A stretch of DNA of 64,000 nt. Source: Picochlorum sp. 'celeri'. Taxonomy: Eukaryota; Chlorophyta; Trebouxiophyceae. A program made the position numbers and the translations under genes. The stretch is from assembly GCA_010909725.1 (NCBI GenBank), contig JAACMV010000007.1, positions 1,550,001 through 1,614,000 on the forward strand, written 5' to 3'. Position 1 is the first letter of the stretch. Each line of letters begins with the position of its first letter. Below the pieces are notes generated by a model, which was given only the letters and a program-made list of their open reading frames with translations, had not been told where the DNA came from and did not search any database. This document shows, piece by piece, positions 1 to 64,000 of the stretch.

Positions 1-594
1 ACAATCTTCCACGTGGTCCAGGCTGGGCCTCCTTCTGTGGTCCGATGGTGATTGGGAGGTTGGCATCCTTGGCTCCCTTTGCTCCCCAGATGAGGAGAGC
101 AGCACCTCCTCCCAAGGCAACGAGGGCATTCAGGTACTCTCTGCGGGTGAGCCCACCAGCAGCACGCTCGAAGAATTCGCTCTGAAGTCCGTTATATCTC
201 TTCTCGTCCTCCTGTCCATACATATCCCAGCTACCGACGGTGTTTTCCAAGTCGCTAAGATCAAAAAGGCGTCCCTCTTCGCCATATTTGGCCATCACGC
301 GAGTCTCGCGACTACAAAAATAGATAGAAGAAGAATACGGATTAGATCAGATCGTATATGATACGAGGGCGACACAAACACATTGGAAGGGTTGGGTCCA
401 TCAGTCATGGCTGCTCTATCCGCCATGATATGTCATCCGATGTCCCCCAAACCTTACACTATGGAGTGATGTTACTATTACTACATGTAAGTATCATAGG
501 TGACGTACACAGCCTTGGTGGCCTTCTTCTGGGAGACGATAGCCTTGGTTCCACGCACAAAGGTGCAGGTCTTGGTCGCGGCAAGAGCACTCAT
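1..594 (-). CDS. psaH: Photosystem I reaction centre subunit VI (PsaH), right-hand part
   Basis: PsaH is a small single-pass thylakoid subunit of photosystem I that forms part of the light-harvesting-complex-II docking site; it is known only from the green lineage. The model is exon 1 at 509-594 (ATG at 594, basic transit peptide starting MSALAATKTCTF), a 197-nt intron at 312-508 (GTACGT...TTTGTAG), and exon 2 from 311 down to the window edge. Exon 2 reads KYGEEGRLFDLSDLENTVG, then SWDMYGQEDEKRY, then a hydrophobic stretch and LPITIGPQ...PGPRGRL. These match PsaH family blocks in order. The C-terminal PGPRGRL is typical of the protein end, so only the stop codon is probably missing at position 1. 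The long first intron and the strong use of GGA, CCA and AAG codons suggest high expression. I am confident of the family. Confidence 0.93.
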
Positions 595-763
595 TGTAAT
601 AATGATCTATGTTATACTGTTTTGAATTATATACTTTGGGTACGGAGTGATTGACACGTATCTCTGTCGCTCTGACGGATCGATCTCATAGGATAACATT
701 GGATTCGCTCGACTCTTCCCATCATGGGCAGTGGTTGACAGGAGATGATGAATTCTTGTCCCT

Positions 764-2454
764 TCATGCGTTCTGCTCTGTTTTGGTCACACCACCAAAC
801 TGCCTCAGGAGGAGTTCTTCTCTCTGCTTCTGCTTTCTGATACGGACTTTTTCCAAGGCAACTCGAGATTTGTCCCAAGATCTGAGGATTCTAGAGAATG
901 CAAAGTATGGGAGGGCTTCCTCTGGGCTTAGATCTGTTCTCTCAGAGTACATGGAATACCAGTCTGGTCTCGAGGTGGACCAATAGGTGAGGCAATTCTG
1001 GATGGGTCCCACGTCGAACGGATTGTAGAATAGAAGCTCTTTATCCTTCAGATAATCATACTTGTTCCTCACGATGAGTTCGTTCGGCGTGAGACCCGCA
1101 GCAATGCAAAACACCTGCCTGAATGCCTGGAACCCAGTTCCTGTAATGATGGGGAAAATTGCCAGAAACATCATGATAGACCCTGCTCCAGCTGCTGTTG
1201 ATTTTTCTACTACATTTTCAGATACTTGTATCTTTGCAATGTCGAATAAGTGCCAGATAATCTGGAAAAACGATGGTTGCACCTGGGCATCTGGCCAGAG
1301 CTCAGTGGCAGCCAGCAGCCTGCCAAGAGCTTTGATCGACAGCGCCAGCCAAAGCACTTCAGCTGCAAATAGAACAAAGACATAGAAGGAGAATATTCTA
1401 CGGTTACCCTCCCCGATACAGTTGATGACGACGGGGCAGTGGTGGTCAAATTCTGGTACACAGCGATTGCATACAGCACAATGCTTGGAGCGGATTGGCT
1501 TATAGATTCCGCAACTCACGCAATTGTAGGGATTAGCCTTTTGTATCTCTAAGAGCTGATCTAGTGGGATAGGTGGAGGAGGATGGCCCCGTGGAAGATA
1601 TCCTGGTTTGCTCAGTGCTGTAGCAATATGAGCTCCTATTGCTGCCAACCCTAATGCATACATGGCAATTGCCCATGGCCATAAGTCTACATCGATGCGA
1701 TCTAAAAATGTGTGGGTAAATACAGCGAGCGCCGTGATCTCCAGCGAAAACACCATACTTCCTGCCATCCTGCTGGCAGGTATCAATTGATATGGCAATC
1801 CAGCAATAAGGGTGTGAGAGACAATACCAAGCGCAATACATGCAACAGGCAACAGCCATATAGCAATCCCAAGGGGTATAAGCTGCAGCCAAAAGAATAG
1901 AGCGCACATGGAAATAAATACTGGGCCAAATGCTAGATCAGTATACGCTAAGAATGACCCTCTATACAGGGTTAAAATATCTTGGCTCTTTTCCTCCTCG
2001 AACAAGTCAGACGCCTCATCTTTGTACTCCTCATAGATGGGAAGAGACATTGGATTTGCTCCCCTTAAGGATTGCTGCATCTTTTCCATCACATCTGATG
2101 GGATGACAGGTATATTTCCGTCCTCTGCTGCCTTGAGTTGGGCTGCCAACTGCTCTGTCGGTACATTCAGTTGCTTGCCTACTCGCTCAAGCAAATCAGG
2201 CCTTTGTTCCACAATAGATGATACCATTGCTGTCATTTGTCGCATCGAGGCCTCGACCTCCGTGGCACCCGTCCCTCCCGACTCAGGTTTGACATGTTGG
2301 CCATGTTCCTCAGGTTTGGAGGGCTTCCTCTGCACCAATCAAACGGTATTAAGACACCTTCACTTTTACAACATATAAAATCTACTAGTTTTGACTGCGT
2401 ATCAAGGTAACTTGCCTTTTGTCTTGGAGGGAGTTTGGGTCCTCCAGGTTGCAT
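764..2454 (-). CDS. DHHC-type protein S-acyltransferase (palmitoyltransferase)
   Basis: This enzyme family attaches palmitate to cysteines of membrane proteins on endomembranes. The Cys-rich domain reads [20 protein letters not shown] followed by [18 protein letters not shown], with the catalytic DHHC at about residues 308-311 of a 534-residue model. Hydrophobic spans lie before it (roughly residues 150-200 and 215-250) and after it. The N-terminal 130 residues are soluble and helical. The start is inferred: an ATG at 2452-2454 gives [13 protein letters not shown], then a GC-AG intron at 2330-2415 (donor AAG|GCAAGT, acceptor GTGCAG|AGG) joins in frame to the main exon at 764-2329. Without that intron the long frame has no ATG near its beginning. 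Substrate unknown. Confidence 0.82.
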
Positions 2455-2680
2455 TCTCAAGAAACTCGTCAAATACGTTCTCTCTCACACCTATCCATGC
2501 CTTTCAATACAAATCTTACATATAAATATCAAATTTAAAGGCTTTTCTTTGTAATCTAAACCTGGCTGGGCATAGAAGCCAAAATCCCATTGGAATGCTT
2601 GGTCCCTTGATCAAGTTCAAACATTATGATGTTTGAACTCAGTTCTCAATGAGGCTCTCGCTTCCGCAAGACATGGATCA

Positions 2681-4480
2681 TCACATTTCTGTTCTTGGTA
2701 CTCTAAATTTGATTGCTCGCGGTAAAATCTCGAATGTAGCTGGCAATTGGCCAAACATTTCGCCATCGCATTCGATTGGATACTTTGACTTTAACAACTT
2801 CTTCTGCTGCTCCTTGATCTCCTGCTTCATCACTTTCAACGTGGATGGTGAGAGTTTTCGAGGCCTATGTTGAGTCTTTTGGGTGCTCCCACTCGTGACT
2901 TCCTCCTGCTCTCCGGTATTGCCCTTGAGTCTTGGATCCTCAGAATAGGACAGACTTTCCTCAGTTTCTGCCAGGGATTCCTCTCTGGACAATGTATCCT
3001 CTTGCTTCTGAGCACTTCCATGATCGACCTTTTCAATATCTAAAGGCTTCCCTTTCCTAGTCGCTGGGACTAAATCAATCCTCCGACATTGTTTTGATGA
3101 GAGATACTTGGACTTTGAAGGAATGCCCCGAGCCATGGATGCCATCAAATTTATCAAGCCTAGAATACCCCCTTTTCTACCAACCACAATATCCAGCGAT
3201 CCATCATACGGTGTTGCCTTTGAAGACACTCGTAAGCCGTCGCCAAAAATACCTCCGTTGCACGCGGCGATGACATGAAACTTGGACAGATGTGACCACT
3301 CTCCCCCATCATATGACACCAACACATCTGATCTGGACAGCAGTGATTTGAGGCCACCCAAGAAACCCGCCACCTTGTATTTCATCGAACCGAGTATTTG
3401 AAATGGTTCGATTGTACCCGCAATTCGAGCCGACACGCCTACAGAGGAGATATTCATCCAGTACCTCACAATTGGCTCTCCATCAGGCCCTGCACATGAC
3501 ACTTTTCCCACATCCATCAAAGCAGTCTCTCCCCGCTTTCCAATCCTCCACATCGACTCTTCAAAATCGTCATTCCATCCAAGACTTTTGTGAAAATCAT
3601 TCGCTGATCCAAGCGGCAGCACTGTCAGGACTGCTCTGGGCAGGCCCATCTCATCCTTCACATGTGACCGCATCATCCCATCAACCACCTCTTCGAGCGT
3701 CCCGTCACCACCTACAGCGATAATCATATCTGCCCCTTTATTAGCAGCTCTATATGCTAACTTGCGCGCATGCTCCTTGTACCGAGTCAGATACACTTTC
3801 CATTTCACAAGAGACAGTTGGTTCAGCAACCGAGCACACCTCTCTTCCCAAGCCTTTTTCTTCTGCCCATTCACAATAATCACCCACAATTCGTCAAATG
3901 CATCACGCTCCCTCAACCTATACCCCTTTTTGCTTCCATTAGATGCAGCGCTCGCCTCCTGATTCGACGTCTCCACGCTACTCTCACTGGGCCCAAGAGA
4001 GGCCTGTGACCCACTCCTGGGCAACCTCTTCTGTGTCCCATCCATTCCCACAACCACATGAGACCCATTCGACCCCACACCCATCCTATTCGATTTCTTA
4101 ATGATACTTCCATGCCGCAGCTTGCCCTGCTCCAGTAACTGCTGATAATGCTCTTGATTCTGCACAGACACTGGGACCACCAAAGGGGGTGGCGTTCGCG
4201 TCCTCCCACTCTTTGGCCCACTGCAGCTGCTGCTCCGTGTATCACTATCTGTGGTCATATTAGACATACTGTTCGTCTTTGCTCGCATTGACAACACATC
4301 TTCAATCACAATGGAGTGAGACTCGCATGTGGTTGGCTGCTGCCCGATCCTATCGACACCGCCAGTCAGTCCCTTTCCATTCAAAGATCCTAAGTCTCCT
4401 TCTTGTGCCATATTTCCCGCAATCGAGGACGCATCATCCGTGACATCCTCAGCATTGCCCTGCCTACCCTTGTCCGCCAT
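2681..4480 (-). CDS. Diacylglycerol/sphingoid-type lipid kinase (DAGK catalytic family)
   Basis: The 599-residue protein has a low-complexity Ser/Gly-rich N-terminal third and a DAGK_cat-type kinase core from about residue 198. The nucleotide-binding motif is AVGGDGTLEEVVDGM (GGDGT at 257-261), followed by VLPLGSANDF, DVGKVSC...YWMNISSVG and a C-terminal lobe with ACNGGIFGDGL and YDGSLDIVVG. The arrangement resembles plant YegS-like or sphingoid-base kinases more than classical multidomain DAG kinases; no C1 domain or membrane segment is evident. The usual NPxSG phosphate loop near the kinase start is altered to IIVNGQKKKAWEE, and GTGNDF is GSANDF, so the substrate is uncertain. The start ATG at 4478-4480 has no competing upstream frame. 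It faces the aminopeptidase gene across a 407-bp divergent promoter. Confidence 0.78.
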   Translation of the reverse strand: MADKGRQGNAEDVTDDASSIAGNMAQEGDLGSLNGKGLTGGVDRIGQQPTTCESHSIVIEDVLSMRAKTNSMSNMTTDSDTRSSSCSGPKSGRTRTPPPLVVPVSVQNQEHYQQLLEQGKLRHGSIIKKSNRMGVGSNGSHVVVGMDGTQKRLPRSGSQASLGPSESSVETSNQEASAASNGSKKGYRLRERDAFDELWVIIVNGQKKKAWEERCARLLNQLSLVKWKVYLTRYKEHARKLAYRAANKGADMIIAVGGDGTLEEVVDGMMRSHVKDEMGLPRAVLTVLPLGSANDFHKSLGWNDDFEESMWRIGKRGETALMDVGKVSCAGPDGEPIVRYWMNISSVGVSARIAGTIEPFQILGSMKYKVAGFLGGLKSLLSRSDVLVSYDGGEWSHLSKFHVIAACNGGIFGDGLRVSSKATPYDGSLDIVVGRKGGILGLINLMASMARGIPSKSKYLSSKQCRRIDLVPATRKGKPLDIEKVDHGSAQKQEDTLSREESLAETEESLSYSEDPRLKGNTGEQEEVTSGSTQKTQHRPRKLSPSTLKVMKQEIKEQQKKLLKSKYPIECDGEMFGQLPATFEILPRAIKFRVPRTEM

Positions 4481-4887
4481 GTCTTCGGTTTTGAAACGGA
4501 TAGAAACCGGCAGATGGGATATGGCAGATCTTTTCTAGATCAGTCTTTTCATACCTCACATACGCATTGTTTTACAGAAGAGAGGGAGAATTCTTGGCAA
4601 TGTACTTGCCACTCGGTGGCAAATTGACTGCAGTCACTGGCTGAGATCTCGAGATCTCGAGAGCATGTTGCTCAGATCTGAGCTTCACATGACGACACTC
4701 TACTCATGACCACAATGCTCCAACAATAAAATACTTTTGAATCCGTATTTTTATTTTGAATCTCGTGTATTGGTATTCTGCCTGGTGAACGGACCTGATT
4801 GTTCATTTCATCACTCAAACGATCGACGGTTTTCATCCACGTGAAAGACAGGAAAGGTCAGTCTAGGGAACGTATACGTGCTTGTGT
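4481..4887. other. Divergent intergenic promoter region (lipid kinase / aminopeptidase N)
   Basis: This 407-bp gap contains no supported gene. It holds two short perfect palindromes with AGATCT cores at 4643-4658 and 4670-4683, and a CACGTG hexamer at 4838-4843 just upstream of the aminopeptidase start. Confidence 0.6.
4643..4683. promoter_or_regulatory. Paired AGATCT-core palindromes in a divergent promoter
   Basis: GAGATCTCGAGATCTC (4643-4658) and GCTCAGATCTGAGC (4670-4683) are each perfect palindromes, 11 bp apart. They lie between two divergently transcribed genes. A similar AGATCT palindrome is seen upstream of GPN1. A binding site for a dimeric transcription factor is an inference only. 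Confidence 0.4.
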
Positions 4888-7821
4888 ATGCTTTATACAC
4901 GTTTGAATACATTTGCCTGGGGAATGCAGCGATATTTGCAATCTTCTCGCGTCTCTTTTCACCGAGTGGCTTGCAGTCGTCCAAAGTTGAACCGTGCGTG
5001 TTTTGGACAGAGAGTGTGTGAGGGTTATTCACTGAAGAAGGAATTTATTTTGGGTGCGGAGAAAAAGGTTCAAGGGCTGAGGGGAAGAATGACTGTGGCG
5101 AACGCGACGAGCGACGCTGTAGTAGAGAAGAAGAAGCCAGTGGAAAAGTTTAGAAAGGATTACGAGCCCGTGCCATATACTGTGGAGGAGGTTGAGCTTA
5201 CGTTCAAGCTTGGTGAGGATGTGACCACTGTGGAGAGTTCCATGGCGATGAAGCCGTTGAATGTGAATGGAGTGGCCAAGAGTGTGTATTTGAATGGCAG
5301 AGAGGATGTGGTGCTCAAGAGAGTTTCCATCAATGGGAGTGAGTTGGAGAAGGGTAAGCAGTATGAGGTGGCGTCTGATGGTATGACGATTCATGCGGAT
5401 GCGATTCCAAAGGATGATGGGTGGACTTTGGAGGTTGTGACGGAGATCAAGCCTCAGGAGAACAGCCTGCTGGAGGGGTTGTACAAGAGCAGTGGCAATT
5501 TCTGCACGCAGTGTGAAGCTGAGGGTTTCCGAGGTATTACATACTTTTTGGATAGACCTGATGTTATGGCTATCTACACGACGCGTATTGAAGCTGATAA
5601 GGAGAAGTATCCTGTGTTGCTCAGCAATGGTAATCTGGTCAAGTCTGGTGATATGGAGGGAGGAAGGCACTTTGCTGTGTGGAAGGATCCATTCAAGAAG
5701 CCTTGCTATCTCTTTGCTCTCGTGGCAGGAAATCTTGCCATGAAGGAGGATTCGTACAAGACTGTTTCTGGAAAGGATGTGGCTCTGCGAATCTATGTCC
5801 AGGAGGAGAACATTGGTAAGGTTGATTTTGCCATGGAGAGTCTCAAGCGGGCTATGAAGTGGGATGAGGATACATTTGGGTTGGAATATGATCTCAATAT
5901 CTTCAATATTGTTGCTGTCGATGACTTTAACATGGGGGCTATGGAGAACAAGTCATTGAATGTGTTCAACTCCAGACTCGTGTTGGCCACCCCAGATACT
6001 GCTACGGATGGAGACTTTGCCAGAATTGAGGGTGTCGTGGGACATGAATACTTCCATAACTGGACAGGAAATAGAGTGACATGCAGGGACTGGTTCCAGT
6101 TGACTTTGAAGGAGGGTCTTACTGTGTACAGAGACCAGGAGTTCTCTGCAGATATGAACTCCCGTCCAGTCCAGAGAGTAACTGATGTCATCAGGCTGAG
6201 AAGCGCGCAGTTCACCGAAGATGGGGGACCTATGGCGCATCCTGTGCGACCAGACTCGTACATTAAAATGGATAACTTTTATACCGTGACAGTGTATGAG
6301 AAGGGAGCAGAGGTTGTGCGCATGTATGAAACATTGCTTGGAAAAGATGGGTTCCGCAAAGGTATGGACCTGTACTTCCAGAGACACGATGGAAATGCAG
6401 TGACTTGCGATGATTTCTTGGCTGCCATGGCGGATGCGAATGGGGAAGACCTCTCTGATCTGGCAAAGTGGTATGGGCAAGCAGGAACCCCTGTGGTGAA
6501 GGCAAAGGGCACCTATGATGCTGCAACAAAGACATATACACTGTCATTGTCCCAATCCACGCCTGCCACACCTGGACAAGACAACAAGGTACCAGTGCTG
6601 ATTCCTGTGAAAATGGCATTGCTTGGACAAGATGGGAAGCCGATATCTCTCCGTCTGAGAGGATCGAATGCATCACCCTCAGACGAGATGGTACTGAGAT
6701 TGGCCAAGGCGTCAGAGGACTTTGTTTTCGAAGGAGTGGAGAGCGAGCCAGTGCCATCGTTATTGAGAGGCTTCAGTGCTCCTGTGAAGATTGATCTCGA
6801 GAACCAGAACGACGAGAACTTGGAGTTTATCCTTGCTCATGACACAGATCCATTCAACCGATGGGAGGCTGGACAAATCCTTGGACGCAAGCTCGTCATC
6901 AAGCTGTACGAGGCAGCCATGAATCGCCAAGATAACGAAACTGTCGAGGAAGCCGCACAAAATGCAGGAGGGGTTTCTTCAAGCCTTGTCGAAGCATTTA
7001 GGTCACTCTTGAAGGCTCAGGACTTGGATGGTCAATTCAGGGCATATGCCATTGGTCTGCCAGCTGCATCCGAGCTCATTGGGGCAATCCCAGAAGCTGA
7101 TCCAGTGGTGGTTCATAAGGTGAGATCATATATCGTGAAGGAAATCGCTTCCCGGCTCAGGCCTGACTTGGAAGCCGCAATGAAGGAGAATGAGGATGCC
7201 CCAGGAACAGCATATCACTTCTCAGCTGCAGAGTGCGCCAGAAGGGCTCTGAAGAACCGCGCTGTCATGTACTTGGCTTCTTTGAAAGATTATACGATCT
7301 CAGAAAGCATTTTCAAGAGATTCAAGGAAGCGACCAACATGACTGATGAAATCTCTGCATTGGCTGCATTGGATATTGCTGGCGGAAAACACAGAGACGA
7401 GGCATTCGACTTGTTCTTTGAGAAGTGGAAAGGAGAGCCTCTAGTGCTTCTCAAATGGTTCACCTTGATGGCTGAATCAAACCAAGAAGGAAACCTGGAA
7501 GTCATGAAGAAGTTGATGGACCACCCATCCTTCAACATCAAGAATCCAAACAACAACTACTCCTTGTTTGGAGGATTCTCTCGATCAGCCGTCAACTTCC
7601 ATGCAGCAGACGGAAGTGGGTACAAGTTCATGGCTGATGCCATCATCAAACTTGACGGTATCAACCACCAGGTTGCAGCCCGCCTCGTCGCCCCCTTCAC
7701 AGCATACAAACGCTATGATGCAGCAAGGCAAGAGCTCATCAAGAAGGAATTGGAACGCATCGTTAAGAAGGAAGGCCTGTCTGCCAATGTCTACGAAATC
7801 GTCAGCAAATCTCTCGCATAA
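4888..7821 (+). CDS. Aminopeptidase N (M1 family, PepN-type), probably plastid-targeted
   Basis: This is a zinc metallo-aminopeptidase that removes N-terminal residues from peptides, the bacterial-type alanyl aminopeptidase found in plant chloroplasts. Counting from ATG 4888 (977 residues), the substrate-binding GAMEN motif is at 350-354, the zinc site HEYFH at 386-390 and the third ligand Glu in KEGLTVYRDQEF at 409, giving the canonical HExxH-x18-E. The C-terminal half carries the DUF3458-type Ig and helical domains usual for PepN (about 870 residues). The roughly 90 N-terminal residues before the family core are Ser/Arg/Lys-rich, in keeping with a transit peptide; a second in-frame ATG at 4924 is also possible. 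The gene appears intronless. It has a TGTAA element 15 nt after the stop. Confidence 0.92.
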   Translation: MLYTRLNTFAWGMQRYLQSSRVSFHRVACSRPKLNRACFGQRVCEGYSLKKEFILGAEKKVQGLRGRMTVANATSDAVVEKKKPVEKFRKDYEPVPYTVEEVELTFKLGEDVTTVESSMAMKPLNVNGVAKSVYLNGREDVVLKRVSINGSELEKGKQYEVASDGMTIHADAIPKDDGWTLEVVTEIKPQENSLLEGLYKSSGNFCTQCEAEGFRGITYFLDRPDVMAIYTTRIEADKEKYPVLLSNGNLVKSGDMEGGRHFAVWKDPFKKPCYLFALVAGNLAMKEDSYKTVSGKDVALRIYVQEENIGKVDFAMESLKRAMKWDEDTFGLEYDLNIFNIVAVDDFNMGAMENKSLNVFNSRLVLATPDTATDGDFARIEGVVGHEYFHNWTGNRVTCRDWFQLTLKEGLTVYRDQEFSADMNSRPVQRVTDVIRLRSAQFTEDGGPMAHPVRPDSYIKMDNFYTVTVYEKGAEVVRMYETLLGKDGFRKGMDLYFQRHDGNAVTCDDFLAAMADANGEDLSDLAKWYGQAGTPVVKAKGTYDAATKTYTLSLSQSTPATPGQDNKVPVLIPVKMALLGQDGKPISLRLRGSNASPSDEMVLRLAKASEDFVFEGVESEPVPSLLRGFSAPVKIDLENQNDENLEFILAHDTDPFNRWEAGQILGRKLVIKLYEAAMNRQDNETVEEAAQNAGGVSSSLVEAFRSLLKAQDLDGQFRAYAIGLPAASELIGAIPEADPVVVHKVRSYIVKEIASRLRPDLEAAMKENEDAPGTAYHFSAAECARRALKNRAVMYLASLKDYTISESIFKRFKEATNMTDEISALAALDIAGGKHRDEAFDLFFEKWKGEPLVLLKWFTLMAESNQEGNLEVMKKLMDHPSFNIKNPNNNYSLFGGFSRSAVNFHAADGSGYKFMADAIIKLDGINHQVAARLVAPFTAYKRYDAARQELIKKELERIVKKEGLSANVYEIVSKSLA

Positions 7822-7836
7822 ATAACACAATATACG

Positions 7837-7841
7837 TGTAA
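7837..7841 (+). terminator. TGTAA polyadenylation signal of the aminopeptidase gene
   Basis: TGTAA lies 15 nt after the stop codon at 7819-7821. TGTAA is the established green-algal polyadenylation signal. The spacing to the next start codon (7891) leaves room for only a very short 3' UTR. Confidence 0.5.
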
Positions 7842-7890
7842 GAAATACGTCTTCAATTCATGCCGAGGATCGGCTGCAAGTCGTGTCGAC

Positions 7891-11491
<3,601 letters not shown>

Positions 11492-11498
11492 TTGTTGT

Positions 11499-11503
11499 TG
11501 TAA
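11499..11503 (+). terminator. TGTAA polyadenylation signal of the beta-galactosidase gene
   Basis: TGTAA lies 7 nt after the stop codon (11489-11491), in a T-rich stretch, and 46 nt before the next gene's ATG. Confidence 0.4.
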
Positions 11504-11548
11504 TTATTTTTTCTATACAGACTGACGACTGACAAACAGCAAGGCGAT

Positions 11549-12586
11549 ATGGGAATTCCTCTGGCGCAACAGTTACAAGAGGAATTAAAACACGGTTCAC
11601 CCCACCTCCGTGTGATATTGCCAGCAGCAGCAGCGATACTATGGACAATTAGAAAATTAACTGGTCATAAAGAACCTGCAAAGGACAAATCCCATGGAAA
11701 GGTATGTCACCGTTTGAGAGAAACAAACAACGACTGACGCATTTGGTCAACGCATGCATTCTTCTCTATGTAGGAGACTGGTAAGGCTATAGATTTGAAT
11801 TTCTCATTCAAGAAGAGGGGCAAGACCCCACATCTACCCTACAAGCCACCTCAAGAAGGGAAAAGGGTGGTCTTGCTGGATATGGTTGTACAGACCTCCA
11901 TCAGAGACTTTTGGAACGATATGCTGTCTTCATCGAGTACAGAATTAGTTGAATTTCATGCTGGAATGGGGGATCGTGATATTTATCTGGGGTCGTGGAA
12001 GGAACAGGCTGATGGTTCAAAGACGAGACTGTTGAAGTTTGTGAAACCTCTCAAGAATCCCTTGGGGCCAAAGAGCGCGAACAACTACCAAACGTTCACA
12101 TTAGTTGACATGTCACCGAATGGATGTACCATGACGGCCAGGTGCACGTCGGAAGGGGTGCCATTTGCAAACTCCTTTGAGAACCACCTGCTCTGGGTGG
12201 TGAGCCAGGAAGATGCTGACCACACTCGAGTGGTCATCACCGGAGAATGCAACTTTACATCACCTGTGTTTGGGCCGTTGAAAGGAACCATATCGAGAGA
12301 ATCTGTCAAAGGAATGCAAGCTGCCTATCAGACATTCCATGATGTCTTGAAGAACAAGTATGGAGAGGAAGAGGAAGAAGAGCAGATGATGAGCGACCCT
12401 CTGGATGCCCTATCCAAATCAACATTTGTATCAGGACTGGCCAACTCGGCACAGACAAACCCTGCCATGCTCGTTGTCATCCTCGCATCCTTCATCATAC
12501 TGTGGCGAATGGTCATGATGAACACCCTGTACACTCAGTTGCTGAAAAGGCTCGCCCAGCAAGCACTCATGTCGCAAGCATCGTGA
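11549..12586 (+). CDS. VASt-domain lipid-transfer-like membrane protein
   Basis: Exons 11549-11701 and 11774-12586 are joined across a 72-nt phase-0 intron (AAG|GTATGT...TATGTAG|GAG), giving 321 residues. The core (about residues 85-240) matches the VASt domain, the StAR-like module of sterol-transfer proteins at membrane contact sites: VVLLDMVVQTSIRDFWNDML, then GSWKEQ, then LVDMSPNGCTMTARCTSEGVPFA, then a long C-terminal helix. A hydrophobic segment near the N terminus (VILPAAAAILWTI) and a strong transmembrane helix near the C terminus (AMLVVILASFIILWRMVMM) suggest membrane anchoring. An acidic run GEEEEEEQ lies before the tail. There is no GRAM domain, unlike animal GRAMD1 and yeast Lam proteins. 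The stop codon is only 2 nt from the stop of the opposite-strand LSM6 gene. Confidence 0.75.
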
Positions 12587-12588
12587 GT

Positions 12589-12915
12589 CTATTGTTTTAA
12601 AGTTGATATATACAGTACATTATTTCCTCTAATAAAGCAGTCCCCGTATTTGTTCTTCAACTGGCCTCCAACATATTCTTCAGTCTGCTCCATGGCAATG
12701 TTCATAAACCCATCCAAACACGCCAGGATTCCTGTAATAATAATGCACAGCAACGATTGAATGAATGGCTGTAATGAATACTGTAGTAGTAGTAGTAGTT
12801 ATTGAGACGCACCTTTGTAATCTACGCCAGAGTTGAGTTTTACGAGCACAGTTTTCCCTTTGATGCTCTTCAGAAAGTCTGTGGGACTCTTCACATGTCC
12901 ATCTGTGTTTTCCAT
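12589..12915 (-). CDS. LSM6: U6 snRNA-associated Sm-like protein LSm6
   Basis: LSm6 is a subunit of the heptameric LSm2-8 ring on U6 snRNA and the LSm1-7 mRNA-decay ring. Exon 1 is 12813-12915 (ATG at 12913-12915) and exon 2 is 12589-12731, split by an 81-nt intron (GTGCGT...TTACAG) that carries a short AGT repeat. The 81-residue product has the Sm1 motif (GKTVLVKLNSGVDYKGILACLD), GFMNIAMEQTEEYV and the Sm2 motif KYGDCFIRGNNVLYIS. These are near-identical to LSm6 across eukaryotes, including the length. The exon junction falls in the codon for Gly in DYKG. The gene is convergent with the VASt gene with 2 nt between the two stops. Confidence 0.95.
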
Positions 12916-13102
12916 GATGATAATTTATAGACAGACAATAATAGTCTAGACTGGATCTTGAGTACTGTTGAAGATGTTTACTTGAATCTTGCAAGATACT
13001 ATATATTCATTTTAAGGAATATGCTGCATGATAAATGGGATGTATCTGCGGACAATGCCTTGGACTATATTTATATTAGATAATATTATTATTTATGACA
13101 CT

Positions 13103-13581
13103 ATGCCTGCAGCAGGGGTGGCGTATGATGGCTCTGTGTGGGTGACTGCAGTGAGCAGTGTTGCTCTGGGTGAGTGAGATATTTTTTGAGTTTTTTTTTC
13201 TTTGGTTTTCTTGTCTGCGTTGGATGGACGCCTTGATCCACTCTCCTGTATACTACTACTGCTATGATAATAATTGTTATTATAATGCGTGTCCAGTTGC
13301 CGGGACTGTCGGAATGGTTGCAGCAGGGGGAATTCTGGCTGCCAAGAGGGCCAAAGAAGGGGTGCGTCTTGTGGGTGTGATATGACGAGGTGGGTGCGCG
13401 GCGTGATTGAAAAGGGTCTTTGATGATGCAGCTTATTCAATTGCCTGGACAAGAGGCGGGTCCAATCGGTGTGGTGGGGTCAAAGGGGAGGAGTCAGCCT
13501 TTGGAAAAGCCAGAGGCAGCATCCACCATGGTTGATGATGTTCCTCCCGGGCCAGATGATGTGGATCGATTCGACGGTTAA
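13103..13581 (+). CDS. Small single-pass membrane protein, unknown
   Basis: Three exons (13103-13169, 13297-13361, 13432-13581) with clean splice sites (G|GTGAGT...GTCCAG|TT and GGG|GTGCGT...ATGCAG|CTT) give a 93-residue protein. It starts MPAAGVAYDG, has one hydrophobic helix of Val/Ala/Gly (VTAVSSVALVAGTVGMVAAG) followed by the basic KRAKEG, and ends in a Pro/Asp-rich tail (VPPGPDDVDRFDG). That layout suits a small tail-anchored or organelle inner-membrane protein. I do not recognise the family. An out-of-frame ATG at 13095 lies 8 nt upstream. The stop codon is 13 nt from the BRR2 stop on the other strand. Confidence 0.6.
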
Positions 13582-13594
13582 ATTATTATTATTA

Positions 13595-16500
13595 TTATTC
13601 ACTTGAAGCAGGTTTTATAGTCAGCGGTACTTCAAACTCCTGATCAGCACCGAGGTATGAATCACACATGAGGAAGAGAGTGAGTTCTGTGGCTCCAGGT
13701 TCCTCTGGTGCTGCAAATTGTAGTTTAGCTGTCGCCTTGTTCTGTAATGAGATGCGTTTAATGGCCAAGAGTTGATTCTTCTCCACGTCGCCGACGACGA
13801 GCCACCAGTTCTCGTCCTTTCTTCCTGGATACAGGGGAGCGTTGACTGGGGATGACCCTTGCTCTCCTGCACCTTCCCTCTCCAATGATACGGTTATCAA
13901 CACGGGATCTCCGGCCTCGATATCACCCTTGTTCGCGACTTCAAAGTCGACTCCAATATCTGGATAGCGTGCCAACCAACTATTGGCAGCGGCCATCTGC
14001 TCTTCTGTCAGCTGTAATGCTTCTTCTCTCTCATCCTCAGTCATCTCTGCAATGTCAAATATTGTTTCCGATCCGTTAGCCATGGCTGTTTTCGCCACTT
14101 CTCGGGTGACTCCAGGAATTTGCATGAGGACTGGGTCCTTTTGCCATAGGGACTGAGTGATCATCTGGCTCAGTTCCATTGTTGCCAGGGCTGGATTCAG
14201 CCATCCAGAGGAAGATATCACATCAACCATTGCCTGCAGTAATTTTGGAGCAGCCAACACTGCTTTTTTCGTGTCATACTTGAAATCTGCATTCACTCGC
14301 GTTCTGGATATGTGTGCCTGAAGAAGTGCATTGACCTTTGTATGGGGGTCTGCATATCTTGGTTTCTCCACAGACAGTGGTGCATGAGCAAGCAATTTTT
14401 GGACAGCCAACTCTTCTCCAGGCCGGACATGGAGATCGTCGTATTCTGATGCAGCGGCGAGTATTTCCAAGAGTCCTTTGAGTTTTGTCTTTTTGCCCAA
14501 GGACGCTGCAAAGACTTCCAAGGTTGTATATTTGACGCAGTAGTATGCTGCAATCATGCCCAGATTCATAGCCTCTACATCAAAGTCATTCTCGATGGAA
14601 ATTAGACCAGATTCTTCCAAATCAGATAGGACACTCTCTACCAGGTCCGACAAGTGATCACTCACATGGCGGTGTGTGACTCCAGTCATGTTGTAATAGT
14701 TCGGGTTTTGGGTCAATCTCCTGTAATAAAAACTCCATGTGATGTAATCTACAGCATCTTGCTTGTTTTGGACAGTTCGTGCAACTATTTCGGCACAGAG
14801 AGCATCATGCAGTGAGGCATCCAAATGGGATTCGACTGGGAGGGGCTCGAAAAGGAACTTTTTGTAGTACTCTTTCCTTGGAGTGTGGCACATCAACGTG
14901 CACATTGCCCGTGAGTCTATTCCTGCTCTTCCCGCCTTTCCAACCATTTCAAGAAGGTCGGACATGCTATAGTCATTAGCCATGTGCCCTGTGGTATCAT
15001 AATACTGAGTTCCCATGATGACAACCACTTTTGCACTCAAAGACAAGCCCCAGTTCTCACCAGCAGTTACTATAAGGAGCTGTATAGCCCCAGATGATAA
15101 CAAAGCTTTCACAATGCTCTGTTCTTTTGCAGTTTGTGACTCGTGCAAAAATCCGACACCGTGTAAGAGCGAGTGCTTTAATGCTGAATCCTTTACTGCG
15201 CCCAGGAAGGGCTCAATATCCTCCTCTGATGCAACCCTGAATTTTGCAGGATTGTTTTCCCCAGCAGCAAATGTAAGCATATCCAAGGCTGTCTTTTTTG
15301 CGTGTTTTCTTGTTGGAACAAAGATAATGGCAGGATCTTTTTCTCCAGCACCTCTAGATACTGCTCTGAAAGCTGGTCGAGCCATGGCTTGCATGCGAGC
15401 TTCTTGGGAGCTGATATCGAAACCATTGATCTGAATTTCAACTGGCACAGGCCTAGATGCTGGAGGGAAATTGAAAATCTTTTGTGATGGTGCTCCAATC
15501 CAGTCTCCAATATCTCGAGCATTTGCCAGAGACGCAGACAAGCCGACAATCCTGATTGGAGACGAGAGCTGAGAAGAAATATATCGCACCCTCGAAATTC
15601 CAATTTCCATCGTGGGTCCATTTCTACCTCCAACAAGGTGCAACTCGTCTGCAATGAAAAGTGAGACCTTTTGAACAGCTTTTCGCTGTCTCCAGCGCCG
15701 CGAAAGGGCTTCCCATGCCTGTGGATTTGCCAATACAATATGAGATTTGTCTAGAATCTTGACATCCACCAAAGGTTCGCCAGTCAAGCACTGGACTTCC
15801 AGGCCTAATTTCCCAAACTTTGCAGACCAATCCTCAAATCTATTTTCTACAGTTGCACCAACCGGAGCGACATACACAACTTTGCCCTGGACACCTTGGT
15901 TGCCCTCGAGCAGGCGAAGAATGGCCAGTTCTGCTGCAATATACAGCCCACTCCCAGTTGGAGCTGCCAATAAAACAGAATCGTCTGATCCATACAAGGC
16001 ATTGAATGTCTGTGTCTGTATTGGATTGAATGTGGCAAAAGAATCTTTGTATAAATCCTCAAAGGTTTCATTCCTACAAAACAAGAAGGTGTCAACAACT
16101 GTGGCATGAGACTGGATGGCAAATCCATGCAACGTACTTGAGAGATGATACAGGCAAAGGCTGTAAGTCCAGTAGATCTGTTGGAGGAGGATATTTCTCT
16201 GGAAGGATTAAATGGCGGAAGGAAAGTGGCAGCGTGGCTTCGCTGCCGATCCATTTGTCTGAGACAACCCGGACAAAGTACTGGGGTGGCAATGGATCTG
16301 TAATTGGCAATGTGAAGGTCACAATCGAATCCTCTTCACACCTGGGTTGAGTAAGCAAGAATCCTTCCTGATGGATTATGAACTCTGAATCTGCATCTTC
16401 TACAATAATGATGAATGGCTCCACATATCCATGGATCTTCTCATCCCATCTGAAATCAGGTGTAAGTGTCAGATCAACTTTCAACAGTGTCCTCGTAATG

Positions 16501-19500
16501 GGCTGGACGTGTGCAGCCAATTCCAGACGAGGAAACTGGTGAATAAGCCGATGCAACGTTTTCCCCATTTTGGGAAATCGAATCAGCTCGCCTATATCTT
16601 GTGAGGACAGATCATACCACCGCTCCCATGGAAGTTCTTTTCGTTCAACCTTCATGAGAATTTCTGCAGGGATGCCTGCAAATTGTCTCAGTGGTGTTTG
16701 ACTTGCCCACATTCTGACTTGAACACATTTACTCAAAGTCAGCGCTTTGTCAGCCAGATTAGCCCATCCTCTTCTGCAACAGACTTCGTACAGACATCGC
16801 ATCAGACGACCAGCACTCTGTGTGACATAGACCATGTCTGCACTGAGAGAAAGGCCCTCGAGCTGAAGGCGGGAGATGTGAGCTTGCAAAAGCACGTTTA
16901 TTTTTGCTGCGGGCTCATCAAGACCTTCTTTGATTGGTATAGGTACCCGATCAATCAGTTTTGCCAGCTCTAATTTCTCTTCTTCTCTCACAACCATGTA
17001 TTTGAACTCTTCTGCTTGCGTGAATAATCTCATCAATTCAATGTCTCCCATTGTTGGTCTAAGATGCTCATTGAATGCTGCAATAGTATCAATTGAGACA
17101 TAGTAATGCGAAGCAATGCGCCCCAAGTCTGTGGATTGCAAGGCTCCACTTCTTCTATCATATTTGAGCAAATTATGTTTGTCAAGCATAGCTGCAGCAG
17201 TATGTGCTAAATCTAACCTTCTCTCCTTCAGTGTTGGGTCTGAATCTATGGCATCAAGAGGAACTCCATATAGCTGTGGGTTGCAGAGCATCCTAACGTA
17301 AAAGTACGTGTATCCAAGCCAAGACGCTGCGTCATCAATACTCTGCACCGTACCCAGAACCACCTCAGCATTCAAATTGTTTGCCAAAGTCGATATTAAT
17401 TGACTTTCAACCGGCAATTGCATGTTGAAAAGACTCAGGTAGAACTGAAGTTCTGAATGGGCAGTGATGATGATTCCCTCACCAAAAGTGTCGAATTGTG
17501 GGCGGCCTGCTCGACCAAACATTTGCATGACATCCAGGGGGGACAATTCAGTCCAGGCTGATTTCACAGGATTGTAAATCTGTGTTCCTTTAATAATTAC
17601 CGTATGAGCGGGTAAATTGACACCCCATGCCAACGTAGCTGTGGACACAAGAACTTGAATGTGTCCATCTGCAAAGAGATCCTCCACGAGGGTGCGATCA
17701 GCCCTAGTCATGCCCGCATGATGTATCCCCAGACCAAACGGCAGCAAACTTTTCAAATCTGCTGACTTTACAGCCTCTGCTTCAGTCTGCAGAATTTCTC
17801 TTGAAGCAGAATCGTCCTTGAGTATCTTCAAAAGCGTTTCATTCTTCATAGCCTCATCCTTCAAAAACCTGGCTGTCTTGGCTGTCTCTTTCCTTGAGTG
17901 CACAAATATCAAGACCTGGTGCTTCCCAGCGGCTTCCATAACTTTGTCGTAACATATTTCGTTCATCAGCTGGAAGCGCTGCAATGGCTTTTTTACTGTC
18001 ACCCCAATGTATTGCTGAGCAAGGGGACAAGGCCTAAATGAGTTGTCAAAATGGAAGAGACCCTTCTCAGGCGAGACACGAAGGAATGCTGCCACATCCT
18101 CGTAATTTGGCAGCGTGGCTGAGAGTCCCACCAGGCGCACCATCTCTTGAGTGCTCTCTATTTGTCGGAGAGTCCTAGCGACAAGGCACTCTAGCACAGG
18201 ACCTCTTGTATCATGCAGCAGATGAATTTCATCAATAATCACGAGTTTCACTAGCTGTGTATAGGCTCGTTCTCCTGATTTTCTCGTGATAATATCCCAT
18301 TTCTCTGGAGTCACAATAATCAGCTGGGTCTCCTCAATCTCTGATTTCGTCAAAGAAATATCTCCTGTCAGCTCCCTGACTTTGATGCCGTATGGTTCAA
18401 GCCGTTTAGAAAAATTACCCACCATTTCAGCAACCAATGCTTTCATTGGAGCCACGTATATCATCTTGAATGCACTGGTATCAATAGTTCCATCTCCTTT
18501 GCGATGCATTCCAATCTCGTGAAGCATGGAGAGCATCGCCACGTTCGTCTTCCCCGCACCAGTAGGGGCACAGACAAGCATGTTCTCAGAAGAAAAGAGC
18601 GCGGTGTCATATACTTGAGATTGAATTCTATTGAGACTCTTCATTCCTTTGAACCCAGGCTGAGCCCACTCAGGAAGCTCCTTTATCGCTTTTAACTTTT
18701 CACCTTTTGCAAAAGGCTTGGCTTTCAGTGCTGGAACATGAACTTCTTCATAGCCTTTGTGCACAGTTCTGTACGAGCCTTGAGGCAATGAGGTAGACTT
18801 GTTTGAGTTTAAATGACCTTCCTCTGCAAATTTCAGCGATTCCAAGTCCAATATCTTTCTGTTAGACACACCTTCATTTGAGATCCCTTGCTGAAACCCA
18901 TTTTCCTGGCTTCTAAGCTTCCTAGCCTCCTCCCTGATGGATCTCTCCACAGCAGTCTCTCTGTCTCGTGCTGATGCCCGAGTCCCCTTCAGTTCGTTCA
19001 GAACAGCCTTGCCGTTTGCAGTCAGTCCCATCTCTTCCTCTATTTGTTTTCTTTCTGTTTCATTCTCCGCCCTTCCTAGCCTCATACACCACACAATACG
19101 ATCTTTATTGATGATGAGTTCTTTGACCAGATCAAACCTCTCAAAATCCAGCAGCATGACCAACTTGTTTTCCATTTCTCTTGTATCACTGGATTGTAAC
19201 TCTTGGAAAACTTGCTCGGCCAGTTGCTGTGCTTGTGTTGCATCCAAATCATCGTAACGCCTTGAAATACGGCGCTGAAGCCAGAATGCATCAATCTCCT
19301 GGGCTGGGATGGTAGATCCACCACCCATTTGCCCATCAATCTCCATCTCATCCCCTCCATCAGCTCTGACAGCATTTCCTTCCTCAACTGGAATATCATC
19401 CGCTTCTTCCTCATCGTCAACAATAGTTCTCACCAACCCATCTTCATCCTCGTCTTCTTCATCCTCATCCTCAAATTCTACTGCCACGCCCAACTCCTCA

Positions 19501-20283
19501 TCCATTTCATGGCCCCCGACTGCGACAGACGCTGCAATCGCTTCCTCAGACGTAAAATCATTTATCAATTTCCCGATCGCCACGAACTCGGAGAATTTCT
19601 CATCGGACACCTGCCCAAGCAACTTGCCTACTTCAGCCTGTCGCTCAGGGTCTCTGAGCGAGTCATTCTTAAGTGTCGCCAAAATCTCATCAGCTGCCCC
19701 ACATAAAACATCATGAGGAGCATCCCCAAATTGACTACGTATCGACGACAATAAAGCTTCGTACGCGGCTTTAGTCTCCTTTGTCTTGGGCCTATAAAGC
19801 CCAGCAGTCTCCATGTCCAGCACACTCATAGCAGTCCCAGGCCTCGCCCTTTTCGCACTGAAATCTTCACTCTGACCTTTTTTGGCCCTTTTAGACGATC
19901 CTTTACCATTTTTAATCGCTTCTGGCTTGGTCTGCTGCACCCTATCGCCCATATTCCCAGCCATATTACCCCACAAGCTTTGAGCACTTCCGTCTGGTTC
20001 CTTTCCTCCTCGAGTTCGTTGCTCTGCGGTGAGGACTAAATTCGAGTTCTGCAAACATTAAAGAAACAAATATTATCAACAGTGAAGCTTCAACCTGCAA
20101 TGACGCTTCGGATGCGACCCAATGCTGACAAACATCAGACTTGGCCATACCAAACGCAGCAGGGGACACACTCATGTCAATACATAAGTCATACAACAGT
20201 ATAAAACGTACCGCCATATAGTCATACTGCTTATACCTCGCGAAATCCTCCGCTCGGGAGGATTTCTTATCAGCCCCGACCAT
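13595..20283 (-). CDS. BRR2: Pre-mRNA-splicing helicase BRR2 (U5 snRNP 200 kDa)
   Basis: BRR2 unwinds U4/U6 during spliceosome activation. Three exons make 2153 residues, the normal length: 20212-20283 (start MVGADKKSSRAED), 16138-20048 and 13595-16073, with introns of 163 nt (20049-20211) and 64 nt (16074-16137). The first junction gives YDYMA|NSNLVL, the conserved BRR2 N-terminal block; the second gives PVSSLK|NETFEDLY before FNPIQTQTF. The N-terminal cassette is intact: Walker A CAPTGAGKT (Lys about 524), DEIHLLHD and SATLPNY, then a Sec63 domain. The C-terminal cassette has DELHLVGG, but its Walker A reads APTGSGLY, with Leu1371 where Lys is expected. An acidic run lies near residue 220. 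The other family choice, Ski2-type or ASCC3 helicase, is ruled out by the N-terminal plug-like region and block order. Confidence 0.96.
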
Positions 20284-20527
20284 GCGGCCTTTCCTCGTGT
20301 ACTTTAAAGCCTCAAGAGGTTGGACTGTAGTATTTACGACACTTGTATACTATTTTTAAAATTTTAACAGCCTGCATGGACAGGCTATCAAGGTGTATGG
20401 CTTACATGCAGAATGCATACATACATCACAGCAGCAGTATGGAGAGAAAAGAGCATGGAGCCTTTCCTGAAAGGCCTCGATCAAGGCATACATGTATGCC
20501 AAACATGCTTGTTCTTGCCGAAAAGCT

Positions 20528-20963
20528 TCACACTCCAAGCTCTGCCTTGGCCTTTTCCAGCTCTTCCTGGGACTTTTCCAGCTCTGCTTTAGACTTCTCC
20601 AGCTCTGCCTTTGATGATTCCATCTTTTCCTGAATCGATTCCGCAAGTGGAGCTGGAGCAACCTTTTTGACGCAATCCTTGGTAACTCCATCGCAATCAC
20701 AGCTGCATTTGAAGTCATCCCCAGTGATGTTTGCATCGCAGTCCTTGGAAGGACAGACAAAGCAATATCCATCCTTGAACAACGGGCATGCGGAATCCCC
20801 TGTTATGGAGGTATCACCAATAATTACCTCCCCAGCTGCACATATAGTAGACGAAATAGTCTTTCTAAATGTTCATCATTACGTCAGCGCTTCGTTCATA
20901 CAACGCACCAGCCAAGACGACAGCCATAAGCATGGCCATCAGCATGATCCCAGCGTATTTCAT
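20528..20963 (-). CDS. Secreted cysteine-rich protein with C-terminal coiled coil
   Basis: Exons 20909-20963 and 20528-20835, split by a 73-nt intron (G|GTGCGT...TGTGCAG|CT), give 120 residues. The first 19 residues (MKYAGIMLMAMLMAVVLAG) are a clear signal peptide. The mature part has eight cysteines in a compact block (CPLF, CFVC, CDAN, CSCDCDG, DCVKK), likely all disulfide-bonded, and then a charged heptad tract of three near repeats of the unit ELEKSKA, predicted to form a coiled coil. I do not recognise the family. It shares a 329-bp divergent promoter with a secreted lipocalin. Confidence 0.65.
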
Positions 20964-21292
20964 GATTCCTGTTCAATTTTTTGGCAAATGTTTTCAACCG
21001 TATGCAAGAAGATTTATTTGTGATTTATTCTCTGATTTTGTAGGGTTGGATTATTAATATCATGATGATCTCCATCCAAGAGGACTCATGGGCTGGGCAG
21101 CCATTCCGGTCCATGCAATGCTTGCATGGACATGGGTGAGCACCTCGGGTCAATCGACAAGTAGGACGCGGATAAGCGCGTTGGTCGATCAACAGTCGGT
21201 TCCATCCATAGACGTGGCCACGTCGACCACATATATTCGTAGAGCACCGTGAGGTATAGTACATTGTCAAATCAATTAAATCAGTCCAAAAT
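20964..21292. other. Divergent promoter between two secreted-protein genes
   Basis: No gene is seen in this 329-bp gap. It contains a perfect 14-bp ACGT-core palindrome at 21211-21224, about 70 bp upstream of the lipocalin start. Confidence 0.55.
21211..21224. promoter_or_regulatory. ACGT-core palindrome GACGTGGCCACGTC
   Basis: The 14-bp sequence is its own reverse complement and contains two inverted ACGTGG cores, the class of site bound by plant bZIP and bHLH factors. Its place 68 bp before the lipocalin ATG fits a promoter element. Function is inferred. Confidence 0.45.
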
Positions 21293-22030
21293 ATGAGAGG
21301 ATACTTGCTTGCTGTCTTATTGCTCAGTGCCACATCCTACGGAGCGGCAGAGTGCCCTCCTCCTGGCTTTGATTCCGTGTCCCCTGATGTGTTTGATCTG
21401 GACGCGTACATCGCCAAGCCTTGGTATATCCAGGAGCAAATCCCTGTTGCGTACCAAACTGTGGATCAGTTGTATTGCGTCCGTGCTGCCTATCAGAGAT
21501 TGGAGGACGACCTCGTCCAGGTCTATAATTATGCCAATCAGGTGCGCATTTTATGTCGCTATCAACCATGGACGTACAGTAGTTGATGATTTTTGAACAA
21601 TGTACGCATGCAGGGAGAAGTGAACGGGCCAAACCAAGTCACAGACGATAGCTTCAAGCTCTTGGGAGAAATTCCTGATCTGAGTGACCCTGCCAAGCTT
21701 CAGGTGGGTATTTCAGGTCCATTCGGCAATGGACCAATCTTTTCAGGACCATACTGGGTTGTGGCCATCGACGAGACGGATATCACCGACCCTCAGTGGG
21801 CTATTGTCACAGGTGGACCACCAACTGTGGAGTCTAATGGTGCCTGCCTGTTTGAGTCCGCAGGATTCAATGGAGACGGGTTCTGGCTCTTCTCAAGGAA
21901 ACCTGTTGATCCAGAGAACACTGCGCTGATGAGAGAGAAGGCCGCAGATCTTGGGCTCGACGTCTCGGCACTGTTGCCTGTTGAGCAGGAGGGCTGCAAT
22001 TATGACGGGGCCTTCACCCCATCGAATTAG
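21293..22030 (+). CDS. Lipocalin, secreted or plastid-lumen type
   Basis: Exons 21293-21541 and 21614-22030 (72-nt phase-0 intron, CAG|GTGCGC...ATGCAG|GGA) give 221 residues. An N-terminal signal peptide (MRGYLLAVLLLSATSYGAAE) is followed by the lipocalin start block FDLDAYIAKPWYIQEQIPVAYQ, with the conserved Trp, then DQLYCVRAAY. Later strands include YWVVAIDETDITDPQWAIVTGG and GFWLFSRKPV. Cysteines are placed as in the chloroplast lipocalin/Apolipoprotein D group. Lipocalins bind small hydrophobic ligands; plant chloroplast members protect against lipid oxidation. The signal peptide could direct it to the ER or beyond. TGTAA follows at 22115-22119. Confidence 0.72.
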
Positions 22031-22129
22031 AGCACATCGACTCCATAAGACCATGTATTCACACGATTACTACTGTTAATATTATATATCTTATAAATGA
22101 AGGCTACTTAGCCGTGTAATTAGTGACAG

Positions 22130-23007
22130 ATGATGAACAGGGCCATGTCTCGACACGTGTTTGTCACTCAATCAGATGCCTGTACGGGATGTCACGTCCC
22201 TATGTCTCCGTTTCGACTTCATGCTTGTGTACAGAATGCATCAATCCATAGGGTATGTGAGAGATGTCCATAGCAAGGTGCATACGTGTGATCTGATCGT
22301 TGTTTCGCATCATGTTGCAGCAGGTGGGGAATTCCACGCGATCAAAACCGATTGGGTGTCGAGTTGGATCTCGACTCTCTCATACAATACATGGATCTGC
22401 TGTGATGACATGTGCGACGGGTGTGCTCGCATCTGCTGAGTTCACGCCTTCAGAGCAAGACAAGCTTCAGCTGGGAACAGCGTTGCGGAACATTGGGTGG
22501 CTGTCGTTCTGGAGTCAGCTCATACTGTCTACAGTATCTGGTGTGGTTCTATTGTTTTCGATGGGAATCACAGCGGGTGGATCTTTCTCTGCGACTCCGA
22601 CGGACATTTGTACTCTTGTTGGGGTTGGGTGCGGTCTGCTGACGTCCATGTTGTCTTGGACGTGGATCCGTTCTGGCCGGAAGCTGGAGGAGATGAAGAG
22701 CATCAAGCTCCAACAGTGTATGGGGACGGTGCTGGCGAGCACCAATTTGAATCTGTTGGGTATGGGTGCCACCATTTTGGGCCTGCAGGCAAACGTTGGG
22801 ACCCTGGTGGCAAAGACTCTGACCTCTGCGGCCGGGGGAATGTACTATAATCCCCGAGCCGCTCCACCGCCTGTTGCGTTCGACGTTTTTAGTGTGCAAT
22901 CGTGCACCAACACGATTATGGCGCATTTCGTAGGGCTTGTTCTGGCGCAGTGGCTGTTGCGAATCCTTCGAAGATTCATTCAAAAGGAAGAAGAACAAAT
23001 GAGTTGA
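22130..23007 (+). CDS. TIC21: TIC21/PIC1 plastid inner-envelope protein
   Basis: TIC21 (also PIC1, CIA5) is a DUF3611 inner-envelope protein tied to protein import and plastid iron transport. Exons 22130-22252 and 22321-23007 (68-nt phase-0 intron AGG|GTATGT...TTGCAG|CAG) give 269 residues. The first about 80 residues are Ser/Arg/His-rich with no acidic residues apart from one Asp, a transit peptide. The rest has four membrane helices: WSQLILSTVSGVVLLFSMGI, a second in GVGCGLLTSMLSWTWI, a third in LNLLGMGATILGLQANVGTLVAK and a fourth in IMAHFVGLVLAQWLLRIL, matching the family including DVFSVQSCTNTI. The gene is convergent with ADA2, with 26 nt between stops. Confidence 0.85.
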
Positions 23008-23033
23008 CTAGACGGCTCTTGTTGTTGTTACTA

Positions 23034-24689
23034 TTACTTTTTATTGAGTTTGACCCAATTTGACTGTTTAAAAAATTCTAACAAGCGCAGTGACCTCTCT
23101 TCATCAACTGCAAAAGGAAGCGCCAGGATATCCTTCTTGGTGACGAATCCTTCTTCTTCCTGTTTCTTCATCATGGATGCTTTTACTGCAAGGTACTGAG
23201 CTGGCAAATATCTTTCTGTGGCGCAGAGACGCCTCTCTTCTTGTGTCAAAGGCTCTGAGTCTGGCAGAGAAGTCACGTCGAGCAGGATGCCTCTCTTTGC
23301 CCTCCACACCTGAACACCATTTACTCCTTTCCCCTCTGGAATCATACAGTTCTTATCATGTACCGATCTAGTCGCGTGTGGTGCATCCATTTTCTGTATT
23401 TCAGTCTCTAGAGCAAAATTATCTATCAGAATCCTCTGAAGCTTGGACCTTCCGGGTTGATTATTAATCGAAGGCTCCTTCTTGCCTGGGCCAGCGCTCT
23501 CCACATACGCATCTACTTCTTCAAATGTCCTCATGCCCATAGATCTATATTCTTTCAGCTCTTGTATTCGTGCTCGAAGCCTGCCTTCTATCGTTAAGCC
23601 ATCACTCAGTGCCTCCCACTGGGGGTGGGGCATATACCTGGCAAAAACTCTCAGTTTTCCTAGCAAATCTTTTTCTGAATTGGTGCGTCTTCTATCAATC
23701 AACTGCTGTCGTTTTACTTTAACTAACCCTCTGGACAAGACGAAAGCCTTTCTCCTCTCCCTTTCATCCAGTCGTTTATTATAAATTTCAATTAATTTCA
23801 GCTTTTCCGCCTGCTCTTCCTCGGTGTCATCCTCTGCAAAGTCTAGCTCTGCTATAAGGTTCTCAGCCTCGTGATCATACTCAATCTCAAATTCGTTCCT
23901 CTTTGCGTGGTACCCACTGTGCTGAGATTCTGCCAATGCCACTACTGGTGTTCCATCTGCTGGGGAGCCTACAGTATTTGAATGAGGCGTTTTGGTTCCA
24001 GTTGTCGCAGTCGGATGCTCTTTCACCTCTACAGTTTTGTCTTGAAGATTCGAGTCAGAATCCTTCCCAGTGTCGGCACCTTGCTCTCCAGAGGCCAACA
24101 CATCCTCATCTTCTAATTTCACACCACTCTTCATGGCAGCAATTTTTCTAGCCCCAGCACGCCTCTTTTCTTCAATCAGATTTTTAATATCCTCGACTGC
24201 ATGGGGTGATCGCAATTCTTCCGACTTTTGTGGCTGGGGGAAACAGCCTGTCTCTATATATACGCGAAAATAATGCTCCTTGCAGTCCTCTGCAGAGCGC
24301 CCAACATGGCTTGCAATCTGTGGCCAATTTCCCAGACCAAAGTGCTCAACACCTTCCAGTAAGAGTGTCTCTTCATCTGCTCCCCATCCCATCGTGTACA
24401 CGGGAAAAGAGAGGCTGTCCACCACCCTGTATGCATGGGTGTTTTTGTGTGGAGTTACCTGAGCACCGACAGAAAAACACTCCAAGCACAAGTCGAAATC
24501 ATCACATTCGTTGCACTTGATCCTCAGTGATGTACTCAAATCTTTCTGACAGTAATCACAGTGATATTTGTGAATACCGCCCCGTTTCCCCACTGCTCCC
24601 CCTTTTTTCTTCTTCCCTCCACTTGCCCCTGCTTTGCCCTGCTTCGCATCCTTCTTCCGCTTGGCATTCCTGTAATTGATATAAAACAT
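23034..24689 (-). CDS. ADA2: Transcriptional adaptor ADA2 (SAGA/ADA histone acetyltransferase complex)
   Basis: ADA2 activates the GCN5 acetyltransferase within SAGA. The 551-residue protein has a ZZ zinc finger (YHCDYCQKDL...CNECDDFDLCLECF, about residues 42-85), a SANT/Myb domain (WGADEETLLLEGVEHFGLGNWPQIASHVG, about 101-145), a central ADA2 region (FEIEYDHEAENLIAELDF) and a C-terminal SWIRM domain ending FFKQSNWVKLNKK. The ATG at 24689 gives MFYINYRNAKRKK; this is also a possible 3' splice site (AATTACAG|G), so a short upstream exon cannot be excluded. The lysine-rich start may act as a nuclear signal. Confidence 0.93.
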   Translation of the reverse strand: MFYINYRNAKRKKDAKQGKAGASGGKKKKGGAVGKRGGIHKYHCDYCQKDLSTSLRIKCNECDDFDLCLECFSVGAQVTPHKNTHAYRVVDSLSFPVYTMGWGADEETLLLEGVEHFGLGNWPQIASHVGRSAEDCKEHYFRVYIETGCFPQPQKSEELRSPHAVEDIKNLIEEKRRAGARKIAAMKSGVKLEDEDVLASGEQGADTGKDSDSNLQDKTVEVKEHPTATTGTKTPHSNTVGSPADGTPVVALAESQHSGYHAKRNEFEIEYDHEAENLIAELDFAEDDTEEEQAEKLKLIEIYNKRLDERERRKAFVLSRGLVKVKRQQLIDRRRTNSEKDLLGKLRVFARYMPHPQWEALSDGLTIEGRLRARIQELKEYRSMGMRTFEEVDAYVESAGPGKKEPSINNQPGRSKLQRILIDNFALETEIQKMDAPHATRSVHDKNCMIPEGKGVNGVQVWRAKRGILLDVTSLPDSEPLTQEERRLCATERYLPAQYLAVKASMMKKQEEEGFVTKKDILALPFAVDEERSLRLLEFFKQSNWVKLNKK

Positions 24690-25059
24690 TTATATAACTA
24701 TTTTTGTATGAAATCAGACCATACGATAGCCTCGCTGGGAGAAGAACAGCGTAATTGGTAACAATTTACTCTCCCGCTAAAAATGAGACAGACGCACCTT
24801 GCGGACCATTGGGACATGATGCTATACTTGTTAATCTAATTTTTTGGATAATATTCAGGCGGTTACTGAGCATCCGCAAGACGCTTCGGAGCGTGACTTG
24901 CATTGCATTAGTATACACTTTGACCCTATCAAATGAACCTTTCGATGGGAGCAGGAGTGTCGTTATCAGGTGATCTGGATGAGGCAGAGTCCTCTTGCAC
25001 ACGGTAGAGCCATGGGCAATGTGCTCTGATGGACACTCTTATTAACAATTCAAACAAAA
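24690..25059. other. Divergent promoter between ADA2 and SBPase
   Basis: I see no gene in this 370-bp gap. A small first exon of ADA2 could lie in its left part but I found no convincing donor. Confidence 0.4.
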
Positions 25060-26505
25060 ATGAACTGCACTGCCGCCGTACAAACCAGATCTGCCGCTGC
25101 TTCAGCAGTGAAGACTGTCTCTGGTCGCGTGGCTGCTCAGCCAAGTCGTGTCCAGGTGTGTCATCTCTCGTGTCGGTGCTATTTTGATGCAAGGAAAGGA
25201 CAATGCCGAGATATTTGAGGGCGATCAGCACTGATGGGTGTCTCTGCCTGGTATCGGTCTTATCTGGTTCAGTCTCTAGCCCTCTGCCAGGTGGTCCAAT
25301 TGGTGCTGTCGATTGATGGGCGTCGACGCCATCTGGGGGGCTCTCCTTTCCTTGCAGAATGTTGGCATAGGGTGCCCACACGTTGTTGCACCCCTCGGTC
25401 AAATTTGATAGTACCCTTACCCCTATGTGAATGATATGATGTGCAGAGAAATGCCAGAGTCAGCTTGAACAAGTCCTTCTTTGGAACTGTTGAGCAGGTC
25501 CGTGCCACTAGGGCTTCTCAGAGCAAGGCAGTCAGGGGCGCCGTCCGCGTGAACGCCAAAGTTGGGGACACTCTTGAGGAGTTCCTCATGGAGGCCACTA
25601 GTGATGCCAAGTTGAGACAGCTCATGATGTCCATGTCTGAGGCCATTAGAACCATTGCATTCAAGGTTCGCACAGCCTCATGCGGTGCCACCGCATGCGT
25701 CAACTCCTTCGGAGATGAGCAGTTAGCCGTGGATTTGTTGGCTGACAAGCTCTTGTTCGAGGCCCTTCGTTACTCTGGCTGCTGCAAGCTCGCCTGCTCT
25801 GAGGAGGTTCCAGAGCCATTGGACATGGGAGGAAGTGGATTCTCCGTTGCCTTTGACCCATTGGATGGATCTTCCATCGTCGACACCAACTTCTCTGTTG
25901 GAACCATCTTTGGTGTCTGGCCAGGGGATAAATTGACCGGAATCACCGGACGTGATCAAGCAGCTGCTGGAATGGGAATCTACGGACCACGCACTGTGTT
26001 CTGCATTGCCCTCAAGGATGCTCCAGGATGCCACGAGTTCTTGCTCCAGGATGATGGAAAGTGGTTGCACGTCAAGGAGACCACAACTATCGGCGAGGGA
26101 AAGCTCTTCTCCCCAGGAAACTTGAGAGCCACATTCGACAACCCCAACTATGAGCGCCTCATCTCCCACTACATCGGAGAGAAGTACACCTTGAGATACA
26201 CCGGAGGAATGGTCCCAGATGTGTTCCAGATCATTGTCAAAGAGAAGGGAGTCTTCACCAACGTGACCTCTCCATCCACCAAGGCCAAGCTCAGATTGTT
26301 GTTCGAGGTTGCCCCTCTTGCTCTCCTTGTGGAGAAGGCCGGAGGAGCATCTTCCTGCGACGGCCAGTGCGTGTCTGGACTCGACGTTGAGATCACCGCC
26401 CACGACCAGAGAACCCAGATTTGCTACGGATCCGTGGGTGAGGTCCAGAGATTCGAAGAGTACTTGTACGGATCTTCCCCAAGATTTGAGAACGTCAATG
26501 CTTAA
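25060..26505 (+). CDS. SBPase: Sedoheptulose-1,7-bisphosphatase, chloroplast
   Basis: SBPase is a Calvin-Benson-cycle enzyme. It dephosphorylates sedoheptulose-1,7-bisphosphate and is switched on by thioredoxin. Exon 1 (25060-25155) encodes a Ser/Ala/Arg transit peptide and exon 2 (25447-26505) the enzyme, 384 residues in all. The 291-nt intron is the longest supported here. Diagnostic blocks are [20 protein letters not shown] with the redox Cys pair (about residues 111 and 116), the metal site [40 protein letters not shown] and [14 protein letters not shown]. The CGATAC pair separates it from chloroplast FBPase, which has a different regulatory loop. Codon choice is strongly biased to GGA, CCA, TCC and AAG, in line with high expression. 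TGTAA lies at 26543-26547. Confidence 0.96.
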
Positions 26506-26542
26506 ATCGTGCGTTCTTCCATAACATGTATGATTGGTGCCA

Positions 26543-26547
26543 TGTAA
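26543..26547 (+). terminator. TGTAA polyadenylation signal of SBPase
   Basis: TGTAA occurs 37 nt after the SBPase stop and 20 nt before the next gene's start codon. Confidence 0.45.
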
Positions 26548-26566
26548 TAATTACATAAATCTATAT

Positions 26567-26987
26567 ATGAGATTGAATCCCTTCTTGACAGCCGTAGGTG
26601 TCGGCGTAGGAACCATGGTAACCATGGGAGGAACTACAATCGTCGTCAGTGGGATGGGTATGGCCGTTGCGAAGCGAATTAATCGTGCACGAATGGTATG
26701 GATAGTAAAATATGGATGGTATGGCTGCGGAGAATGAGGTTTGATTGCATGTGCAGTTGAAGAGTGCCAGTGTTTGTTCTCAGTGTGACGGAGAGGGGTA
26801 TATATCTTGTCAGATTTGTCACGGGAGTTGCATAGTACGTACTAGAAAGCCACAAAGAATGTCACAGATTATGAAGGGTCCTGAAAAGAGTGAAAATGAG
26901 CCAGCAGTGTATTGTTCTTGCCCAGCTTGTGGAACGAGCAGGTATCAGCGATGTCTTAATTGTCTGGGATTGGGAAAAGTGTTGTAG
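26567..26987 (+). CDS. DnaJ-type zinc-finger protein with N-terminal membrane anchor
   Basis: Exons 26567-26695 and 26757-26987 (61-nt phase-0 intron ATG|GTATGG...GTGCAG|TTG) give 119 residues. The first exon encodes a Gly/Val/Met-rich hydrophobic helix and a basic stop-transfer stretch (AKRINRARM). The second carries CxxC pairs in the CxxCxGxG style: CSQCDGEGY, CQICHGSC, CPACGTSRY and CLNCLGLG. This is the zinc module of type I DnaJ proteins without a J domain, as in plant plastid proteins such as BSD2 and ORANGE. A thylakoid or envelope assembly-factor role is plausible but inferred. It lies 61 nt after SBPase, same strand. Confidence 0.65.
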
Positions 26988-27026
26988 AAAAAGGCTAATT
27001 GTATAGAATAGTGAGATCCATATAGA

Positions 27027-27992
27027 ATGTGGTTCAAAGATCTCTTTGGGTTCCATGAAGAGAGTCCTGAGCAGGTTAGAGAGAACATACAGGTTAGAGA
27101 GGGGCAATCCATGGTGTCTCTGGTGACGAATGCTACATATCAGTGTGGTATGCTAGAGGTACTGTCGCTTTATCAGCTAAGACAGGGTTTGAGGCCCTCT
27201 GATGGACAGCACCGCCTTGTCATGAAGGAGATTGTGGCTGATATCAGGGACATTCACTGCAATCCTCGATATAATGGCTGTGTCATTCAGGTTGCCTCGC
27301 AATTTAACGTTTTAGAAATGATTGGCCCCAGCATCACTCCAGAAGAAGGCGTAGATATATATGAGAATGATCGCACACAAGGGCCTATATGTGCCATTGC
27401 ATGTGGGGCAGGTACTGTCTATCGCAACTACTTTTACCGTTTTGAAGATGGCCATGTCGGCCAAACACGTGATAGACAGATAGATTGCTTGGAAGATGTT
27501 GGTTTTATGTTGGGAAATGACACAGAAAAACTTTGGGAAATGATCAATGGTTACATGATTGCGGACAAGAATGGATTGCGCCGAGTTAACGCAAAATTAG
27601 CAGGTTTCTCCGAAGAACAAAGAGATGATCTTCGGCGTCGGCTCAAAGTTGGAGTTCAACGAGATACAGAAGTTACATTGAGTTCGGGCGGGAATATAGT
27701 AACGCAAGTGTACTGCTCAGCATTGCCAATTGCATATTGCAGAGTTGCCCTGGAGGAATGGGAGCCATTTGCACAGCTTGTGTTGGAGGCAGCATATGAA
27801 GCCACGTTTGCTGTGGCCGCCAAAAAGGTGGATTATTTGACGAGAGGGGAGGAGCGCCCGAAGCTATTTCTGACATTGCTGGGGTGTGGTGCATTTGGAA
27901 ATCGTGAAGAGTGGGCAGTGTCTGCAATCCACAGGGCAGCAGAGATGCACAAACACTATCCGTTGGATGTGTTTGTGGTTAGATATGGTTGA
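27027..27992 (+). CDS. Macro-domain-like protein of an uncharacterised conserved family
   Basis: The 321-residue intronless gene encodes a protein with a striking conserved-looking middle block: VIQVASQFNVLEMIGPSITP followed by EGVDIYENDRTQGPICAIA and GAGTVYRNYF. Near the C terminus is LFLTLLGCGAFGNREEW and then YPLDVFVVRYG. The QxASQFN and GxGAFGN loops resemble the ADP-ribose-binding loops of macro domains, and I recall a similar block order in bacterial and protist proteins related to the Legionella macro-domain effector MavL. That family link is from memory and unverified. A role in ADP-ribose metabolism is inference. No transit peptide or membrane helix is apparent. The start ATG at 27027 lies 39 nt after the preceding gene. 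Confidence 0.6.
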   Translation: MWFKDLFGFHEESPEQVRENIQVREGQSMVSLVTNATYQCGMLEVLSLYQLRQGLRPSDGQHRLVMKEIVADIRDIHCNPRYNGCVIQVASQFNVLEMIGPSITPEEGVDIYENDRTQGPICAIACGAGTVYRNYFYRFEDGHVGQTRDRQIDCLEDVGFMLGNDTEKLWEMINGYMIADKNGLRRVNAKLAGFSEEQRDDLRRRLKVGVQRDTEVTLSSGGNIVTQVYCSALPIAYCRVALEEWEPFAQLVLEAAYEATFAVAAKKVDYLTRGEERPKLFLTLLGCGAFGNREEWAVSAIHRAAEMHKHYPLDVFVVRYG

Positions 27993-28087
27993 TACATCTT
28001 AGATATTGCTGAAAAATATAGCCAGAATATATATATATATAAACAGTGCTTGTGTGTCAAAATGTGTTTCCATCCCTGTGCCATCAA

Positions 28088-28810
28088 TCAATAGTCATCA
28101 TCAGTTTCCCGACAGCATGAACAACAGCACCCTGTCGTGCTCAACAGAAATTGGGCTAAGAACAATCCTGCTGTGCAGAAAGAAGCTATATAGAGCGCTT
28201 CCCTGCATGATTTTTTCTCCAAACCTTGATCAGAAGCATTGTCAGATGTTATCACCGATACAACTCCAGCAGCAATCCACCAAATAACCCCACAGCAAGC
28301 CAAAATTGCCTCAACACTTAGACAACACATCCCTCTTTTCCCCGCACATGCTAAATTGAAGAGCATGAGGACAATACTCAATGCAATGGATGCCCCTCCT
28401 GCCCAGTATGCATAGGTACAAGTATTCACAGAGGAGTTCAACAAGTAGCAATACTCCTTTGATGTTGTTCCATCAGCTGACGTTACATTCGTGTCCAAGC
28501 ATCCAGCTGTGACACCAATGACCGCTGCTGCTCCACACATTTGCAACACACACAACAGAATAAATGTAACTCTCCCTGGAGTGCACACCCTGCGACGTTT
28601 CGGCCTCGATCTGGGTGACATTTTTGCATTTGCTTCAATATCTGCTTGCAATGCTGCACTGGATGCGACCTTGTCGCCATATTTGGAGGCCGTGTTGAGA
28701 ACCGCGTCTGAGGGTGCCTGAGTTTCCAAGTATTGCTTGTAGTTGTACTTCTTTATAGGGGGTGGCGTGGTCGCTGCCTTGTTGGAATTTTTTCTTGTTA
28801 AGAAACTCAT
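28088..28810 (-). CDS. Tetraspan (MARVEL-like) membrane protein, unknown
   Basis: The 240-residue protein has a cytosolic-looking basic N-terminal 80 residues (SPRSRPKRRRVCTPGR) and four hydrophobic helices: TFILLCVLQMCGAAAVIGVT, a second in YWAGGASIALSIVLMLFNLA, a third in VEAILACCGVIWWIAAGVVSV and a fourth in ALYIASFCTAGLFLAQFLL. It ends in a Cys-rich cluster (GCCCSCCRETDDDY) that could be palmitoylated. The loop between helices 1 and 2 has two Cys and an N-glycosylation-type NSS/NVT pair. The four-helix spacing resembles MARVEL/CASP-like proteins, but sequence identity is not recognisable. Start ATG at 28808-28810. Confidence 0.6.
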   Translation of the reverse strand: MSFLTRKNSNKAATTPPPIKKYNYKQYLETQAPSDAVLNTASKYGDKVASSAALQADIEANAKMSPRSRPKRRRVCTPGRVTFILLCVLQMCGAAAVIGVTAGCLDTNVTSADGTTSKEYCYLLNSSVNTCTYAYWAGGASIALSIVLMLFNLACAGKRGMCCLSVEAILACCGVIWWIAAGVVSVITSDNASDQGLEKKSCREALYIASFCTAGLFLAQFLLSTTGCCCSCCRETDDDY

Positions 28811-29365
28811 TATTTACTGGTGCCCTGGTTGTGATGCGCAAGAGTTGCTTCAACCCTCGGGGGGTCAACAGCCAGTTCAGTTCCCAAGACCTCGGTGTTT
28901 GAATTACCTTCAGAGTGCCCTACAACACCTGAAAAGAGCGTTTCGTAGATACGTAGCTAAATATTTTCACAAAATAGTGCCGCTGGAATCAAAATATACA
29001 CATTTCACTTTCGCATGAGTCCATGACATTTCATGTGACAACACTTGGCATGCCTGGGTGCAATCTCAGGGAAAAAACGATATCGTCCAACAAGAGCCAC
29101 AGATCTCTATGCCAGCATGCAAATTCATAGATTTTCGTATCTTGAAGCCAGACTCCTCGTCGTTGTCTTCTTCTTCATCTGAGGTGAGGAAGGAGAACGA
29201 TGCTTCTCATCGGTTGGCATTCTATCGATGAGGCTTTCAACCCTCCCCAATCGAAGTTTTGCGTGTTTCAAGGAAGAACCCTTACCTAGTTTGAGGGAGT
29301 TCCGCCTCTTTTCCTCTAGAGGATCGATCTGAGATGAGACTCAAAAGCTGCAATTCTTTCTGCCT
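28811..29365. other. Intergenic region with a possible extra 3' exon of the coiled-coil gene
   Basis: No independent gene is seen. On the minus strand 29125-29328 is an open frame of 67 codons ending in TGA, preceded by an acceptor-like CATCTCAG. It encodes a basic tail (ends TTTRSLASRYENL) and could be spliced to the coiled-coil gene in phase 0 using a weak GTCTTC or GTCCCA donor near 29403-29410. The right-hand part near 28811 should be the tetraspan promoter. Confidence 0.3.
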
Positions 29366-32300
29366 CTAGTTCAAGGGTGTGTTGTTTGGGACGAAGACCT
29401 CCTTTTCCCTGGATAAAAGTTGATTTTCTTTTTCTTTTAAATTGTTGGCTGCATGTTCGAGCTCCTTTTGTCGCTCTTGCAGAACCAAATGTTCCTTTTG
29501 GATCAATCTGTCTTGCTCCTCCAATTGTTCTGCATGCTTGATCATTGATACTCTCTCGTCTTCAAATTCCACAAACGCTTTCATCCTATCATCTATGTGA
29601 AGAGACACTTCCTCTAGCTCCATGGACCGCTCCTCGATCTCCGCTAGTCTTGCTTGGGCTTGAGCTGATGCTTGAGAAGCAACCTCCATTTCTTTCTGTG
29701 CTGCCAGCAACAAGGCATCCGCATCAGCCTCCCTCTCTTTTAGGTTTGATTCTTTTGCTGAAAGAGATTCTTCGAGGGTACGTAATGCTGATCTCTTGGA
29801 TGATAAAGCTAATGTTTCGTCGCGAATCCTGTCTTCGTTTTCCATCGTGCGGGCCTCCCTGTCCTCAAGGGCCTCTCTTTGGTTTGACAAGCGCCTCTGT
29901 AAATCTGACACAGCCTTTTCGCGATCTCGGAGTTCTGACATTCGGTCTTTCCATGACGATTCTAGAGATTTGAGGCTCTTGGTGCGAGCATGCAGGTCCT
30001 GTTTGGATGCTTCAAGAGCTTCTTGCTCTTTCTGCAACTCCTCCATCATGTCATCCATCCTCTTCTTGTCGTGCGACAGCTTGCGCTGAGACACCTCGAG
30101 GCTTGCCATAGCACCATTCACCTCCTCCTCTTTTTCATGCAATTCCTTCATCAACTGCTGGGCTTTGTCCTTGTTTTCTCTGGCCTCACATTTCTGGCTT
30201 TCGAATTCCGCCCAGCTATTTGATATTTTCTCTGCACTTAATTTCAGTCTTTTAGATTCTGCTGCAAGGGAAATTGCCCATCGCTGAAGAGATGTCTCCC
30301 GCTTAGTGGCCTCTGCCCACAATTTATATCGATTTAAGGCTGACAACGACTCTGATGCTCCACCTCCAACACTGTCAACTGCAATCTTCTCTTGGTACAC
30401 ATCGTGATTTTTGCTCGTTCCTGCTGCATCTTGGCCACATAACCCCGATACAAGAAGGCTATACAGGGCACAAGGTGGCTCGTGTTCAAGGGGTGCAACC
30501 AATTTGGATACTTCTTGTTTGACCATATTCCAGCTATCGTGCAATTTCCATTCTCTCTGTTGCAGTTCCGATTCGTATTCTCTTAATGCGATCCTACTTT
30601 CTTTCAGTATGATCTCCTCCTGCTTCAGATTTTCCACAGCCGCTAAAGCCTTTGACTCTCTTTCTTTTGCAAGTTTCACCTCCTCTTCCCAACGAAGGAT
30701 GAGCTCCTGAGCATTCTTTTGTTTGCTGTCAGCCTCCTGCATTTGCATCTCAGCCTGCGACTCTTTCATCGCAGCGGCTAACTCGCGCTGGCGAGAAGAT
30801 TCTAAAAGTTTGCTTAGTTCCAAATTCTGATTTGTGAGGTTGGATTGCAGCTCTTCAGCATCCTTCTCCATTTGCAAGATCCTCTTCTCCCTGGTTTCCA
30901 GAAGTTCCCTATCTCTTTCAAGCTCAGATTTCATTGCATCCACGGAATTCAAGGACTGGATAGACTTTCTGTGCAAAGTTTCAACATCCACCTTGTTTCC
31001 CTCAAAGAGCCTTTGATCGTCCTCAAGAGAAGCATACTTCTCAGCCAAGGCCTTTTCCCTCTTCTCAATCTCTCGGAGAGAATTCGAGATTTGCTCGCTT
31101 TTCTGTTCAAGTTCGGCCCTTGCCTTCGAAATATCCAATTGGCTCTGCTCCAATGCCTTAATCTTGTGGCTCAAAGAACTTTCTTGAGATTCCAATCTCG
31201 TTTGGTCTTCCCCCACCTTTTCCAGCAACGCTGTTTCTTTCTTCGAGAGGTCATTTACCATCTGCTCTAAGTCTTTCTCCTTTTTATCCAGGGTTTCTTG
31301 TACATCTTCCAGCAGAGCCTCTTTAATTCTAAAGTCCCTCTCCCAGGAATGCTTCCTTTGCTCAAATTCATCTTCCTTCTCTTGAAGGATCTCAAATCGC
31401 CTCTCTAAGTCATTCGCTTCGTTCTCAATCTCAACCATAATTTCGTTCAATCCGTCTATATCAGCTTTCAACTCTTTTTTCTTTTCGGACAGTTCAGACA
31501 TCTGAGGATGAAAGGTTTCCTCAGCCTCTTGCAATTGAGTTTCTCTGAGATGTAAATCCTGCATTTTTCAGAAAGGCGCGTGCTTTATGATCACGATCCC
31601 AACATTCAAAATTTTATCGCACGCTCCATACCTTGATCTTTCTTTCTACATCTTCTCTGCTCGCCTCGACTGCCTCAGTCTCCTTTACAAGCAAGTCACG
31701 ATCTTTTGAGATCTGCTCCTCGAGCAGCATGAGATGCTCTCTCTGCCCCTCAAGAGACATCTCCTTTGCTCGCAAATCCTCCAATGTTTGAGATTTAGTC
31801 TTCAGAATGGAGGAATATGCTTCCTCCTCTTCCGAAATTTTTTCCCGTAATGCTTGCAAGTCTTGCTTTGATATCTCTATTTGGGCCAGCAACTGTGCTG
31901 CTTCTCTCTCTGCGTCAGAATGACAAGCTGCGATACCATTCAACCTTTCTTCTTCAGATGAAAGTTCCATCTTCTCTTGTGCGATTAATTCTTTCTCACG
32001 CTGTATCGACAGTTTCTCTCGCTCCATCTGTTCAGTGAAGAGGGCTCTCCTTGCCTCTAAATCCCTCCGTTGAGATTCAACATCCCTACTACTTTCTCTC
32101 AGGATCCTCCTGTCTTGGTCAACATCTTTTGCAAGCTTTTCAACCTCCTGTTCCTTATTTTGAAGTTCCACTCTTGTATGGTGAATCATGTCTTCCTTCT
32201 CAGCAACACACTTTTCCCGCAAGAGAATATCATTTGCCTGCCTCCACAAGTCATCACATTCGGCCTCTCTTTGAACGAGCGAGTTCTCCCGTGCTTGCAT

Positions 32301-33390
32301 CTTGGAGTCGAAAGATTCTTTTCTATCTTCCAACTCACCCAACCGCACGTTCAATCGACGCTCCCTCTCCTCAAGGTCTCTCTCAGACTTGTCCATATCA
32401 AGGGACTTCTTCTCCAATCTAATCCTGAGCAATTCCATTTCTTTCTCCTTCTCTTCAAGCGCCTTTCTCTCTTGATAAATCTCCTTCATACACTCAGCCT
32501 TCTTCTCCTCTGCGTCACCGCGAAGCTGTGATAGTGCCAGCTGACGATGTGACGCCATCTTCTCCTCCTCCTTCTCCAAATCTAGCTGCAGGTATTCCAG
32601 TGTCTCTCTCGCTGACTCCATCTCTGACATAAGTTCCGTCAGCTCGCCTTTAGTTTCCGACTTTTGACCCAACAAAATCTCGAGTTCCTGCCTCACAAAC
32701 ATTGCCTCCCTCTCCAACGACTCTTTCCTATTCAAAAGAATGTCAACTTCCCGCTTCAACTGCTCTGCGTGATCTTCACGTTTGATGACAACAAGATCTC
32801 TACCTTGATCGTGGCTATCAGCCTGTGAATGGGACCGAGGAGATTCCACCGTCATTGTGACATCTTGTGGCCTCTGATCAGAGGCTGACACATCCTCATC
32901 CACTGCAGAATGCCCCTTGCCCTCTCCAGCTCGACCAATAGCCCCGAGCCTCCAAGAAGTATCCCTTGATATAGAAGGAGAATCAGCACCACCCCTATCA
33001 AGAAGCGGGGATGCCCCTCGCCTCGGCAAGAGCGACACACTAGAACGACGGTGACTTCCACCAACACGCCCACCTCTCGATGCATTCCCTTTGGCCCAAT
33101 CCCTACTATTACTGGTCATAGTATCAGTATTTTCCTTCTCGGCGTCTATTCCATCCACAAAACCATTGGAATCTCGAGTCTGTCGGTTCAAAATGTTTGA
33201 ATATCGCTGCGATATTCTTTCGTCCAGTCTCCTCCACTGCACCCACAAATGGATATATGTATTATTTATATTGCATATTAAAGATACATATCACCGAATG
33301 ATGACAGTCTATGAAAACATGAAATGTCGTTGTTCGACACAGAACACGTACTGTCTCCTCCAGGGCATCCAATCGGTCACGATCGCCCAT
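29366..33390 (-). CDS. Long coiled-coil protein, 1278 residues, function unknown
   Basis: Three exons (33352-33390, 31632-33236, 29366-31558) are joined by introns of 115 nt (ACA|GTACGT...GTGCAG|TGG) and 73 nt (AAG|GTATGG...ATGCAG|GAT), both phase 0. The N terminus reads MGDRDRLDALEET|WRRLDER, then a Ser/Arg/Gly-rich disordered stretch to about residue 180. The remainder is nearly continuous heptad coiled coil rich in Glu, Lys, Leu and Gln, with recurring units such as REKELxxxEME and LEERERRLxxR. A short non-coil interruption lies around a block reading HEPPCALYSLLVSGLCGQDA. Size and layout recall plant lamin-like NMCP/CRWN proteins or golgins, but I cannot decide between these. The C terminus given (VFVPNNTPLN) may be extended by a further exon. 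Confidence 0.75.
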
Positions 33391-33646
33391 TATCAATACA
33401 AAACTATGAAAACATGTGCTGAAATACCAAAGCCAAACCAAGACACCATGTAGATGTCAAGACTCCGTAATACAGACTTTAAAACCAAAACTTTGGTCAT
33501 GTTCTGTCTTTCCCGGGAGACTGATTCTTCATAGAGTCCAAATCGGCGGATTTTCACACGAGTAGTATTTAAAAAATGTGTGAATAGCCTAGGATTGTTC
33601 ACAAGCGAAGAGGAGACGGAAACAGCAGTACCACGCAGGGCAGGCC

Positions 33647-34423
33647 ATGGGCAGTGATATTCGATCTGATGCTGATGCATCCACATTTTGGTTTTTTAGA
33701 CGACATTCTCGTGTGCATCTGTTTGTGCCCAATCTGATTGGATATGCTCGCATCCTCTGCGCACTGGGTGCGTTCAGTTTCGGAATGACGTCGCCAGGAT
33801 ACATGATTGCCCTCTATTTTTTGAGTTTCGCCTGCGATGAGCTAGATGGGAGGTTTGCGAGGATGCTTGGCCAACAGTCCACCTTGGGGGCCGTGCTGGA
33901 TATGGTGACTGACAGGGTTGCCACCTGTGGTCTGGTGACGGTGCTATTTGGACGAATCACTGCCGTTCTTCCGCAGCATGGGGATGCCATGGGTATATCG
34001 GTGGATCATATTAGAGTTGTAACAGCGGTGGTATTGATTGGACTGGTGTTCTTGGACGTATTTAGTCATTGGTTCCACATGTATGCCAGTCTTGCACAGA
34101 AGGGGTTGGGATCAAGCCACAAGGACACGAGCAAGAAGGATACTTGGCTGCTACGCATGTATTATAAGCATAGAATATTTATGGGGTACTGCTGTGTTTC
34201 CGTCGAGGTCATGTATTTGGCTTTGTATCTCCTCACATTTTATTTGACTGGTGGGCCTCTCTTGCACTGGCTGTATGGTATTGTTATTGCTGCTGCCCCT
34301 GGATTTTTACTGAAACAGGTGGCGAATACCGTGCAATTAAGAGATGCCTCCAAGCATTTGATAGAATTAGATGATGTGAATCAGCAGCGACGAAGGAGTC
34401 GGTCATCTTCCAGACGAATGTGA
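33647..34423 (+). CDS. PIS1: CDP-diacylglycerol-inositol 3-phosphatidyltransferase (PI synthase)
   Basis: PI synthase joins CDP-diacylglycerol and myo-inositol in the ER membrane. The 258-residue protein starts near VPNLIGYARILCALGAF and holds a perfect CDP-alcohol phosphatidyltransferase signature: Asp64-x2-Asp67-Gly-x2-Ala-Arg72-x8-Gly81-x3-Asp85-x3-Asp89 within CDELDGRFARMLGQQSTLG. Several hydrophobic helices follow. The block HWFHMYASL and the inserted KGLGSSHKD, RMYYKHRIFMGYCC are typical of PI synthases rather than PG or choline enzymes. The C-terminal tail RRRSRSSSRRM is encoded in DNA that overlaps the 3' end of the opposite-strand SET gene by 21 nt. TGTAA is at 34449-34453. Confidence 0.92.
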   Translation: MGSDIRSDADASTFWFFRRHSRVHLFVPNLIGYARILCALGAFSFGMTSPGYMIALYFLSFACDELDGRFARMLGQQSTLGAVLDMVTDRVATCGLVTVLFGRITAVLPQHGDAMGISVDHIRVVTAVVLIGLVFLDVFSHWFHMYASLAQKGLGSSHKDTSKKDTWLLRMYYKHRIFMGYCCVSVEVMYLALYLLTFYLTGGPLLHWLYGIVIAAAPGFLLKQVANTVQLRDASKHLIELDDVNQQRRRSRSSSRRM

Positions 34424-35725
34424 ACCAGCATAGTATGCGGACAGTATTTGTAATAGACCATCCATTGCAACATCGCGACGTTTTGATTGTATTCTATACT
34501 GCAGAACGGCCAGAAGACGAGGATCGCTCTTGTCTGAAGCATACATATGGCCAAGCATGGACTCGTCATCCCTGAGCGAGGATGTCCATGCCCCTATCCG
34601 ATTCAGCCACACACGTCTCAAATCCTCTACGTATGCTTTCTGTTCTTCTATCGGCGATGCATGTTCATCTTCCATTTCTATGGGAAGACTTTTCAGACAT
34701 GAGTAGGAATATGCATCTTTCCCACTCAAAATGTCAACCATCTGCTCACCATCACCCAGTGCTCGTTGAATATGCTCCAGGCCTAGAGAACACGATCTTT
34801 CAATCATGTCATCTACAGAATACCTATCAAACGGATTCCCGTTCTCGAATACAAATCCATACTGTGCCATCATTCTGGAATTCGTATACCCCACTTTTCC
34901 TGTGTAGCTAATGGTGACCTCCTCCCCTTGGCGTACATCGTCTATCGCAAAAACAACCACGGTATTACCAGAAGGATTGAATGAAAAGTCTACGTTAGGC
35001 TCCATAGCATGATTGGCGGCGTCGAGTATGGGTACAAACCCATATGACTCATCACCCAACTTGAATGCCCTGCTTCGAACACAACCAAAGGCATACTCCA
35101 TCCATGTCGGCCCGTCTTCCTCCATCTCGACACCTAGACCTGGGAAGAGAGACTTCAGCCTCTTCTTCTGCTCCATAGCCTTCTCCATCATATCTTCATC
35201 CTGTAATTCTACAAGCATGTGCTCTGGAAGACAGCAGGGCAGCGACATGCTCTTTGGATGTGGCAGCACATAATTTGTATACATTTGCAATGCCTCTGAT
35301 CCCATTCCAGACATCGAATCTAGCACACCAAGCGCAAGCAACACATCCCACGGTAGCGCATCGTCTTTTTCTATGGCCTTCCTCACCCTGGGCCAGTCAC
35401 CACGTGGCAACGACAATCCGCCTCCCTTGTAATCCAGCGACATGCACATACCCAATGGAATCTCTGCCAGTACCTCTCCTTTCTTTATTTCCACATCAGT
35501 GTATATCCCCCTCCCATTCTTCGACGACGAAAGCCGAAGAGGGACACCTCCACCTGCTTCTTCTAACAGGAGTTCAAAAACTGACTCTGCCGTTAATTCG
35601 GATGACGATGCATACACCGCGGATGAAGATCTACAATGTTTGATGGTGTTCAGACTGAAATTTCGGGGAATGCGTCGCCCACCTCCAAAGTGCACATGTT
35701 GACATGGGTACCCATGACGAAGCAT
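34403..35725 (-). CDS. SET-domain protein methyltransferase, Rubisco-LSMT-like, plastid-targeted
   Basis: The 440-residue protein (ATG at 35723-35725) begins with a His/Arg/Gly/Ser-rich N terminus that fits a plastid transit peptide. The split SET domain runs from GIYTDVEIKKGEVLAEIP to ISYTGKVGYTNSRMMAQYGF, with the AdoMet/substrate motif DAANHAMEPNVDFSF and the catalytic tyrosine region EEVTISYTGK. A Rubis-subs-bind-like helical C terminus follows. These proteins methylate lysines of Rubisco, aldolases or other plastid proteins; the substrate here is unknown. The gene ends inside the last codons of the PI synthase gene (tail-to-tail overlap 34403-34423). It diverges from HPPD across a 247-bp promoter. 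Confidence 0.82.
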   Translation of the reverse strand: MLRHGYPCQHVHFGGGRRIPRNFSLNTIKHCRSSSAVYASSSELTAESVFELLLEEAGGGVPLRLSSSKNGRGIYTDVEIKKGEVLAEIPLGMCMSLDYKGGGLSLPRGDWPRVRKAIEKDDALPWDVLLALGVLDSMSGMGSEALQMYTNYVLPHPKSMSLPCCLPEHMLVELQDEDMMEKAMEQKKRLKSLFPGLGVEMEEDGPTWMEYAFGCVRSRAFKLGDESYGFVPILDAANHAMEPNVDFSFNPSGNTVVVFAIDDVRQGEEVTISYTGKVGYTNSRMMAQYGFVFENGNPFDRYSVDDMIERSCSLGLEHIQRALGDGEQMVDILSGKDAYSYSCLKSLPIEMEDEHASPIEEQKAYVEDLRRVWLNRIGAWTSSLRDDESMLGHMYASDKSDPRLLAVLQYRIQSKRRDVAMDGLLQILSAYYAGSHSSGR

Positions 35726-35810
35726 CCTTGTCAACGTGGGTAGATTCTGTACCTATTGAGTTTCCCTGACAATCCCAATGGTATCAAATCATCTGGCCCA
35801 TGCGCATGTG

Positions 35811-35822
35811 GGTCACGTGACC
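35811..35822. promoter_or_regulatory. Palindromic G-box GGTCACGTGACC
   Basis: This is a perfect 12-bp palindrome with a CACGTG core, between the divergent SET and HPPD genes. The core is the established binding site of bHLH and bZIP factors in plants; use here is inferred. Confidence 0.45.
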
Positions 35823-35972
35823 TCATCCATGCAAGGTCACATCACAGCCTGAGGAGGCCCCATGTCAAGGCCTCGTGTCCATTCAAAGGATCTCTCTGAT
35901 CCAAAAAACCTTGGACATCCCTCATACACTCTGCTATTGTGTATTACATTGTATTATTTCATTTTAAAGGTG

Positions 35973-37353
35973 ATGGTGGTTCCCATGGGTATTCATTCTG
36001 AGAATGCAGCAGGCGCTGCAACGAGCGCAGGGAATGGAGCACAGCGTACCCTGACTGGTTACAAGGGATTTACGCGATCCAATCCCATGAGTGATCGTTT
36101 CAATGTGAAGAAATTCGATCATGTGGAGTTTTGGTGCGGAGATGCGGTCAACACGTCCCGAAGGTACGGAGCTTTTGGTTGGTTGTGGGTTGAACAAGTT
36201 GAGGCTGATGTGTCACATGGTCTGTAGGTTTGGCTTTGGTTTAGGCATGACAATGGTGGCAAAGTCGGATCAAGGAACTGAGAATCATCACTTTGCGAGT
36301 TATGTGATGAAGAATAATGATATTGTGTTCAGTTTCACAGCTCCATATTCCTCCAAGACTGACAAGAGTAACAGCAAGCCTCCTCTGCCGTACGATGTAG
36401 ATTTTGCTCATGACTTTTTAAAGTCACACGGTCTTGCTGTGCGTGCTCTTGGTATTCGAGTTGACGATGCCGAGAAGGCGTACCAGCTGAGTGTGGAACA
36501 TGGAGCAGTCCCTGTCCAATCTCCAGTAAAGATGAAGGGAGAGGACGGATCAGCCACAGTGATTGCCGAGGTTACCTTGTATGGAAATGTGGTTCTCAGA
36601 TATATATCAGGAGATTATACCGGGGCATTTTTGCCGGGGTATGAAGCGGTGACAGATGTTCCCACCGTTGATTACGGACTGGAAAGAATTGATCATGCTG
36701 TCGGAAATGTGCCCGAACTCCTTCCCACAGTGGACTACATCATGGGGTTCACAGGATTTCATGAATTTGCTGAATTCGTGGCAGAGGATGTTGGGACAGT
36801 GGACTCTGGGCTGAATTCGATGGTATTGGCATCTAATAATGAAATGGTTCTCATTCCAGTGAATGAACCAACATTCAATACTCCCAGGAAAAGTCAGATT
36901 CAGACATTCCTGGAACAGAATGAAGGAGCAGGGTTACAGCATTTGGCCCTCAAAACAAATGATATTTTTAGAACACTGACAGAGATGAGGAACAGGTCGC
37001 ATTTTGGAGGCTTTGAATTCATGCCGAAACCCTCACAAGAGTATTACGATAATTTGCCGAAGAAAATTGGTCCATTTTTAACCCCAAAGCAGTTCAAGTT
37101 GTGCGAAGAATTGGGCCTGTTGGTTGATAAGGATGATCAGGGGGTACTCTTGCAAATTTTCACCAAACCAGTAGGAGATCGGTCCACATTCTTCTTTGAG
37201 ATCATCCAACGCATTTGCATCAGTGAAAACGCAGAGAAAGAGCCAGTAGTCACTGATAAAGACATTGCTGGCTGTGGTGGCTTTGGAAAAGGAAACTTTA
37301 CAGAGCTGTTCAAATCCATTGAAGTGTATGAAACCGAGCTTGGCATCAATTAA
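35973..37353 (+). CDS. HPPD: 4-hydroxyphenylpyruvate dioxygenase
   Basis: HPPD turns 4-hydroxyphenylpyruvate into homogentisate, the precursor of plastoquinone and tocopherol and a step in tyrosine breakdown. Exons 35973-36163 and 36228-37353 (64-nt phase-2 intron) give 438 residues; the junction restores NTSRRFGFGLGM. Family blocks are FDHVEFWCGDA near the N terminus, the C-terminal vicinal-oxygen-chelate domain with iron ligands in ERIDHAVGN, GLQHLALKTND and FFFEIIQRI, and the closing GGFGKGNF. ATG 35985 (MGIHSENAAG) matches plant HPPD starts just as well as 35973. An in-frame ATG at 35862 would add a hydrophobic segment and is less likely. The stop is 25 nt from the NAA50 stop. Confidence 0.95.
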
Positions 37354-37378
37354 ATCTTTGTTACCATCAATAAATCAA

Positions 37379-37963
37379 TTAATTCAATTTGCTTTCCAAA
37401 AGAACGGCATCCCGGGGCTTTACTTTTATGTAATAATTTCTTACCGTCTCAAGAACGACAAATCCATGCTTCAGATAAAATCGAATTGCATCCTCGTTGC
37501 TGACTTGCACATGCAACCTTGCCCGCTCCACCTCTGGAAGGCAGGTCCTGATTGTATCCAGGCATGTGTCTAATAACTTTGATCCAAGTCCTAAATTTCT
37601 ATACGGAGCCAGAACTCCGAGCGTAATGATGTACAATATTGGACCCTGCATGTCAACAAAACAATCAACCCTCCACGCACTGATACCTCTTGGCAGAACC
37701 AAGCATCAACCTACCTCTGGAGTATTTTCTAGTCTGCAAGAGATCCCACCAACAACTTTTCCTCGCAGATGAGCAATCTGAGAAATCTCCCCGCAGGCCA
37801 AAATATCATTATACACCCTTTCAGGATAGTTGATTGGAAAAATGACTTGGTTCAGGGTCTTCAATTTTTGAATGTTCTCCCCACTCACCCCCTCAAAGCA
37901 CACTTCATCCATACAAAACTTCGAGCTATTCATGAAATCACTACAATCCTCTGTACCGCGCAT
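37379..37963 (-). CDS. NAA50: N-alpha-acetyltransferase NAA50
   Basis: NAA50 is a GNAT acetyltransferase acting on protein N termini, often bound to the NatA complex and needed for sister-chromatid cohesion. Exons 37715-37963 and 37379-37645 (69-nt phase-0 intron GAG|GTAGGT...ATGCAG|GGT) give 171 residues, equal to the usual length. Matching blocks are LKTLNQVIFPINYPERVYNDIL, the strand ILYIITLGVLAPYRNLGLGSK with the acetyl-CoA loop RNLGLGSK, LHVQVSNEDAIRFYLKHGF and ETVRNYY. The start ATG at 37961-37963 is the first in frame. It shares a 280-bp divergent promoter with GPN1. Confidence 0.94.
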
Positions 37964-38140
37964 CCTCGAGCCTTTCAATGCTGGATACCCCCCTGCCGTC
38001 CATGTGGGTCCTTGTACAACCCAATGCTGTCGTAACTACTAGTCAGTCAACTCCACCTTGGCTTTATGAATTTGTTTTCACATTAGACCAGGGCTATACC
38101 GTCACCATCACCCTCATCGCCCGAGCATTCCCATGCATCT

Positions 38141-38162
38141 AGATCTCTAATATTAGAGATCT
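38141..38162. promoter_or_regulatory. 22-bp perfect palindrome in the NAA50/GPN1 promoter
   Basis: The half-site AGATCTCTAAT is followed at once by its reverse complement. It lies 81 bp upstream of the GPN1 start. It shares the AGATCTC core with the palindromes at 4643-4683. Confidence 0.45.
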
Positions 38163-38243
38163 CAGCCTGGACCCAGACGAATTAAAATGTTTTTCTGGGG
38201 ATGCATCCGCCATGCAGTATTTAGAATAGAATTTTATGGTGTA

Positions 38244-39220
38244 ATGGGTGACAAGGAGTGCTCTGATAGTGGCCATGAGAAGCCAACGGTCCTGCTCGTG
38301 ATTGGCATGGCTGGTTCAGGCAAGACGAGCTTGATACATCGCATTCAGACACATATAGAAGAGAATGAGAAGGAAGGATACATACTTAACTTGGATCCTG
38401 CTGTTCTCAAAGTCCCATATGAACCGAATGTCGATATCCGGGACACGGTGCGTCTGGGTGCTCTGGCTTGTTCAAACTGTTCGTCTGATTGAATGTACGG
38501 CATGGCATGTAGGTGAACTACAAGAATGTGATGAAACAGTACAATTTAGGGCCTAATGGGGGTATTCTGACCGCTCTCAACCTGTTTGCCACGCGCTTTG
38601 ATCAGGTAGTTGCCCTCTGTGAGAAGCCACGAGACCCTCCGCTCGAGTATGTGATTGCAGACACACCCGGCCAGATTGAGATCTTCACATGGTCAGCATC
38701 AGGGGCTATTATCTCTGAGGCATTCGCATCTGAATTCCCCACTGTGATTGCGTACGTCGTGGATACCCCGCGCTGCTCCTCCCCTCAGACATTCATTGCC
38801 AACATGCTCCAAGCATGCTCCATCATCTACAAGACCAGGCTGCCCATGGTCCTCGTCTTCAACAAAATTGATGTGTGCCATCATTCTTTTGCAACAGAAT
38901 GGATGAAGGACTTTGATGCCTTTGCAAGCGCATTGGATGCCGATCCGAGCTTTTCAGCCTCATTTAGCAGATCTCTCTCCCTCGTCCTCGAGGAATTCTA
39001 TGAGAACATACCCCATGTGGGTGTCTCGGCTGCCACAGGAGAAGGCATGAGCGATCTGTTCAAAACAGTTGACCGTTGTAGAGAAGAGTATAAGAAGGAG
39101 TACCTTCCGTACCTGGAGGAGAGGAAAAAGGCAAGGCAGTATGCAGAAGATGCAAAGAAACAGTCAGACTTGGAAAAACTGCAGCATGATATCAAGAACG
39201 CCAGCATATTCTCAGAGTAG
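38244..39220 (+). CDS. GPN1: GPN-loop GTPase 1 (RNA polymerase II import factor)
   Basis: GPN1 is a dimeric GTPase needed for RNA polymerase II assembly and nuclear import. Exons 38244-38447 and 38513-39220 (65-nt phase-0 intron ACG|GTGCGT...ATGTAG|GTG) give 303 residues. The P loop GMAGSGKTS begins at residue 21. The junction restores DIRDT|VNYKNVMKQYNLGPNGGI with the diagnostic Gly-Pro-Asn loop. ADTPGQIEIFTWSASG, NKIDVCHH and VGVSAATGEGM complete the G motifs, and a charged helix closes the protein. The GQIEIFTWSASG block favours GPN1 over GPN2 or GPN3. An in-frame ATG at 38187 would add 19 hydrophobic residues. Confidence 0.94.
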
Positions 39221-39633
39221 CTGCGTGACTCATGAATACAACATATTGAGCGAGAGATTGTATGTACACCGGAGAGAGACCACCTCCGTTGACCATCGAT
39301 GGCAATCGATGATGAAAGGCCTTTCGAAAGGAGATCTGCGGATGCCCAGATGGCCCATGTGCTAGCGATGATGACCTCCATCCCAATAGCCAGCACCGCA
39401 CCCCATCCCAAAGCAATTCTATTAATACTTTACAATCTACCATTTCAAGAGTCCCCTCTCTGGACCCATCTTGAAAGGTTGTACAGTCTAGGATAGGGTC
39501 GAAGCAACTGTGTATCTGTCACCCCTTGTGCCTTTTGGATATCGCCGTATTCACCTGATTGGATACGGTTCTGATAGTATTTACTGTAGTATTTAAAGTA
39601 ATTCCTATCAAATCGGTCGGAACCGAGGGTCAT
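39192..39633 (-). CDS. Possible small membrane protein (uncertain model)
   Basis: An ATG at 39633 opens a tyrosine-rich exon (39485-39633; FDRNYFKYYSKYYQNRI) whose donor CT|GTACAA, with a 66-nt intron and acceptor TATTAATAG, restores a frame holding a convincing hydrophobic helix (ALGWGAVLAIGMEVIIASTW). A further 49-nt intron (G|GTGTAC...ACGCAG|CT) would end the protein at 39192, three bases short of clearing the GPN1 3' end. The alternative without that intron runs antisense into GPN1. Only 29 bp separate its start from the branching-enzyme start on the other strand, which counts against it. Family not recognised. Confidence 0.33.
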
Positions 39634-39662
39634 TACAGTTGAGATACGTGTGCCAATACGTC

Positions 39663-42333
39663 ATGGTCAGTTCTGCCTTGTCCAATCTCGGGCACCGAGG
39701 ACTCGGACGAGTGAGACAATCCCTATCATTGGGACATAAAAGACAGCATGGGGGTCGTAAGGGTATAGCATGTACGTGATTACTGTTTTGTGATGGGGTA
39801 TATCTGCCCTCGTGATTGTGTCCAACGCACTCGACTGACCCCGAGGAATTGTTCGATTTTTACAGATGCCAGTGGTGAAGACAAGCCCAGTACCCCTCTG
39901 GAGGTGTTGAAGAAGGAGAATGAGATTTTGAAGGAGTCCATAGCTGAAGCAGAGGCAGGAGTGGAAGAGTTGACCTCTGAGCTGGAGGGTGCAGGGGTGG
40001 ACCTGGACACTCCAGTGCCTGTGGTTGCCCAGGAGGAGGCAAAGACGTCGGAGGACTTTTGGTCTCCGATTCAGCAGCCGGCACCAGGGGGAGAGTTTGT
40101 GGAAGAGCACGGGTTGATGTCTCCAGTGCCGGAGCATGATGGGACTGCGTGTTTGCAGTGGGATGATTCTCTGTGGAGCCATGCTGATCATTTCAGGTAT
40201 AGATGGAACATTTTCAAATCGATCAGACATGCCATCGACACGAACGAGGGTGGAATGGAAACATTTACCAAGGGATATAACAGGTTTGGTCTGAACAGAG
40301 GGGAGCATGAGGGCAAGACTGGTGTTTGGTACAGGGAATGGGCACCAGGGGCCAAGGCCATTGCGTTGATTGGAGAATTCAACGATTGGGAACCAAAGCC
40401 AGAGCATTGGGCTATTAAGAACGATTTTGGGACGTTTGAGCTGTTCTTGCCTGATAATGCAGATGGCACATGGGCAGTTCCTCACAGAAGCAAGGTGAAG
40501 ATCAGATTGGAGACTGCATATGGGGAGTTCGTGGAGCGTATCCCGGCTTGGATCAAGTGGGCGACGCAAGAATGGAATGAGATTCAGTTCAATGGTGTGT
40601 ACTGGGAGCCTCCAGAGAAGGGAGAGCCTGGAGTCTTGGAGGATGGCAAGTCTTACACGTTCAAGTATCCAAGGCCACCTCGTCCTAGAAACTTGCGAAT
40701 CTATGAATGCCACGTTGGAATGTCCTCAGAGGAGCCAAAAGTGAACAGTTATATCGAATTCAGAGACGAAATGTTGCCAAGAATCAGGAAGTTGGGATAC
40801 AATGCCATTCAAATCATGGCAATTCAGGAACATGCATATTATGGATCTTTTGGATACCATGTGACAAACTTCTTCGGGACATCCTCTCGCTGCGGAACTC
40901 CTGATGAATTGAAGTCCATGATTGATGAGGCTCACAGGCTTGGCATTACCGTCCTCATGGATATTGTTCATTCGCATGCAAGCAAGAACACCATGGATGG
41001 CATCAATATGTTTGATGGTACTGATGGGATGTACTTCCATGGAGGAGGCAGAGGATATCACTGGATGTGGGATTCCAGATGTTTCAACTATGGAAATTGG
41101 GAAACTCTTCGATTCCTGTTGTCCAACTCGCGATATTGGGTGGATGAATTCAAGTTTGACGGGTACAGATTTGATGGTGTCACTTCCATGATGTACCATC
41201 ACCATGGCCTCCAAACAACCTTCACAGGCAACTATGATGAGTACTTTGGGATGTCTACAGACGTCGAGGCCGTTGTCTACCTGATGCTCATGAACAATAT
41301 GCTCCATGATTTGTTCCCAAGTATTGTCACAATCGGAGAGGATGTCTCAGGAATGCCATCCTTCTGCCGCCCATGGCACGAGGGTGGAGTCGGTTTTGAC
41401 TACAGACTTCAGATGGCAATTGCTGACAAGTGGATTGAAGTTCTCTCCAAGTGTGACGATTACTCATGGGACTTGGGAAATATCATCCACACCCTGACAA
41501 ACAGGAGGTATGCTGAAGCATGTGTGGGGTACGCTGAGAGCCATGACCAAGCCCTGGTTGGTGATAAGACCATTGCTTTCTGGCTGATGGACAAGGATAT
41601 GTATGACTACATGGCTGCTCGAGGAGTAGGTCCGCAGAGCCCAGTTGTTGACAGGGGTATTGCTCTGCACAAGATGATCAGGTTGTTGACCATGACCCTT
41701 GGCGGGGAGAGCTACCTGAATTTCATGGGCAACGAATTCGGTCATCCAGAGTGGATCGACTTCCCAAGAGATGATACATACGATACCTCGACAGGAGCAT
41801 TTGTTCCTGGAAATGGAGGCTCTTTGGATAAATGCCGCAGACGGTGGGATCTTGTTGATTCAGAAGTGCTCCGCTACAAGGAGATGAACTACTTTGACGC
41901 CGCCATGCAGCACCTGGATAAGGCATTCGGATTTGTTGGAGCTCCTCATGAATGGGTTTCGAGGAAAGACGAAGGCGACAAGATTGTTGTCGTTGAGAGA
42001 GGTGACCTTGTGATGGTGTTCAATTTCCATCCAACACAATCATACTCTGACTATAGGGTGGGTTGCAACAAACCAGGATCATACAAAGTAGTTTTATCAT
42101 CAGACGAAGAGGTGTTTGGCGGATGGAACAATGTCACGAAGAACTCTGACACAGAGTTCATGGCACACGAGGGCAATTATGACAACAGACCATATTCTTT
42201 CCAGGTGTACGCCCCAAGCAGAACAGTGGTGGTGTATGCCCCAAGTGAGTTTGTCGACAGCTCCGCAGACTCGCTCCCAACCGGTGTTCCAGGATTAGGT
42301 GTGAAAGGCCGAGGTCCATATTATGCCATGTGA
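39663..42333 (+). CDS. SBE: Starch branching enzyme (1,4-alpha-glucan branching enzyme)
   Basis: The enzyme cuts alpha-1,4 glucan chains and rejoins them by alpha-1,6 bonds in starch synthesis in the plastid. Exon 1 (39663-39771) encodes an Arg/Gly/Ser-rich transit peptide. A 94-nt phase-1 intron leads to exon 2 (39866-42333); the total is 858 residues. After a coiled-coil-like stretch come a CBM48 domain ([23 protein letters not shown]), the GH13 barrel with [13 protein letters not shown], nucleophile Asp473 ([11 protein letters not shown]), acid/base Glu528 (IGEDVSGMP) and YAESHDQAL, and the all-beta C domain. The closing block with [12 protein letters not shown] fits eukaryotic SBEs. TGTAA lies at 42422-42426. 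Confidence 0.96.
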
Positions 42334-42535
42334 TCCAGTGTCTCATGCCCCTCAGATATGTGATTTAGGATCAACGCACGCACGTCGTCAACCAGTTTTA
42401 TGAATTACATATTCGTTTGAATGTAATACCGAAATTTTGAGATCAATAGTGTCCTCGATGATCCCTCAGCGGGAATAAAGACTTGAACGGAATTGGACAA
42501 CGGGAGAATAAGAAAACCACTTTGCCACAGCAGGC

Positions 42536-44941
42536 ATGCCGACACAGGAGTATTTAATAAAGTACATTGAAGCTTCTGCGAGGTATCAGGAGCTTCCCAC
42601 GCGTCTGAAGCTCGTTATATCTGAGGATGAATGGACGAAACGGTTCGTTGCAGTAACGCATGTGCATCATTGATTCCGATCTCGAGTAATTAACATTTTG
42701 TTCTGATTTTGAAAAGGGTCAAGGAGTATTGCGTGCATCGAGGGATGTCCTGGGAAACCTCACCAGCCAGGACGGTCTGTGACGAGAGGACGTACTATGA
42801 AACTCTCCTCTCAGAGTTTCGGATGCTGAACAGGGTGCGTGATTCATTCGACGCTGACGTACAAATCGGTTGGTAAAGATGCCATCTTTTCCATGCAGAT
42901 ATTTCCGTACCATTTGGGAGAGTACATTTGCAGAGTCTTGAGAGTCAGTCCTTTCAGGTACTACAAGGACATTCTGGCAAATAGCATGAAAGAGGATAAT
43001 CCGTATGACTCTATCCCTAACTTCACAGCTGCTGATGCGCTCAAGGTAGTGGGAGTGGGGAGGAATGAGTACATTGCAATCATGCAGCAGGCCAAGTCCA
43101 AAAGGCTCATGTGGAGGGTGAACAAGGGCTTGGTACGGGATCTGCTTCCAGAGAGACCGAGATCTGTGCAGCCAGCGCCGTGGTGGCGCGTGTGTGTCGT
43201 AAATTTGGGAGAAGTGGAGTTTAGAACGATGAGTGCAGCAGAAGCAGAAGTTTGTCGACTGGCTGCAAATTATGCTGATGGGGCTCCATACAAAATGTTG
43301 GATCCACACGCTGTCTTTTCCCTGTATACGAGAGAATTGGTGTGGTTCAATATACCCATTAGCCCAGAAGACCAGGTTTCTATACCTCCATTGGAAGGTT
43401 TTGTGTCGAACAAGACTTCCTCCGTGTCTTCTATCGATGGGATTGACCCTCTAGAGACATTGCTATATCAAATATTTGTGGCAGCCTCTGAGAGGGTACG
43501 AGTTGTTGAGCTCGCTGACATTTTGAACATTCCCATGGATAATTTGAAAGTAGGGATATCGATGGCATGTCGTTTGGGATTTTGCAACAAGCTCTCGTCG
43601 TCGCCAGAGGCATCCCTGTCAAATTCAGCCCACAGCACGGGAGACTTTTCCCCAGGGGGGGACATGCTGCAGGAGGCCATGGCTTCGCCAGCAAGCGTAC
43701 AGGGAGAACTAGAATTGGGATCGCCATATAATGAACTAAAGACGAAAATAGGGAAGAGTGTGGCCTTTGTGGTGGATTCTGCAGTGACAGGATACCTCAT
43801 GATGGGTGCTCTGACTCCTGAGGTGAAGAAGCACTCGGTCACCCTCTTTGAGGGAGGAAGAGTCTATGGTGCCAGTGTCATCAACGAGCTTATAGATGGA
43901 TTGCAGTCAAGTGTTGAAATATCAAAGGATTTCGAGGGCGAGATGCTCAATCTTGCAGCCACTGCTGCCAGCATGGCAGCAGTACTGAAATGCCTCCAAT
44001 CGCAGAATCGTCCCATCGAGCTGCTACGTAAGGAATCCATGGAATCCCTTCCTCTAGCAAAGGCGGAACGAATTTTGTCTCATTCTTATGACATAATAGT
44101 CCCCGCGGCAGGCTTGACAGGACCATCATTGCCGTGCTCCATATCTTCAGGTCCTGCAAACTTTGGACCACTGCCGGCATCCCTGACTCCTTGGATGAAT
44201 ATTGCCCTCTACAAGCATGGTGGCCTTGGACCCAAATCACTCATCATTCCTGCTGGTCATCGGCTTCATCATCTTCCAAACTTTATATCAGACACCAATT
44301 CGGCAGTGATGCTGTGGAGATGGGACGGAATGAAGACAGGGCTGAAGGCAGAAGATCCACTAATTATTTCTTCGAGATGCTCGTTGGCCATTATCAATTC
44401 GCTACTTACGAGCACTGCTGTACTAATACAGTCTGTTGACAGTGAAAATATAGAGAACGATGGAAACAGCCCCGCGATTGTGCACGTTCCACTTCCCCTC
44501 TCAATCCAAGAGTCCAGCGAAGAGGATATGGTGACCAGCCCCGCATTTTCAGCTCATCATGGACAGATGACCGAGGTACACTACCACCCAAAAATACAGC
44601 GAGCTATGGAGGAGATGGGGATTTCTCAAAGCATTGGATCCGTCCAATTCATGCGGATGAAGAGAAATGGCAACTGGACATGGGTTCCACTTGGGGTATG
44701 GCTTGGCATCCCATTGTCACCCGTGCCCTTGTGCTTGCACGTGTGCGAAACTCTAGAAAAGATGGAATTTTTGTCTCATGAGTCGTGTGAGCAACAAAGA
44801 CGTGGCCAAACAAAGTTGCAGCAGATCCTACATGATCTTATAGACTCCCACGTCCAGCCAGGGCAGCACTTGCCAATGCAGTGTGTTGGCCTTGATGAGA
44901 CTGGTGTCTTTGTCCACGCTGATACGTTTTTACATTCATGA
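42536..44941 (+). CDS. FAM91: FAM91 family protein (WDR11-complex, trans-Golgi tethering)
   Basis: FAM91A1 works with WDR11 to capture endosome-derived vesicles at the trans-Golgi network in animals. Three exons (42536-42642, 42717-42834, 42899-44941) give 755 residues, somewhat shorter than animal FAM91A1 (838). Introns are 74 nt (acceptor GAAAAG, weak) and 64 nt. Matching blocks are FPYHLGEYICRVLRVSPFRYY, YDSIPNFTAADALKVVGVGRN, RDLLPERP, VSIPPLEGFVSNK and the winged-helix-like ETLLYQIFVAASERVRVVELA. The FAM91_C domain follows from about residue 320 (IGKSVAFVVDSAVTGYLMMGALTPEVKKH). Acidic and Ser-rich linkers lie between the domains. Confidence 0.88.
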
Positions 44942-45042
44942 ATTTTTTTATCAAATGGATGACGAAATCAAATGAAAATTTTTTTGAAAGGAAAAAACAA
45001 CCAAACCTTGTCTGAAGTCAATCATTTTCAGAACACAGATTG

Positions 45043-45994
45043 TCAAACCTGCATTACAGATGTTGGAGAACAGTCATTTTCGTCATACGTTACGTGCTTC
45101 TTATTGTTATTCAAAGGACACTGGATTGTTTTAAAATCTCCCAATCCACACAAAATTGCCGCCATTGTCGAATCAATCATATTTTGCATTGTTCCTTCAA
45201 AACTGTCGGTGGTAGTAGGGTCTTGCACGACATGAACAGGAAGAGATGGCTGTGTGAACAACCCACGATACTCCCTGATCATTAAACAGCAGGCATCCTG
45301 TATCACGCCTGTGTTTTGCAGCCCATGCTCGTCTTCGATTCCAAAAATCGGGGGAGAGAACAAGGTTGCCAATTTCTCCAAGCACCCTTCCCTGTCCTGC
45401 TGGTTCAAATAAAAGTGATGCAACAATTCAAACAATGGGAACATGGCCTCCAAGATGAATGGTTCCGTCTCCATCAACACAGTCTTGATCACACTGAACA
45501 TGGACCCCTTGTTTGTTGCAATCCCAGAACTCATCTTCCACACAGCCTCCACTGGGAGCATTGGCTCTGGCAGGGAAGACAGCCAGAGAATCAACAAATT
45601 CGCTGCATCCTCGACTGACACCCTCTTCTGAGCATTCTTGCCTTTTAAAGGCCTCCTTCCTTCGTCATACGCGTACTTCAACTGCAGAAGCTTCTTCCTG
45701 TTCATTGGTCCCGAGAACAAGTCGTGTCCTTTCAGACCAAACTTTGACAAAAGTTTGACACAGTCAAACAACACCACCGGAAAAAGTCCCTGCCGTGCCA
45801 AATCCTACATTAATCTCAGAAATAGATCAATGAGCCATTCATATCACCATTACCGTCACCAATACGAGGTACGAACAACCACTAGGGTAGGGTAACTCCC
45901 GATCCTACTACTCCAGCCCACATGTGACGCATCAGCGTACCTTTAAACTACAGCCAAACGCGACTGACTGATAATGAAGTGGGAAGTCGTTCAT
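45043..45994 (-). CDS. RhoGAP-domain protein lacking the canonical arginine finger
   Basis: Exons 45941-45994 (MNDFPLHYQSVAFGCSLK) and 45043-45804, split by a 136-nt phase-0 intron, give 271 residues. The fold blocks of RhoGAP domains are present: FGCSLKDLARQGLFPVVLFDCVKLLSKFGL, SVEDAANLLILWLSSLPEPMLP and a downstream helix FELLHHFYLNQQDREGC. At the arginine-finger loop the sequence reads HDLFSGPMNRKK where active GAPs have GIFR. The protein may bind a Rho/Rop GTPase without activating hydrolysis, as in some plant RhoGAP-like proteins. The remaining C-terminal 60 residues show no known motif. Confidence 0.78.
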
Positions 45995-46330
45995 ATTGAA
46001 CGCGTGTTGTGCACCTGGGCTCGGATGGAATCAAAAGCCAAGTCAGCGCGTAACAATACGAGTTGTTGCTGCGACACGATTCTCTCTGTGTGACCTAGAT
46101 CATCATACAGGCAAACATCAGATCAAATGAATTAAATAGTTTTTGCCACAAATGTACTGTGTACGAGGGAGTGTTGGAGATGCTAAAGAATCCAAAGACG
46201 CATCTCATATCATGGGATATCCCACGTCGATACCCTAGTCTATCTGTCCCTTCACGTCTACTCTCTGACCGGTCTTATCGAAGAAGAAGAAGAAAGAAGA
46301 TACCCTGAATCTAACGAGAGAGACGTTGAA
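45995..46330. other. Intergenic region upstream of the RhoGAP gene
   Basis: This 336-bp stretch lies between the RhoGAP start (minus strand) and the NIPSNAP stop. I see no gene, repeat or palindrome of note in it. Confidence 0.5.
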
Positions 46331-47104
46331 TCAGCAGTCGTACCAATATCCTGATCTAAAATGCTGCACGCGAGGAGTAATAGTCTTGATGCATTCTCGC
46401 CAGCTATCGACGCTTCTGCTCGCCTGTCTCGCCAAAATGCACGTCTGTGCAGTTGGGTATTTCCAAATCTCGACAAGGTTGTTCAGTATGCCCACATCTG
46501 TATACCCAAAGAAGACGAGCTCGGACTCCAGGCCCTGATCCGAGGCGGCCTGAATCTTCTCGGGAATGGCCTTCTGGAAGGCCTCAAGGACGCTGGGGAT
46601 GGTGTCATATCCTGCCTGGAACTGGTACTCTCTAATTTCCAGCATGGCTCCTCTCGTCATTGCTCCTCCGGAAGGGGCAGATGTACTCATCATGATGTTT
46701 GATGCAGGTTTGTATATCGCATTCTTCTGCGCAGTCATCATGTCTTTCGCCCGAGGCAAGTATTCCTGGGCCCACTCGTGTGACTCTGAAGCTTTCCTAC
46801 GAACGTCGTCTCTGTGATCGAAATCCTTGTATTTGTACAGATGGAGGAACGAATTCAACTCCTCAGACCCTATATCTGATTTGTACATTCCGATCACAGG
46901 CAAGAGCGATGTCCGCAGGTCCCTGGTTGAGTTGACAAGGCTCATAAACTCTCCAAACATGTTTGGCTTGATGGTGTAGTTCCTGACCTCCACCATATAG
47001 TCATTGTCCATGCCATGGATTGAAGAACTATATCTGATACATTTGGACAATCCTCCAAGCCCACCGAGACGCCCAGCCCTCTTCAATGCCCCCGCAACGA
47101 CCAT
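46331..47104 (-). CDS. NIPSNAP family protein, probably mitochondrial
   Basis: The 257-residue protein has a basic, Gly/Arg/Leu-rich N terminus (VVAGALKRAGRLGGLGGLSK) that fits a mitochondrial presequence. Two ferredoxin-like NIPSNAP repeats follow, the first beginning MVEVRNYTIKPNMFGEFMSLV and the second MLEIREYQFQAGYDTIPSVLEAF. The conserved block VEIWKYPTAQTCILAR closes the second repeat. NIPSNAP proteins sit on mitochondria and have been linked to mitophagy signalling in animals; the role in algae is not known. Start ATG at 47102-47104. Confidence 0.88.
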   Translation of the reverse strand: MVVAGALKRAGRLGGLGGLSKCIRYSSSIHGMDNDYMVEVRNYTIKPNMFGEFMSLVNSTRDLRTSLLPVIGMYKSDIGSEELNSFLHLYKYKDFDHRDDVRRKASESHEWAQEYLPRAKDMMTAQKNAIYKPASNIMMSTSAPSGGAMTRGAMLEIREYQFQAGYDTIPSVLEAFQKAIPEKIQAASDQGLESELVFFGYTDVGILNNLVEIWKYPTAQTCILARQASRSVDSWRECIKTITPRVQHFRSGYWYDC

Positions 47105-47346
47105 GCTCTACAGCAAAATTCTGCTCTTGTGACCAACAAATGCCTTTCACTCGGACACCGATGCAACTATTATGTACTATTTATTACCATTAATCAGGTC
47201 TGGATGAGTCATGTGCCATGGTGGCATTGTAGGCATTTTGAGCAATGCTCATGATGAATTCACCATAGAATGGATGGGATCCCCGAAGCCATGCTTTAAT
47301 TCATTGTAAATATCTATAATGAGATATATAATGAGATAGCATAGCA

Positions 47347-48373
47347 ATGGTGACATCAAAGTCCACCATTAGGACTTTTTCCAGACCGTGGCAAGCACTT
47401 TACGGTGTCAGAATTCACTCGACAAAGGCAGTGGGTGCGCGCGACATTGGTGTTTCAGAAGAGGAAGAGGAAGAAGAAGAGCGAGTTCTATCTCTAATTG
47501 AACAGCTGCTTCCTGAGGAGTTGTTGCTGGAGTGTTTCCAATGGTTGCCATTCCAGTCCTTGGCCATGGCCAGGTGTGTATGCGCGCAATGGAATCGCGT
47601 TGGGGATGATCGAGGATTGTGGAAATCTGCGTGTAAAGAGGTTTTTTGCCTAGAGCCATGGAATACGGTGGAGGAGGAGTATGTACAGAAAATGTTTCCT
47701 CCTCTCCACTGCAGTTGGAAAAACATGTACTTGGATAGGCCCCATGTGCGATTTGATGGCATGTACGTCTCTCGAAATACGTATATTAGAACAGGGATAC
47801 CGGAGTGGAAGGTGAAGAACCCGGTCCACCTTGTCTGCTACTATAGATATCTACGGTTTCTTCCTGATGGAAGGTGCGGTGCATCATCATGAACATAGAT
47901 TCGTAGGGATGCATTCGATACTCGAGTCCTACCATGTATTGCTTGGCTGCAGGATGATGTATAGAACGAGTCCAATGGTACTGAGGCAGGTTGCCAAGTC
48001 TTTCCTTGCACCAGATGCTGCCCCTGTGGCCGAGGTCTTCCTGGGGAAATTCAAACTGGTCAAGCATACAGTATATACATCATTTATGTATCCAAACAGC
48101 TTTTCTACTGAGGTTCGATCGAAGTTGAAGCTCCGATCGACCAGTAGGGGGGCATTCAATAGGCTTGACATTGATTCCATAGTCTCATATGACAGGGAGC
48201 GAGGGGTCTCTGTTCCAATGATGCATCCAGTGGATTCGGATGATGCCATTCTAGGGGAAAAGAGAGCATACAAAAGGGGCGTAGAACCGTATGTGTTCGT
48301 CTCGTGGAGCCAAATCGATACGCATATGATTAATAAACCGGTCTCTGAGATGGACATTTTCATCGCTGGATAA
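47347..48373 (+). CDS. F-box protein, FBXO9/Hrt3-like
   Basis: F-box proteins present substrates to SCF ubiquitin ligases. Exons 47347-47873 and 47953-48373 (79-nt phase-2 intron AG|GTGCGG...GCTGCAG|G) give 315 residues. An acidic run (EEEEEEEER) precedes the F-box LLPEELLLECFQWLPFQSLAM, RCVCAQWNRV. The downstream part matches the FBXO9 C-terminal domain: VRFDGMYVSRNTYIRTGI, YYRYLRFLPDGR then MMYRTSP, and a beta-rich end with SYDRERGVSVPM. The N-terminal TPR/MIT-like region of animal FBXO9 is missing. TGTAA at 48459-48463. Confidence 0.82.
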
Positions 48374-48511
48374 ACCATGGTCTCTATGGACCATCATCAT
48401 TCATGGGTGGTATAGGCCACGATATATATAAATAAATTGACAGTTGCACTGTATTCATTGTAATGTAATATCTGTTCTTGGTGGTATATTGGTCATTGTT
48501 TGTTTTCAACC

Positions 48512-49779
48512 ATGCATGTCGCTGCACAATGCGGGACACGTGTCCGTTTGGATCTCAACCACATTGTACCAACGGGAAGTTTCTTTAGACCTATACGTTA
48601 TCGATCTTCTTTGGAAGCATATGGAGTGGCAAGGAACCGTAGAAATGGGTCTTGTGGAAGACTGGTCTGGCGTCAGCTTGGAGCCCTTGCTCCAGTGTGT
48701 GCTGGAGGTTTGCAGGATACTCGGGATGACAAGGAGTACTGTGTCGTAAATTTCTACCATTTGGTTGATATTGTAGACCCAGATGAGGTGATCAGTCGGC
48801 ACAAGGAGTATCTTCAGGACAAGGAAGTGAAAGGAAGAATTTACATTTCTGAGCAGGGAATCAATGCCCAGTTTGGCGGCGTGACAGAAGATGCAGTGGG
48901 ATATGCCGAGTGGCTGATTGCCAATGAGCCCCATTTTGATACTCTGGAGTATTCCGTCGATCCTGTAGAGACGCACATGTTCCCAAAATTGAGGCTGCAG
49001 TACAAGGCCAACTTGATCTCTCTCTCTGGTGGAATGCAGGCAGTGCCGGTGACAAATCCCGAGGCTCGAGCCACAAAGGTGAAGCCATCTGACTGGAAAA
49101 AAATGTTGCAACAGGGTGTCGAGGGACGTACACCGGTGGTGCTGGATGTCAGAAACTCGTATGAGTGGGATGCAGGCCATTTTGAGGGGGCAGAGCGACC
49201 TTTGGAAGATAATTTTCACGAAACCCCCACAGAAGCTACAGAAGACCCCCTTCCAAAATATCTGGAAGGCCTTGAACCAGAAACGCCAGTCATGATGTAC
49301 TGCACCGGAGGTATTCGGTGTGATGTGTACTCAACATATTTGAAACAAAAAGGATTCCAGAATCTCTACACATTGGAGGGTGGAATCCAGAATTACATGA
49401 AAAACGAAGGGTTAGATCACTGGAAAGGTTCTCTCTATGTATTTGACGGCCGAATGGCTATCCGACCGAACAAGGATGCACAAGAACCTCTCGAACCAGT
49501 TGCAAGCTGTGCCCTGTGTGGAGGCAAAGCCATTCTGCCTCATTTAAATTGCGCGAATGTCGACTGCAATAAGTTATTCCTTGCATGCCAAGAGTGCCAG
49601 GTAGGTATATTGAATGTTATTCCTATCACGACGCGTGATCAACCAGCATCTGTACTGTGTAGGACAAGCTCCAGGGGTGCTGCTGTGAGCAGTGTACGAA
49701 AGCGCCCCGATTGGTGCGACCAATCAAACCCGAGGGTGCCTATGGGCAGTATGGTAAAATGTCACAATATATGAATTAA
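48512..49779 (+). CDS. Rhodanese-domain protein, TrhO (tRNA uridine 5-hydroxylase)-like
   Basis: Bacterial TrhO (YceA) hydroxylates uridine 34 of tRNAs; plants carry plastid homologues with the same rhodanese domain. Exons 48512-49600 and 49663-49779 (62-nt phase-0 intron CAG|GTAGGT...GTGTAG|GAC) give 401 residues. The N-terminal UPF0176 domain reads VVNFYHLVDI and GRIYISEQGINAQFGG. The rhodanese domain has VVLDVRNSYEWDAGHFEGA and the active-site loop MYCTGGIRCD (Cys264, Cys269). A Cys-rich zinc-like tail (CALCGG, CANVDC, CQECQ|DKLQGCCCEQC) follows, as in eukaryotic members. The first about 75 residues are probably a transit peptide. The stop is TAA at 49777-49779, with TGTAA 5 nt later. Confidence 0.88.
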
Positions 49780-49858
49780 TTTATTGTAATTGGTAAATTC
49801 ATCACATCATTTGATCGAGTGTTAATCCAAATAGGACCCTTCCGCAGCTGAATTCTTC

Positions 49859-50671
49859 ATGGATGTACTACACGAGTGCATCTCCACGAGCGATATTGAC
49901 ACTCTGGGAAAAAGATTAGATGAGATGGAACTGCAGGTATGCGCATCCGTTCCACCGGAGTCCACGGTGGCAAGGGACTGGCGTGGATTCGAATCGATAC
50001 TCACAGTCTGTTGATATATGCAGCATCCTGATGCATTTGAGAGTGATACTTGGCCACATGGACTTCATTTAATGGCACATATAGCTGCACGTGATCTGTA
50101 CGCTGGTGGTCTTTGAAACTGGCCGATTATTATTCACATGAGTGTAACGAGATGTTTCTGACTGTTTGTGTAGGCCTAACGCTCGGTTCATGTCGAAGCG
50201 AATACCAGAGACGATTGCATCGCGCGATGCTGCTGTGAAGAAAGCCCATGCTGTCCTTCGACTGTTGTGGAACAAGGAGTATGTTCTGGTGTGGGATGAA
50301 CTAGAGTTTGACTGGCCTGAAGAGTACAAGGACGTCGTGGACTACCTAGCAGAGGATATCAAGAAACATGTTTTACAAATGATAGGAAGAGTGTACAGTC
50401 GCATTAGTCTAGCAACAGTAGCAAAGCTAACAAACTGTTCTGATGAGGATGCCATAGAGTGTACGTGTGTTTGTTTGTGTCCTAAACTATTCTAATCTGT
50501 TCTGGTCTAATGAATTACGATATCGTGCATGATACTCCAGTAGCTTCTAAGGAATGCAACGCAGTCAAAGAAGGAGACTTCCTAGTCATGCCAGGAGACT
50601 CGGCAGAGAGGGAGAAACTTTCTGAGACAGATGTGCAAATGCTCCAATCAATTCTTGTTCACATCAGCTGA
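49859..50671 (+). CDS. CSN8: COP9 signalosome complex subunit 8
   Basis: CSN8 is the smallest PCI subunit of the COP9 signalosome, which removes NEDD8 from cullins. Four exons (49859-49936, 50024-50097, 50174-50460, 50541-50671) give 189 residues; introns are 87, 76 and 80 nt, all with good GTATGC/GTACGY donors. The intron-restored block AARDL|PNARFMSKRIPETI matches the CSN8 signature NARYLWKRIP. It is followed by the PCI helices (AHAVLRLLWNKEYVLVWDEL, HVLQMIGRVYSRISLATVAKL) and the CSDEDAIE winged-helix start. The related proteasome RPN12 and eIF3k share the fold but lack this block. This is the most intron-rich gene here. The stop is 10 nt from the next opposite-strand stop. Confidence 0.83.
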
Positions 50672-50681
50672 TAGTGTTTCG

Positions 50682-51296
50682 TTATTTTTTTCCATTGATT
50701 TGCAATGCACATATCTGCAAGCATTCGGACAGGCAGTACTTTCCACTTCTGTATCCTTCCTTGAACACCACAACCTCCTTGCGAACTGCCATGGGACCCA
50801 GTCCTGGGGCACCCTGGCCTCCTCTGATGCATGTCGATGTGCACCGCCTCGTACATTGTTGAATCTCTTTACCTTTTGGACCCTGTAGATACGAGCTCAG
50901 CCTAGGGGATTTTTCTTTGCTTGAATCATCTGATGCCTCCAAGCCTTGAGGGACAGTCTGGAAATACTGCTCTTTGGCCTCCACCCCCGGTTCTATCCTG
51001 ATTCCCTCCATACTATGCGCAGACAGGGAAAAAGATGAGGCCTGCACAATGTGTATTGCATTCGTGGGTGCATTCCTCAAGACGCTAGAAAAACAGTGGA
51101 GAGAGTGCACTACAGAGACACGCACCAAGGCTACAGCAGCCACCATCAGCACCCCGGATGTTTTTTCTCTGATATGACTATGTAAACTAGTTCTATTGGT
51201 ACCGGTTCGCTCGCCAACACGCAAGTGTATGGCCTTTCCCTGTACATTACCCCTCAGTATGTCCCCAACAGGGGGCTTCTTCATGATACCCGTCAT
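50682..51296 (-). CDS. Conserved green-lineage Cys-rich protein, probably plastid
   Basis: The 204-residue intronless frame starts at ATG 51296. The C-terminal 60 residues hold a tightly conserved-looking pattern: QQCTRRCTSTCIRGGQGAPG, then LGPMAVRKEVVVFKEGYRSG, then KYCLSECLQIC, with seven cysteines. I recall a very similar block (CxxxCxTTCIRGGxGSPGxGP...VVFKxGFRSxxYCLxEC) in plant plastid proteins of unknown function. The N-terminal 130 residues are basic and variable, with a hydrophobic stretch (VLMVAAVALVRVSVV), and may include a transit peptide. No function can be assigned. Confidence 0.65.
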   Translation of the reverse strand: MTGIMKKPPVGDILRGNVQGKAIHLRVGERTGTNRTSLHSHIREKTSGVLMVAAVALVRVSVVHSLHCFSSVLRNAPTNAIHIVQASSFSLSAHSMEGIRIEPGVEAKEQYFQTVPQGLEASDDSSKEKSPRLSSYLQGPKGKEIQQCTRRCTSTCIRGGQGAPGLGPMAVRKEVVVFKEGYRSGKYCLSECLQICALQINGKK

Positions 51297-51561
51297 CTAT
51301 ACATATGGTATACATATATGTTCATATGTTCATGTGTTCATGTCAAATTGTCAATGGATGGAGGATATTGATGGCAATCAAGACTTCTCCTGGAAAATTT
51401 GCTGAATGAAATATTCCGTAAATAGATATTGAATACATTGGTGGGTTTTAAAACCACATGGTTTCGATCCTCGTGAATAGGTGGATACATATCTCAAATC
51501 CCGTGCGATTTAAATATCTACGCCGTGCTGTCTTCGTATCTTATGGTGTGAAAGGCGCAAT

Positions 51562-52332
51562 ATGCGAACACTACTGTGTAGGGCACTTGGAACGAGGATG
51601 CAGTCAGTACACGCGAAAGAATCTGCGATTGCGCAGTCCTTGACGAATGTTCTATCAAGAGCTCGCGAGGCGTCACTCAAAGCTGGGAGGGAGGTGCCAC
51701 CCAGGCTTGTAGCTGTGAGCAAGACGAAACCAGTGTCTGACCTTCGAGAAGCGTATGACGCAGGACAGCGCTACTTTGGCGAAAATTATGTACAAGAAAT
51801 AGTAGAGAAGAGCCCTGAGCTGCCCAATGACGTGCAGTGGCATTTTATAGGGCACTTGCAGTCGAATAAAGTGAAGACACTTTTGGAAGGAGTTCCCTCT
51901 TTGGCATGCATTGAGACTGTAGACAGTCAAAAGCTGGCGAATAAGCTTGACAGTGCAATCGAAAAGCTTTCGAGAGGTAGTTTGAGGGTTTTTGTTCAGG
52001 TGAACACGAGTGGAGAGGAAAGCAAGTATGGAGTGGAGCCTGGGCCAGACTGTGTCTCTCTCTGCAAACATATCGAAGAGTCTTGTCCTCACCTCATATT
52101 GGCCGGGCTGATGACAATTGGCCAACCAGACTATTCTTCAAGGCCAGAAAATTTCGTCAATCTTAAGGAGTGCAGGAAAGAGGTATGTACGGCCCTGGGA
52201 AAGCAGGAAGGCTTGCTGGAACTCAGCATGGGGATGAGTGGGGACTTTGTCCAGGCCACAGAAATGGGGAGTACAAACATACGTGTTGGATCAACCATAT
52301 TTGGTGCTAGAGACTATTCGAATAAAAAGTAG
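51562..52332 (+). CDS. PLPBP: Pyridoxal phosphate homeostasis protein (PLPBP/YggS)
   Basis: This is a single-domain PLP-binding TIM-barrel protein that buffers free PLP. The 256-residue, intronless gene shows LVAVSKTKPVSDLREAYDAG with the PLP lysine, RYFGENYVQEIVEK, WHFIGHLQSNKVK, VFVQVNTSGEESKYGV, LAGLMTIGQPD and the C-terminal LSMGMSGDFVQATEMGSTNIR followed by VGSTIFG. All family blocks are intact. The N-terminal MRTLLCRALGTRMQS could be a short organelle presequence, or translation may start at the second ATG (51598). The stop is 9 nt from the TruA stop on the other strand. Confidence 0.95.
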   Translation: MRTLLCRALGTRMQSVHAKESAIAQSLTNVLSRAREASLKAGREVPPRLVAVSKTKPVSDLREAYDAGQRYFGENYVQEIVEKSPELPNDVQWHFIGHLQSNKVKTLLEGVPSLACIETVDSQKLANKLDSAIEKLSRGSLRVFVQVNTSGEESKYGVEPGPDCVSLCKHIEESCPHLILAGLMTIGQPDYSSRPENFVNLKECRKEVCTALGKQEGLLELSMGMSGDFVQATEMGSTNIRVGSTIFGARDYSNKK

Positions 52333-52341
52333 AAGAGTTGC

Positions 52342-53223
52342 TTACACTGGGAAGATAGAGTCAGGGAGTTGCTCATCCAAGAGGAAGACTCTTTGCAAGC
52401 AAAGGCCTTTGCCTTCGGCCACTTGATACTGCGATTTTTGATTGTACAATTTCGTTTCATCGCCTTGTAAAAGGATGTCGATATCATTCCTATCTAGCTT
52501 GTGGTATCCCACTGCAATCAGCACGCCCACCATGTTACGGACCTGTTTGTACAGAAAACCTTTACCCATGACTGCCACCCGAATGCCCCCTTGAATATCC
52601 CCCAGCTTGCATTGATAGATCAGACGCTCTGAGCTTTCGAGAGCGCGATCAGTCTTATTCGTAAGCAACCGAAAGTCCCTCAGGCCAACAAAGGACTGGC
52701 ATCCTTCCCTCATGGCATCGATATCAAGCTCGGCTGGATTTTTCGGCACATGCCTATACCTACAGGTGAAAGGATCTCTATATTTGTCTAGATGGATATC
52801 GTACGTATAAATCTTGCCATTCGTGAACCTCACATTGAAATCATCCTCTACAGGTGACAGAGCAGATGTCACTATACTTGATGGAAGCATGCTATTCATC
52901 GCACGAACAAACGTCTCCTCATTCAGAACCCTATTTGAATAGAACTCGACGTACTGTTGTCGCGCATGTACTCCAGAGTCTGTGCGTGCAGCCCCTTGCA
53001 CCACCAGATGATCCCTGTGCATCCCATGCAGAAACCTGCACAGGGACCTCTCCAGGGCTGCTTGCACCGTTGGCACAGAGGGCTGCAGCTGAAATCCACA
53101 AAAGTCCGTACCATCGTATGCAACTTCAAAGACGTACTTTTGCCTCAATCCCCCTTTGTGGGTGCAGGCTCCTGATGCACCATCAACAGACCCCCTACAA
53201 TGAGAACGATGCCAATGACCCAT
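52342..53223 (-). CDS. tRNA pseudouridine synthase (TruA family)
   Basis: TruA-type enzymes make pseudouridine at positions 38-40 of tRNA anticodon arms. Counting from the ATG at 53221-53223 the protein has 293 residues. The blocks are KYVFEVAYDGTDFCGFQLQ, the catalytic loop GAARTDSGVHARQQYVEF with its Asp, FNVRFTNGKIYTYDIHLDKYRDPF, and FLYKQVRNMVGVLIAVGYHK. The enzyme homology starts only at about residue 25. That whole N-terminal stretch is encoded inside the TMEM42-like gene, in a different frame, so the true start or a short upstream exon is uncertain. Overlap with the upstream same-strand gene is 79 nt. Confidence 0.88.
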   Translation of the reverse strand: MGHWHRSHCRGSVDGASGACTHKGGLRQKYVFEVAYDGTDFCGFQLQPSVPTVQAALERSLCRFLHGMHRDHLVVQGAARTDSGVHARQQYVEFYSNRVLNEETFVRAMNSMLPSSIVTSALSPVEDDFNVRFTNGKIYTYDIHLDKYRDPFTCRYRHVPKNPAELDIDAMREGCQSFVGLRDFRLLTNKTDRALESSERLIYQCKLGDIQGGIRVAVMGKGFLYKQVRNMVGVLIAVGYHKLDRNDIDILLQGDETKLYNQKSQYQVAEGKGLCLQRVFLLDEQLPDSIFPV

Positions 53224-53576
53224 GGCATCGATACTGCTTCTCCGAAAAATACTGCACCTAGTATGCCACTCATAATGATGTTGGATCCTACAGACACTCC
53301 TGTGGCTCGCAGTGACGATGTGTGGCGCATAGATGCCGAGAAGAGGAACAGCATCCCACCGTTTGCCTACAAACAATACAAGGTCTTCTATCAGTGGCGA
53401 ACCTTATCGCGTCGCCTGCCATTAAATACTCGTACCAAGACCATGAGACTGTATAGAAATATTCTGAGGCCCCATCGATCCTCAAAATAGAGCCCAGCAC
53501 ACTTTCCTAGAGCAGCAGACGTTGCACCCAGACAACCAGCAGAGACACCCAAGTATAGCCACCAGGACTTCAGCAT
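53145..53576 (-). CDS. Small EamA-like/TMEM42 family membrane transporter
   Basis: Exons 53436-53576 and 53145-53366 (69-nt phase-0 intron TTG|GTACGA...TTTGTAG|GCA) give a 120-residue protein with four hydrophobic helices: WLYLGVSAGCLGATSAALGK, FLYSLMVL|ANGGMLFLFSASM, GVSVGSNIIMSGILGAVFFGE and WVIGIVLIVGGLLMVHQ. This is the half-size drug/metabolite transporter fold of TMEM42, and the block TGVSVGSNIIMSGILG matches it. Such four-helix units act as dimers. Its 3' end is read in a second frame by the TruA gene. Confidence 0.78.
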
Positions 53577-53673
53577 GAATCCATCTATGCACTCAAATAT
53601 CCAATTGCAAATTCCTCTTCACTGGATTGAATTTTGTTGCAGAATAACCTCTGATCGGCATCTCGGCTGACCC

Positions 53674-54378
53674 ATGACTACATTGAATTCGAATGCGGCA
53701 TGCATTCGAATTCGAATCAAAGATGGGCCGCTGACAAAGGAAAACCCTGATATCATTTACTATATGGTTCGTGAGTATTTAGAGATTCGGTCGGGCAGGG
53801 CAGGGGCCGGACTGTTCGTTGGCTGTGGAGCAGGTAGGTGCAGTTCCTTGACTCTCGCGGACTGGTAAATACGGCCAGATGGCCATGCATGGCCTGGAGA
53901 AACGCTCTTCCTTTTTTACGCAGGTATTGGATACCTCTCCCCTGTCAACATCTATGCGGTTCCGGTGGTTGGGCAAATGGTGGGCAGTATTCTGCAGAAT
54001 ATTTCAAGAGCTGACCAGGGACTTGGTGGGATAGGTCACCGCGTTACCTCGCTGCTTGGTTCGGTCCAGTTTCCAGGTGGAGTTCGCGCGGGCGTGGGCT
54101 GCGGAGTTGGAATTGGATATGGCTGGGGCATTGGAGTCATGCTCAAGCCCAGTGCATCTTCGCGGATTGTGGACACTGTAAGGTCTCTCCTGCCTGCGCA
54201 GGCACTCCACGTATCCTCCGATCCGCATGACAGCTCAGCACCTGAGATTGCTGCGACCACCAAAGAAAATAGGACGGATGTTGTGCTGAGGGAGGAATTC
54301 GAAACTCTGAAGCACAGGGTTGAGGATTTGGAGAGAGAGATGACCCTTTTAAGACATGACTCCAAACACACGCGATGA
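53674..54378 (+). CDS. Glycine-rich conserved protein (cadmium-induced AS8-like)
   Basis: Exons 53674-53833 and 53924-54378 (90-nt phase-1 intron G|GTAGGT...ACGCAG|GT) give 204 residues. The middle is Gly-rich with alternating motifs (GLFVGCGAGIGYLSP, AGVGCGVGIGYGWGIGVML) and the N- and C-terminal parts are charged. I recall similar Gly-rich GVGCGVGxGxG units in plant proteins of the cadmium-induced AS8 group, which have no known function. The C-terminal 40 residues form a likely coiled coil (REEFETLKHRVEDLEREMTLL). The last 23 nt overlap the first ATG of the next same-strand gene. Confidence 0.6.
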
Positions 54379-54733
54379 CGACTTCCGCTCTGCCCACGTT
54401 CGCCCAGCTAAGAATCAAAAATACATTGCAGCCCTACCTCCTCCGACTATGCGACCTGGGAGGTCATACTCGAAAGGACTGACAGCGGGAGCACTCGTGA
54501 TATTTGTGGGACTCGTTGCGTCATATCCAGTGTTGCACGCAACCAAAGGGCCAAAGGTACTATTTAATTGAATAAAAACTTTCCATGGAGCATTAAGGAA
54601 ACGAATCTGTGTCTATATTGTTCAGATTAGCGAAGGAACGAAGGGTCTAAATCCAGATGCGCAAATTCGCGGGGCCTACACAAACACTGGATCCAAGGAC
54701 ATTGGGCCGGACACTAGGGTTTACAAAAGCTAA
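54356..54733 (+). CDS. Small single-pass membrane protein, conserved-looking
   Basis: Exons 54356-54556 and 54626-54733 (69-nt phase-0 intron AAG|GTACTA...GTTCAG|ATT) give 102 residues. A transmembrane helix GALVIFVGLVASYPVL is followed by a soluble tail with KISEGTKGLNPDAQIRGAY and NTGSKDIGPD. This tail recalls small plant membrane proteins that end in a similar GAYxNTGSKDxGPD block; their function is unknown to me. A start at the internal ATG (54450) would avoid overlap with the previous gene. The second exon is shared out of frame with the beginning of the CYP38-like gene. Confidence 0.62.
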
Positions 54734-55901
54734 TATAAATAAATTTTGCATCCATCGGGTCAGTCACCGCGATGATGCCGAGCAGTGTAGTAGTAGTCGT
54801 GGTAGAGAGGTGCCTCTGGAACGTTGCGTTATCGTGTCTCTCGCGGCCTCATTGATGGTATTTTCCAATCAGCCTGACGCGGATGCGTTGCTGTCTTCAC
54901 CCAAAACTCAGATTCCGAGGACAGCAGAGGCTGCTCTGAGAAGGTCCGTCCCTGCATTCAACAGCAAAGTTTATGAGCTGCAAAAGAACTTGGAGAACAT
55001 TGCATACCAATTACGGATACCCCAGCGCAAGCCTTGGAAGGATATGCAAGAGTATGCATCGAGGGCACGCGACCTTGCCCAAGACGAGAATGGAGTCCTA
55101 GAGGGAGTTCTTCCTGATGATATTGAGGAGGCGCTCGACTTGTTGTCCGGTATCCAAAGTGATCTGAACAAGCTCTTGAAATCAATAGACATAAAAGATT
55201 CTGACCGGACCTCCATAAGAGTCGCAAACGCTTTGGAGCGAGTTGGTAACCTTGAGCTTCTGCAAACACCTGGTCTCCCGTATTCAATTCCGGCAAAGTA
55301 CCAGAGTATGCCCAGGCTCACCGGTCGAGCCGTTGTGGAGTTGGTGATCCAAAAGCAGAAAGGGGCAGCTCCATTTTATGTGAATGAATCAGGTGATCGA
55401 GAGAGAGCGAAGATTCAAATAACTCTCGATGGATTTGGAGCACCGTTGTCTGCAGGCAGATTTGCTAAAAATGTTCTCAACCATATCTATGATGGGACAA
55501 CCCTCAGCGTCGATGATTCATCTGTGTTTGGAAATCCAAAAGAGCCACCTGATAGTGTTCAGATTCTACCACTTGAAATTTTGGCCAGAGGAGATTTGGA
55601 ACCAACCTATGGCAACAGTGGATTGGATGTTAATAGTGGCGAGATGCCCACATTGCCCTTGTCCATCTATGGATCTGTTTCCATGACAAGATTGGATGAT
55701 GGTAACTCATCTGGCAGCGACTTTTTCATCTTCAAGTATAATCGACAGCAATCTGGTTTATCAGGGCTTTCGTTTGATGAGGGTCGATTCGGCGTATTTG
55801 GGTATGTCACGTCCAATGCCAATGTCTTGCGACAAATTGACAATGGTGACATAATTGTCAGTGCCAAACTGATATCTGGAATCGACAAATTGAGGGAATA
55901 A
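54657..55901 (+). CDS. CYP38: Thylakoid-lumen cyclophilin CYP38/TLP40-like
   Basis: CYP38/TLP40 is a lumenal protein needed for photosystem II assembly. The 414-residue frame has a Ser/Arg-rich start, then a lumen-transfer hydrophobic helix (CVIVSLAASLMVFSN) ending in an AxA-type site (DADA before LLSS). A PsbQ-like helical bundle follows (about residues 95-205: LQKNLENIAYQLRI, LLSGIQSDLNKLLKSI), then the divergent cyclophilin barrel (IQITLDGFGAPLSAGRFAKN, GFVTSDGFV-like region altered to LSVDDSSVFGNP, and FGVFGYVTSNANVLRQI). Typical PPIase active-site residues are missing, as in plant CYP38. The first ATG overlaps the preceding gene's last exon by 77 nt in another frame; an upstream spliced start is possible. 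Confidence 0.85.
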   Translation: MRKFAGPTQTLDPRTLGRTLGFTKANINKFCIHRVSHRDDAEQCSSSRGREVPLERCVIVSLAASLMVFSNQPDADALLSSPKTQIPRTAEAALRRSVPAFNSKVYELQKNLENIAYQLRIPQRKPWKDMQEYASRARDLAQDENGVLEGVLPDDIEEALDLLSGIQSDLNKLLKSIDIKDSDRTSIRVANALERVGNLELLQTPGLPYSIPAKYQSMPRLTGRAVVELVIQKQKGAAPFYVNESGDRERAKIQITLDGFGAPLSAGRFAKNVLNHIYDGTTLSVDDSSVFGNPKEPPDSVQILPLEILARGDLEPTYGNSGLDVNSGEMPTLPLSIYGSVSMTRLDDGNSSGSDFFIFKYNRQQSGLSGLSFDEGRFGVFGYVTSNANVLRQIDNGDIIVSAKLISGIDKLRE

Positions 55902-55948
55902 ACGTTAAATTACTACTTCTGTTTGATGCAGTACATATATTTCTGTAA

Positions 55949-55981
55949 GGCCACTCTTAATTAATTCTGCTGTTCCCGTCA
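55949..55981 (+). repeat. Left terminal inverted repeat of the MITE
   Basis: This 33-bp sequence starts GGCCACTCTTAATTAA and is an exact reverse complement of 56569-56601. The flanking base A/T also pairs. Confidence 0.9.
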
Positions 55982-56568
55982 GGAGTGCTCTGACAAAAGT
56001 AGTCGGTAGGCGCGTGAAAAACAGAAATCTCCTCAAAAATATAAAGATGGATAGTGCGTCTTAGAAGCTCCTGTAAAGGGTTTTAATGTGTTTATTGATC
56101 AAATATGACATTTAATACTCTTGAGTAGCCATCATGCTCAAAATATCACCACTTGGCTCCGTTTCTGGTCCTTGAGAGCATGGTTGGTCAACCTCCACCA
56201 GGGAACCCTGTTCTGTACCTGCTGACTAAGTCTACTGTACAGCATATCTTCATATTTGAAGCTAGTTATCATTCAAAACACTCTTACTCTTCTTCCTCTC
56301 AGGCCCTCTGCATCCCTCAAGTGAATTTGACTGGAGCCAATCTTTGTAAAATTTCAAATTTTTGCCGACTGGATCGTCTGCTCTCAGGACTTGCCATGAC
56401 CAATCACGATGCATCATGATCGAGTTTCAGCCTAAAACCCCGTCAATCGACTCCTCTCGACGAGATCTATCGCATGATGGCATCTATTTGGTCCAATTCG
56501 TTACAGATTTCGAGCAACAGACGATTTATAAATCTCAGCCCCTCTCCTCCCAAAAGTGGTAGGCGATT

Positions 56569-56601
56569 TGACGGGAACAGCAGAATTAATTAAGAGTGGC
56601 C
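56569..56601 (-). repeat. Right terminal inverted repeat of the MITE
   Basis: This is an exact reverse complement of 55949-55981 and is followed directly by the TAA target duplication. Confidence 0.9.
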
Positions 56602-56624
56602 TAAGAAAAAAAACACAATTATCA

Positions 56625-58132
56625 TCAAATGCTTCTCCAAACTGCCCAATCCTGTCCGCTGCAATACAATTCCCACCCAGACTCTGGGAGGAGGTTGCCC
56701 ATGTCTGGCCGGGGCCCCAATTTGACCATAACTTTTCCATCAATCCTGGCAACATACATGTCCTTCTCGGCAGCCAAAATCTCCAGTTCCGAAGTGGCCT
56801 TTATTCCAGATGATTTTCGAAGCATTGCCAGCCTGCAGAGTGACTTTCCCATCTCAGGGCTCTCCATCAAATGCTCCCAAAAAATACAGGGAATTCCTGG
56901 GTGCGTTAAAATGTACGCATATCCCTGCATTACATGCTCGGATGGGAACGGCCAATGTTGCTGACTGGACCCGGTATCGTGGTTGTCAATAAATGTCACG
57001 GCCCTTTCACCCCACCATCCAAGCAAGCCAGGAGCCTTGCCCTCAGAGTCCATCATTCTGTCATATTCACAATTCTTGACTGCCTCCTGAAGCAGAGCCT
57101 TTGTCGCAAAATCAAACGCAGCTGCATACTCGGCCTCATCGAGCCAATCACATACCCTCTGCCTCATGGCATTTTGATTGTATTCCAGGTATCCGTCAGT
57201 CCAGGCAGCATCTGACCAGTACTCTGCCACTGCAAACTCCCCATTCTGCAATGTGGAAGACACATACAACTTTGCACTCTCACCATCGTATCCTTTCACA
57301 AAGTCAAGCCTCCATCCTTCGAAGCCGACATGAGATCGCAGCCACCTCAGCCAGTCTATGATACCCTCCTGAACCTTTGGATTTGAATGGTCCAGATCAG
57401 GGCTCGGACCATAGTCATCCCCAGTGTCCCTGCTGCCCTTCCCATTGAAGTCTGGATCGTTGCATGTTATTGCCCATGGACCCCAGTCAATACGCGCTCC
57501 AGGGTGAGGAATACGTCCCTGAACGTATTCCAAACCCCGTTCTCATCCTGGGCATCTGCACACCGGTGATTGATCACAACATCTGCAATGGGCGCCATGC
57601 CCTGATCAAGTAGAGCCCTGTTCAACGATACCAGCGAATCGAAATTCCCATATCGAGAAGATAAATCATAGTATTGAGTGGGTAAATACCCTTCTTTGGA
57701 CACAGAAGCTGAGGGTGGTGGCAACCACACATGAGTACACTGCACAGACTTTATGATGGACAGTTCCTTCTCCACCATGCTGTACCAATGCCCATCGTGA
57801 TTGCAGCTGTCCCATCCAAATGCCTGCACCATGATCACATCTTCCCAAGGGATCACGTCAGGTCGGGGCACGTTCCCAATTGAAGGGTATGTGCTGTCCT
57901 CTTGGCTCCCAGATTCTTCCCCTCCACTCCGCAGAGCACCCTCTGTCTCCTGTGCTCTCGCCATCATCAGATGCCCCTTGTAGTTAAAAACCCTTACAAT
58001 TCCATTATATTTTTTCCACACAGATCCCCTCCGGAAGAGATCAGGAACCCGTACGGCACCACGAAAGGGAGAACCCTTCACCGGAGTCACCCTAGTACCA
58101 ATTGCATTTGACATCTCGATTGCCATCTGCAT
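56625..58132 (-). CDS. AMY: Alpha-amylase (GH13, plant type) with an apparent frameshift
   Basis: The enzyme hydrolyses internal alpha-1,4 bonds of starch. Two overlapping frames (57467-58132 and 56625-57533) together cover the full protein, about 502 residues. The first frame has a transit-like N terminus, VIMVQAFGWDS, THVWLPPPSASVSKEGY and ADVVINHRCADAQDENGVWNTFRD. The second continues HPGARIDWGPWAI, the nucleophile block GWRLDFVKGYDG, the acid Glu in FAVAEYWSD, FIDNHDTGSSQQHWPF, GYAYILTHPGIPCIF and a C-terminal beta domain. The switch falls near 57507-57515, between NTFRD and HPGA, and no GT-AG intron of any length gives the right frame. One missing base would restore the family alignment exactly. 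It could be a sequencing error, a recent mutation or a -1 ribosomal slip. All catalytic blocks are intact. Confidence 0.83.
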
Positions 58133-58606
58133 TGCGTATATTTATTATTATTGTTTTCGATTGAACTCAGTGACAGTGCTCTCCTAACACAAATGACCTT
58201 GCTGGGGTGCATCGATCGATGCCTCGATTCGAGGGCAGCGAATATTCCTTGGATCTGGATGTTCAAAGCTCATATCCCTTTCGCTCGTACAGTCCGTCCA
58301 AAAGAATTATAAATAGACAGTCAAAGGTGGGCATACGTATGCTGTATCGACTCTGAAAGATACTGTTGCTGCTATTTTGAACAACAACCGAGTCACAGGT
58401 CGTCAACGACTCGCAAAGCCCTACCCTCTTGATGCATTCGTGCCATGAGATATTGCTTTTAGAATTGCGTTTTTGATACTCAGGAAGGTGACGAGAGTCG
58501 AGGTACAGCGTGGTGAAGATTCTCAAGCAACAACGACCGTACAAACCCTCGCGAGAGTCTTCCAGGTTCTAGATCTCACTGCGAGCTTAGTCTTTTGCGA
58601 TTAAAG
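58133..58606. other. Divergent promoter between alpha-amylase and MAF1
   Basis: No gene is supported in this 474-bp gap, one of the longest in the window. A tAGATCTCac element, like the AGATCTC cores seen in other promoters, lies close to 58570. Confidence 0.45.
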
Positions 58607-59314
58607 ATGAAGTTTCTAGATATCGCAACCCTGTCGAGGCTCAATAGCTTTTTGGACCACGTAGATGTAGGAGAAGTCTACGTCCGAGGGGAAATTGAAG
58701 CCTTCTCTTGCAAACTGGCGGGGCTCGATAAGAAACTTAGCAAAAGTTTAGAAGAAGATGTGATGGAAAGTAGTTCACCGGAGCAGCTGGGGAAGTCTCC
58801 AGTGGGTCCGTTGTCGGAGTCGGGGTCGCGGAAGACCTTGGTCTACCTGATTTTGACCCTGAATCACATGTATCCCGATTATGACTTCACCCTGCTGCGG
58901 GCCCATCATTTCAGCAAAGAGGTTGGCATGTCAGCTGTCGAGGAGACTGTGGATGCGCACCTCGTCGAGGCTGGGAAGGTTTGGGAGAACACTCCAGGGT
59001 TTGGGGAGGAGCCCTTTTTAGACACGCTGTGGACAGCCATCGACGAGGTGATCAATTTAAAAGAATGTGATGTATATAGCTACAAAAGTGACCTGGAAAC
59101 CGATCCTTTTGGAGAAAAGGGAAGCGTTTGGTCTTTCAACTATTTCTTTTACAACAAAAAAGAGAAGAGGATTCTCTACTTTTCATGCCGTGGGCTGTCA
59201 AAAACTGCAGTGGAGTTGTCTGAGACAACGGATTATAAATATAATACGGATGATGAAGACGATGAAGATGCAGATGGCGTAGCCACATCCATGGCAAATC
59301 AGATGGATTTGTAG
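58607..59314 (+). CDS. MAF1: MAF1, repressor of RNA polymerase III
   Basis: MAF1 represses RNA polymerase III when nutrients are low, under TOR control. The ATG at 58607 gives 235 residues. The family blocks are FLDIATLSRLNSFLDHVDVGEVYVRGEIEAFSCKLAG at the start, then KTLVYLILTLNHMYPDYDFTLLRAHHF, and a C-terminal domain with WSFNYFFYNKKEKRILYFSCRG. An acidic tail (DDEDDEDAD) follows. The Ser-rich linker between the A and B/C boxes, which bears phosphorylation sites in other species, is short here (VMESSSPEQLGKSP). The gene is intronless. Confidence 0.96.
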   Translation: MKFLDIATLSRLNSFLDHVDVGEVYVRGEIEAFSCKLAGLDKKLSKSLEEDVMESSSPEQLGKSPVGPLSESGSRKTLVYLILTLNHMYPDYDFTLLRAHHFSKEVGMSAVEETVDAHLVEAGKVWENTPGFGEEPFLDTLWTAIDEVINLKECDVYSYKSDLETDPFGEKGSVWSFNYFFYNKKEKRILYFSCRGLSKTAVELSETTDYKYNTDDEDDEDADGVATSMANQMDL

Positions 59315-59374
59315 TGAGACTTGCTTCCATTTTGATACAATTACTGTGATTATTGGATTAATTATTGGATCGTT

Positions 59375-60418
59375 CTAATTAGTAGTAGTAGGCCGAGGCT
59401 CGTCTGGGGCAAGTGGCTGTCCCGAAAGTATGGATGTGCACTTGTCTTTCAACATGGCATTGGTGCCAAGAACTCTTCGACTCATGATATCCAGTGGGCC
59501 ACCTGCTGGGTCACAGGCCACTCCACCAGCCTCTTCCAGTATCTTCGCACCTGCTGCCATATCCCATGGACCACCCAAACCTATCTCGAAATATGCATCC
59601 GCTCTACCGCACGCCACACTGCAGAGATTCAATGCGCACGACCCACAAGACCTGAGACCTCTTGTTTCAGCTGCCATTGCCCGTATCCTGGAAAAGGCAG
59701 CGTCTAAGAAGGCTTCGTCCCTTCTCGTCCCCAACTCTGTGATGAATATAGATGACTGCATATCCGATGCATCCGAGCATGAGATTTTTGTGTTATTCAA
59801 GTAGGCTCCCTGGCCGTCTACTGCATGGAAGAGCTCATCTAGGACAGGGTTATACACCACACCGACCACCACCTTGGAGTTGACCGCAAGGGCAATGCTG
59901 ACACAGCAAAATGGAAAGCCGTGCACAAAATTCGTTGTTCCATCCACAGGATCCACAAGCCATGTTGGGGCATTTGTCAGCTCTGGAACATGACCTAGTG
60001 CAGCAGTTTCCTCCTCGCCAATAAAGCAATGTTCGGGGAATTCCCGCTTCAAAATATCCCCAATGAGCTTTTCACACTCTCTGTCGGTCTCGGTCACGAG
60101 GTCAATCGCCCCTTTGTGATGCACAGTTCTGCTTTCACTCCAAGCCTTTCTGATACAGGCTCCAGCCTCAGCAGCAGCCCTGATGGCGACGATCAGGCAG
60201 TAGTTATTGTCCACGCGGTAACTCATTTCATTCAATCCGTAACAGGATACTTTTATACCGTTTCTAAGGTGCCTATCGTGAGCACGCTCTTGAATTGCCG
60301 TGCCTGGAACTCTGACAGCACTTGACAGCGAATTAAACCTCCCCTGTGGCGTCCAACGTCGCACGCAAAGCTGTTGCATGTATTCAATATGCCGATTTTG
60401 AGTACTGAAGGCGCACAT
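59375..60418 (-). CDS. Inositol-monophosphatase-family phosphatase, plastid-targeted
   Basis: The 347-residue protein has about 70 N-terminal residues rich in Arg, Ser and Gln, suiting a transit peptide. The IMPase core follows: DLVTETDRECEKLI, the metal site FIGEEETA, the signature WLVDPVDGTTNFVHGFPF and the second metal block GPWDMAAGAKILEEAGG. The family includes inositol monophosphatase (VTC4 type) and other small sugar-phosphate phosphatases such as L-galactose-1-phosphate phosphatase; the sequence FVHGFPFCCVSIALAV is of the VTC4/IMPase type. The start ATG is 60416-60418. Confidence 0.88.
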   Translation of the reverse strand: MCAFSTQNRHIEYMQQLCVRRWTPQGRFNSLSSAVRVPGTAIQERAHDRHLRNGIKVSCYGLNEMSYRVDNNYCLIVAIRAAAEAGACIRKAWSESRTVHHKGAIDLVTETDRECEKLIGDILKREFPEHCFIGEEETAALGHVPELTNAPTWLVDPVDGTTNFVHGFPFCCVSIALAVNSKVVVGVVYNPVLDELFHAVDGQGAYLNNTKISCSDASDMQSSIFITELGTRRDEAFLDAAFSRIRAMAAETRGLRSCGSCALNLCSVACGRADAYFEIGLGGPWDMAAGAKILEEAGGVACDPAGGPLDIMSRRVLGTNAMLKDKCTSILSGQPLAPDEPRPTTTN

Positions 60419-60775
60419 TGTCCTTCACCACCGCTTGCTGATCCACAACCAGGATACTCGAACATTCGGCCCATCCGACCACTCCTTTGATGGGCGATCA
60501 ATCATTGCCCAATCAAGGCCATCCATCTCAACCAAAAGACCAAAAGAGCCAAAGACTCCGACATGGACACGTGTTGCCTTGCTGTATTGGTCAATAAAAA
60601 ATCCTATCGATACAACGATTGTACCATCGTAGTACTATACCACACAATACACGGCGTGCAGTGCACAGAAAGACATACTTTGTCGTTTGACGCTTCTCGG
60701 TTGTGGTCATGATGCAGGCCTCCTTGCAGCATCAGAATAGGGGTATGTTATAGTTGATGTATAGGGTGACATTCA
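60419..60775. other. Divergent promoter between IMPase-like and plastid membrane protein genes
   Basis: No gene or RNA was recognised in these 357 bp. Only short low-complexity repeats (ACCAAAAG units near 60535) are seen. Confidence 0.45.
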
Positions 60776-61315
60776 ATGCGTTCAATCGACCGTCGACAGC
60801 CCTTGCCTGCGATCTCTCACGTGCCCCTGACGTGCCACTCACGCGAGCTCCCACCTGCAGGCTCTTTTGCTTCGAAAACGCATATTGCTTCAAATAGAAT
60901 TCTTTCATGTCGATCACTTCGTGGATACAGAGGGGGAAGGAGGAACCTTGTCGTCAGGTGGGTTTTCTCTTTGTACCTGGGGTTGATTGTCGTTTCACCC
61001 GCTCAGGCTTTTTTCTTTGATACTTGATCATGCAGAGCTGATAGAGAAAGTGGAAGCTTCTGGTCCGGGGTTGCAATCGGGGGTGTGGTCTTCGGAGTCC
61101 TTGGTTTTGTTTTTGCTCCTCAGATTTCAGAGGCACTCTTAGGTGAAGACCAGAGGCTGAGGCTTCCTCGATTCCTGGATGAAGAGGACGACGACCCCGA
61201 GGTGACGAAGCAAAATTTAGCGGAGAAGATTGCTCAGCTGAATTCTGCGATCGATGATGTCAGTTCACAGTTGAAGACCAGAGAGAGCATTGATGAAGAG
61301 GAAGTCACTGCATAA
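60776..61315 (+). CDS. Plastid inner-membrane protein, conserved in plants, function unknown
   Basis: Exons 60776-60957 and 61036-61315 (78-nt phase-2 intron AG|GTGGGT...CATGCAG|A) give 153 residues. The first 60 are an Arg/Ser-rich plastid transit peptide ending NLVVRADRES. The mature part is a glycine-rich transmembrane helix (FWSGVAIGGVVFGVLGFVFAPQIS), an acidic loop and a closing block AEKIAQLNSAIDDVSSQLK. Plants have a chloroplast envelope protein with the same order, including FGxLGxxxAPQIS and LAEKIAQLNSAIDDVS. Its function is not established. If the intron is ignored, exon 1 ends in a misleading lumen-like signal (SPAQAFFF). Confidence 0.82.
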
Positions 61316-61533
61316 TAATGACTCTCTCAAAAGCCTAGTGATAGTACAATGCTCCATGAAATTATGATGAATGCTTCGCAGACAGCGCGCTGTGGGACGC
61401 ACTTTCAATGAAAATCCATCATGTTCAACATGGAAAGTTTCCATGACACCTTGTAACAACTCTGCCCCGCATCTGCTGCGCATATCAATTGACATATACA
61501 CTTGTCGAGGAAATATAACATTAGGAGAGATCG

Positions 61534-62386
61534 ATGAGACTGATTACTTTCTTTGTATTGGCTGTCTGCGCTTTTGCGCCGATTAGGTACGTCGTCGTGG
61601 ATCACGGCAGTTGTAGACGAACTGATGTGATGGCGTAGTGCCAGCGATATGATTCTATTAGAGGCCATCGGATCGATGAGTTTACGCTTTGGTTCATGCG
61701 TATTGCAGAGCAGAGGAAGCAGCCGAAGCTGTGGCCGATCAGCCCGAGAGGGCTTTCATTATGGCGAGAAGGGACCTCAGTGATCTGAAAGTTAAAGAAG
61801 GTGCCCCTTTGACAATTACTGTTGAAGTTTACAACGCTGGGAACAGGTACGTGTCGGTCGAGTCTGCGGTGGCAGTTGACTGCAGTTGCAGTGCAGTGGA
61901 CGAATCTCACACTCGGTATGTCTCTGCAGGGAAGCCTCTGACGTCTCGGTTTCCGATTCTGAATGGGCAGAGCAGTTATTCAGGACTGAAGGGGAGATAT
62001 CTGGTTCCTTTGACTCTATTCCTGCTGGAGCGACCAAGAGCTTCTCATACATCATCACTCCCAAAGTTCCTTTGAACAACTTTGAACATCCGGAGCTCAG
62101 CATTTCATACACGGATGGCGACAAAAAGATTGAATCCAAAGGTCCAAAGGAGTACCTCAAGGTCCATAGCAAGGAGGACATGATGAAGACCAATTTCCTC
62201 GAGGTGGGAGCCTATGTAACTCTCGGTATGCTGAGGAGTGAGGAACAGTGGATCAGGGCCGTCGTTATATTCGCAGGGAGCTTATTTGTGTACATTTTCC
62301 TCAATGTTGTGAGAAATGTTCGTGCAATGTTGGCAAACAAGAAGAGGAAGAGTGCACTCAAAGAATTCGGTTTCAAAGAGGAATAA
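61534..62386 (+). CDS. SSR2: Translocon-associated protein subunit beta (TRAP-beta)
   Basis: TRAP-beta is a type I ER membrane protein of the TRAP complex at the Sec61 channel. Three exons (61534-61586, 61709-61846, 61930-62386; introns 122 and 83 nt) give 215 residues. A signal peptide (MRLITFFVLAVCAFAPI) is followed by ARRDLSDLKVKEGAPLTITVEVYNAGN, the TRAP-beta beta-sandwich start, then FDSIPAGATKSFSYIITPK. A transmembrane helix (WIRAVVIFAGSLFVYIFLNVV) and a basic cytosolic tail (NKKRKSALKEFGFKEE) close the protein. Distinction from TRAP-alpha rests on length and the lack of a long acidic N terminus. TGTAA is at 62393-62397. Confidence 0.8.
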
Positions 62387-62392
62387 TCATCA

Positions 62393-62397
62393 TGTAA
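62393..62397 (+). terminator. TGTAA polyadenylation signal of TRAP-beta
   Basis: TGTAA is 6 nt after the TRAP-beta stop and 2 nt from the opposite-strand stop at 62399, so transcript ends must overlap. Confidence 0.4.
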
Positions 62398-62398
62398 A

Positions 62399-63635
62399 TT
62401 ACTTCTTACAACGTTGTCCTGTAGCAGCTGAATATGCTTCCTGAATCTCTGATGGAAGGGGAACATCCTGAGCCAACGTGGCAAGCATTCGACCCACAAA
62501 ATCTGGGTTGGTCTCTGCATCCATAACAACTGGCTCTAGGATGATTCTGGGTGGGAAGGCTTGTCGTATGAGTGCATCTTTCACACAGTTGATCAACATG
62601 TCTTCCTGCTGCGTTCTCGTGTACAAATGGAGCAGAGTACTCTGAAGGAGTCGTCCACTTGTGCATGGCCTCACCAATGATAGTATGTCCCTGGAAGGTT
62701 TGATATCACGCTCTAATGCACAAAGTCCCAAAGCTGTCGCCAGCAGAACTTCGGGAATGCTTTCTAAAGCTTCTATATCTCGCACCATAGTCAGCGCTTT
62801 CTGACCGAAAACGTGGCTTGCAGGCGAATTGGGACAAAAATCTGCATCCTGGATGTACCCCACACGGCCATCCCTCTCACTACAGTAGATGCCATTAAAC
62901 CATATCCAAGAGAGAAAATTTCTAGCCCTCCGTTGCTCATCCCCAAATAAGTACAACCGAATCATCGTGAAAGCATCATGGGCTGAAGGTTCCACCCCAT
63001 ACGTCTGCATCAGCCCAAGGCTCTCCATCACTCCAGGCTTGTTCCTTGCTGCAACTTGGTTCTCTAACAGGCATGATAGCGTATCCTTCCTTGAAGAGAA
63101 ATCTATGTCGTCGTGCGAATCCAGATGCTGTCGAAGCAGCGTCTCAGACTTGCTAGGACCTCCCCCACGCTCACAGGCTTGATACAAGGCAACTACCGTC
63201 CTCGGCGCCAGCTCGACCCCTCGCCGCCTAAGAGCTGGAACCACCCCCTCGATTGCATCAACAAGCGCTGCCTCGTTCCCTTCCTGCGCCACCGAATGCA
63301 GAACCTTGTTGCAAACACTCGGTGGTGGAAGCTTAAGGTATTTGTATTCGCTCTGCGCAATCACGGGCGTCTGATCCAGAGATTTCTTCAGCATTTCCAG
63401 GGCACCCTGAACCTTTCCATTCATAATGAAATACCGCATTCTATTGTCACGCCCTGCACAACATTCGGTGGCTCTTTAGAATTCAGTTGAGCCATCCCAA
63501 CCCCGGGACCATCCTGATCCACGTACGAGTCTTTGACAGGGTTGAATACACCCTATTCACTAAATTATAACCATCCATTGCATGGCAAGAGTATATCTTA
63601 AAGGCCCTCAACGCTGTCGTCAAACGTTGGGACAT
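62399..63635 (-). CDS. PPR-like helical-repeat protein, organelle-targeted
   Basis: Exons 63527-63635 and 62399-63453 (73-nt phase-1 intron C|GTACGT...TGTGCAG|GG) give 387 residues. The exon 1 product is a presequence-like MSQRLTTALRAFKIYSCHA. The junction restores TRRDNRMRYFIMNGKVQGALEMLKKSL, a typical first PPR helix pair. Later helical pairs include PPSVCNKVLHSVAQEGNEAAL and GVMESLGLMQTYGVEPSAHDAFTMIRLYLF. Repeats are degenerate, so an RNA-binding role in plastid or mitochondrion is an inference. The stop is 12 nt from the TRAP-beta stop. TGTAA of the other gene overlaps the intervening bases. Confidence 0.62.
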
Positions 63636-63726
63636 CGTGACTGCTGTGAATTCTCTTTTACAAGACACGCGATACCATCCAACCCAGGTGATATCGTCAT
63701 TATTTCAAATCCTTACAACTCAAAAG

Positions 63727-64000
63727 TTAAGAGAGCTGCCCACAGTTGTCAATCACAATCTGTGTCGATGTTCTTCCGCTGTCGCTTCCATACGACTCGA
63801 TTGCCTTGACCACCTCCATGCCCTTGGTAACGGATCCGAACACAACGTGCTTTCCATCCAACCATGCAGTCGTCGTGGTGCACAAAAAGAACTGAGATCC
63901 ATTCGTGTTTGGGCCGGCATTGGCCATGGAGAGGATTCCTGGTCCAGTGTGCTTCAAAACAAAGTTCTCGTCCTCAAACTTGCTCCCGTAGATGGACTCC
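63727..64000 (-). CDS. Cyclophilin-type peptidyl-prolyl isomerase (C-terminal part)
   Basis: Only the C-terminal about 90 residues are in the window; the start lies beyond 64000. The sequence [20 protein letters not shown], then [20 protein letters not shown], then [19 protein letters not shown] contains the cyclophilin A active-site residues (the Gln-Phe-Phe and Trp-Leu-Asp-Gly-Lys-His blocks). It ends [11 protein letters not shown], as cytosolic cyclophilin A does, with no retention signal. High similarity to CypA/CYP18-like proteins is evident. Confidence 0.94.

What the first reader, a model, noticed from the sequence alone, without database searches (positions are those of the whole stretch)
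55946..56604. Recent Tourist-like MITE in a convergent gap
Perfect 33-bp inverted repeats (55949-55981 and 56569-56601) with a flanking TAA direct duplication are seen directly. Apart from this element, the convergent gap between the CYP38-like and alpha-amylase genes would be only about 65 bp, like other convergent gaps here. Identical repeats suggest recent movement. MITEs of this family appear little described in compact green algae, and the element could serve as a query for its autonomous transposase.
Basis: partly seen in the sequence, partly recalled or inferred. Interest (0 to 1): 0.75.

Follow-up and report, generated by a model that had tools for sequence, protein, structure and literature searches.

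The report
Young MITE beside algal gene ends
A 653-base piece of non-coding mobile DNA sits between two genes on one of the two chromosome copies of a tiny green alga, and the other copy still shows the untouched landing site, so the element probably moved recently; its helper enzyme was not found.

Summary
A 653-bp non-coding element (55949-56601) has perfect 33-bp terminal inverted repeats (TIRs) and a TAA target-site duplication (TSD). The genome is a two-haplotype assembly that matches the published Picochlorum celeri assembly in size and contig number. Homologous contig C24 carries the exact empty site with one TAA; the alleles differ by exactly 656 bp. Four more TIR-bounded copies of this subfamily were found, each on one haplotype only. 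Three have contiguous empty alleles (one exact, two with a SNP in the triplet); the fourth (C30) has a messy homologous site. TSDs are TAA x3, TTA and TGA; all 19 ends read abut TNA. This is a recently mobile, low-copy MITE of PIF/Harbinger (PHIS) style. Tourist/PIF-Harbinger membership stays unproven: two longer copies are MITEs with another repeat nested inside, a 5,052-bp relative showed no transposase domain, the only DDE_Tnp_4 gene is one locus without these TIRs, and no CACTA transposase hit lies within 10 kb of such TIRs. TIR identity is not a clock: TIRs are near-invariant while interiors differ by 6-8%. A lead: 7 of 9 left ends read follow T(A/G), and three insertions sit in TGTAA, the chlorophyte poly(A) signal, just after a stop codon; two others do not fit gene 3' ends.

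The parts
55946..55948 (.). left target-site duplication TAA
   Evidence: empty allele on C24 has a single TAA
55949..56601 (+). 653-bp non-autonomous inverted-repeat element (MITE)
   Evidence: 656-bp length difference from the empty homologue
55949..55981 (+). left terminal inverted repeat, 33 bp
56569..56601 (-). right terminal inverted repeat, 33 bp, identical to the left
56602..56604 (.). right target-site duplication TAA
55944..55948 (+). TGTAA, candidate poly(A) signal of the upstream gene; its TAA is the target, so the motif is kept at the left junction after insertion
   Evidence: sequence; chlorophyte UGUAA signal: passages of PMC1868727; no RNA evidence here
56072..56076 (+). TGTAA inside the element, + strand (another at 56345-56349)
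   Evidence: element positions 124 and 397
56501..56505 (-). TGTAA inside the element on the minus strand; possible substitute signal for the alpha-amylase gene (inference)
   Evidence: element position 553, TTACA on +
54657..55901 (+). CYP37/CYP38-like peptidyl-prolyl isomerase gene; 44 bases lie between its stop codon and the left TSD
   Evidence: ORF; Pfam PF21329 and PF00160
56625..57533 (-). 3' part of an alpha-amylase gene; 20 bases lie between the right TSD and its stop codon
   Evidence: ORF; Pfam PF07821 and PF00128

Best explanation
It is a non-autonomous cut-and-paste DNA transposon (MITE) that a transposase acting in trans inserted into a TNA target between two convergent genes, duplicating TAA, on one of two homologous chromosomes. 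The best superfamily guess is PIF/Harbinger-related (PHIS), about 0.65 likely on its own. Shown: element, TSD, empty allele, sister copies, presence on one haplotype only. Inferred: cut-and-paste movement, the kind of transposase, and that the transposase comes from an element absent from this assembly or not recognised here.
For: Empty site on C24 with one TAA and a length difference of exactly 656 bp. Five TIR-bounded copies of this subfamily. Contiguous empty alleles for the C16, C1 and C6 copies on C10, C21 and C28. The C16 and C1 copies differ by 2 of 653 bases, less than the 0.8% SNP heterozygosity published for P. celeri (PMC7225527, part 1 of 2 of the text seen). TNA at 19 of the 19 element ends read, from 12 insertion sites. 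TIRs begin GG and are 33 bp long, fitting the PHIS description (PMC4482050, passages).
Against: No TIR-flanked transposase found: PF13359 gives 4 exon hits at one locus on two haplotypes, without these TIRs. TSD TGA on C30 is outside strict TWA. C30's homologous site on C4 is not clean. On C10 and C28 the single target triplet carries a SNP (CAA for TAA, TTG for TTA). The older 644-bp copy on C22/C2 has TTA on one side and TAA on the other, not a duplicated triplet. Copy number is low for a MITE (recalled expectation).
Confidence: 0.9

Rival explanations
1. Non-autonomous derivative of a CACTA (EnSpm) transposon, which also makes 3-bp duplications and looks recently active in this genome.
For: 18 PF02992 hits, 11 of them with the same score of 51.7 bits and 10 of those 11 in 1109-aa open frames. 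The one copy read has 3-bp TSD TCT and TIRs CCCTACTGAGG / CCCCACTAAGG, loosely the 'C-CACT' shape also seen in GGCCACTC.
Against: None of the 18 PF02992 hits lies within 10 kb of any of the 40 family TIR pattern hits; the nearest pair is about 15 kb apart on C7 and on C24 (searches compared). In the copy read the nearest stretch to the family TIR has 14 mismatches of 33. Its TSD is TCT, whereas 19 of 19 ends read in this family are TNA. Ends of the other PF02992 copies were not read.
Confidence: 0.15
2. The single-copy HARBI1-like gene (C5/C20) is the transposase that moves the MITE.
For: It is the only PF13359 locus found in the assembly, with a readable three-exon frame by my own splice reading, and 2 of 2 database relatives are Picochlorum proteins at 91% and 80% identity.
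Against: No TIRs of this family around it. Both alleles read GNPHFPL where the BPE23 protein reads GDSAFPL, so the apparent second catalytic Asp is Asn (the catalytic assignment is recalled, not tested). The Picre1 protein also has N.
Confidence: 0.1
3. The empty allele is a precise excision product rather than the unoccupied ancestral site.
For: A single TAA fits either history; precise excision is known for PIF-type elements (recalled).
Against: Four of five loci would all have to have lost one allele precisely, while the older relatives with GGCCGCTC ends are seen on both haplotypes.
Confidence: 0.1
4. Assembly or phasing artefact.
For: Only an assembly was available; no reads.
Against: Element flanked by duplicated triplets at five unrelated loci, with interiors differing by up to 6-8%.
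Confidence: 0.02

Closest known systems
Tourist / PIF-Harbinger MITEs (PHIS superfamily)
   Same: 3-bp TSD of TWA type in 4 of 5 TIR-bounded copies, TIR starts with G, TIR under 60 bp, no coding capacity
   Different: TSD is TNA overall (TGA at C30); no partner transposase with these TIRs found, Myb-like protein not searched; low copy number; the TIR sequence was not compared with a TE library (none on hand)
NuwaII (PHIS superfamily; PMC4482050, passages)
   Same: TNA TSD and TIRs beginning GG
   Different: NuwaII target is described as C|TNA|G; here the flanks are G|TAA|G, G|TAA|T, G|TAA|C, A|TTA|G and G|TGA|A, 0 of 5 fitting; no transposase to place it
EnSpm/CACTA non-autonomous elements
   Same: 3-bp TSD; CACTA copies with intact frames in the same genome
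   Different: different TIR and a TSD that is not TNA in the one copy read; no family TIR near the transposase hits

Membership tests
MITE (non-autonomous TIR element) | terminal inverted repeats with flanking target-site duplication | tested here: met
   5 of 5 TIR-bounded copies of the subfamily
MITE (non-autonomous TIR element) | no transposase coded | tested here: met
   653 bp. In the longer C6 and C30 copies 3 of the 34 ORFs of at least 60 aa listed were scanned and had no Pfam hit; the six-frame PF13359 and PF02992 searches of the genome gave no hit there
MITE (non-autonomous TIR element) | multiple dispersed copies with empty sites | tested here: met
   5 TIR-bounded copies, 4 of 5 with contiguous empty alleles, 2 of those exact at the TSD; copy number is low
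PIF/Harbinger (Tourist) | TSD TWA | tested here: inconclusive
   TAA, TAA, TAA, TTA fit; TGA at C30 does not; two one-ended copies of the subfamily abut TGA or TCA
PIF/Harbinger (Tourist) | TIR first base usually A or G, mostly under 60 bp | tested here: met
   GGCC..., 33 bp; criterion from passages of PMC4482050
PIF/Harbinger (Tourist) | autonomous partner with DDE_Tnp_4 transposase sharing the TIRs | tested here: not met
   one PF13359 locus, no family TIR hit on its contigs; this assembly only, so absence elsewhere is not shown
PIF/Harbinger (Tourist) | second Myb/SANT-like protein | not tested
   not searched
EnSpm/CACTA | TIRs shared with a PF02992 transposase element | tested here: not met
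   0 of 18 PF02992 hits within 10 kb of a family TIR hit; ends read for one copy only
NuwaII | C|TNA|G target | tested here: not met
   0 of 5 TIR-bounded copies

The most novel reading that the evidence does not exclude
This element lineage favours gene 3' ends by choosing T(A/G)TNA targets, notably the chlorophyte poly(A) signal TGTAA. Its TAA duplication re-creates the signal on insertion, and the element may supply spare TGTAA signals on both strands, which would let it enter very short convergent gaps of a compact genome with little harm.
Probability: 0.2. Interest if true: 0.6.

Novelty: new member of a known kind. Interest (0 to 1): 0.38.

Why it matters
A full-text search for papers holding both 'Picochlorum' and 'MITE' found 0. 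The one paper with MITE, Chlorella and Harbinger is on a haptophyte (listing), and neither of 2 listed is on green algae by title; one search listed 20 of 106 papers and I read none of them, so an earlier description is not excluded. A haplotype-phased alga with insertions on one homologue only makes allele-specific effects of an insertion on 3' ends directly measurable, in a species grown for biomass.

Tried and rejected
Longer copies as autonomous elements: rejected. The C6 (3,056 bp) and C30 (3,597 bp) copies are MITEs interrupted by a separate repeat R at points 8 bp apart, so apparently two independent nestings. The 5,052-bp element on C10/C16 has TTA duplications and family TIRs but no Pfam domain above its cut-off in the 10 of 16 listed ORFs that were scanned. 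The TIR at C7:50393 looks like a lone end: no left TIR in the 3.9 kb read before it, which holds a trypsin/tectonin-like ORF. Other ends listed (C7:12161, C10:671254, C3, C4, C6:486335, C10:662371 and partners) were not read.

TIR in viral contigs: 0 hits. Rfam: 0 hits in the window. HARBI1-like protein against solved structures: 0 hits.

The first form of the target test counted 7 of 8 left ends because the partial C21 copy had been left out; the full count of ends read is 7 of 9.

Full report
Observation. The inverted repeats, the TAA duplication and the coordinates are as described and are far from chance (2 matches in the window, 0 in 100 shuffles; folding z -6.2 against 20 shuffles). The element is 653 bp (55949-56601). 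With 44 bases between, it follows the stop codon of a CYP37/CYP38-like isomerase gene (PF21329, PF00160), and 20 bases lie between its right TSD and the stop codon of a convergent alpha-amylase gene (PF07821, PF00128).

Genome. G000 holds 27,412,692 bases in 30 contigs. The contigs examined fall into homologous pairs. The published phased Picochlorum celeri assembly is 27.43 Mbp in two sets of 15 scaffolds with 0.8% SNP heterozygosity (PMC7225527, part 1 of 2 of the text seen). Both database relatives of a gene of this genome are Picochlorum proteins (2 hits). I infer that this is P. celeri; the tool does not name it.

Empty site. The homologue C24 matches the left flank through TAA and the right flank from TAA, with a 4-base overlap (TAA plus a shared G) and nothing else between. 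The alignment breaks at the same place in two fetched stretches, with flanks 99.3-99.7% identical. The distance between fixed points on either side is 730 on C7 and 74 on C24, a difference of 656 = 653 + 3. The insertion is therefore heterozygous in this assembly.

Other copies. A query with the left end gave 13 matches (the tool calls such counts lower bounds). TIR-bounded copies of the same subfamily: C7 (window), C16:187256-187908 and C1:332237-332889 (653 bp each, TAA), C6:282971-286026 (TTA), C30:886692-890288 (TGA). Joined flanks of the four others matched the homologue contiguously for C16 (C10, 97%), C1 (C21, 98%) and C6 (C28, 95%); for C30 the match on C4 is 86% and gapped. Base by base, C21 has the exact single TAA, C10 has CAA, C28 has TTG, and C4 differs by several indels at the site, so it is not a clean empty site. 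With the window, 4 of 5 have contiguous empty alleles, 2 of them exact at the TSD. A partial copy on C21 is identical to the C1 copy over 459 bases; it lies about 270 bases from the empty C1 site, inside a duplicated flank. Right-end fragments of the subfamily also occur on both C2 and C22.

Age. C16 and C1 differ at 2 of 653 bases. C7 and C6 are 98.8% identical over 569 bases and 96.8% over the first 93. Between C7 and the C16/C1 group identity is about 94%; over the last 559 bases C30 is 92.0% to C7, 94.8% to C16 and 94.5% to C1. The TIRs of the five copies are identical except one base in the left TIR of C6. TIR identity is therefore no clock; heterozygosity and the 2-base pair are better evidence. 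The TIR pattern with up to 2 mismatches gave 40 hits, the reversed control 0. Hits reading GGCCGCTC occur at matching places on both haplotypes (C1/C21, C2/C22, C7/C24, C10/C16), including a 644-bp copy on C22:1282558-1283201 and C2:1308347-1308990 and a 5,052-bp element on C10:675993-681044 and C16:676925-681976; one more distant hit, C4:806430, has no listed partner. The 644-bp copy has TTA and TAA at its two ends, not a duplicated triplet; the 5,052-bp one has TTA at both.

Longer copies. The extra DNA in C6 and C30 is a separate repeat R (2.4 and 2.9 kb). A search with the whole C6 copy gave 91 pieces, MITE parts included; pieces within R lie on C1, C5, C7, C10, C13, C15, C21, C27, C29 and C30, partly in head-to-tail arrays near contig ends. 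R enters A-runs and sits at two MITE positions 8 bp apart in the two copies. Three ORFs of the long copies, of 34 listed, were scanned and have no Pfam hit, and neither transposase search gave a hit there.

Transposase. PF13359 finds four exon hits, two at each of two allelic places; the DNA around it has two copies only. No family TIR is near (best 13 of 33 mismatches; no TIR hit on C5 or C20). Its apparent second catalytic residue reads N in both alleles and in the Picre1 protein but D in BPE23; the catalytic assignment is recalled. PF02992 finds 18 hits, 11 of them of equal score. One copy was read: ORF of 1,107 aa with Transposase_21, TSD TCT, TIR CCCTACTGAGG/CCCCACTAAGG. Neither transposase set lies within 10 kb of a family TIR hit (searches compared). 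The partner transposase is not identified.

Target. All 19 ends read, from 12 insertion sites, abut TNA. On the left side 7 of 9 ends are preceded by T(A/G), against 13.2% of TNA sites in the window (nominal P 2e-5); on the right side 3 of 10 (P 0.14). For TG alone it is 5 of 9 left (P 1e-4) and 2 of 10 right (P 0.13). In an earlier form, 4 of the 5 TIR-bounded sites have TG before or CA after the triplet against 13.6% of non-coding TNA sites (P 0.0015). These rules were chosen after seeing the data, copies are related, and the window is the only background, so this is a lead. The three TAA copies all read TGTAA at the left junction, and the TAA starts 9 (C16), 17 (C1) and 45 (C7) bases past the end of an upstream stop codon. 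The genes are a conserved protein (9 homologues), an LSM-domain protein and the CYP37/38-like gene. At C16 the gap to a convergent Tcp11-domain gene would be 18 bases without the element. Against a 3'-end rule: the C6 site lies between the starts, not the ends, of two mechanical ORFs, and at C30 the nearest ORF of 60 aa or more is 315 bases away, with a tRNA-Phe gene 27 bases beyond the other end. UGUAA is the reported chlorophyte near-upstream poly(A) element (PMC1868727, passages). In this window TGTAA occurs within 120 bases after 10 of 33 mechanical ORFs of 200 aa or more, before 2 of 33, and in 7.0% of random 120-mers. Selection against harmful insertions in a compact genome could give the same picture without any targeting.

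Verdict. An ordinary kind of element, well documented here as recently mobile, with an unproven superfamily and one testable, uncertain idea about poly(A) sites.

Noticed in passing
L014:1561-3960 (C6), also within C30:886692-890288, plus C1, C5, C7, C10, C13, C15, C21, C27, C29: Repeat R (about 2.4-2.9 kb, ends CATTCCCGCGATGC...GCATCGC, inserts in A-runs, short asymmetric inverted repeat) is dispersed and forms head-to-tail arrays near contig ends. It resembles non-autonomous Helentron/Helitron2 elements (recalled, not tested); the genome has 8 Helitron_like_N hits.
   Followed up: partly
C18:895164-900959 (L079:865-6660) and 12 further right-end matches in the genome: CACTA-type transposon with an intact 1,107-aa Transposase_21 ORF; right ends 98-100% identical. 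The transposase hits on C2, C3, C21 and C24 have no equal hit on the inferred partner contig, while the C10 copy has a right-end partner on C16, suggesting recent activity.
   Followed up: partly
L064:1995-3423 (C5:777994-779422) and the C20 allele: HARBI1-like DDE_Tnp_4 gene with no family TIRs, shared by Picochlorum species; the position of the apparent second catalytic Asp reads Asn in both alleles and in the Picre1 protein, Asp in BPE23.
   Followed up: partly
C21:816550-817405 (L018): MITE fragment identical to the C1 copy over 459 bp, about 270 bases from the empty C1 site on the homologue, between duplicated flanks; may be a local hop or a repair product.
   Followed up: partly
L015:4820-4893: tRNA-Phe gene beside the C30 copy.
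   Followed up: no
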